From the IMG/VR virus record IMGVR_UViG_3300048597_000129, positions 1 to 32,589 of that record: 32,589 nucleotides of DNA. One strand, given 5' to 3'. The notes below the pieces were generated by a model. The model worked only from the letters and a program-made list of their open reading frames with translations, was not told the DNA's origin and did no database searches. Position numbers and translations under genes: made by a program. Origin of the DNA: a virus. Numbering within the stretch: the stretch's first letter is position 1; each line of letters opens with the position of its first letter. Shown piece after piece: positions 1-32,589 of the stretch.

Positions 1-210
1 GGCCTATGGGGCTACTGCCGCATGTCAGGTGGACAACCGTTGGCGATAAGCTCTTGCGACTTGTGGCAAATCGAAAGACCAAGGTTTTTTGATTGGATGA
101 AAAAAACCCCGCCGCCGGCGAGGTAACAAATTATTACCCCGCTCGACGATGGGCGGCGCAGTTTTAATCATGGAGGCGCAGGATAAATTTATGATTGAAA
201 AGGGTGCGAA
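1..210. other. Non-coding leader before the recombinase
   Basis: I see no convincing gene here. On the minus strand, 123 down to 100 reads as a 7-bp stem (CCTCGCC/GGCGGGG) with a 3-nt loop followed by seven T residues. This fits a small intrinsic terminator for leftward transcription. Its source would have to be antisense to the recombinase gene, so its use is uncertain. No integron attC core (GTTRRRY with matching RYYYAAC) is evident. Confidence 0.35.
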
Positions 211-1290
211 ATGCTGGGCAAAGCAACAAAAAAGCAACTTAAGAAACCAGGGGAACTAGAAACTGCGCTGAGGAGAATGATCCATGCGCAGGGCAAAGCT
301 GACTCGACGGCAGACTGCTACTGGGAGTGGACTGAAAAGTACATCAAATGGGCCTCGGCTCGGCAAAAAAGGTGGGTGCATCCTAAGGAAATGGGGCGGG
401 CGGAGGTCGAACGATACTTGTCTTGGTTGGCGAACGATCGACGAATCTCGTCGACAACTCAGAATCAAGCGTTCTCGGCTCTTTGTTATCTGTATCGATG
501 GGTGATTCGCGTGCCGATTGAGGATTGCTCGGCTTTGCGATCGAAGACGCCGGACGGTATTCGCGAGGTTGTTGACGAGTCGGAGCTTGTAAAGCTGTTC
601 GACGAGCTTTCTGGGATTCCGCTTCTGTGCGCTAGCATGATGTACGGCAGCAACTTTCGGATCGGTGAACTCGGTCGGCTGCGCATGAAGGATCTATCTT
701 TCGAGCGTAGGCAAATCATCATCCGTGGTGCAAAAGGCAAGAAGGATCGCATTGTCCCGTTTCCTGAGCTGATCCACGCGGCGGTGCGTAGCCAGATTGA
801 ATCGATGCGTGTGCTATGGAGAGCCGATTGCGAAGATGGTCTCAACGGCGTTTCGTTGCCGGACGCGTTCGGCCGGAAGTCTCCCAGGGCTCACAACGAA
901 TTTGCTTGGTACTATTTGTTTTCGGCTGACGATTACAGCAAGTGCCCGCATACTGGCAAACTTTTTCGTCACCATCGCGACATGGATAACGTAGCTCGGC
1001 AGATTAAGAACGCGGCGATACGTGCGGGATTGGAGAAGCGAATCACAAGCCATTGCTTACGACACTCGTACGCGACGCATTCACTTGAGAACGGTGTGCC
1101 GATTCATGTGGTGCAAAAGCTGATGGGACATGCGTCGATCGAGACGACGGAAACCTATCTGCATGTTTCGAAAAAGGGGATCACTTCGGCAAAAAGCCCT
1201 TTGGAGACAATGCTTGAAGTGCCAAAAATTGCAGATGAGAAACGCAACATACCTGAAGAAAGACAGACATTGAGGCTATTCGTCGGATGA
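211..1290 (+). CDS. Integron-integrase-like (IntI family) tyrosine recombinase
   Basis: A site-specific recombinase of 359 residues that would cut and rejoin DNA through a tyrosine. The catalytic set is complete: R150 (in NFRIGEL), K175 in AKGKKDR, H281 and R284 in HCLRH, H307 in MGHAS and Y316 in ETYLHV. Residues about 216-255 (LPDAFGRKSPRA, then W..LF, CPHTG and RHH) match the extra helix segment that separates integron integrases from XerC/D, and align well with my memory of IntI1 (LPDALERKYPRA, DPRSG, RRHH). The N-terminal core-binding domain spans about 15-110. ATG 211 follows GGGTGCG, a weak ribosome site. The gene overlaps the next by ATGA, so they are probably co-translated. A phage integrase with an IntI-like insert is the alternative to a true integron integrase. 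Confidence 0.88.
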   Translation: MLGKATKKQLKKPGELETALRRMIHAQGKADSTADCYWEWTEKYIKWASARQKRWVHPKEMGRAEVERYLSWLANDRRISSTTQNQAFSALCYLYRWVIRVPIEDCSALRSKTPDGIREVVDESELVKLFDELSGIPLLCASMMYGSNFRIGELGRLRMKDLSFERRQIIIRGAKGKKDRIVPFPELIHAAVRSQIESMRVLWRADCEDGLNGVSLPDAFGRKSPRAHNEFAWYYLFSADDYSKCPHTGKLFRHHRDMDNVARQIKNAAIRAGLEKRITSHCLRHSYATHSLENGVPIHVVQKLMGHASIETTETYLHVSKKGITSAKSPLETMLEVPKIADEKRNIPEERQTLRLFVG

Positions 1291-1550
1291 CTCGATACTA
1301 CGATCAGGATATTAAGGTAGTCAAAGCAGAAGACTTTATCGAAGTCCGCGTCGGCGACTTGGGATTGATGCTCACTGTCGATCAGGCAAAAGATCTGGTA
1401 GCAAGAATTGAAAGTATCATTCCAAAACCGGAAATGATTCTTAGGCCGGAAAAGCCTAACTATCGCCTTCTTCGGTCAGAAATTGGAGCCGGCCCGGCTC
1501 GTGTATCCGACGTAGGAGGATCGCGTGCCGGGCCGGCGGGGGAGGCATAG
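1287..1550 (+). CDS. Small protein translationally coupled to the IntI-like recombinase
   Basis: An 87-residue protein that I do not recognise. It starts in an ATGA overlap with the stop of the recombinase, which supports coupling and a shared role. The first 65 residues (MTRYYDQDIKVVKAEDF onward) look like ordinary protein with a charged sheet/helix pattern. The last 20 residues (GAGPARVSDVGGSRAGPAGEA region) are simply the translation of the first hairpin at 1488-1537. The gene tail therefore either grew into that element or was hit by it. It could be an accessory or regulatory factor; no DNA-binding motif is visible. Confidence 0.6.
   Translation: MTRYYDQDIKVVKAEDFIEVRVGDLGLMLTVDQAKDLVARIESIIPKPEMILRPEKPNYRLLRSEIGAGPARVSDVGGSRAGPAGEA
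1488..1537. other. Structured hairpin element, copy 1
   Basis: A perfect 11-bp outer stem (1488-1498 with 1527-1537) encloses a 28-nt insert. The insert folds on: T·T mismatch (1499/1526), 4-bp stem (1500-1503 with 1522-1525), one bulged base (1504), 4-bp stem (1505-1508 with 1518-1521), and a 9-nt loop GACGTAGGA (1509-1517). No T-run follows on either strand, so it is not an ordinary terminator. Copy 2 starts 13 bp downstream with the same architecture and loop but different stems. Confidence 0.75.
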
Positions 1551-1608
1551 GTGGATCGGTGAGACTGCGACGTCTGACGTAGGAGGACTCGCTGTCTCGC
1601 CGATCCAC
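1551..1608. other. Structured hairpin element, copy 2
   Basis: A 15-bp outer stem with one G·U-type pair (1551-1565 with 1594-1608) encloses a 28-nt insert of the same plan as copy 1: T·T mismatch (1566/1593), 4-bp stem (1567-1570 with 1589-1592), bulged C (1571), 4-bp stem (1572-1575 with 1585-1588), and loop GACGTAGGA (1576-1584). All four pairs of the middle stem and one of the inner stem differ from copy 1 yet still pair. This is the signature of selection on structure. It lies between the convergent 87-residue gene and the terminase 3' end. Confidence 0.75.
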
Positions 1609-1625
1609 GCCGACGGGGATCGATT

Positions 1626-3806
1626 CTATGACGCGCGGCGTTCGGCTCGGAGTTCGGCCATGGTCTTTTTGCGGGCGGTTGCTTTCGGCTTAGGCCCCTC
1701 ACCCCCGGCCACTCTCCCCGAAGACGGGTCGAGGCGAGTTGATGCTTGAGGGGAGGCTTGTTGTGGAGATCTTTGCGATAGGCTGACGTGACGGCGTTGA
1801 GTTATGCGGCCGGCGGCTTGGCCGGGGACTGCTACGCCAGCGATCGAGGCTCCGACGGCAGCCAAGAGCGTTGCATCGTGCAGGTGATTGTCTCGGCCTG
1901 GTCGGTTTGCCCATTCGTACAGCTTGCGTCCTTGGCCTTCGGTCGCGACGGGATACTCTGCCGATAAATTATCGGCGATCATACGATGACGCAGCGGAGG
2001 AGAGCGGTAGAGCGTCCACGCTCCGGGCTCGCCAAGCGGTGTTGACCAACAGCGGGCGAGCAGCGTTTTCCATTCGTTGGTGTCGATCAGGACGTATCGA
2101 GGAGCCCGTACGCCTTTCGTCGGAGGAATACGCCATCCGAATCCCATCCGCTCGCCTGCTTTGCGGCGTGATTGATTCCATGGGCGTTCCTTGGCTGTTA
2201 CGCCTCGCCCGTGGGATGGCATGATCGAAAGGCCGGTCTCTTGAGCGAATCGATAGACGGCTTCGGATTGGTAGCCAGCGTCGACCATGCACTGGCCGAC
2301 TTTGATCTCGGCTCCATCGTCTCGAGTGAGACGTCGCGAAAAGAGTTCCCCGGTGATTTGCCGTAGACCTTCGATCAACGATTCGGCAGGTTGCTTGATC
2401 TTGGTCACGCTGGCGATCGTCCGGTCGATTTCTTTGAGCGAAACGTAATCGATCCCTTGCTCTGGCCATACGCCGTAGTCGGTTACGATTGCCGAGAAGT
2501 CTTGGCCGATCCCGACCATCGACCACCAGAGCGACGACCCCTGGACGTCGATACCGACGCACAGATGCTCGACCCAGTTCGGCAGCTCGCCGCGTCGATG
2601 CGTTGGGAGGACTCGCAAGCAGTATTGATCGGACGTGAGCAACTCGAGATCGCCCGATGCGATCGTGATCGTCCGGGGAGTGTTGTCATACTCGGCGTCG
2701 TAAGTGTCTGGATTGTCGGCTCGCAGGTTTACTGCGTGTTGGATTGCAGAGAGTTCGTGAGCGAACTTGCGATGCGACCATCCGACGCGAGATCCAGCGT
2801 CCATGACGGTTCGATGCTTTTTGTAGTACGCGTTCGCTTTTGGATGTTCGTCATCGCCGGCGTCGATTTCTTCGGCTCGGATCTCGAGGTATTTGGCCCA
2901 GTGCTCCTTGTCGGTTGGCCATTCGTAGACGAGTTTGCATCGATCGCCGTGCCATTTGGGCATGATCTTGCGATTGAGCAAGCGGTCGGCGACGTCCCCC
3001 TCGCGAATCACGGTGACGGCTGCGAAGCCTGCGATACGTTTTCCAGGGCCGCCAAGGCCCAGGATCGCCCCGCCCATAACTCGCTCGCGTTTGGCACATT
3101 CGACTTCGGACGTAGCCGACGCGTCGGTTTGGGGGTCGTTGACGAGGATAAAGTCAGGCCGGATCGTCTTGCCGTCGGCGGTCGCTTTGTTCATTCCTCG
3201 GATGCGGCCGAGGATACCAGAGCAGCGGACGGTGGCGCCGGAGGCCTTCGAGTTTGCAATCGTTGGGAATATCAGTTCCTTTCGGCGCCAGCCGATCAGC
3301 GTTCGATTGCCGCCGGATGTTTGGGCGTTCCCGCGTTGCGTGATCCCTTCGAGGCATCGGATCGGATACGCGATCTCGGGGAAATCTTCGAGCAGTAGAT
3401 CGTTGGTTTCCCATTCGATCTTGATCGTGTCCATCGACTCCTCGGCCGCTCCTTCGTCAGCTTCGACGAGGACAGCAAATCGACGGTGACCGTACGAGAG
3501 AACCCAGTTGATCGCACGCAGCAGGATCGTTGTTTTTCCCGATCCTCGCGACATGGCGATCGCTTTAAGCCCTCCTTCGAGCGCCTTGGATTGGATCTCG
3601 AGAAGGATTCGTTCGTGATCCTCGGAGAAGGGCAGCGGGAACGATTCGGGATAGTACGTCAGCAGGTACTTACGCAAGTCACGTTCGCAAGAGTCGCGGC
3701 GTTTCTTGTTCTTGCACTTCGGCGGAGGTCCTATGTCGCGAGCCTCGGTCGATTGATCGCGAGACTTTTCGGCCTGGTTCGATCGATGTTTCTTGTAAGC
3801 GTCCAT
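1626..3806 (-). CDS. Phage terminase, large subunit
   Basis: The DNA-packaging motor and nuclease, 726 residues, in the usual size range for lambda GpA-like proteins. The ATPase half has Walker A SRGSGKTT (86-93), Walker B DFILVNDPQT (218-227) and a coupling-like ILGRIRG segment (198-204). The nuclease half shows the expected acidic set: D420 in CVGIDVQG, D509 in CMVDAGYQ and D644 in NHLHDAT. The DVQ signature favours the GpA-type nuclease. The C-terminal tail (about 690-704) is the translation of a GC-rich palindromic repeat (1695-1737), so the end was extended or altered by a repeat. The gene sits at the far end of the late block rather than just before the portal, and no small subunit is obvious next to it. 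Confidence 0.9.
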   Translation of the reverse strand: MDAYKKHRSNQAEKSRDQSTEARDIGPPPKCKNKKRRDSCERDLRKYLLTYYPESFPLPFSEDHERILLEIQSKALEGGLKAIAMSRGSGKTTILLRAINWVLSYGHRRFAVLVEADEGAAEESMDTIKIEWETNDLLLEDFPEIAYPIRCLEGITQRGNAQTSGGNRTLIGWRRKELIFPTIANSKASGATVRCSGILGRIRGMNKATADGKTIRPDFILVNDPQTDASATSEVECAKRERVMGGAILGLGGPGKRIAGFAAVTVIREGDVADRLLNRKIMPKWHGDRCKLVYEWPTDKEHWAKYLEIRAEEIDAGDDEHPKANAYYKKHRTVMDAGSRVGWSHRKFAHELSAIQHAVNLRADNPDTYDAEYDNTPRTITIASGDLELLTSDQYCLRVLPTHRRGELPNWVEHLCVGIDVQGSSLWWSMVGIGQDFSAIVTDYGVWPEQGIDYVSLKEIDRTIASVTKIKQPAESLIEGLRQITGELFSRRLTRDDGAEIKVGQCMVDAGYQSEAVYRFAQETGLSIMPSHGRGVTAKERPWNQSRRKAGERMGFGWRIPPTKGVRAPRYVLIDTNEWKTLLARCWSTPLGEPGAWTLYRSPPLRHRMIADNLSAEYPVATEGQGRKLYEWANRPGRDNHLHDATLLAAVGASIAGVAVPGQAAGRITQRRHVSLSQRSPQQASPQASTRLDPSSGRVAGGEGPKPKATARKKTMAELRAERRAS
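1695..1737. repeat. GC-rich palindromic repeat inside the terminase 3' end
   Basis: One copy of a family with the core CTCTCCCCGAAGACGGG plus an arm CCCCTCACCCCCGGCC. It lies within the reading frame of the terminase and encodes part of its C-terminal tail. Other copies are at 5862-5910, 8731-8780 (inverted), 13154-13199, 14676-14728 and 15787-15880. This copy is slightly degenerate (CACTCTCC, GGGTCGAGG). Confidence 0.8.
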
Positions 3807-3832
3807 GCTTGGTGGTCGTAGTTTTCTGGGTT

Positions 3833-3850
3833 CGTCGCTTACGCTTCCGG
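3833..3850. repeat. 18-bp repeat CGTCGCTTACGCTTCCGG
   Basis: A copy of an 18-bp sequence found six times in the window: 3833-3850, 14286-14303 (last base A), 15056-15073, 17465-17481 (one change), 20189-20206, and inverted at 30042-30059. Here it forms the 3' end of the 102-residue gene (residues ..EPEA). Confidence 0.75.
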
Positions 3851-4147
3851 CTCTTGTTGATATGGAAACCAGGCGTTGAGGGCTGCTTGGCGATCATTGC
3901 ATCCGCAATTGATGCCCAGTTGCTTGGAGATCCACTTGAATTGATCTCCGCCAAACTTGGCAAAGATACGAGCGACCGTATCGCCGAGCCCGATTTCGCC
4001 GGGCTTTCTTAAAGCGATAATTCGCTGTGTGATTGCTCCACGCGAGAATTGAACTACCTTCGCTTTTTTGCTTGCAGTGTTTTGATTAACAACTGGCCCC
4101 GAATTGGTTCTTAACTTTTCGGGCGGTATGATTGTCACGATTCGCAC
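3839..4147 (-). CDS. Small phage protein with C-G-C...R...LN.WFPY motif
   Basis: 102 residues of unknown function. The C-terminal half (GLGDTVARIFAKFGGDQF, then CGCNDRQAALNAWFPY) matches a pattern I remember from small proteins near terminase or structural genes of many phages: a GDT-x-x helix followed by a CGC..R...LN..FPY end. The first 40 residues are basic and low in pattern. The gene overlaps the upstream 311-residue gene by 13 bp and precedes the terminase by about 30 bp, so it belongs to the late block. Its stop lies inside an 18-bp repeat. A role as small terminase subunit is possible by position only. Confidence 0.7.
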   Translation of the reverse strand: MRIVTIIPPEKLRTNSGPVVNQNTASKKAKVVQFSRGAITQRIIALRKPGEIGLGDTVARIFAKFGGDQFKWISKQLGINCGCNDRQAALNAWFPYQQEPEA

Positions 4148-5070
4148 TCCAATAGTTGAACTTCAAACGTAACCGTTCCCATTGGCTCGTTTACGATGCT
4201 ATTGGTGGTAGGGCCTGGGAAGACATAGTAAGCCCAACGTCGCCGATACAAAAAAGGCGGTAGGAACGTGCAAGGTGACGGAAGAAAGTCCGAACCGCCG
4301 CATGCAAGCGGGGTGGTGATATGCGTTATGGGCCGAAATACCATGCGGTCGCTACCATAGTTAAACGTTAGCGGTATCGGGTTTAGAATGTCCAGGCAAG
4401 TTTCTAATGTCTCAGGATCAACCGGGTCATACTGCGAATTAGTCGTCACAATGCGTTGAATGCCGTTGCCGAATCCGAATGGAAACTCTGCGTAACCTCC
4501 GCTTAAATTGCAATAGGTATACCCCGAAAACCCTCCTAGACAGTTGCCGCTTTGCGTGACCGAAGGGTCGGGAATTCCCGTATTGGTGTAAGAATAGGCA
4601 TTGTTATCAGCCCACAAATAGCCCTGTACCGCGCTAGTGCCTTGCCCAAAGGACATATCGATCGTAGCGCTAATCTTGCTTACCCCGCTGACGTTTTCGA
4701 TAATCACGGTTGCCGTGACGTCTGTGTATCGCGTCATCACTTCGGTATACCAAAAAGTGTCCAGGGTAGCATCGGTTACCGATTGTCCCGGTGATGTACA
4801 TGTTAAAGACTCGTTTTGATACGCCGGGTCGGAATGCTCACAAACGATATGATTCTCGGTAGACGATTGAATCCTACATTTGTTTTCGCCGATCGATTCC
4901 CAAACGAAAGGTACCTCTTCGCCTAGCGGGTTGAACCAAATAATATCGCCCCAGGGCGTACCAACTCGAAACCCGCATACCTCAGGAAGTTCCCCTGTAC
5001 AAATAAATGAGCAAGACGGCTCGCAACAGCTTTTGTCAGCGCACTTTCCGGGTGCGTGTTTTTGTTTCAT
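4135..5070 (-). CDS. Cysteine-rich phage structural or decoration protein, unknown
   Basis: 311 residues that I do not recognise. The N-terminus carries a dense cysteine cluster (KCADKSCCEPSCSFIC, about 9-24). The rest is rich in T, S, G, N and Y and in short hydrophobic strands, as in beta-rich virion proteins. AT content is higher than in its neighbours, which hints at separate acquisition. It lies between two late genes with 2-bp and 13-bp junctions, so it is in the same transcript. Candidates are a minor tail or appendage protein. Confidence 0.7.
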   Translation of the reverse strand: MKQKHAPGKCADKSCCEPSCSFICTGELPEVCGFRVGTPWGDIIWFNPLGEEVPFVWESIGENKCRIQSSTENHIVCEHSDPAYQNESLTCTSPGQSVTDATLDTFWYTEVMTRYTDVTATVIIENVSGVSKISATIDMSFGQGTSAVQGYLWADNNAYSYTNTGIPDPSVTQSGNCLGGFSGYTYCNLSGGYAEFPFGFGNGIQRIVTTNSQYDPVDPETLETCLDILNPIPLTFNYGSDRMVFRPITHITTPLACGGSDFLPSPCTFLPPFLYRRRWAYYVFPGPTTNSIVNEPMGTVTFEVQLLECES

Positions 5071-5072
5071 GG

Positions 5073-5852
5073 TTAGCAGTATTCCGAGATGATAGTTATC
5101 TCGCCGGTGCGACCGTCCAAGGCTATTGCGACGGTGGCGTTCGCTGGGGAGGGTTCGCTCCCTGGGTTTTTGACTTTGAAGAGTTGGCGATCGGTCGTCG
5201 ATGCGTTGGAGGTTGGTCCGCTCCAGACGTCGCCGAATGCTCCGGCGGCAATTGCGGTCGTGCCGACGCGGCCGATGGTCATGCTTAGGACGCCTGCGTT
5301 CACGATGACGAGCGCGGACGATGTTCCGGAGTCGGTGGCAATGATCCGATGCGGACCAAATGTATCGCGGCCGTGATGGGTGAGCTTGTCGGAGTCGCTG
5401 TTGTCGAGCGGTCCGATCGAGGGTGCATTGCCGTTGACAACGGATAGCTTAACGCGGGCCCATGCAAGGCCAGCGATCGCGACGGGCATCATCTTGCCGG
5501 CGGCTGCGGTGTCGAGGGCGATGCCCTGGATGTTGGCGGGTGTGGTGCGTGTGGTGGGCGAGCCAGCGAACGACGCAAACGGGATCGCGTTGCAAGTGTA
5601 GGCAATCGCCTCGGGGGTCATGGCGGTGTTCTGCCAAGCCGAGCCAGCTCCGGCGATCGATAGCCAGGCCGGGGCACCACGAGCGACTTCTCCGCCTGTG
5701 TTGTTGTTCGCCCATACGATAGTCGTCGCCGGTGCGCGTTGGCCGGTCCCTCCGACGGCCGAGTTCGCGTTGTTGCGATAGGCGCGTGCGACCTTGTCGA
5801 GTTCGTTGAACATCGACGCTGAGGGTTTGAATTTTTGGCCGGGTGTGTACAT
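5073..5852 (-). CDS. Putative virion protein of the tail module
   Basis: 259 residues. It starts MYTPGQKFKPSASMFNELDK, an opening I associate with structural proteins in planctomycete prophages (a short 'fill the form' helix followed by beta-rich sequence). The body is rich in A, T, G and S with no membrane segment and few cysteines. It overlaps nothing but sits 2 bp before the 311-residue gene and downstream of a palindromic repeat. Function is unknown; a tail or fibre component fits the context. Confidence 0.7.
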   Translation of the reverse strand: MYTPGQKFKPSASMFNELDKVARAYRNNANSAVGGTGQRAPATTIVWANNNTGGEVARGAPAWLSIAGAGSAWQNTAMTPEAIAYTCNAIPFASFAGSPTTRTTPANIQGIALDTAAAGKMMPVAIAGLAWARVKLSVVNGNAPSIGPLDNSDSDKLTHHGRDTFGPHRIIATDSGTSSALVIVNAGVLSMTIGRVGTTAIAAGAFGDVWSGPTSNASTTDRQLFKVKNPGSEPSPANATVAIALDGRTGEITIISEYC

Positions 5853-5861
5853 GGTACTTGG

Positions 5862-5910
5862 CCCCTCACCCCCCGGCCCCCTATCCCCGAAGACGGGGCG
5901 AGGGGGAGAA
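5862..5910. repeat. GC-rich palindromic repeat
   Basis: Full copy: a CCCCTCACCCCCCGGCC arm, then the palindrome TATCCCCGAAGACGGGGCGAGGG. It fills the gap between the 274- and 259-residue genes. It is a possible RNA hairpin between two late genes, with no T-run. Confidence 0.8.
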
Positions 5911-5926
5911 AGGAGTTAAGGAGTGA

Positions 5927-6751
5927 TTAAATTTGTAAGCTTGCAAAATTGCTTTCGCGGTAGACTCGGTGGACGTAGACGGCTCGGGGGCGACGTACTA
6001 CGGCTTTGTTGGTCGCGTCCTCGAATGCTTCGTAGAGTACCCACATATACTCGTGGCCTTTTTTCGCAATGCCGCTGATCGAGCCGACGGTAAGGCCGGT
6101 TTGATTGGGCGACGCAACAAACTTGTACGTCACGCTGCATTCACCTTCGGAGCTTTGCGAAAAGTCGGCTCCGAGGAACAAGAGCTCGCCGGCTGCGAAG
6201 CCGTTAAACGAAGCGTTGTTCGTCGTGCCGGTCATGTTGGTGAGCGTTGCAACGTACGCAAGGGAAACCGTACCGGCGGATTGAGACTTGGTGATCGAAA
6301 ACTCGAGGGCCGGGATAACGATGTCTACGCCCTCGACTCCGTTGGCCGTGACGTTGATCGCTCCTTGCATGTTCGGAGGCGATGTGCCGTACGACGTGAC
6401 CGCCAGGCCCTGAGTGACCTTAGTCGAGCCGCCGGTGGTCTGCCCTGAGAAACTCCAGCCCGTGGTCGGTGATACTTCCGATTCATACGAAACCGATGCT
6501 TGCCAGACGTTGTCCTCGATCGGCGTGATCGTCAGCCCCTGGATTCGGAGCGGTGGAGCAGTCCCGGTGACGATCGGAGCGGACACGCCATCAACGCCAG
6601 CAAATAAAAGCGTTTCAACGTCGTCGGCAAATCCCGGTCCTGTGCAAAGGAACTCGAGCGTCTGCGACGTCTGGCCGTCTTTATACGACTTGGTTTTCGC
6701 GCCACTGGTTGGCAGCTCCATCAAGTCGTCGTCATCGAATGCGTTAGGCAT
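5927..6751 (-). CDS. Putative tail structural protein
   Basis: 274 residues of unknown family. The sequence is a beta-rich, T/S/G-rich virion-type protein. It opens with an acidic MPNAFDDDDLMELP segment. Segments such as IQGLTITPIEDNVWQASVSYE look like a phage tail-associated fold. It follows the tape measure gene directly (44 bp), where minor tail proteins are usually encoded. There are no catalytic motifs and no signal peptide. Confidence 0.7.
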   Translation of the reverse strand: MPNAFDDDDLMELPTSGAKTKSYKDGQTSQTLEFLCTGPGFADDVETLLFAGVDGVSAPIVTGTAPPLRIQGLTITPIEDNVWQASVSYESEVSPTTGWSFSGQTTGGSTKVTQGLAVTSYGTSPPNMQGAINVTANGVEGVDIVIPALEFSITKSQSAGTVSLAYVATLTNMTGTTNNASFNGFAAGELLFLGADFSQSSEGECSVTYKFVASPNQTGLTVGSISGIAKKGHEYMWVLYEAFEDATNKAVVRRPRAVYVHRVYRESNFASLQI

Positions 6752-6756
6752 GGGGC

Positions 6757-6798
6757 GATTTCAAATTTAAGATTTCAGATATGTGATTTGAAAGTTAA
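6757..6798. repeat. Heptad-period AT-rich tract
   Basis: Six consecutive 7-mers: GATTTCA, AATTTAA, GATTTCA, GATATGT, GATTTGA, AAGTTAA. They fill the gap between the tape measure stop and the next start. It is one of three tracts with period 7 in this window (also 9321-9348 and 18295-18322), each with a different unit. Confidence 0.65.
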
Positions 6799-8711
6799 TC
6801 AGCGAACTCGGTATCGCCGCCGAGGTCCTCGGTGTTTGCAGCGACCACTTCGAGCAGTTCGTTTGTCTTCTTCGATTCGTCGAGCATTCGATCGAACGAT
6901 GAGACGCTGTTCCCAGCCAGACCGGCCGCAAAGCCAGAGAATGTCCCGGTGACGCTGGAAGCTTTTGTCTCCTCGACTTGCGATGAAATGTCGCCCAACG
7001 ACGGAAGGCGGCTTTGAAGATCCTTCAACGGTGTGTTCGGTGCGTTCGCCGCGTTGTATTGGATCTCTGCAAGTGATGACGATAGTCCGCTCTTTAGTTC
7101 ATCAATTCGGTCTGAAAACGCGTCTTTGTTGGCTTGTGCGGCGTCCAGCCGATCACGCTTGATCGCTTCGCGTTCATCCTTAGTCGCAAATCCTTTTGAC
7201 TCGCGATCCTTCTTCTTCTTTGTCAAATCTGCGTCGAGTCCCTTGGCGGCGTTTTCGTAGTCGACGCTGCGATCGAATAATGAATAGAGATAGAGCAACT
7301 TTTTGGCTATTGCGTTGACTGCCGACTCCCACGCACTTACAACCCAGTTGATCGCTCCTCCAAATTTGTCGGTTATGATTCCTGAAAAATCAGTCCACAT
7401 GTTTTGCATCGATACGACTGCATCGGTCCAAAGAGCGTAGATCGACTGTGTTCCCGTACGAAACGCGATTTCCAAAGCGGCGAACATTACTTTTCCAGCC
7501 GCTTCCCATTGTCCGCTCATCAAGGCCGTTTTGATTCCATCCAAAACAGGCATTACGAAGTTGACGAGCGTTGCAAACGTTGATCCGAGATAGTTCACCA
7601 TAGAGCCGCCTGCGCCACTGTAGTAAACGAGTGCAACTCCAAGTGCAGCGATTCCACCGATCACCAATCCGATTGGCGATAGGACTGCGGCAATGATAGA
7701 TCCCATCACCGCGAACGCAGTACCAACGAAGCCAGCGACGGCGATAAGACCACCCAGAGCAGCGGACACAACGGCGGCGGTGCCAGCGATAGCGAGCAAC
7801 GCCGCGCCCGCTACTGCGACACCAGCCGCCACTTGTGCCGCGACAACGATCATCGCTCGATTCTGATCGATAAAGGCCATGACTTGGCCAACGATCGATA
7901 CGAGCTTGCTTGCGAGGTCTGTCAGCAACGGAGCTAGTGCGGCGGCGATCACATTACTAACGCTCGACAACGATGTCCAAAGTTGATCTAGCGCGTCGCC
8001 AAGTGTGGCGGCTGCCGATGCGTCCTCGCCGCTCATGACCACGCCAAGAGCAACGCCTTGCTCCATCAGTTCCTCAATGCCTTCGGATCCACCCGATAGC
8101 AAGGGAACTAAATCGGCTCCGGATTTTCCGAAGATTTTCATCGCTTCGGATGCGCGTTGCCCGGGGTCTTTAATCTCGGATAGACTTTGAGCGACCGCGA
8201 GAAACTGCTCCTCTGGGCTTAACGCCTTCAGTTGGCCGGCGGTCAATCCAAGGTCGCTGAGCATTGCGCGAGCGTTCTTCCCTCCGCTGGCTGCCGAGTC
8301 CAGATTCTTTCCCATCGTTCGGATCGCTTTTTCGACTGAATCGATCGACGATCCCGACATTTTCGCCGCGTATCCTAGACCGCTTAACGCCTCGACTGAC
8401 GCGCCCGTCCGTTGGCTCATATCGTCGAGAGCACCGCCTGCTTCTGAGAAGTCGTTAATCATTTTGCCGATGCCAGCGACGGCGAACGAACCAACGATTG
8501 CGTTTTTCAGATTGAATAATTTGGACGCGACACCTTGAATTCCTTTATTGATAGATCCCATCGACGCCGGTATCGATTTACCGATTGCGATCGCAGAGCT
8601 TGCAAAGGACTTTAACGAGTTGCGCGCTTGACCAAGGACCTTATCGAGAATCCCCTTTTTCGCGGAGATCTCGACGAATGCCTCGCCTGCTTTGATGTTC
8701 GATGCGCCCAT
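6795..8711 (-). CDS. Phage tail tape measure protein
   Basis: 638 residues, acting as the ruler for tail length and probably in DNA ejection. The N-terminal third is an alpha-helical region with the motif typical of tape measures (GALDDMSQRTGASVEALSGL, about 90-110). A long hydrophobic A/G/V-rich stretch, about residues 285-370, would make several membrane-crossing helices. The C-terminal third is charged and helical (KKKKDRESKGFATKDE region). The gene is short for a siphophage ruler, suggesting a short tail. It lies downstream of the tail chaperone and gp10-like genes, as expected. It begins 20 bp from a palindromic repeat. Confidence 0.88.
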   Translation of the reverse strand: MGASNIKAGEAFVEISAKKGILDKVLGQARNSLKSFASSAIAIGKSIPASMGSINKGIQGVASKLFNLKNAIVGSFAVAGIGKMINDFSEAGGALDDMSQRTGASVEALSGLGYAAKMSGSSIDSVEKAIRTMGKNLDSAASGGKNARAMLSDLGLTAGQLKALSPEEQFLAVAQSLSEIKDPGQRASEAMKIFGKSGADLVPLLSGGSEGIEELMEQGVALGVVMSGEDASAAATLGDALDQLWTSLSSVSNVIAAALAPLLTDLASKLVSIVGQVMAFIDQNRAMIVVAAQVAAGVAVAGAALLAIAGTAAVVSAALGGLIAVAGFVGTAFAVMGSIIAAVLSPIGLVIGGIAALGVALVYYSGAGGSMVNYLGSTFATLVNFVMPVLDGIKTALMSGQWEAAGKVMFAALEIAFRTGTQSIYALWTDAVVSMQNMWTDFSGIITDKFGGAINWVVSAWESAVNAIAKKLLYLYSLFDRSVDYENAAKGLDADLTKKKKDRESKGFATKDEREAIKRDRLDAAQANKDAFSDRIDELKSGLSSSLAEIQYNAANAPNTPLKDLQSRLPSLGDISSQVEETKASSVTGTFSGFAAGLAGNSVSSFDRMLDESKKTNELLEVVAANTEDLGGDTEFAD

Positions 8712-8730
8712 ATGTCACTATTGCAATTTG

Positions 8731-8780
8731 CTCCCCCTCGCCCCGGTAATCCGGGGAGAGGGGGCTGGGGGGTGAGGGGT
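8731..8780. repeat. GC-rich palindromic repeat, inverted copy
   Basis: CTCCCCCTCGCCCCGGTAAT, then CCGGGGAGAGGGGGCTGGGG and GGTGAGGGGT. This is the same family as at 5862 but in the opposite orientation and with GTAAT in the loop. It fills the gap between the gp10-like gene and the tape measure gene. Confidence 0.8.
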
Positions 8781-8781
8781 G

Positions 8782-9312
8782 TTACGTCTTGATCGCATTC
8801 GCCCAGAGGTCTGGGAAATTCTTGGCTTCTGCCTTGAGTGCCGGGCCCATGAATGGCCGCTTGGCGTAGGTGACTCGTCGCGTGCGGTATTCTTTGCGTT
8901 CGTTGTCCACTCGTCGCCGACCATCGCGGCGAAACCATGTACCGCTGCGACTGTTGCGGTATCGCTCCTCGCGGATTGTTGCCCCTCCGCCGAACTCCAG
9001 CCGACTGGGTACGGTGGTGGTCCCTTGGATCGCGAACTCTACTTGGTTGAGTTTCACTGGTCCGACAATGACGCTTTCGCGTTTCGATTCAAAGGCGAAC
9101 AGGATCGTCTTCAGCGATGGATTGCGCTTGCTGTGTGCCGATGGTGGTTGGCCTGGTGCGGATGGTTTCTTGCGGCGACGAATGCTCGACCGTGCGCGAC
9201 GTTGGACGAAGGCACCGGCCCGCGACAAATACGCCGCTTCCGCTCGACCAATCGCACGGATAACCGCGGGTCGATCGAAGAAGGCTTTGGTTTGTTTGAA
9301 TTCGATTTCCAA
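8782..9312 (-). CDS. HK97 gp10-like / tail completion-type protein
   Basis: 176 residues. The pattern ARSSIRRRKKPSAPGQPPSA (about 40-59), a following short hydrophobic strand and the late RPFMGPAL segment (about 153-160) match a phage neck or tail-completion group similar to HK97 gp10 as I remember it. The protein is very basic (R/K-rich), as expected for a virion protein near DNA or the connector. It lies between the tail chaperone overlap and the tape measure. The exact family is moderately certain. Confidence 0.7.
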   Translation of the reverse strand: MEIEFKQTKAFFDRPAVIRAIGRAEAAYLSRAGAFVQRRARSSIRRRKKPSAPGQPPSAHSKRNPSLKTILFAFESKRESVIVGPVKLNQVEFAIQGTTTVPSRLEFGGGATIREERYRNSRSGTWFRRDGRRRVDNERKEYRTRRVTYAKRPFMGPALKAEAKNFPDLWANAIKT

Positions 9313-9320
9313 CTTATTCC

Positions 9321-9348
9321 CTCACTCCTCACTCCTCATCCCTCACCG
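9321..9348. repeat. Heptad-period tract (CTCACTC-like)
   Basis: Four 7-mers: CTCACTC, CTCACTC, CTCATCC, CTCACCG. It overlaps the 3' end of the -1 tail chaperone extension and encodes its last residues (VRDEE). It is the second of three period-7 tracts. Confidence 0.6.
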
Positions 9349-9571
9349 CTGGTTGTGGTGTGTCGTAGACTACTCTGGTGAACAACGCTCGCATGTCGCG
9401 GAGCATGGCGGGGGTTGTCCTTGGTCGTTTTGCTTTCGCCTCTTCGGCGAGATACGGGTGGAATGTCTTATAGGGCTCGGGTCGCTCTTTCTTGGATCGA
9501 TGCAGGTTGTGAAGCTTGCAAAGAATCGCGGCGGTGTGATCCCATCGTGAACTTGCCGACGCGCGGGCCAT
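9329..9571 (-). CDS. C-terminal extension of the tail assembly chaperone (GT-like, -1 frame)
   Basis: 80 residues from the first ATG (9571), but the same frame is open far upstream and reads LWETIHKLAASIPIDPGPYTLRELLTMARA-like conserved sequence before that ATG, with no start codon. It is in frame -1 relative to the chaperone gene whose stop is at 9625. This is the arrangement of lambda gpG/gpGT, where a programmed -1 slip makes a longer chaperone that binds the tape measure. No perfect slippery heptamer is seen. GAAAAAGGGC (9747 down to 9738) and CTTTGGGAAACG (about 9649 down to 9638) are the candidate sites. The W-rich middle (WDHTAAILCKLHNL) fits the T domain. Independent start at 9571 is the alternative. 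Confidence 0.65.
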   Translation of the reverse strand: MARASASSRWDHTAAILCKLHNLHRSKKERPEPYKTFHPYLAEEAKAKRPRTTPAMLRDMRALFTRVVYDTPQPAVRDEE

Positions 9572-9624
9572 CGTGAGCAGTTCGCGAAGCGTGTACGGGC
9601 CTGGGTCGATTGGGATCGACGCGG

Positions 9625-10134
9625 CTAACTTGTGAATCGTTTCCCAAAGGTCGACTCGGCGGCCGGTGCCGGTGTCTGGAGCGTCGAGAGTGCTTGGTCC
9701 AGCTTCTTCATCTCGCTCGTGATCGCCGAGGTCAGTAGCCCTTTTTCGATCGCGTTGTCGATCCGTAGAGTCGCTTGTGCTTCGGCTGCTTTGCTCGCGT
9801 CGACTACTTGCCTCATTAGCCGACGCTTTGCTGGGGGGAGATATTCGATCAACGCCTCGCCGAATGCGATCGTTGCGGCCTCGAGTGCGTCACCCGCCAG
9901 GCCCTCGCCGAATTGCTCTGGGCTTACGTTGCGGGCTTCGCATTGTGACCGGCAAAGTTCGTGGATCACGTCTACCAACAGGCAGACGTCGCCGTACAGT
10001 CGTTGCATAACAGACTGATCGCCGAGCAACTGATTAAGGTCAATGCCGTGTACGGTGCGAACACGGCGAATCGCGTTGACTTCGATACGGAGCAGCCACT
10101 CGCGGCCCTCGGTGTCTTTGAAAGAGGTTGTCAC
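9625..10134 (-). CDS. Tail assembly chaperone (gpG-like)
   Basis: 169 residues. The start (FKDTEGREWLLRIEVNAIRRVR) and the following LNQLLGD, VIHELCRSQ and VSPEQFGEGLAGDALEAATIAF segments follow a pattern I know from tail assembly chaperones encoded just before the tape measure. The protein is helical and has no membrane segments. It would be needed for tail assembly and be absent from virions. The last 50 residues overlap an open -1 frame that continues 300 bp further, suggesting a longer frameshift product. Confidence 0.75.
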   Translation of the reverse strand: MTTSFKDTEGREWLLRIEVNAIRRVRTVHGIDLNQLLGDQSVMQRLYGDVCLLVDVIHELCRSQCEARNVSPEQFGEGLAGDALEAATIAFGEALIEYLPPAKRRLMRQVVDASKAAEAQATLRIDNAIEKGLLTSAITSEMKKLDQALSTLQTPAPAAESTFGKRFTS

Positions 10135-10137
10135 TGT

Positions 10138-10497
10138 CTACGTTCCTTCGGTTGGCGTTAGGTCCGAATCATTCCGTGATTCGGCTGCAGGTCTTACTTT
10201 GATGATTCGCTGGCGGGCTTTGCCAGTATTTTTGCGTGTGAAATGAATTTCCGTGATTCCGATCTCGCGGCAATGATTAACGATCGATTGCCAGATGTAG
10301 ATCCAGTCGGCAGGCGTGAGCTTGCTTTTGCCCTGGTCCTCGTTCCGCAGTCCGAGTAACTCAATGCGATGCGGATCGAGATAGCGAACCGAGCAAACGA
10401 ATTGATACTCGTCGACGCCAGGCACATTGCCAGGCAGCCAAACCCGCAAACAACCTGAAAGCGGTTCGATTGCTGCCGTCACTTGTTGCCTCACCAA
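10138..10497 (-). CDS. Phage protein, unknown
   Basis: 119 residues. The pattern is alternating beta strands followed by one helix (LTPADWIYIWQSIVNHCREIG), then a basic strand (IHFTRKNTGKARQRIIKV). I do not recognise the family. It lies 3 bp from the chaperone gene and about 6 bp from its upstream neighbour, so it is part of the tail operon. A connector or chaperone-associated role is inferred from context only. Confidence 0.6.
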   Translation of the reverse strand: MVRQQVTAAIEPLSGCLRVWLPGNVPGVDEYQFVCSVRYLDPHRIELLGLRNEDQGKSKLTPADWIYIWQSIVNHCREIGITEIHFTRKNTGKARQRIIKVRPAAESRNDSDLTPTEGT

Positions 10498-10503
10498 AAC
10501 GAT

Positions 10504-10833
10504 TTACTTAGGTTCGGATTGCTCTTCTTGCTCGCGCTCTTCGGCTTGCTTTGCAATCCAATCTTGAAGCGGGACAACGGAAGCAAGTATCGCCCCGAAT
10601 GCTTGTTGCAGGGCTGGCACTTCCTGAACCGCTACCATGAGCGATTCGCATTCGATGCGGCGTTCGTCGTCGAGTAACTCGCCATCGGATGCCATCGGCT
10701 TCCAGGTGATAACGACCTTTCCCACGTCAAAAGGCGTAGGCGTGATCGTGACAACCGATGTCAGCCACATTGCATCAAAGGTTTTTTCTTCGACTGGTTC
10801 TCGTTTTACTGGTTCGATGGCGATGCGTGACAT
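10504..10833 (-). CDS. Phage protein, unknown
   Basis: 109 residues, acidic. The middle has beta strands (AMWLTSVVTITPTPFDVGKVVITWKP region); a helix and a highly charged tail follow (KQAEEREQEEQSEPK). The start overlaps the stop of the fibre-like gene by one base, so it is tightly coupled. Function unknown; the late-operon position suggests a small accessory of the tail or of the appendage above it. Confidence 0.6.
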   Translation of the reverse strand: MSRIAIEPVKREPVEEKTFDAMWLTSVVTITPTPFDVGKVVITWKPMASDGELLDDERRIECESLMVAVQEVPALQQAFGAILASVVPLQDWIAKQAEEREQEEQSEPK

Positions 10834-12467
10834 TATAAAATTCCGTAAGAAAAGCTTTCGATGTGCAAGTCTGTCGTGACGGTGTCCGTTCCGTTACCAA
10901 CTTCAAAACTTATTCCGCATTGGTTTGAGGTTGTGTTTGCTGTCGGTCCACCGGTAATAGACCCCAGAAGAGAACCGTTTTGGAATAGACTTACATTTCC
11001 TGCCCCGTCTGAAAATATCGTGTATTCGTGTGCAATCGCTGCGGCTGTAGAGTTTGGGCATGTCGACAAGGAGGATGCCGATTCAGTCAAGCTAGTTCCG
11101 TTGTGCGCCGCCAAACGGACTTCGCGTTGGTCGTTAATGTGCAAACCAATTCCGCGAACTCCTAGCGTGTAGTTTGAGCCAGAGCCAACGCAACCGAAGT
11201 AGCATCGAGCGAAAACGCCTCCGCCTGTTCCGGTCATCGCGGAATTTACATTAGCGCCCTTCCAGTTTTGCCATTGCAAACGAAAGATAATAAAAATGGG
11301 TCGACCAAATGGAATGATGCGACCATCAACGTTCGGAACGCTATGAACGGCAACGCCAGCGTTATTGATAATCCCGCCATTCCAAACCATCCTTGCCGTC
11401 GAGTTCGCGGTTGTTCCGGTTGACACTCGGCGACTAAACCCGCTAATCGCAGACGTTCCGGTCCCAGTTAGTACCGTGTTGAAATACGATGTCAGTGCGA
11501 CCGAGTTTACTTCGCGAATACAACGAGCGTGATCGAGATAGCGAAGATAGTCGGCGATGTTCTCTCCCGCCATCACCGGCGTATCCACTCCCGCTTTGCG
11601 TAGGTAAACTTGTGACGAAGTATCATCGATAAACGTATCGCCGTTTGCTTTAGAGGCTTGGGCTGTTCGTTCTGCGGTGGTCAATCGCGGTAGGGTTAGC
11701 TTGCTCGCGGCTCCGCTTAGTACGATTGGGCCGTTTGCTGGTTGGGTAGCCATCGTGCCAAGGCCGAGGGCGTTTCGAAATGCGAGCGGAGTTCCGACAA
11801 CGTAGCCATCGGTTTCGGCTCGTACGAAATGCGCTCCGCAAACGATCGAAGCGCCTAACGCACCATCGAGAACGAGCGAGGCCGGTGATTGCTGGGCACT
11901 GGCTTCGCTGGCGGTGATAACGAAGCTTCCTCGACCGTGTGCGTTCTCGTCTGGGTCGGTCCACGCATCGACGCCGCCCGCGACTTGGACAAGGTCGTCG
12001 TATTGCCAGGCGTTTTCGGCGTTCGCGAGCACGGCATGTGCGGATAGATTTGCGACGATGCCGCCATCGGCTGCGGTGCCGGTGGTCGTGCCGATAGCTA
12101 AGGCGGTCGAGGTCACAACGTAGACGCTTCCCGACCATCGATAGACGAGATTTGTATTTGCGGCGACGTAAAGTTTCCCGGCTTCACCGGTAACGGGAAA
12201 CGCGGCGAGGTTGGCGAATTCGAGGACGTCGTCGACAAAGCCAGGTAGTTGACCGGCAGGAACGAGGCCGCTAACTAGATCGGCTTTATTGGGCAGTGCG
12301 GCATTGATTGCGGTAACGCTGGTTGCCAGGGCTTGGCCTGAACCACCATCGAAAGCCGTGCCGGTTGTCGTGCCGATGACGATGGATGGTCCACCGCCCG
12401 CAGGGCCTTGGCCGCTTTTGAGGATGGTGACGAGCTTTTGTGGTTCATTGATGAGAGTAGTCGTCAT
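10833..12467 (-). CDS. Tail fibre or appendage protein
   Basis: 544 residues from the ATG at 12467, which overlaps the previous stop as ATGA. The longer frame upstream is read through another gene and is rejected. The N-terminal half contains repeats with the phrase IGTTTGTA.DGG (about 35-50 and 130-145) and a GKLYVAANTNLVYRWSGSVY unit of the type found in fibre proteins. The C-terminal 180 residues form a beta-sandwich-like region (FLQWQNWKGANVN, SYTLGVRG-type strands, NTTSNQCGISFEVGNGTDT), plausibly for host binding. Its place between the tail tube and the chaperone is unusual; fibres are normally last. Confidence 0.75.
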   Translation of the reverse strand: MTTTLINEPQKLVTILKSGQGPAGGGPSIVIGTTTGTAFDGGSGQALATSVTAINAALPNKADLVSGLVPAGQLPGFVDDVLEFANLAAFPVTGEAGKLYVAANTNLVYRWSGSVYVVTSTALAIGTTTGTAADGGIVANLSAHAVLANAENAWQYDDLVQVAGGVDAWTDPDENAHGRGSFVITASEASAQQSPASLVLDGALGASIVCGAHFVRAETDGYVVGTPLAFRNALGLGTMATQPANGPIVLSGAASKLTLPRLTTAERTAQASKANGDTFIDDTSSQVYLRKAGVDTPVMAGENIADYLRYLDHARCIREVNSVALTSYFNTVLTGTGTSAISGFSRRVSTGTTANSTARMVWNGGIINNAGVAVHSVPNVDGRIIPFGRPIFIIFRLQWQNWKGANVNSAMTGTGGGVFARCYFGCVGSGSNYTLGVRGIGLHINDQREVRLAAHNGTSLTESASSLSTCPNSTAAAIAHEYTIFSDGAGNVSLFQNGSLLGSITGGPTANTTSNQCGISFEVGNGTDTVTTDLHIESFSYGIL

Positions 12468-12886
12468 CGCGTTACCTCGCGCAAGACTGGTACTGCGCCG
12501 TAGTAGAGTGGAATTACACGAGCTAAGGCGTCTACCAGCTCGAGATCCCAAACGTATTGCGAGGCTTTGTCGGTGACGCGTTCACCGCAAGGGATGAGTG
12601 CGGTCGCGGTTGCAGAAAGACCAAACGTGTATTTGCCAAGCAAAGCATCGGTGATGGTGCAAACAAGATCTGCGGTGACCGTTGCGGAGAGTGCGGTCTT
12701 GCGAATCTTGCCGCGAATCGTGCAATCGGTCAGATTGATCGGATCGCCATAGCCTTGTGCGACGTGTGTTGGATTGTTCTCGTCGACTGGTCCAAACATC
12801 TGAGCTTCGAACGGTCCGAGCGTTGCGCCTTGACGAATGAGCAGGTCAAGGCGTTCTCCGTAGTATCCGATTTTGGGAGTTGCCAT
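12464..12886 (-). CDS. Baseplate or appendage-attachment-like phage protein
   Basis: 140 residues. LIRQGATLGPF, a TDCTIRGKIRKTALSATVTADL strand set (within 50-75) and LIPCGERVTDKASQYVWDLEL follow a pattern I remember from small phage proteins ahead of fibre genes, which carry an immunoglobulin- or BppU-like beta fold. It sits directly upstream of the fibre gene with an ATGA overlap, so it likely connects the fibre to the tail. No enzymatic motif. Confidence 0.65.
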   Translation of the reverse strand: MATPKIGYYGERLDLLIRQGATLGPFEAQMFGPVDENNPTHVAQGYGDPINLTDCTIRGKIRKTALSATVTADLVCTITDALLGKYTFGLSATATALIPCGERVTDKASQYVWDLELVDALARVIPLYYGAVPVLREVTR

Positions 12887-12892
12887 CGAGGT

Positions 12893-13156
12893 TTAGAATC
12901 CGTTCTCTTTCAAAACTGTCGCGATGTCGGCGGCAATGCAGGTGACTTGAGATTCGCTCATGCTCCATCGGGCAGCGTGGAGAAGTTCATGGATGAGCAC
13001 TTCGCGCTTACGCTCGCGTGTGAGATTGGGGCGAATGCGGATGGTGGATACGCCAGGCGGGTCTGCGGGCTGGTCGCAATTGCCGTCGTCTGTCTTGGGT
13101 ATGCCGCGATGCGTAAAGAGCAATCGAAACGTGCGACCGTTGATTGTGATCTTCAC
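12893..13156 (-). CDS. Mini-protein with HExxH zinc-peptidase-like motif
   Basis: 87 residues, GTG start at the edge of a palindromic repeat. The motif EVLIHELLHAARWSMSES (about 52-69) has HELLH (HExxH) and a downstream glutamate in SMSESQ, the arrangement of gluzincin-like or SprT/ImmA-like zinc sites. The N-terminal half (MKITINGRTFRLLF) is a beta strand pair. It lies between the tail tube and appendage genes. It may be a maturation protease or a structural relative without activity. A GTG start and a repeat right upstream leave the exact start uncertain. Confidence 0.65.
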   Translation of the reverse strand: MKITINGRTFRLLFTHRGIPKTDDGNCDQPADPPGVSTIRIRPNLTRERKREVLIHELLHAARWSMSESQVTCIAADIATVLKENGF

Positions 13157-13199
13157 CCCTCACCCCCGGCCCCTCTCCCCGAGTACGGGGCGAGGGGAG
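13154..13199. repeat. GC-rich palindromic repeat
   Basis: CACCCCTCACCCCCGGCCCC arm, then TCTCCCCGAGTACGGGGCGA. It lies between the tail tube gene and the HExxH gene and touches the GTG start of the latter. The rest of the gap, 13200-13287, is GC-rich with no gene seen. Confidence 0.8.
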
Positions 13200-13287
13200 A
13201 AAATGCGTGTTGTGGTTCCCCGGCCCGTCTCCTCGAGCGGCCCCTCAGCCTGTTTAAGGATTGACGGGGAGGAGGAGATCATGCGAA

Positions 13288-13785
13288 CTAGGTTGGGGCG
13301 ACGACGAACCAGGCTGGGTTGATTAGGTTGGCTCCGTCTTTGGCTCGGGTGAGTTCGACTCCGATGTCGAGCTTCGTGGCGGCTTCGAGTGGTTGGTCGA
13401 TCGGGAAATCAAAGATCAAACCAGGAAAGACCATCCCTTGGGCTCCGGCTGGGCCTGGGCTGGTCATGACGTTATCCATGACGAACCACTGGAGGATCGT
13501 CTTGGCAAGGAACGCAGCCCGGAGTGCGGAGAATACGGTGTCGCCAGGATCGCCTTGGTAGAGATAACCGAACGTCATCGATAGTTCGGTCATTCCGGGA
13601 ACTTTCGATTTCCATTTGGACGAACGCGAGGGCGTTTCGATCTTGCCGTGTGCGGCGGCCAAATTGACGTCGACGGCTTCGGTAACGATTACGGCTCCGA
13701 CTGAGCTGATGGTGTTCGAGAGCGTTGCCTTGTACGCCAAAACGCAATCGAGGCCGATTCGTGGTCCAATGTTTACAGTGCTCAT
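13288..13785 (-). CDS. Major tail tube-like protein
   Basis: 165 residues with a start MSTVNIGPRIGLDCVLAYK and conserved strands EAVDVNLAAAHGKIETPSRSSKWKS (within 36-60) typical of TP901-1/lambda-V-like tail tube proteins. These usually show a strand for self-stacking followed by a loop and a helix. A late region about AKTILQWFVMDNVMTSPGP fits the conserved ring contact. It is located downstream of the neck genes, as in most siphophages. Family assignment is by pattern. Confidence 0.75.
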   Translation of the reverse strand: MSTVNIGPRIGLDCVLAYKATLSNTISSVGAVIVTEAVDVNLAAAHGKIETPSRSSKWKSKVPGMTELSMTFGYLYQGDPGDTVFSALRAAFLAKTILQWFVMDNVMTSPGPAGAQGMVFPGLIFDFPIDQPLEAATKLDIGVELTRAKDGANLINPAWFVVAPT

Positions 13786-13828
13786 GGATTCTCTTTCTCA
13801 GGGGAGTTCGCGTGACGGTGTGCCGCGA

Positions 13829-14284
13829 CTACTTAACGATTTGATAGGTGGCGGTGATGATCGACTTAAAAACGTTGTCCTGCTCGAGGGTGTCGATCGA
13901 GTAGAGCTCGTCGACGTTGGATCTAAGGTATGTTGCGGGTCGATCGAGTGTCGAAACGCCGACTTGATGCTGGGTTGCTAGGAGGTCTTCGAACGTTGTG
14001 CAAAGGTCGATCAGTGCATCCATGAGCTCGCTATCTGGCTTGCACTGCATCATGGTGCAAATCTGGATCGTGTGCTCGCGGCGGCTGCTGGTTCGCGAGG
14101 CGAGCTCGCGGACTCGTGATCTCGGGGCGATCGAGACTTGGCAGTCTTTCAGCTTTGGCAGTACGAATCGCGGTAGGTAAAGTACGCGAATTCGTTCGTC
14201 GTCGAGCGTGATTTGTTCGGTACTGAGATCGGTCTCGAGTAACAGGTCGCGGACGGCGAATGATAGTTTGCGGTCGTCGTTCAT
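13829..14284 (-). CDS. Neck or tail-terminator-like protein
   Basis: 151 residues with an N-terminal helix, then alternating strands and a C-terminal helix (DLCTTFEDLLATQHQVGV), ending in a strand TATYQIVK. This fits the small neck/tail-terminator proteins found between head completion and tail tube genes, but no motif decides it. The gene is 7 bp from the upstream head-completion-like gene and 43 bp from the tail tube start. Confidence 0.6.
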   Translation of the reverse strand: MNDDRKLSFAVRDLLLETDLSTEQITLDDERIRVLYLPRFVLPKLKDCQVSIAPRSRVRELASRTSSRREHTIQICTMMQCKPDSELMDALIDLCTTFEDLLATQHQVGVSTLDRPATYLRSNVDELYSIDTLEQDNVFKSIITATYQIVK

Positions 14285-14285
14285 T

Positions 14286-14303
14286 CGTCGCTTACGCTTC
14301 CGA
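14286..14303. repeat. 18-bp repeat (last base A)
   Basis: CGTCGCTTACGCTTCCGA at the 3' end of the 123-residue head-tail gene, encoding its last residues. It is close to the 151-residue gene start. Confidence 0.7.
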
Positions 14304-14663
14304 TTCTTGGTCCATTAGCTTGGTGTGAACGCGAATGATCGATCGGCCTGGGTCGCTGTATCGATAGGGCTGCTGTCCGCCTATCGATTGCACTTGATAC
14401 GTGTCGGTTCCGTCGGTGATCGTGTCGCCGTCGATCGGTACGCCAAACGTGAGCGTTGCGGCTTTGATAAGGTAGTCGCGAGTTTCCCAACGATGGACGA
14501 TGCCATCTTCGCTGGTCGCTTCGAATGGCGTGCTACCGCGGGTTGCTTTGAGCGGGATCGATTCGGCGCCGAAGTCACCAATGCGGCTATACACGATGTC
14601 GATCGTCGTTTGACTTTCGAGGCGTTGAGCTAGGTATGCGGTGGCGGATTCGAGTAGCGACAT
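14292..14663 (-). CDS. Head-tail joining-like protein
   Basis: 123 residues. An N-terminal amphipathic helix (SLLESATAYLAQRLESQ) leads to a beta-rich body (TIDIVYSRIGDF, DYLIKAATLTFGVPIDGDTITDG). The FGVPIDGDTI turn matches a pattern seen in head-completion proteins. It is located after the capsid and decoration genes. The stop lies within an 18-bp repeat copy. Function by context and fold pattern only. Confidence 0.65.
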   Translation of the reverse strand: MSLLESATAYLAQRLESQTTIDIVYSRIGDFGAESIPLKATRGSTPFEATSEDGIVHRWETRDYLIKAATLTFGVPIDGDTITDGTDTYQVQSIGGQQPYRYSDPGRSIIRVHTKLMDQESEA

Positions 14664-14675
14664 TCAGGCGTTTTT

Positions 14676-14728
14676 ACCCTCACCCCCCGGCCCCCTCTCC
14701 CATAAGAATGGGCGAGGGGGAGGAAGAG
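14676..14728. repeat. GC-rich palindromic repeat, AAGAAT-loop variant
   Basis: Arm CCCTCACCCCCCGGCCCC with palindrome TCTCCCATAAGAATGGGCGA, a variant loop (ATAAGAAT) compared with the CGAAGACG copies. It lies between the 103- and 123-residue genes. Confidence 0.75.
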
Positions 14729-14733
14729 GATTG

Positions 14734-15045
14734 TTATGCGGGGATCGTGATCGATAGTTTTTGCGTCACGTTCTTGGCGGCTTCAGCTTTGAGTGCGGCT
14801 GCCTTGTCGGGGCCGCACTCGCGAAGATAAGCGTCGGCCCATGCAACAGTCGCTCGGCCTGCGATCCAAGCCAGGGTAAAACCATGGCGGACAATCGATT
14901 GCTTGCCGGTCGCGGTGAGGTCCGCTTCGAAGAGCTCGGCGAGTTGATCGCAACGGGCTTTAAGCGTCTTCGCCTCGCGTTCGAGTTCGAGACGCTTTGC
15001 GTTGCAGTCTCGATACTCTTCAAGGTCTTCTTTTTTGATTGCCAT
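14734..15045 (-). CDS. Coiled-coil phage protein, unknown
   Basis: 103 residues, mostly one charged helical region (EDLEEYRDCNAKRLELEREA, then KTLKARCDQLAEL), followed by a compact end ADAYLRECGPDKAAALKAEAAK and a strand KLSITIPA. The family is unclear; I recall similar short proteins after capsid genes. It is in the head operon, with a palindromic repeat after it and an 18-bp repeat before it. No catalytic motif is seen. Confidence 0.6.
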   Translation of the reverse strand: MAIKKEDLEEYRDCNAKRLELEREAKTLKARCDQLAELFEADLTATGKQSIVRHGFTLAWIAGRATVAWADAYLRECGPDKAAALKAEAAKNVTQKLSITIPA

Positions 15046-15055
15046 AGAGTTTGTT

Positions 15056-15073
15056 CGTCGCTTACGCTTCCGG
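15056..15073. repeat. 18-bp repeat, intergenic copy
   Basis: CGTCGCTTACGCTTCCGG between the 103- and 121-residue genes, only a few bases from the stop of the latter. Confidence 0.7.
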
Positions 15074-15076
15074 CTC

Positions 15077-15442
15077 TTAGATGGTTGGGCCTTGGTGGTT
15101 CAGGTCGACTACGACCTCGGGGACTCCGGAGCCGGCTGCGGCTGCGACTCGTCCAATGATGAACGCGGGGGCGGTTGCGGCTCCGACTTGTGGAACGCAA
15201 GTTTTGGTGGTCGGGTGATATGCGACGCGGTCGCCAGCGGCAAAAGCTGTGGCGGCGGATGTCTTGACGCAGGAGACTTGGCCAGTCGTGCGGACGATGC
15301 CGACTTCGTTGGCTCCAATGCCTCGCTGAGCGGTGACGATGCCGACCACTAAGCCAGGAAGTTGAACGAGGTCACCGCAAATTAAAGCAGTTCCGCCGTT
15401 GGTGAACTGTCGATCGTGGGAGTCTCGAATGTAGCTGGGCAT
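15077..15442 (-). CDS. DUF2190-like capsid cement/decoration protein
   Basis: 121 residues. Strands and the phrases GGTALICGDLVQLPGLV, VGIVRTTGQVSC, AAGDRVAYHPTTK and FIIGRVAAAAGSGVPEVVVDLN follow the DUF2190 pattern, a small beta barrel that binds capsid surfaces. It lies next to the capsid gene, which agrees with a role in stabilising the head. No signal peptide. Confidence 0.8.
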   Translation of the reverse strand: MPSYIRDSHDRQFTNGGTALICGDLVQLPGLVVGIVTAQRGIGANEVGIVRTTGQVSCVKTSAATAFAAGDRVAYHPTTKTCVPQVGAATAPAFIIGRVAAAAGSGVPEVVVDLNHQGPTI

Positions 15443-15496
15443 GTGATTACCTTCGGTGGATCAGGTTTCTGGGATCAAGGGTCAGTCGTCAGTGAC

Positions 15497-15751
15497 TTAC
15501 GATTTGCGAGTTCGCTTGGGTTTCGCTGGAGCAGGAGTGTCGGTTGCGGGTTCGGAGGTTTCCGGGGCGTCGCTTGCGATTTCGGACGCTGGGTCAACGA
15601 CTGGCTTGGAAAGCTTGGCGTCGGTCGCTTCGGCCCATCCCCAATGAATCATCGATTCAGGATTGACGCCGGTCGCGTCGGAATCGATGACGCTGCCAAA
15701 CGGTTGGACTACGCCGTCGATCATTACGTTTTGAAGGAGTCGGAGTTTCAT
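15497..15751 (-). CDS. Small head-module protein
   Basis: 84 residues from ATG 15751 (an upstream TTG at 15760 is less likely). The first half is strand-rich (MKLRLLQNVMIDGVVQPFGSVI). The second half is low-complexity, P/A/E-rich, ending KPKRTRKS. This is a common small protein between capsid and decoration genes in phages. Function unknown. The long gap to the capsid gene holds two palindromic repeats. Confidence 0.6.
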   Translation of the reverse strand: MKLRLLQNVMIDGVVQPFGSVIDSDATGVNPESMIHWGWAEATDAKLSKPVVDPASEIASDAPETSEPATDTPAPAKPKRTRKS

Positions 15752-15786
15752 AGTTTGCAATCGTTAAAAAATGCTTGGATCTTGGA

Positions 15787-15880
15787 CCCCTCACCCCCGG
15801 CCCCTCTCCCCGAAGACGGGGCGAGGGGAGGAGAAGGGTTGTTGTGTTCCCCTCTCCCATAGGAATGGGCGAGGGGGAGG
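15787..15880. repeat. Two adjacent GC-rich palindromic repeats
   Basis: Copy one (15787-15832) has loop CGAAGACG. Copy two (15849-15880) has the CATAGGAATG loop variant and lacks the CACCCCCGGCC arm. They fill the gap between the capsid and the following gene. Such tandem copies of two variants suggest a two-part mobile unit. Confidence 0.8.
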
Positions 15881-15896
15881 AAGAGGATCAGAAGGA

Positions 15897-18230
15897 TCAG
15901 CCTACGCCGCGGTAGAATCCGAGGTGATCGAGTGCTACGGCTCCGATGTAGTGCCGGACGTCGACGTTGATTCCGAACTCGCCGTTGGTCAGGTTCGTGG
16001 TTCGTACGACTGGTACGCGGCCAGCTCCGGCGAGATACGTTACTTCGATCGTGTTGGCTTCCGCTGAAACGCCGTAGTAAGTGACGGCCGAGCCGGCCAA
16101 GGCTGCTCCGGTGATCGGGTGCGTCATGCCGTTGCTTAGGCGTGGCTCGCTGACTGGCTTGAGCCCGTACTGCTTGAGCGGGTTCATTTCGCCCGCGCCG
16201 CTATCGTTGCTGATCAAACCAGACTGGGTAAGCTGGACGGCCAGGTCGAAGAGATCTGGCGGTACGATCAAGTGAGTTGTTGCCAAGTTGAGCGATGCGT
16301 CGCCGCTCTTGCGTTTCGCGATCGCTGCGATCATCGAGCTTACGGTCGCTCGTGCGAGTGCAACGCTAGTCGCGGTCGTGCCGTCGGTCCCGTTGAACAG
16401 GGCGCGAGCCGTCTTGAGCAACGTTGGGTTGCTGAGCAACAACGCGGCAACCATATCGGGTCGAACTCGGCCAGCGGCCAAACCGAAGTCGCGAGGCGTG
16501 TCTTTGAACTTGCCAAAGTTGTCGGACAAGAAGTCGGCTTCGTCGATCGACATTTGTCGGGTGAATCGGAAGACTTGGGACTTTTCAGCGGTCGCGGTTC
16601 GGCCTGTGTGTGGTGCCGTTCCACCCGATGGATGGTAGGCGAGGTTCTGAGCGGACTCGACGGTCACGCGGTTGTGTTGTTCCATGTCGGGGTTCTCGCC
16701 CTCGCGACACCAGCCCTCGGAAAAGTCTTTGACTTCGGCGTACGCGTCGAGCATCTTCGCTCCGATCGTGGTGCCGAACATGAGAGCCATCGTACCGGTC
16801 GAGAACGAAGCTTGAAGAACGTCCAAGCGATCGTGCGGAACGTCGTGGCCGCTGGCTTGTAGGCCCATCCGACATGCGTCGATCAGGCTGACATTGCGGA
16901 GAGCCTGGGCGTTGTCCATCGCTCGTGCGCGAACTGGGTCGTTGACGTTGGCTTGGAGCCAGGCGGGCAAGCGATTGCGTACGTTTGGGTTGGCGAACGA
17001 TGGCGAATCGAGGTTGCAACCGGCTCGGAGAAGCAAGCCACCTTGAATCGCCTGGAGGCTGTTGCGGTCGCTTCGGCTGGTCGAGTGGATCGCAATGCCG
17101 CTTGGTCGGCTGTCACGTGCGGCCTGGAGGTCCTGGTGACGTCGGGCGTGGAGTTCGGTCTGGTCCGTGGTCCATCCGTTCTCGATCGCGTGAGCACAGA
17201 GATCGACGGACTTTCCGCCGATCATCGTCTTTGGATTGCCAAAGCTGGCACAGAGATCGCGTACGGCGCTCGATCGAGCGTGCTCGTCGGCGATCGTTTT
17301 TCGGATCGACGCTTGGAGTGCGTTCGGGTCGATCGCGGATGTTGCTTTGAGATCGACTGCGTTGCTGGATGCCATGGCTTTTTCCTCGGGTTTGGTTCCG
17401 TCCATTGCCGACGCGGCTGGGGTTGGTTGTTCTGCGGGTGCGGAGGCTGCTGCAGTTGCTGGTTCGTCGCTTTCGCTTCCGTCGCCTGCGGTGGCTTGGC
17501 TGGCGTCGTATTGCGTTTGCAAAACGGCCATAGCTTCAGGGGTCAACGTTGCTGGGTCCAGGCCGAGTGAGGCTAGCCATTGTTCGAAGGTCATAGAGTC
17601 GCTTCCTTGCGATGCGGCGATTGTTGCGTAAGAGTCGGCGTCACCGGGAATGGTGACGAATGAGATTTCTTTGAGTCGTGATCGTGTTACCCAAAGGATT
17701 GGGCCAACGAATTCACGGCCATTGACGACGATGCGTTGGCCGGATGGAACTTGGCGTGTCTCGAGCATCTGTAGCCCGACGCTAGGTCGCCAAGGAAAAT
17801 TCTTTCGGGCTCCGGATAACACTTCTTCTGTGTCGTCGGAGTCGATCGAAAACACGCCAGAGCAGGCCAGTTGACGCCGGTCGTTGTCTACCGAGGTCGT
17901 GTGGGCGACTGGCCTTTTCTCATCGTGGTCACGATGAATCGGGATCGAACCCGTAATAGGCCCCATCCCTGCAAGATCGACAACCACCGGTCCCTTCCAC
18001 GGTATGGCGAGATTCGGCGTCATCACTCCACCGCTGTAGGCGACTGCGTCAAATGTCGCAGTCGTGACTTCAGCGTTATCGCTCGCGCGCAACGAAAGAG
18101 GCTCGCCGGTGCATCGTAGGACATTCGCCCCGCGTGCATCGGCAGCGCGCAACCAATCGTGCTTTGCCGCGTCAAGCTTCTTGCGTCGCTTGGCGAGGGC
18201 CATCTTGGCCCGCGATCGTCGATCCTTCAT
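15897..18230 (-). CDS. Prohead protease-major capsid fusion protein
   Basis: 777 residues. Residues about 55-205 resemble a prohead protease: H99/H102 in PIHRDHDEKRPVA, a strand, then RPSVGLQM with S150 as candidate nucleophile, and the LKEISFVTIPGDADS end typical of that group. Residues 210-290 form a linker rich in A, S, E, T and P with an 18-bp repeat copy in it (17465-17481). Residues about 300-777 form a HK97-type capsid with scaffold-like helices (LHARRHQDLQAARDSR) and a late region with strands (TNLTNGEFGINVDVRH). Cleavage of the linker by its own protease is the expected maturation. The gene starts after a non-coding gap (18231-18351). The start chosen has no clear ribosome site. Confidence 0.88.
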   Translation of the reverse strand: MKDRRSRAKMALAKRRKKLDAAKHDWLRAADARGANVLRCTGEPLSLRASDNAEVTTATFDAVAYSGGVMTPNLAIPWKGPVVVDLAGMGPITGSIPIHRDHDEKRPVAHTTSVDNDRRQLACSGVFSIDSDDTEEVLSGARKNFPWRPSVGLQMLETRQVPSGQRIVVNGREFVGPILWVTRSRLKEISFVTIPGDADSYATIAASQGSDSMTFEQWLASLGLDPATLTPEAMAVLQTQYDASQATAGDGSESDEPATAAASAPAEQPTPAASAMDGTKPEEKAMASSNAVDLKATSAIDPNALQASIRKTIADEHARSSAVRDLCASFGNPKTMIGGKSVDLCAHAIENGWTTDQTELHARRHQDLQAARDSRPSGIAIHSTSRSDRNSLQAIQGGLLLRAGCNLDSPSFANPNVRNRLPAWLQANVNDPVRARAMDNAQALRNVSLIDACRMGLQASGHDVPHDRLDVLQASFSTGTMALMFGTTIGAKMLDAYAEVKDFSEGWCREGENPDMEQHNRVTVESAQNLAYHPSGGTAPHTGRTATAEKSQVFRFTRQMSIDEADFLSDNFGKFKDTPRDFGLAAGRVRPDMVAALLLSNPTLLKTARALFNGTDGTTATSVALARATVSSMIAAIAKRKSGDASLNLATTHLIVPPDLFDLAVQLTQSGLISNDSGAGEMNPLKQYGLKPVSEPRLSNGMTHPITGAALAGSAVTYYGVSAEANTIEVTYLAGAGRVPVVRTTNLTNGEFGINVDVRHYIGAVALDHLGFYRGVG

Positions 18231-18294
18231 GCGATCGAAATTAACACGACTTGTCGAAAAGCCGTTCTAGGTTGGTTCCAGATTGTATGGAGGC

Positions 18295-18322
18295 GAGAGG
18301 CTGTAGGCGGTAGGCTTTAGGC
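18295..18322. repeat. Heptad-period tract (TAGGC-like)
   Basis: Four 7-mers: GAGAGGC, TGTAGGC, GGTAGGC, TTTAGGC. It lies in the 121-bp gap between the capsid start and the small plus-strand membrane gene. This is the third period-7 tract. Confidence 0.6.
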
Positions 18323-18351
18323 CGGGCGCGTCAAATGAAATAGAGGTCGCA

Positions 18352-18579
18352 ATGTTTGAGACGATTTTCAAGTGGCTTTTGATAACGCAGCTTGTTTTGC
18401 AATTTTTCTACGCGGTGTACATCGATTTCAATGGACGCGAAGCAAAACAGCCGATGGGGTTCCAAGGATTTATCGGAACGGTAGTAGCGATCTTAATTTT
18501 TGGAGCGGTGCTTTACGGCGCAGGCGTTTTCGATGGTTTAGTTGCAACGTCCCATGTCGCGTCGTCGACGAGCGAGTAG
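18352..18579 (+). CDS. Small plus-strand membrane protein in the head operon
   Basis: 75 residues with two predicted membrane helices: about 5-24 (IFKWLLITQLVLQFFYAVYI) and about 40-60 (GFIGTVVAILIFGAVLYGAG). The start ATG follows AGAGG with good spacing. It is antisense to the late block and overlaps the 3' end of the recombinase by 67 bp. A plus-strand gene in a minus-strand structural operon fits a 'moron' such as a superinfection-exclusion factor (inference). Could be spurious, but the hydrophobic pattern and ribosome site argue against chance. Confidence 0.55.
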   Translation: MFETIFKWLLITQLVLQFFYAVYIDFNGREAKQPMGFQGFIGTVVAILIFGAVLYGAGVFDGLVATSHVASSTSE

Positions 18580-19580
18580 TGCTTGAGGGCGACGCGTTCA
18601 GAGTTGCCGAGCCAAAGGCAAGCGGCGTTGATGCCGTAGGCTTTGATGAGCTCGGTCTCGCGGGTCGCTCGCATCGAATGCCAGAGCCTTGGCCATGGCT
18701 TGATGTTGACAAGTGTCAACAGCTTCTTGACGCGATCTGTGATGCCGCTGGGGCTGAGCGTTGTTAGACCTGAGACGTACATCGTTCGGATCGCTTCGAT
18801 GTGCGGAACGAGCTCGGGGAAGATGGGGATTTCGCGGACCATGTCACGCTTTGGATCTTGGATACGCAATCGCTGACGTGAGGTATCGATCGAGTCGGCG
18901 GAGATTGGGTACAGTTCGCTTGGCATTCGGATGCCACCCCATCGAGCTAATGCGATTGCGGCCCGTAGATGGGGATCGTCGGTCGCGGCGATGATCGTTT
19001 CGATTGTTTCGGCTGCGACGTAGTGCTTGCCGCCAACCATCGTTGCGGTCGAAAGTTCGGCGGCTGGGTTGTCTACCGCGTACCGATTCTTGACGCACCA
19101 GGCGAAAAACTGTCGCCAATGTGCGGCAAATTTGCCACGGGTCGAAAAACCAACGCACAATCCGTCGTGGATCGAACGCAACGCGACCGAGTCGACACTC
19201 TGGACCTGTTGCGACCCGAATGCGTCTGTGAGCGGCTGGAGGCTGTTTTGAATCGACGCGAGTGTCGAGGCGGTCACGCTGCGGGATTTCTCGTCGAGAA
19301 AGAGATCGACGACGGACGAGAGCATCTTGGCGGTTCCCAAAACGGGAACTAGCTTGGCGACGAGTTCCCGATTTGGGAACTGATCGAGCCAGCGTTGCGT
19401 CGCGCGTGGAATCGGTAGGTCGGCGGTCTGGGCGGCAATGATCTCGTCGACGTGCCGATGGATAGCGGTCGCGTCGGACTCGCCGATCCTTCCGAGCCAG
19501 ATAGACCGACGACCGGCTGCCGTGTAGACTCGCAATCGGTAGCCAGTGCGTTTGCCCGTTTCGTAGGTGAGGGATGACAT
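18513..19580 (-). CDS. Planctomycete-type tyrosine recombinase inside the head operon
   Basis: 355 residues from ATG 19580, five bases after the previous stop; the longer frame to 19634 overlaps another gene. Catalytic positions (numbered from this start) are R218 in GGIRMPSE, H301 and R304 in WHSMR, N326 where H or W is usual (LGNSERV), and Y335 in KHYSLV. The N-terminal domain (YRLRVYTAAGRRSIWLGRI) matches the recombinase at 25460 and both share the R(M/V)PSE signature. The gene runs with the late genes between a small structural gene and the capsid, which is unusual for an integrase. Its N326 may reduce activity. It may be a domesticated recombinase or a separate module. Confidence 0.85.
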   Translation of the reverse strand: MSSLTYETGKRTGYRLRVYTAAGRRSIWLGRIGESDATAIHRHVDEIIAAQTADLPIPRATQRWLDQFPNRELVAKLVPVLGTAKMLSSVVDLFLDEKSRSVTASTLASIQNSLQPLTDAFGSQQVQSVDSVALRSIHDGLCVGFSTRGKFAAHWRQFFAWCVKNRYAVDNPAAELSTATMVGGKHYVAAETIETIIAATDDPHLRAAIALARWGGIRMPSELYPISADSIDTSRQRLRIQDPKRDMVREIPIFPELVPHIEAIRTMYVSGLTTLSPSGITDRVKKLLTLVNIKPWPRLWHSMRATRETELIKAYGINAACLWLGNSERVALKHYSLVDDATWDVATKPSKTPAP

Positions 19581-19584
19581 GATG

Positions 19585-19947
19585 TCAGGCTTCAAAGGCT
19601 TTGACTTGGCATTTGCAAGCCGCTGTGTTGGCAATCATAAAGAGCGACGCCCCAGGATTGAAACGGAACATTGCGAACTCGCCTGGAAGGAGTCGTGCTC
19701 CGTAAACGCCGGTTGAAAATCCAAAGCGCACGTAGTTGGTCGGGTCAAGATTCTGGATGTACACCCAACCGAGTGTCGAGATCTCCGAAAGCGAAACGCT
19801 TTCTTCGCTGGTGCCGATCGTGACGTAGCCAGGCGATGGACCTCCGACGGCAGCTTGGTCGATCATCTTCGCGCCCGATGCGATGTTTTCGTTCATGTTT
19901 CCATTGCGAACGGAGATCGACGCGCTCGCGGTTATTTCGCTTGCCAT
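19585..19947 (-). CDS. Small phage structural protein, unknown
   Basis: 120 residues with a beta-rich body (GYVTIGTSEESVSLSEIS, GWVYIQNLDPTNYVRFGF, GARLLPGEFAMFRFNPGASLFM) typical of small virion proteins. The pattern reads like a decoration or fibre-attachment domain. It lies 5 bp from the portal gene and 4 bp from the recombinase, so all three may share one transcript. Function not known. Confidence 0.65.
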   Translation of the reverse strand: MASEITASASISVRNGNMNENIASGAKMIDQAAVGGPSPGYVTIGTSEESVSLSEISTLGWVYIQNLDPTNYVRFGFSTGVYGARLLPGEFAMFRFNPGASLFMIANTAACKCQVKAFEA

Positions 19948-19952
19948 TGGGT

Positions 19953-21653
19953 TCAGCTTTCGGTGGGTGTGAGCTCGCTAAGTAGGTTATCGATCGTCTT
20001 GTCGGTCAGGCCGATCGATGAGAGAAACACGCGGGCGCGGGATTCGGTCCACTCTCCAGACGAGAGCTTGTTGAGCGCGTCGTCGATGGCTTTCATGTTT
20101 CGCTGCATTTGTAAGCGTGACATGTTGGCGAATTCACCAGTCGGGGCGGGAGCGGGTTCGGCGCTTGTGGGTTCGGCGTTTTTAGGGTCGTCGCTTACGC
20201 TTCCGGCTCCTGCGTCCGAGGACGGGGCGATGGGAGTAGGTGCTCCGGGTGAAGGTGCGCCAGACTTGCGGGCTTGCTGGGCGGCGAGCTGCGAATAGTG
20301 GGATTCGGGGTCGATGTTCTTAGCGATGAGGTATTGCTCCTCGGTCATCAAGCCGGCGTTGATGAGCTCAATCGATGCCTTGGCGTCGCTCTCGGGGTCG
20401 ACGTCTTTGTTCGGTGGCCAGCGCCATACGTGTGGCACTTCGTCAATCGTGTCGAGTTCGATGTATCCGTCGAGCATCAACGCTTCGTCGAGCCACCAAT
20501 CAAAGATCCTATCGAGGCAATTGATTTCCCATTCGCTGCGTTCGATGGCGATCGCTTCATAATAGGTTTGATGATCGAGCCGACCGGATGAATAGTTATA
20601 CTTCGACGAGTCGGCCAAGGCTTTGTTGCTCGGCATGTGAACGCATCGAGCGATCTCGTTGAGGATCGCATTGCGGAACATTTCGTAGGTCGTGGTCGGT
20701 TGCTCGGGCTTGAACTGGGCCATTTGCCAGCCCTTGGGCAAGCTGGTGAGCATGCCTCGATCGATCTGTACCGAGTCGAATGGGTCGACGTCATCGACTC
20801 CGCCGTCGTCGCTGGCGAACGCGTTGGACTGCGTTTGAAGAACTGCAGCAAAGTCGGCTGCGATCTCAGCGGCCGAGATAACCGCGAGCGTGTATCGACG
20901 AAGATAAGCAAACAAGGGTAGGGCCGGCGTGATCTCGGGGATACCTCGGACTTGGCCAGGCCGCTCGACGCGGAACATGTGGATCATGTCGTCGGGGTGA
21001 ACGTCGATCTTCTCCCAGGCTTGGAATGGCCAGACGTCGCCGGGATGTCCCTTCAGGATGTGATATTGCACGGGGTTTCCGTGATCGTCGAACTCGATGC
21101 CGTCGACCTTGTTTACTTGACCATCGACAAAGCCAGGCGTCGCGAGCATGTCAGCCTCGATGAGTCGGATGTCGAGCTGTACCGGCGTGCGTAGGCTGCG
21201 ATTGGTCGTCTTGAGTAGCACGATTTCGCCGTCGATAATCTTGGACAGCCGAGCGGTTCGAAGCTTCTCGGCAATGCGGGTCGCTTTGCACCATTGCCGC
21301 CATCGCTGCTCGATCAATCGCGATTGTGCAGAGTTTGGTAAGGTTACTTGGAGCGACGGGCCGGAGCTGATGGTGTCGTTGGTGAGCGTAAGGCAGATGC
21401 CTTTGCCAAAGCTATTCGCCTCGAGGCATTCGTATCGAGCTCGCTGGCGGAGGGTCTTGCGTACCTCGATCGAGTTCGCGGCCGCCGCGCTGTTGCCATC
21501 GGCCCATCGCCAGTGCTTGCGATTCTCGACCGTGTTCTGGGCTGCGTCATACGCTGCCGTGAGCGAGTCGGCTCGGCGCGTGCGATCTGCCATCTTGCGT
21601 TGTGTGGCGAGTAGCTTTGTGTTGATTGGCTGGCCGTATTGGTCGAGGATCAT
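19953..21653 (-). CDS. Phage portal protein (lambda B-like)
   Basis: 566 residues. It forms the DNA gate at the capsid vertex. Conserved elements are the N-terminal helix ending in ARYECLEANSFGKGICLTL (about 72-90), the strand VQLDIRLIEADMLATP, the HMFRVERPGQVRGIPEITPAL turn (about 225-245, a hallmark of lambda-type portals) and a PSNKALADSSKYNYSSGRLDH region (about 343-363). The C-terminal 120 residues are A/P/S-rich with an 18-bp repeat copy (20189-20206) in the linker, then a helical end. It is preceded by a 148-residue gene and the gpW-like gene, as in lambda, but not by the terminase. Confidence 0.92.
   Translation of the reverse strand: MILDQYGQPINTKLLATQRKMADRTRRADSLTAAYDAAQNTVENRKHWRWADGNSAAAANSIEVRKTLRQRARYECLEANSFGKGICLTLTNDTISSGPSLQVTLPNSAQSRLIEQRWRQWCKATRIAEKLRTARLSKIIDGEIVLLKTTNRSLRTPVQLDIRLIEADMLATPGFVDGQVNKVDGIEFDDHGNPVQYHILKGHPGDVWPFQAWEKIDVHPDDMIHMFRVERPGQVRGIPEITPALPLFAYLRRYTLAVISAAEIAADFAAVLQTQSNAFASDDGGVDDVDPFDSVQIDRGMLTSLPKGWQMAQFKPEQPTTTYEMFRNAILNEIARCVHMPSNKALADSSKYNYSSGRLDHQTYYEAIAIERSEWEINCLDRIFDWWLDEALMLDGYIELDTIDEVPHVWRWPPNKDVDPESDAKASIELINAGLMTEEQYLIAKNIDPESHYSQLAAQQARKSGAPSPGAPTPIAPSSDAGAGSVSDDPKNAEPTSAEPAPAPTGEFANMSRLQMQRNMKAIDDALNKLSSGEWTESRARVFLSSIGLTDKTIDNLLSELTPTES
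20189..20206. repeat. 18-bp repeat inside the portal linker
   Basis: CGTCGCTTACGCTTCCGG encodes GSVSD-like residues in the disordered linker of the portal. Together with the copy in the capsid linker it shows a preference for tolerant protein positions. Confidence 0.7.
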
Positions 21654-22096
21654 GGCGATTGCTCCGGGAGCTCTTGCGGAAGTGGCTCAGGATGGCTTAA
21701 AGGCCGCGAGCCTATGAGCGACTTGCGATCGCGTTCATCGAGCAGCTTCTTGTTTGCTCGCTCGGGATCTGTTTGCGTCCAGCTCTCTCGATAGTGCTGG
21801 CTGTGGACGTGGCGATTGACTCGTGAGTCGCGATCGTGCCATCGAACGTGATAGCGGTTGTCGCGGTAGGATCTTTCCGGCCGCTTCTGTGCTGGGTTGT
21901 GGTCTTCGATGAGCAGCCAAGCGCGAACGTGATACCGCTGATGCTCGATCGACCATTCGTAGAAAATAACTTGATCGTAAAGATGACGACCAAAGCTATC
22001 GTGAAAATGATTGAGCTCGATCATGTCGACTGACTCGTCGAGCCTGCTGGAGGTCGGCAAAACGGCAGCCAGTAGTAGCAGAATTTTCGCGATCAT
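21650..22096 (-). CDS. Secreted or membrane-anchored prophage protein, unknown
   Basis: 148 residues. The first 17 residues (MIAKILLLLAAVLPTSS) form a signal peptide. The rest (DMIELNHFHDSFGRHLYDQVIFYEWSIEHQRYHVRAWLL, then RESWTQTDPERANKKLLDE) matches a group I remember from planctomycete prophages by the phrases QVIFY and RESWTQ. Its function is unknown. The gene overlaps the portal by 4 bp and the upstream small membrane gene by 4 bp. Confidence 0.7.
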   Translation of the reverse strand: MIAKILLLLAAVLPTSSRLDESVDMIELNHFHDSFGRHLYDQVIFYEWSIEHQRYHVRAWLLIEDHNPAQKRPERSYRDNRYHVRWHDRDSRVNRHVHSQHYRESWTQTDPERANKKLLDERDRKSLIGSRPLSHPEPLPQELPEQSP

Positions 22097-22332
22097 GCTG
22101 GACTCACTGGGGGAACGTCGTCGAGATTGTTCCGCCTATAGCACCAGGCCATTACACCGAACCCGACTAAAATGAACGGAATCGAGGAGAACATGACACC
22201 AAACAAGAACAACAGAAAACCAAGGTAGAATCCAAACATCGGCGATCGAACAAACGAAACAACCGATCGCACCGCGGCGTATTGCATCGCTTGCGATGTA
22301 AGAATGATGAGCGATAGGAGCCAGGCGGGCAT
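22093..22332 (-). CDS. Small membrane protein, holin-like by size
   Basis: 79 residues from ATG 22332, with AAGGA ribosome site seven bases upstream; an earlier ATG at 22362 lacks one. Hydrophobic segments are about 4-14, 30-45 and 45-60 (MFGFYLGFLLFLFGVMF, SIPFILVGFGVMAWCY). The C-terminus is charged (RRNNLDD). The holin idea rests on size and membrane pattern only. It overlaps the next gene by 4 bp. Confidence 0.6.
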   Translation of the reverse strand: MPAWLLSLIILTSQAMQYAAVRSVVSFVRSPMFGFYLGFLLFLFGVMFSSIPFILVGFGVMAWCYRRNNLDDVPPVSPA

Positions 22333-22392
22333 GAGATCATCCTTGGTGAAAACGGCGTCCATGCCGTACTGGCCGCGTCCGTGCGGAATCCT

Positions 22393-22596
22393 TTACTGAC
22401 CTACGGCAGAGCCGGGGATCAGCTTTGCAAACAACAGCCCTCGCCGAGGCGATGTCGCGTTGCTGTTATTCGCGACGTCATCGCGGGCCCGAATCAGTTC
22501 GTCAGTTGACCGATTTGCGACGGACACGCCATCGACTGCCACGGACTGGGGAGCCTTGGCGGCTTCGATGATCTCGTTGTTAGTGATCTCGGCCAT
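22393..22596 (-). CDS. gpW-like head-tail connector protein
   Basis: 67 residues from ATG 22596; an upstream extension to 22692 overlaps the previous gene in another frame. It consists of a helix (AEITNNEIIEAAKAPQS), a strand pair (VAVDGVSVANRS), a helix (TDELIRARDDVANN) and a basic end (PRRGLLFAKLIPGSAVG). This fits gpW, a 68-residue lambda protein that completes the connector. Its placement before the portal gives the lambda order W-B, though the terminase that should precede it is missing here. Confidence 0.7.
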   Translation of the reverse strand: MAEITNNEIIEAAKAPQSVAVDGVSVANRSTDELIRARDDVANNSNATSPRRGLLFAKLIPGSAVGQ

Positions 22597-22600
22597 TGTG

Positions 22601-22855
22601 CTATTTGGCTTTCGTGGTGGTAGCTGCGAGTTGGGCAATCTTCTCGATTGCCGCTTTCTGACGTGCAAGCCGCTCGGATTCGCGATAGGCATCGGCTACT
22701 GCATCGAGATCTTCGTCGACTTCGATGTCTCGCATCGATCGCGATGAACCAAAGGGCATCGCTAACGCCGGACTATGTGACTTCGGCTTCGACGGCAGCA
22801 AAGCGAGCACGACTAAAGCAGCGATCGCAATCATGCTGATAGTTACAAGAGACAT
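22601..22855 (-). CDS. Small single-span membrane protein
   Basis: 84 residues. A hydrophobic N-terminal segment (VTISMIAIAALVVLALLP, about 4-21) is followed by a charged helical tail (DEDLDAVADAYRESERLARQKAAIEKIAQLAA). The layout resembles spanin-like or holin-accessory proteins but no motif decides this. It is in the leading part of the late block between the 315-residue membrane protein and the gpW-like gene. Start ATG 22855 follows GGAAAACAT. Confidence 0.6.
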   Translation of the reverse strand: MSLVTISMIAIAALVVLALLPSKPKSHSPALAMPFGSSRSMRDIEVDEDLDAVADAYRESERLARQKAAIEKIAQLAATTTKAK

Positions 22856-22864
22856 ATGTTTTCC

Positions 22865-23812
22865 TTACTGGTTCTGAATCCGCTTAACGACGACGACGGC
22901 GACAATAATCAAGACGACGATAAGCACGAGTGATCCAATCGCCTCACCAGGATTCATGAGCGCTCGCAAGATTCCCTCAATGGGTTCGTCCTTGGAGCGG
23001 TCAAACAAAGGCGGAATAACGCGGTCGCGGTCAGGATTCAGCCAAGGCTCTTTGGGAGTTGGGCAGTTTGGGCCGTCGCAATCTGACCCTAGCGTTATTG
23101 ATGCGATCGCTGATGGTGTTGATCCGGTCAATTGCGTGCGTGTCGTGACGACTTGTTTGTGCAGTTCGTAAGCGGCCTTCATGTCGGCGTACAGTTGCTC
23201 GGCGCTAGCTGGCTGTATGTCTCTCCAAAATGAATGTACGAGCCCGCCAGAGGGATCGCAGAAAAGCATTGCCGGAAATGCTTCGGGTGGGACCTGCGCC
23301 TGATACCGACTTTTGTACATAAGGTTGGTTGGTGTGTAAGCCTGGAACTCACACTTTTGCCGCATCGCCTGGAGTGTCGGGTCGCGATTGAACCAATCAA
23401 GTAGCCGCTGTGATTGCTGGTCGTTACTAACGAAGACGGCGATGGAATACCGCTCTTGCTTGGTGGCTACTGGTCGAACGTTGCTAACCGTGGTGGACGG
23501 TACAAGGCTTGGCTGAGTTTGAGCGATTACGGGCGGACAGCTCGGGCACAATGTGTACTGCCGTTTGATCTCGTCACGCGCCGCAGGATTTACCGGAAGC
23601 GTCTGAACTGGCCCGGCAGCATTTCGGCCAGTGTCCCAGTTGATCCCCCCGTATGGAATGGAGTCGGCTGTGTAACCGTGGCTTGGGTATCCAAAATGCT
23701 CCTCGACTCGAGGGATAACACGCTGCGCGGTAGCAAGCGTGATGGCGTGAGCAAGGACGAGTAGCACCAGGCCGACGCTGAGACTGATCGATAGTTTTGT
23801 TGAGTTGGTCAT
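22865..23812 (-). CDS. Membrane-anchored protein with thioredoxin-like segment
   Basis: 315 residues from ATG 23812, which overlaps the previous stop as ATGA. It has a signal or anchor segment (about 6-30, TKLSISLSVGLVLLVLAHAI) and a C-terminal membrane segment (about 292-310, LVLIVVLIIVAVVVV). A middle part (YSIAVFVSNDQQSQRLLDWF, then PPEAFPAMLFCDPSG) resembles a thioredoxin fold without a CxxC pair. CPSCPP and DCDGPNCP clusters may be structural. It probably lies in the periplasm-facing membrane. It may be a lysis, membrane-injection or host-interaction factor. Unknown family. Confidence 0.6.
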   Translation of the reverse strand: MTNSTKLSISLSVGLVLLVLAHAITLATAQRVIPRVEEHFGYPSHGYTADSIPYGGINWDTGRNAAGPVQTLPVNPAARDEIKRQYTLCPSCPPVIAQTQPSLVPSTTVSNVRPVATKQERYSIAVFVSNDQQSQRLLDWFNRDPTLQAMRQKCEFQAYTPTNLMYKSRYQAQVPPEAFPAMLFCDPSGGLVHSFWRDIQPASAEQLYADMKAAYELHKQVVTTRTQLTGSTPSAIASITLGSDCDGPNCPTPKEPWLNPDRDRVIPPLFDRSKDEPIEGILRALMNPGEAIGSLVLIVVLIIVAVVVVKRIQNQ

Positions 23813-24423
23813 TGGACGCGCTCGTATGAGTGATAGGGCATTGGCGAGGCAGGATCGAAAAGAGTGGTCAAGGCGAATCCACCATAGCCGGCCCAAAGGC
23901 GATGGAACTGAGACTTTTCGACAAGTTCATAACGGGAAACGTTGTTGTTATCGAGGATTACTGCATACGTGATCGCACCATCCGTGGATCGGACCCAACC
24001 ACAAAACGTGCAGCAATGCGACGGCTTCCACCAGAGAAGAGCACCTCTTCGCGTGTTGTGCGCGAAGTCCAACAATCCAAGGTTGCTTTGCTCGGTATAC
24101 GTGTATTTGATCCCGGCCTCGTCGAGTCGCTGCCGTAGTCGATTGCTGTACTCGCCCCCCCCGTATCGAGATCGCCAGGCTTGCGCTAGATCAAACTGAT
24201 TTTGCCAGTGCAGCATCGACGAAAGCGAAGCATGAACACAAGATCCTTCATTCCTTCCAGGTCCGCCGAGCCAGTTCGACTTCCGAATGGCTAGAGCGGG
24301 ATTGATCGACGGAGTTTCCGCAACGGGAGCCGGCAATGGTCGATAGGAGTGTTGGCTATCGCAACCGAGTACGCCGATCAACGCGACAACGAAAAGCAGG
24401 AGTTTTTGTGCGGCTCGATTCAT
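23809..24423 (-). CDS. Lipoprotein with C39-like cysteine peptidase fold
   Basis: 204 residues. The signal ends at a lipobox GVLGC (C21). The rest holds a candidate papain-type catalytic set: C62 in GSCVHASL, H136 in KPSHCCTF, and D158/N159 in VILDNN. The text NWLGGPGRNEGSCVHAS and GGGEYSNRLRQRLDEAGI follows a pattern I remember for C39-like peptidases in planctomycete prophages. It would cleave peptides or peptide cross-links near the cell envelope, fitting lysis or host entry. It is the first gene of the late block in the minus direction. Confidence 0.65.
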   Translation of the reverse strand: MNRAAQKLLLFVVALIGVLGCDSQHSYRPLPAPVAETPSINPALAIRKSNWLGGPGRNEGSCVHASLSSMLHWQNQFDLAQAWRSRYGGGEYSNRLRQRLDEAGIKYTYTEQSNLGLLDFAHNTRRGALLWWKPSHCCTFCGWVRSTDGAITYAVILDNNNVSRYELVEKSQFHRLWAGYGGFALTTLFDPASPMPYHSYERVQ

Positions 24424-24541
24424 GCTTCAAAGATAGCGGCTTTTGCTGTTTGATCGATCTAAGTCGATTCCAGATAGCACGATTTTGCCAACGATAATTG
24501 GGGCACATTGGTATCATGTGAAGCATCAAGGAGGGCTACGA

Positions 24542-25033
24542 ATGCTCAAACCGTACTCACCCGACGCCGAGGATGGCGTCAAATGTCCACCGCAAAGGCC
24601 GGAAGCTAACGGCCTGCATATCCCGATCAAGCAAATCGTGCGTGGATTGGCCGGCGATCTGTGGCGAGTCAACTTATCCGGCGACATTGAAATAACGATC
24701 TCGTTGATTGATTGTTTCGCGCCGCCGCTATTCGTCGTCGACAAGACCAATCCAGAGCTACTTCGAATCAATCCCCCCGGTCGCAACTGCTACGACTCCG
24801 CATGGGATGTCTTTTCCAAAGCAACGCAACTCTCAGTTCTGTTGCCAATCCCTGCCATCGATCGCGGATGGATGCGATCTCTAAACGGGGACGCACAATT
24901 GCCCGGCTGGATCTGGCTCACGGATAGACACACCATCAACTCGTATTTGGTGCGAAAAGGTTTGGCGTCCAGAACGCCAAACTCACGCGCGGAGACTCAA
25001 TCTCCGCAACAGGTCAGAGACCGAGCCGCGTAA
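24542..25033 (+). CDS. Divergent nuclease-like (TNase/SNase-fold) protein
   Basis: 163 residues from ATG 24542, preceded by a strong AAGGAGG site (24528-24534). The order of elements (WRVNLSGDIEITISLIDCFAPP at about 41-62, GRNCYDSAWDVFSKATQLSV at about 80-99, INSYLVRKGLAS at about 132-143) matches the staphylococcal nuclease fold: strands, a helix, and the LV..GLA end. The usual acidic and arginine catalytic residues are not clear, so it may bind nucleic acid rather than cut it. It is divergent from the late block. Confidence 0.6.
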   Translation: MLKPYSPDAEDGVKCPPQRPEANGLHIPIKQIVRGLAGDLWRVNLSGDIEITISLIDCFAPPLFVVDKTNPELLRINPPGRNCYDSAWDVFSKATQLSVLLPIPAIDRGWMRSLNGDAQLPGWIWLTDRHTINSYLVRKGLASRTPNSRAETQSPQQVRDRAA

Positions 25034-25046
25034 CAAAAGGCGATCA

Positions 25047-25268
25047 ATGCATCAGGACCATCGGTTGCTACTCCGAGCTGACGACTCGCAAATAGCGAAG
25101 ATCGATCGATCACAATTCCTTCGTCAAAAAAACAAATGCGGTCCGCAGTGCCCGCACTGCGGAATACGATACCTCGCAAATCGAACCGGTCGCAGATACA
25201 CGTACTACTACCCCGATTGCGAATGTGCTCCGACCGGAGGTCTCAAAGTCGTGAGGCAACGCCGCTAA
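25047..25268 (+). CDS. Small zinc-ribbon protein
   Basis: 73 residues. Cysteines in CGPQCPHCG and, after a gap of 19 residues, DCEC suggest a zinc ribbon. The rest is basic. It begins 13 bp after the TNase-like gene with AAAGG upstream, so both may be one transcript. A nucleic acid-binding accessory would fit. Assignment is weak but the cysteine spacing is regular. Confidence 0.5.
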   Translation: MHQDHRLLLRADDSQIAKIDRSQFLRQKNKCGPQCPHCGIRYLANRTGRRYTYYYPDCECAPTGGLKVVRQRR

Positions 25269-25373
25269 AGAAAGTGTGTGTCAGTTCGCTGCTGTTCCCG
25301 TAGGGGTCTTCCGCCACAACTCGCGGGAAGGACCCAAAATAAAACGCGATTGACTTCGTCCGCGTTTTTTCGC

Positions 25374-25588
25374 CCCAGTGCGCCGCCCTGTACGCTCGTG
25401 CTCGGACACTGGTTTTTTTCATCAACTTACGACCCCTTGCGGAGGTACTGAAGCCAGCGTTATTCGCTGGCTTCTTGTATTTCGTCGCTATTTTCACCCC
25501 CCGAAACCACCCCAGAAACGTTTTTCCCCAGTGCGCCCCCCAGTGCGCGAGGTCTACGCCCAGTGCGCGAAGCCTTTTCCCAGTGGTC
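25374..25588. repeat. CCCAGTGCGC direct repeats at the 3' end of the second integrase
   Basis: Copies at 25374-25383, 25527-25536, 25539-25548, 25559-25568, and a diverged one (CCCAGTGGTC) at 25579-25588. The last three are exactly 20 bp apart. All but the first lie in the 3' coding end of the recombinase. A longer similarity (GTTTTT, then CCCCAGTGCGCC) joins the first two sites. They may be arm-type recombinase sites (inference). Confidence 0.6.
25450..25474. terminator. Strong hairpin terminator between convergent genes
   Basis: A 10-bp perfect stem GAAGCCAGCG/CGCTGGCTTC with loop TTATT is followed on the plus strand by TTGTATTT. It would end the 24542-25268 transcript and overlaps the stop of the recombinase (25460). 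The gap 25269-25449 holds no gene I can support. Confidence 0.7.
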
Positions 25589-26644
25589 GGGGGATACCAT
25601 TGCGTAGTGATCCTTCGCGACTCTGCTTGAATGGCCCAGCCATGCGTCGCAGACGTGGCCTGGATACTCGTCTTCGAGATCCGTTCGGCAGCTCGCTCTG
25701 AGGTTTACCCAAAGCTTTTCCCATTGGGGGATCTTGGCGGCGCTGATTGCGGCCTCGAGCCACTCTCGCCATGTAGTTGCTGCAGACGATCGAGCTCTGT
25801 TGAAAACGTGTGCTGATCCTTCCTGGCTTTCGTCGTAGAGCAAACGCAGATAGCTTTCCGCCTCGAACATCGGCAACGTACGCTGGCCCGTCTTCGTAGC
25901 ATATGGGACGCGGATGCGACAATTCTCCCAATCTACGTCAGCCCAAGTGATCGCAAGAGGTTCCGACGGGACACGAAGCCCGCAAAATCTAGCTAGAGCG
26001 ATCAACGCTCGGGCTTCCACGTTGGTCGCCTGCTTGATAATCGTTTCGATGGTTGACTTGGGAATATAGCTTTGCCGACTTTTGTCGTGTCGTTTGTCGC
26101 CAAATTTGAGCCCTGAAAACGGATTGCATTCAATCAGCTTGTGTTCTACAGCTCTTTCGAAGAACATTCGGCCACGTTCGCATAGCTTCACTCCATGGCT
26201 CCGTTTGGAGGTGGATAGGATTCGCTCGACGCACTGCCTAGCATCGCCTTGCGTCACTTCAGTAAGCTTTTTACTGCCCAGGTACGAATGCCAATGCTTG
26301 CGAGCTGTCTCGAGGTTTTTCCGCGTGCGATCTTTTCCCGGATAGTTGTCGGTGATGTGCTGAATCCAATCAGATACAAGCCAGGTCTTGGCTGCCTCCG
26401 GTAATCGAATGCCAACACTAATCAGCTTCGTTCGCAATGCAGGATCGAGACCAGACGCCCATAGGGTCATCTCGTGATCCTCGATATTGAGCGACTGCGA
26501 TTGCTGAAGTCGCTCGATATTCGATTTGAACTTCTCGGCAAGTGCTTTTGTGACCTTGCCGAGGTAAACCAGCTTTCGAACGCCTGGCAGTGGCCGTACT
26601 TCCATGTAGTAGCCACCGCGCTTGTGCTTGGTGACGCTTACCAT
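25460..26644 (-). CDS. Planctomycete-type tyrosine recombinase (integrase)
   Basis: 394 residues. Catalytic positions: R224 in CGLRVPSE, K251 in KTGQRTLP, V313 in the usual H position (WVNLR), R316, H338 in WLGHSS and Y347 in DHYAMV. The N-terminal strand set (GYYMEVRPLPGVRKLVYLGK) resembles an arm-binding domain, as in the second recombinase at 18513. The start ATG 26644 is one base after the stop of the excisionase-like gene, so both are coupled. The 3' end (about 355-375) encodes repeated RALGGALG from CCCAGTGCGC-type repeats. This is the best candidate for the prophage integrase. Confidence 0.9.
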   Translation of the reverse strand: MVSVTKHKRGGYYMEVRPLPGVRKLVYLGKVTKALAEKFKSNIERLQQSQSLNIEDHEMTLWASGLDPALRTKLISVGIRLPEAAKTWLVSDWIQHITDNYPGKDRTRKNLETARKHWHSYLGSKKLTEVTQGDARQCVERILSTSKRSHGVKLCERGRMFFERAVEHKLIECNPFSGLKFGDKRHDKSRQSYIPKSTIETIIKQATNVEARALIALARFCGLRVPSEPLAITWADVDWENCRIRVPYATKTGQRTLPMFEAESYLRLLYDESQEGSAHVFNRARSSAATTWREWLEAAISAAKIPQWEKLWVNLRASCRTDLEDEYPGHVCDAWLGHSSRVAKDHYAMVSPDHWEKASRTGRRPRALGGALGKNVSGVVSGGENSDEIQEASE

Positions 26645-26645
26645 G

Positions 26646-26909
26646 TTATGGCAACTCCCCTACTAATCGCTTAAGTGATGATGCGGGGATGATTGCTGTA
26701 TTTCCGACGATCTTGTGCTTTAACTCGCCGCGGAGAATAGCCCCTTCGATCTTTCTCTTCGTTAGCCCAGTAGCGGCGGCCGCTTCAGCGATCGTATACG
26801 AAAGACGATTCGATGGCACGAAAGAAGCCGCTCCGGTGGGCAGGTCCGGAAGCGGCTTGGAAATGCTCGACGGGGCAGAGCCGAGCATGGGTGCATTGGT
26901 TGTTGACAT
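26646..26909 (-). CDS. Excisionase-like helix-turn-helix protein
   Basis: 87 residues. The C-terminal 50 (YTIAEAAAATGLTKRKIEGA, then ILRGELKHKIVGNTAIIPASSLKRLV) match the helix-turn-helix plus wing pattern of excisionases and MerR-type N-terminal domains (HTH_17). The N-terminal 35 residues are low-complexity. It is tightly coupled to the integrase, which fits a role in controlling the direction of recombination. Start ATG 26909 follows a short non-coding region with candidate binding sites. Confidence 0.8.
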   Translation of the reverse strand: MSTTNAPMLGSAPSSISKPLPDLPTGAASFVPSNRLSYTIAEAAAATGLTKRKIEGAILRGELKHKIVGNTAIIPASSLKRLVGELP

Positions 26910-27091
26910 GGGCTGACCTGATTCTCAAATCCTAGGAATCAGTGTCGGCCAACGGGCGATGTGGCTAATCAGTATTGCAGGATCGATAAGGCATTGCAAC
27001 CACCAGAAAATTTTCCGCCTCTTGACCTAACGTGTCAAAATCGTGAACAAAATGCCAGCTAATCAGGTGGTTTTACAAAAAGGGCAAATCA
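26910..27091. promoter_or_regulatory. Divergent regulatory region between xis-int and a small plus-strand gene
   Basis: On the minus strand TTGACA (27038-27033) and GAAAAT (27015-27010) form a -35/-10 pair with 17-bp spacing for xis-int. The inverted repeat TTGAC...GTCAA (27022-27038) overlaps it and is a candidate operator. Another inverted repeat, CTGATTC...GAATCAG, covers 26918-26942. Direct repeats GCTAATCAG are at 26964-26972 and 27058-27066. Confidence 0.45.
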
Positions 27092-27298
27092 ATGCGTTTT
27101 GATGTGTGGCTGATAGATTCTGTAACGGCAATTATGACACTTATCGAAAAAGATCTGGCAGAGGGAGATGCTTTGGAATGGTGGAATGAGTGGAACAAGA
27201 ACCATCGAAACTGCGTCTGCGTTCTCGCTCCGTCGGATGTAGAAATTCCAGAAAGTTTTAAGACGATCAATACGAATCGAATTCGCGAACGCCTTTAA
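27092..27298 (+). CDS. Small protein, unknown
   Basis: 68 residues, helix-rich with a W-W-W patch (ALEWWNEWNKNHRNC). Start ATG follows AAAAAGGG. It converges with the 220-residue GYF_2 gene, and their 3' ends overlap by about 30 bp. No family recognised. It could be an accessory expressed from the divergent region. Confidence 0.45.
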   Translation: MRFDVWLIDSVTAIMTLIEKDLAEGDALEWWNEWNKNHRNCVCVLAPSDVEIPESFKTINTNRIRERL

Positions 27299-27929
27299 CG
27301 AGTCGGCGTTGTTCGCTGAACTTACGAATGTTTTCGCGAAGTTCTTTGCCGACCTTTGCAGAGATCCCAGCGATGTATTGAATGGGGCTCGACGTGTCGT
27401 TGGTGTTCAGGCGAATTGTGCCAAGTCCAACGATGCGATCAAATATGGATTGCGTAAATGCAGAGTCTCGAATGCGATGGAGCTCAATTTCCTCGGTATG
27501 CTTTGCAATCACTCCTGAGTGAGTCTTCAATCGCTCGTTGGTGAGTTCGTATATCGTCGATCGAGTTTGCAGGATACGCCAAATCGCAACGAAAATCGGA
27601 ACGACTAACCAGAAAAACAACGTACACCAAAAGAACGTGCGAAGGTTTGTAAGTTGCGACGGAGTCCCCTTCCAAGCGAGAGTTTCACCTTGCTGTGCAA
27701 CAAGAGGTCGGACGGGTTGCGGAGCGATCGAGGTCGCGACGGCTGCTGCTTCCGCTGCTGGCCACGGCAAACCCTTGAGCTTTACGATTGGATGCCAAGG
27801 ACCAGCGGTTTCGTTTGCGATCTCTGCTTGATTGGAGATTACAGCATTCGCTACTCGTTGCTTAAGATCGTTTGCTGTGTAAGGCCCCTTGGTTCTACCA
27901 CTTTGCCGAACGTACCATTCTTTTCTCAT
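27267..27929 (-). CDS. GYF_2 plus bacterial PH domain membrane protein
   Basis: 220 residues. N-terminal 1-48 (EWYVRQSGRTKGPYTANDLKQRV, then GPWHPI) is a GYF_2 domain, a proline-motif binder. Residues 98-120 (TFFWCTLFFWLVVPIFVAIW) span the membrane once or twice. About 125-200 (STIYELTNERLKTHSGVIAKHTEEIELHRIRD) is a bacterial PH domain of the bPH_2 type. The layout is known for many membrane proteins of unclear function. In a prophage it could be a host-modifying or exclusion gene (inference). Confidence 0.8.
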   Translation of the reverse strand: MRKEWYVRQSGRTKGPYTANDLKQRVANAVISNQAEIANETAGPWHPIVKLKGLPWPAAEAAAVATSIAPQPVRPLVAQQGETLAWKGTPSQLTNLRTFFWCTLFFWLVVPIFVAIWRILQTRSTIYELTNERLKTHSGVIAKHTEEIELHRIRDSAFTQSIFDRIVGLGTIRLNTNDTSSPIQYIAGISAKVGKELRENIRKFSEQRRLVKGVREFDSY

Positions 27930-27953
27930 TACTTGCCCTTATTTGTGGAAAAC

Positions 27954-28154
27954 ATGATGAAAGACCCTAGCGAAAACGACGAAAGCGAGTTTTCTCACGA
28001 CTCAAACAGTGACGACGACTGTTTCGAACGACCTACCGAATGGCAACTATTTCATATGAAATCTATAACTATTGAACGTGGTCGCGGTCTAGTTCTTCCT
28101 TCAGGATGGAAGCCTTACAACGGGCCTATCGAGCCTCGCGAGGAAGAAGTTTAA
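27954..28154 (+). CDS. Small acidic protein, unknown
   Basis: 66 residues, very acidic in the first half (KDPSENDESEFSHDSNSDDDCFE). The start MM at 27954 is only 24 bp from the divergent GYF_2 gene, and the ribosome site (GTGGAAA) is weak. Its 3' end overlaps the convergent gene at 28126-28416 by 29 bp. Could be spurious. Confidence 0.4.
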   Translation: MMKDPSENDESEFSHDSNSDDDCFERPTEWQLFHMKSITIERGRGLVLPSGWKPYNGPIEPREEEV

Positions 28155-28416
28155 TCGGGATCTTCATTCGTTGAAGAATTCCGTCATTCAAAAGCGCTTC
28201 TAGTTCTTCTCGATGGATCAAAAACGAACCGCCATTGCATGTATGAATCATCGAGCAGCAATCGGCAGCGACTTCAACGCGACCTTCCGCGTTCTGCATC
28301 GGCATATCGTTAGAAACCATAATCGTCACACTATCAAAGTCGTCTGATCCTTCTTGCAATCGCTTGAGAAGATCTGCCGACGATCTGAAGCGTTCCGATG
28401 GAAATTCTTCTTCCAT
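28126..28416 (-). CDS. Small protein, unknown
   Basis: 96 residues. A charged helix (SERFRSSADLLKRLQEGSDDF) is followed by strands (SVTIMVSNDMPMQ, EVAADCCSMIHTCNGGSFLI) and a helix (HREELEALLNDGILQRM). The compact pattern looks like a genuine small domain. It lies 11 bp downstream of the 128-residue gene, so both are probably one transcript. No family recognised. Confidence 0.55.
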   Translation of the reverse strand: MEEEFPSERFRSSADLLKRLQEGSDDFDSVTIMVSNDMPMQNAEGRVEVAADCCSMIHTCNGGSFLIHREELEALLNDGILQRMKIPIKLLPREAR

Positions 28417-28427
28417 TTGTTTGCCCT

Positions 28428-28814
28428 CTACCCCTTCTTCTTTGGTGCCTTCTTCGTAGGTTTGTTTTCGGCGACGATGCTATAGCCTGGTACGCCGTGT
28501 GACGCCCGTAACTCGTCGATCATCGCGTCGGCCTTGTCGCGAGAACGCGGCTTGCGTTCACCGACTGCCATAGGTTGACCCATTGCCATTCGCATTCGCG
28601 AAGCTTCAAGAGCGTCCATGAACGCCTTAAAAATTTGCATTCCCTTCGAGCTCGATTTCCACGCATGAACAGCGATGAAACCATCCGAAGACGCCCGCAC
28701 AAGAGCCTCGGCAATCTTCAATTGCTCGTGCCAAATTTGCAATTGCTGTGAGATTGCCGCGAGTTGCGTCGCAGTCACAGCGGTGGTTGTGTGTGGATCA
28801 TTGCGTCCGTTCAT
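28428..28814 (-). CDS. Basic protein next to a divergent control region, unknown
   Basis: 128 residues from ATG 28814 (an upstream TTG at 28886 is less likely). It is helix-rich in the middle (ATQLAAISQQLQIWHEQLKIAEALVRASS) and very basic at the C-terminus (NKPTKKAPKKKG). It may be a DNA-associated protein. A -10 element TACACT (28826-28821) puts transcription start at or next to the ATG, so the mRNA would be leaderless. No repressor motif is visible, but position matches an immunity gene. Confidence 0.6.
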   Translation of the reverse strand: MNGRNDPHTTTAVTATQLAAISQQLQIWHEQLKIAEALVRASSDGFIAVHAWKSSSKGMQIFKAFMDALEASRMRMAMGQPMAVGERKPRSRDKADAMIDELRASHGVPGYSIVAENKPTKKAPKKKG

Positions 28815-28973
28815 TCCCCTAGTGTAGCGACGTTGCGAACTTTTTTGCAACCGTAAACCATTGCGTATCAATTGCTTATGCTCCAATCGTGTTTATTGAC
28901 GACTCCCCGGTGTTGCAACCGTGCTCGGTTGCGGTACACTTGTCGCATAATGGTTACACAAAAGGGATTGTCA
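28815..28973. promoter_or_regulatory. Divergent control region with repeated TTGCAACCG sites
   Basis: The motif TTGCAACCGT occurs at 28845-28854 and again at 28913-28922. An inverted pair GCAACCG...CGGTTGC covers 28915-28932. On the minus strand TTGCAA (28850-28845) and TACACT (28826-28821) are -35/-10 candidates with 18-bp spacing. On the plus strand a -10-like CATAAT (28946-28951) lies before the rightward operon, without a good -35. The layout resembles a phage switch. Confidence 0.45.
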
Positions 28974-29168
28974 ATGGTTTCCAAAGCAAAAACAGGAAAA
29001 CGACGGACCAAGAAGCGTGGGGTTTCCATCGCGATTTACCACCGCGTGAGCCGGATGATTGCGGCGGGCTTGATCTCGAGTTGGAAAGAGGCAGAGCGTC
29101 AAGGGCTTGTTTTGCCACCGGCTCCTCGTGGTCGGAAACGAAAGCCAGTGCCGAAGGTGGTGAAATGA
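28974..29168 (+). CDS. Small basic protein, first gene of the rightward operon
   Basis: 64 residues from ATG 28974, with AAAGGGA about 8 bases before. It is very basic (KAKTGKRRTKKRG at the start, RGRKRKPVPKVVK at the end), with a short helix in the middle (SIAIYHRVSRMIAAGLISSWKEAERQG). A nucleic acid-binding role is plausible. It overlaps the next gene by ATGA. Family unknown. Confidence 0.6.
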   Translation: MVSKAKTGKRRTKKRGVSIAIYHRVSRMIAAGLISSWKEAERQGLVLPPAPRGRKRKPVPKVVK

Positions 29169-29449
29169 GCACGACAACACGCGACACACCTTGGCGGGTG
29201 TCTGAAGAGACTCAGCGGGCAATCCTGGAGTTGGCGGCTGTTGTGAAGGATGTCGGGCTGATCGCTCGAGCCCTCAAGGTGAATCGCCAAACGGTCCAGG
29301 TGATCGTCGAGCATGGAGTCGTCTGTACTCGTCCGCTCCGCGAGCCCCGGCGATGCGGTGGTTGTGGGGCGATGATTGTGATCGCGCCGTGTCTCGGTTG
29401 CGAAATGTTGCGTCGTGAAAACCTCAAGAAAGAAACGGTGTCGGTATGA
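29165..29449 (+). CDS. HTH plus zinc-ribbon small regulator
   Basis: 94 residues from ATG 29165 in an ATGA overlap. The helix-turn-helix-like LELAAVVKDVGLIARALKVNRQTVQVIVEHG (about 20-50) is followed by a four-cysteine ribbon RRCGGCG....PCLGC (about 65-82). This suits a small DNA-binding protein of a phage early operon. Function beyond that unknown. Confidence 0.6.
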   Translation: MSTTTRDTPWRVSEETQRAILELAAVVKDVGLIARALKVNRQTVQVIVEHGVVCTRPLREPRRCGGCGAMIVIAPCLGCEMLRRENLKKETVSV

Positions 29450-29925
29450 GCGTGCATTGTCCGGTGGAAAGTCTTCGCAGCGAAGTCAACAGTGCGATCG
29501 ATCAAATTGAAGTGGATCTCGCGGCGGTCGAGGTCGGTCTTGGCGAGCTTCGGGCGGGATATGCAAGGCTGGGAGTGCAGATGCAGGCGACGCTGCAGGA
29601 GTTGGCCAGGCTAAGGCGTGGCTTGGGTGAGATCGAGTCGCCGAAGGAATCGACGGTGAGTGTCGAGTCTGTAGTGCGTGACGTGCTTCGCGATGCCGTT
29701 GAAAAGGCCAAGCAAAAGCGAGCGGCATGTGGTCGCTATTGGAAGGTCGTCGAGATCGAAACGGGCGACGTGATCGGCGGACTTGAGGCCGATTCGTACG
29801 TGACTGCTTTGAGCGTGTTTGCAAAGGCCTTGCCGCCTCGGATCAAGTGGAAGTTGTACGAGGTAACGGCCGAGGAATTCGCATTGATCCAAAAGGATGC
29901 GTTTCGCGTGGATGTTTCGATCTAG
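29446..29925 (+). CDS. Coiled-coil protein, unknown
   Basis: 159 residues. Residues 5-65 are a long heptad-like helix (SEVNSAIDQIEVDLAAVEVGLGELRAG region). The C-terminal half (RYWKVVEIETGDVIGGLEADSYVTALSVFAKA) is a compact alpha/beta domain. It starts in an ATGA overlap with the previous gene. No family recognised. The stop is followed by a terminator-like hairpin. Confidence 0.6.
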   Translation: MSVHCPVESLRSEVNSAIDQIEVDLAAVEVGLGELRAGYARLGVQMQATLQELARLRRGLGEIESPKESTVSVESVVRDVLRDAVEKAKQKRAACGRYWKVVEIETGDVIGGLEADSYVTALSVFAKALPPRIKWKLYEVTAEEFALIQKDAFRVDVSI

Positions 29926-29970
29926 TTGGATGGTGATCGAGATCATGTTGGGTTGTTCCGTTGTCGCAGT

Positions 29971-30034
29971 GTCGGCCGCGGGCGATGTGGTCGGCTCCGG
30001 GGCTTCAGGAGGAGGGCCCGTGGCCGACGTTTTT
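29971..30034 (+). terminator. Terminator-like hairpin after the coiled-coil gene
   Basis: A 13-bp stem with one G·U-type pair (29971-29983 with 30016-30028), loop 32 nt, followed by GTTTTT. The loop holds AGGAGGAGG. It may end or attenuate the upstream transcript. An 18-bp repeat copy follows it. Confidence 0.5.
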
Positions 30035-30041
30035 GCAAGAT

Positions 30042-30059
30042 CCGGAAGCGTAAGCGACG
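30042..30059. repeat. 18-bp repeat, inverted copy
   Basis: CCGGAAGCGTAAGCGACG, the reverse complement of the copies in the late block. It lies in the gap before the 74-residue membrane gene. Confidence 0.7.
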
Positions 30060-30078
30060 GTTGGTTTAGGAGGTAACG

Positions 30079-30303
30079 ATGGTTCATGGACTTGGAACGC
30101 TCGATCAAACGGGCGGGTGTGCAATTGCAGAGTTCGAAGAGTCTGGCCGACGAGACTACTGGAAGGGCTACCAGCATGGTTGCAGCGACACGGAGACGCA
30201 GCTCGGGACGTTGACCCGCAACTGGCTCGGATGGGCGTTCATTACGTGCTCGATGACGGTGCTTGGGTTCATCGTCGGTTTGTGTGTGGCGTTGCTGGTT
30301 TAG
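30079..30303 (+). CDS. Small membrane protein, unknown
   Basis: 74 residues. One membrane segment near the C-terminus (WAFITCSMTVLGFIVGLCVALLV, about 52-74). A TAGGAGGT site sits just before the ATG. The N-terminal part is short and polar with one Y-rich patch (RRDYWKGYQHGCSD). It could be a phage membrane accessory. The start context GGAGGTAACNATGGT is nearly the same as that of the gene at 31384. Confidence 0.6.
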   Translation: MVHGLGTLDQTGGCAIAEFEESGRRDYWKGYQHGCSDTETQLGTLTRNWLGWAFITCSMTVLGFIVGLCVALLV

Positions 30304-30368
30304 GTATTGCCGCAATGTGGTCGAGGTCTGGAAAGCGTTTCTTATTCCGGGTGACGTTTGCAGGACTG

Positions 30369-30387
30369 CCGAGGTTCGATTCCTCGG
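30369..30387. other. tRNA T-arm-like hairpin
   Basis: CCGAGG TTCGATT CCTCGG is a perfect T-stem and T-loop of a tRNA (six pairs, TTCGATT loop). The following GGGTGGC would be the acceptor strand, but no good 5' acceptor partner is found; the best, GCCGCAA at 30309, mismatches at its last two bases. It may be a tRNA 3' remnant or chance. Confidence 0.4.
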
Positions 30388-30402
30388 GGTGGCTTTGGTT
30401 AG

Positions 30403-30477
30403 GGCCAGGCAAGTCAGGGACTTGCGCGGCGTGGCCGGGCAGTGCCGGGCATGGCGTGGTGAGGTAAGGCAAGGTTT
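30403..30477. repeat. GGCNN pentamer array 1
   Basis: Fifteen consecutive 5-mers from GGCCA to GGTTT, most fitting GGCNN (some GTCAG, GGACT, TGCGC, TGCCG, GGTGA). It ends GGTAA GGCAA GGTTT and is followed by a T-rich run and the ribosome site of the 200-residue gene. No gene in it. Confidence 0.7.
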
Positions 30478-30502
30478 TTACTTTTTTTAGGAGATCAGAT
30501 GA

Positions 30503-31105
30503 ATGGCGATAGCGATTGCAAGCGACACACGGTTGGAGAAAGTTACACGACACGTGGTGCTGAAAGGGGAGAACGAGATCATGTTCGATCGGTACGCGGG
30601 GGACAACTCGACGAAATTGAGTTGGGATCAAAAGATTTATCTCAAGCCGGGGACAAACGTCCTAGCTTTGCCAGCGATAAACATCATTTCATTCTTATCG
30701 GCCCATAATACCAACAGCGCACCAAAAAGGCTTCGCGATAAACGAAAGTACAAAGACATAGCGAATTCCTGTCTTTCTTTCGTTCAAGTATTGGGAGGTT
30801 CGTATATCCCATTTCTTCGGGATGGTAAGCCGATTGAGGTTGGTGCATTCACTGACGACGTGGACACGAAAAGTGGGCTCTATTTACACCGCGCCGTTGC
30901 ACGTTTGGACAAGGGTATACCAAACCCGAAAGAGCGTCCCGTGCTTCCCTTGGAATGGTCACTCGCGTTTGATGTAGCAATCTTGGCCAACAAGGAAATC
31001 AAAGAACAAGAGATTAAGAATCTCTTTGTCGAAGGCGGCGCGGCAATTGGATTAGGAACATTTAGAGGCGTCTACGGTAAGTTTTCAGTCGACGTCTGGG
31101 AGTAA
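30503..31105 (+). CDS. Conserved phage protein, unknown
   Basis: 200 residues. Start ATG 30503 follows AGGAG by about 10 bases; an overlapping ATG at 30499 is in another frame. A strand-rich N-terminal half (RYAGDNSTKLSWDQKIYLKP) leads to FLSAHNTNSAPKRLRDKRKY (about 64-83), IPFLRDGKPI, IPNPKERPVLPLEWSLAF and the end EGGAAIGLGTFRGVYGKFSV (about 177-196). I remember the FLSAHNTNSAP/GLGTFRGRFG phrases from many phage early regions, without a known function. It is flanked on both sides by GGCNN arrays. Confidence 0.75.
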   Translation: MAIAIASDTRLEKVTRHVVLKGENEIMFDRYAGDNSTKLSWDQKIYLKPGTNVLALPAINIISFLSAHNTNSAPKRLRDKRKYKDIANSCLSFVQVLGGSYIPFLRDGKPIEVGAFTDDVDTKSGLYLHRAVARLDKGIPNPKERPVLPLEWSLAFDVAILANKEIKEQEIKNLFVEGGAAIGLGTFRGVYGKFSVDVWE

Positions 31106-31110
31106 GAAAT

Positions 31111-31350
31111 GGCAAGGCCATGCGCGGCCCGGCGCGGCAAGGCAAGGCCATGCTCGGCATGGCAGCGCGAGGCGAGGCAAGGCCATGCACGGATTGGCTC
31201 GGCAAGGCCATGCACGGCGAGGCGCGGCAAGGCCATGCTCGGCATGGCAGCGCGAGGCGAGGCAAGGCCATGCACGGATTGGCTCGGCAAGGCGAGGCAC
31301 GGCAAGGCCATGCACGGCGAGGCTCGGCAAGGCGAGGTAAGGCGAGGTTT
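31111..31350. repeat. GGCNN pentamer array 2 with segmental duplication
   Basis: Forty-eight consecutive 5-mers, nearly all GGCNN or TGCNN. A 60-bp block (31141-31200) is repeated exactly at 31226-31285, a shift of 85 bp (17 units). Each copy carries a 7-bp perfect hairpin GCCATGC-TCG-GCATGGC (31147-31163, 31232-31248). The array ends GGTAA GGCGA GGTTT, like array 1. It lacks stop codons, so it reads as open frames on both strands, but I judge it non-coding. Confidence 0.85.
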
Positions 31351-31383
31351 TTTAGGACAAACTATTTAAAATTGGAGGTAACA

Positions 31384-31905
31384 ATGGTAGCAACAATGCA
31401 AGCAGTTTGGACGGACACTCACGGAAATTGTGTGACGTCTGGAAACCGATATGCGGTCGGTCGCGGTTCTCGGGTAAAGATTTCGACGCAGGTTACCCTG
31501 TACGAAGACCCTGAAAGCGGTCGGTGGTTTGGAACGCCGCGGTCTGGTGGTAATGCAATTCCTTACGGCATTCCAGGCGAACAGGACGCGCAAGGCGAGT
31601 CTGCGAAGCTGGCGTTCGTGCCATTGGGTGACGACTGGGAGGAGATCGCCGGAAGCCGTTTCGAGCGTGAGAGCCTTGATCGTCGTGTTGCGTACGATCG
31701 GATTCTAGTCAAAGCCATGAAGGCCCGCGACGCGTTGGCGCGTGCTTACGACGAGTTGCTCGAGCTCGCGTGCGACAAGCTAACCGAAGACGAATGCGAT
31801 CGTCTGCATGGCAAGATCTATAACGATGCTCATACCGATGAGCATATTTTCGAACTCGTCGATCGTCCGTTTTTGAATGCGTGTATGGCAAGGAGCGAAA
31901 AATGA
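31384..31905 (+). CDS. Phage early-region protein, unknown
   Basis: 173 residues from ATG 31384, which has GGAGG five bases before it. A frame open further upstream runs through the pentamer array and is rejected. The first 40 residues are strand-rich. The C-terminal half is a charged helix (AYDRILVKAMKARDALARAYDELLELACDKL). A DDWEEIAGSRFERESLDRR segment links them. No family recognised. The stop overlaps the Lar-like gene by ATGA. Confidence 0.65.
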   Translation: MVATMQAVWTDTHGNCVTSGNRYAVGRGSRVKISTQVTLYEDPESGRWFGTPRSGGNAIPYGIPGEQDAQGESAKLAFVPLGDDWEEIAGSRFERESLDRRVAYDRILVKAMKARDALARAYDELLELACDKLTEDECDRLHGKIYNDAHTDEHIFELVDRPFLNACMARSEK

Positions 31906-32279
31906 AGACGAGTCAATTGCCTTGCCCGTTTTGTAAGACAGCGGAAACCGTATTGGAATTTACAGACGATCCGGATAACCCACTTTTTTTTCATCGATGC
32001 CAAGTCTGTTGCGCTCAAGGACCGTACGGTGCGACAGAATGGGCGGCTGGTTTAGCTTTCAAGCAATGTGAAGTTGATCTTCTTGATATGGATGAAAAGG
32101 TGATTGAGCTGTTTGTTTCGAGTTGTCCGGCCGAGGTCGTGATTGAGGCACAAAGGTTTATAAAGGCGCATGTTGAGGATGCGGTTGTGATCGCTGGAGT
32201 AGTATTAAAAAGGTTGTGTGTTAAGCGAGAGCTTCGCGACGGTCATCTGGTCTTCGTAATTCCTGAGTTCGCAGATTAA
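31902..32279 (+). CDS. Lar-like restriction-alleviation / zinc-ribbon protein
   Basis: 125 residues from ATG 31902 (ATGA overlap). The N-terminal CPFCKTAETVLEF, then HRCQVCCAQGPYG and WAAGLAF, follows the Lar family pattern: CPFC, CxxC, and a short end. Lar modulates host type I restriction. The remaining 75 residues (EVDLLDMDEKVIELFVSSCPAEVVIEAQRF, then LKRLCVKRELRD) are extra and unrecognised. A zinc-binding protein with another role is the alternative. Confidence 0.65.
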   Translation: MKTSQLPCPFCKTAETVLEFTDDPDNPLFFHRCQVCCAQGPYGATEWAAGLAFKQCEVDLLDMDEKVIELFVSSCPAEVVIEAQRFIKAHVEDAVVIAGVVLKRLCVKRELRDGHLVFVIPEFAD

Positions 32280-32291
32280 GAGTGATATTTA

Positions 32292-32589
32292 ATGCCAACT
32301 CAGCAATTCATTGACTTTGATAATCCGTCGGCGTCTCGTACTCAAGATCGTGTGCAATCGATTGCGACGCGTAACGAGTCGGCTCGCGAAGCGTTATCGC
32401 AGCCACGGCGTAACAAGAGATTGTTAGACGTGCTGTCGTGTCTCGCTGGTTTCCCAACAGGGCTGACACGCTCGGAGGTTGCAGCGTCGATCGGATGCAA
32501 GGATAGCGGTGTGTGCCAGGCGTTCATCGACGCGCTAAGCGAATGCGACGAGCACAACGGAAAGTCTCGACCATTGGTTGAGATCTGCG
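32292..32589 (+). CDS. Partial DNA-binding-like protein, cut by the window end
   Basis: The frame from ATG 32292 reads MPTQQFIDFDNPSASRTQDR and is open to the end of the window (99 codons). The stretch LLDVLSCLAGFPTGLTRSEVAASIGCKDSGVCQAFIDALSE resembles a winged-helix segment. It belongs to the same rightward operon, 12 bp after the Lar-like gene. The product is incomplete here. Confidence 0.55.
   Translation, partial: MPTQQFIDFDNPSASRTQDRVQSIATRNESAREALSQPRRNKRLLDVLSCLAGFPTGLTRSEVAASIGCKDSGVCQAFIDALSECDEHNGKSRPLVEIC

What the first reader, a model, noticed from the sequence alone, without database searches (positions are those of the whole stretch)
31111..31350. Pentamer GGCNN array with exact 60-bp duplication and embedded hairpins
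48 units with strict 5-nt period fill most of the gap between two early genes. A 60-bp block is duplicated with an offset of 85 bp, a multiple of five. Each block holds a perfect GCCATGC/GCATGGC hairpin. The array has the same ending (GGTAAGGC.AGGTTTTT) as array 1. It could be an element that grows by slippage, a packaging or replication signal, or an RNA structure between genes.
Basis: seen in the sequence. Interest (0 to 1): 0.6.

Follow-up and report, generated by a model that had tools for sequence, protein, structure and literature searches.

The report
Phage VIPR guide-RNA array beside Vipr gene
The repetitive stretch is a bank of guide RNAs for a phage-encoded VIPR system, a recently described relative of CRISPR in which a small protein uses every-five-base repeats to recognise DNA, apparently to fight rival phages.

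Summary
The pentamer array is real and not chance. It is a guide-RNA (vrRNA) array of a VIPR system (Viral Interference Programmable Repeat; preprint PMC13142463, 2026), not a slippage relic, packaging signal or hairpin element. The gene upstream (30503-31105, 200 aa) encodes a Vipr-type RAMP protein. Its AlphaFold model matches CRISPR Csm3/Cas7 subunits (Z about 10). A profile of it and other array-adjacent proteins finds the solved SUSP1 Vipr (PDB 36pp) at E=5.6e-33. Array 1 (30403-30475, 14 units) lies upstream of vipr and array 2 (31111-31345, 47 units) downstream. The coupling holds in both directions: 67 of 68 viral loci with a related vipr carry GGCNN arrays, nearly always directly beside it, and 85 of 120 viral contigs picked only by the DNA repeat encode a Vipr, all within 1 kb of an array. 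GGY is fixed and NN unconstrained, as expected of guide letters. The 85-bp-offset duplication is confirmed (68 bp exact) and reads as a guide duplication. Near-identical phages differ by whole pentamers. The hairpins are at chance level. No natural target, conserved vap gene or structured 3' tail was found. Known kind, new member; the long merged array is a modest variant.

The parts
30403..30475 (+). vrRNA array 1: about 14 GGY/NN pentamers upstream of vipr (some degenerate units, e.g. GTC, GGA, TGC), NN stream CA AA AG CT GC GT CG AG CG AT GT GA AA AA; T-rich 3' end to about 30488
   Evidence: Sequence; detector score 21; same ending as array 2 and as the vrRNAs of Candidimonas locus L196
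30503..31105 (+). vipr gene, 200-aa RAMP-fold protein with C-terminal glycine-rich loop EGGAAIGLGTFRGVYGKF; ribosome-binding site AGGAG about 8 nt upstream
31111..31345 (+). vrRNA array 2: 47 GGY/NN pentamers in one uninterrupted phase
31141..31208 (+). first copy of the 68-bp exact duplication (13 whole guide units), offset 85 bp = 17 units
31226..31293 (+). second copy of the 68-bp duplication
31111..31180 (+). proposed vrRNA V1 (14 units, ends GA GA AA)
   Evidence: Inference: vrRNAs of relatives end in A/G-rich units and are 9-16 units long in PMC13142463
31181..31265 (+). proposed vrRNA V2 (17 units, ends GA GA AA); shares its 3' half with V1 and its 5' half with V3, as expected if the duplication created it
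   Evidence: Inference from the NN stream
31266..31345 (+). proposed vrRNA V3 (16 units, ends AA GA AA GA), followed by GGTTTTTT at 31346-31353
   Evidence: Inference from the NN stream and the sequence

Best explanation
This is a VIPR locus of a temperate phage. Array 1, the vipr gene and array 2 lie on one strand in the early region and are presumably transcribed together. The RNA is cut or otherwise defined into vrRNAs of about 14-17 GGY/NN units. Vipr, a Cas7-like RAMP protein, coats each vrRNA, presumably one protomer per pentamer: GGY is held by the protein and the two N bases face out to pair with DNA, read as NNxNNx with one target base skipped. Bound complexes repress genes of competing phages or prophages. 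The duplication in array 2 copied 17 guide units and produced a third, chimeric guide. Shown here: protein family and fold, array grammar, physical coupling, duplication. Inferred from the preprint or from homology: RNA processing, pairing rule, repression, rival phages as targets.
For: The profile of array-adjacent proteins including this one hits SUSP1 Vipr in the PDB at E=5.6e-33 over its full length and the first 50 kb of the SUSP1 genome at E=6e-36 as the only hit; even the narrow clade profile finds it as the only PDB hit. AlphaFold pLDDT 84; the listed best solved-structure matches are CRISPR RAMP (Cas7-type) subunits, led by Csm3, Z about 10. 67 of 68 vipr relatives have GGCNN arrays, nearly all on the same strand and directly beside the gene. 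85 of 120 contigs chosen by repeat alone encode a Vipr, median 65 nt from an array. NN positions carry 0.08 and 0.00 bits. No other neighbour is shared widely, so protein plus array is the unit.
Against: No natural target found: five exact 9-unit scans gave two hits whose flanking units do not match, and relatives' guides found none. No structured tail. At 47 units array 2 exceeds the published 9-16 units. No vap gene recognised.
Confidence: 0.92

Rival explanations
1. A neutral pentamer microsatellite made by slippage, without function.
For: Arrays do gain and lose whole pentamers and array 2 holds a duplication.
Against: A microsatellite would not keep GGY fixed while NN is free across hundreds of unrelated loci, nor track one gene family; most long arrays in relatives have no large internal duplication.
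Confidence: 0.03
2. A cis-acting DNA or RNA signal: replication origin, packaging site, attenuator or hairpin-based processing element.
For: Intergenic, early region, folds somewhat better than shuffles (z -2.2 and -3.2), contains 7-bp hairpins.
Against: Hairpins are at chance level in 410 arrays; one phage can carry many arrays around vipr (L161, L180); no Rfam match; little conserved sequence beyond the GGY grammar and A/G-rich end units.
Confidence: 0.03
3. The array is translated into a repetitive protein (open frames of 69-261 aa overlap it).
For: Open frames exist on both strands.
Against: A GGC-rich 5-nt period leaves frames open by composition; unit gains of 5 and 25 nt in relatives shift the frame; vipr and the downstream gene have their own ribosome-binding sites.
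Confidence: 0.01

Closest known systems
VIPR systems (type II examples: Escherichia phage SUSP1, Pseudomonas fulva prophage; PMC13142463)
   Same: RAMP-fold Vipr of about 200 aa with G-loop; GGY/NN tandem-repeat RNAs on both sides of the gene; phage-borne
   Different: Distant Vipr clade (full-length match only through a broad profile); no vap neighbour recognised; one array of 47 units in one phase with an internal guide duplication; ends in a T-run instead of a visible structured tail
Class 1 CRISPR-Cas (Csm3/Cas7 RAMP subunits)
   Same: Protein fold and glycine-rich loop; presumably a protein that lines up along a guide RNA
   Different: No direct repeats with unique spacers and no cas genes noted in the ORFs examined; guide letters interleaved every five bases
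Candidimonas nitroreducens locus L196 and Mycobacterium Cheoctovirus (cluster F1) phages
   Same: vipr with GGYNN arrays beside it; L196 vrRNAs also end AAGGCAAGGTTTTT
   Different: L196 has separate shorter arrays with spacers; Cheoctovirus Vipr is only about 19% identical

Membership tests
VIPR | Vipr protein: RAMP fold (RRM core, G-loop) | tested here: met
   AF2 model pLDDT 84, listed matches are CRISPR RAMP (Cas7-type) subunits, mostly Csm3, Z about 10; glycine-rich C-terminal loop conserved in the family
VIPR | Sequence homology to a characterised Vipr | tested here: met
   SUSP1 Vipr 36pp, E=5.6e-33 with profile A2; E=8e-5 with narrow clade profile A1
VIPR | vrRNA of alternating GGY and free NN, 9-16 repeats | tested here: met
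   Array 1 has 14 units; array 2 has 47, divisible into 14+17+16 by its A/G-rich end units, slightly over 16 in one
VIPR | vrRNAs in intergenic stretches flanking vipr | tested here: met
   Window and nearly all of 68 relatives
VIPR | Carried mainly by phages | tested here: met
   Portal, head protease, terminase and integrase in the window
VIPR | Invariant, structured 3' tail | tested here: inconclusive
   T-runs after the arrays are enriched (34 of 115 against 7% background) but no common structure was found
VIPR | Accessory vap gene | tested here: inconclusive
VIPR | Target DNA read as NNxNNx (one base skipped) | tested here: inconclusive
   No skip length stood out in held loci; no convincing target
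VIPR | vrRNA expressed and bound by Vipr | not testable with these tools
   Needs small-RNA sequencing and pull-down
CRISPR-Cas class 1 | CRISPR array of near-identical direct repeats with unique spacers | tested here: not met
   Five-base grammar only; the long repeat is a single internal duplication

The most novel reading that the evidence does not exclude
A VIPR variant in which a continuous 47-unit array without spacers yields overlapping or chimeric guides, and new guides arise by duplication and gain or loss of whole pentamers at a recurring 13-bp word (GGCAAGGCCATGC, seven copies), that is, guide evolution by recombination inside the array instead of spacer capture.
Probability: 0.3. 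Interest if true: 0.7.

Novelty: new member of a known kind. Interest (0 to 1): 0.6.

Why it matters
VIPR was described only in 2026 as a possible forerunner of CRISPR with an interleaved guide code. This locus places it in a further phage lineage, shows that the DNA repeat alone can pull out VIPR systems from metagenomes (85 of 120), adds named mycobacteriophages as carriers, and gives natural examples of how guide arrays change: duplication and whole-pentamer steps. How VIPR acquires new guides is not explained in the preprint's main text, and such sister arrays make that testable.

Tried and rejected
Target search: five exact 9-unit one-skip scans of viral contigs. Two hits, L199 and L206, both in coding sequence with the skipped base at the wobble position, but adjoining units do not match and about one hit per scan is my rough chance estimate, so neither is claimed. 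Guides of relatives against 144 Paraburkholderia-genus genomes and 268 genomes of the Candidimonas family: 1 match against 2 controls, and none. All guides against the loci held here with 0-3 skipped bases: real and shuffled broadly alike; the best 3-skip matches were not followed up and may be unmasked array copies. NN composition against codon positions: positions 1-2 fit slightly best (KL 0.068 against 0.078 and 0.184), too weak to claim. Hairpins as a functional element: chance level. Ribozymes or known RNAs: none in the window; one int-alpA RNA in L146, away from the array question. tRNA and promoter scans: nothing useful. Host assignment failed: nearest Vipr in named genomes are Paraburkholderia, Candidimonas, a Methylococcaceae bin and a Patescibacteria bin. 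The VIPR type could not be assigned, as the preprint's supplement was not available. VIA-align and Foldseek did not list 36pp; their library stops in April 2026.

Full report
What is there. The window is a 32.6-kb uncultivated virus record with terminase, portal, head protease and tyrosine integrase genes. Near its right end three elements lie on the plus strand: array 1 (30403-30475), an ORF of 200 aa (30503-31105) and array 2 (31111-31345), then a gene starting at 31384. GGCNNx4 is found 7 times in the window, always here, against 0.02 expected.

Which gene goes with it. Relatives of the ORF were fetched from viral contigs by protein alone (68 loci). In 67 of them GGCNN arrays are present, nearly always directly upstream or downstream of the gene and on its strand; most other trinucleotides tested at the same period give few or no arrays. 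In the other direction, 120 contigs were chosen by the DNA pattern (GGCNN)x8 alone. An iterated profile of the ORF family finds a member in 85 of them, the great majority over nearly the whole model, all within 1 kb of an array and at a median of 65 nt. Neighbouring genes are not widely shared between loci; the commonest, in 11 of 73, is a recombination-type gene. The functional unit is therefore this protein plus the arrays.

What the protein is. Profile A1 (26 close relatives) finds one entry in the whole PDB, SUSP1 Vipr, 36pp, at E=8e-5. Profile A2, built from the window protein and array-adjacent proteins of unrelated loci, finds it at E=5.6e-33 over its full length, and finds the same gene in the first 50 kb of the SUSP1 genome, KT454805, as the only hit. 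The AlphaFold model (pLDDT 84, pTM 0.80) matches CRISPR RAMP subunits, chiefly Csm3, with Z about 10. The conserved C-terminal GGxAIGLGTFRGVFGKF fits the glycine-rich loop of RAMP proteins (my reading).

What is known. A preprint (PMC13142463) describes VIPR: a RAMP protein, Vipr, and vrRNAs of 9-16 units alternating GGY and NN, reading target DNA through the NN letters with one target base skipped, used between competing phages. It mentions staggered arrays with overlapping vrRNAs. Its main experiments were on SUSP1 and P. fulva systems; whether this clade was among its seven types I could not check.

How it probably works here. The grammar of 410 arrays is G 1.82, G 1.82, Y 1.57, N 0.08 and N 0.00 bits. 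The first three values are partly imposed by how the arrays were picked; the last two are not. Arrays of relatives end in A/G-rich units (AA, GA). By that mark array 2 divides into guides of 14, 17 and 16 units. The middle one shares its 3' half with the first and its 5' half with the third, which is what the 17-unit duplication, starting at the recurrent word GGCAAGGCCATGC (seven copies), would produce. This division is inference. Only a few of the other long arrays have a repeat of this size (L078 has a 14-unit one), so the duplication looks local to this phage. Whole-pentamer change is natural: L137 and L138 differ from L139 by 5 and 30 nt in the array with identical genes, and L152 and L153 by 25 nt.

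What was not shown. No target was found, the skip rule could not be tested with the sequences held, and neither a structured tail nor a vap gene was recognised. Expression, processing and function in this phage are inferred by homology.

Verdict. A new member of VIPR, with a long merged guide array that carries an internal duplication.

Noticed in passing
L004 3001-4046; L005 3001-3957; L006 3001-3961: Mycobacterium cluster-F1 phages (Cheoctovirus: Donkeykong gp49, Quico QUICO_57, BobaPhett gp52) encode a Vipr homologue right after a GGCNN-like array. Donkeykong gp48 and BobaPhett gp51, annotated as hypothetical proteins, lie on the array and are probably mis-annotated vrRNA.
   Followed up: partly
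window 211-1290: An integron integrase (TIGR02249, 296 bits against a cut-off of 265) sits at the left end of this phage contig; whether it is host or phage was not resolved.
   Followed up: partly
window 31881-32279: Small protein resembling Lar-type restriction alleviation proteins, below the curated cut-off.
   Followed up: no
window 27267-27929: Protein with a GYF_2 and a bacterial PH domain on a phage contig.
   Followed up: no
L013 6311-7008; L179 3944-4313: Uninterrupted GGCNN arrays of 140 and 74 units, the longest seen; how such arrays are divided into guides is unclear.
   Followed up: no
L136 and L150, spacers between arrays upstream of vipr: Repeated spacers between arrays share a stem-loop-like sequence (GGTGGAAACACCAA), a candidate for the vrRNA tail; no Rfam match.
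   Followed up: partly
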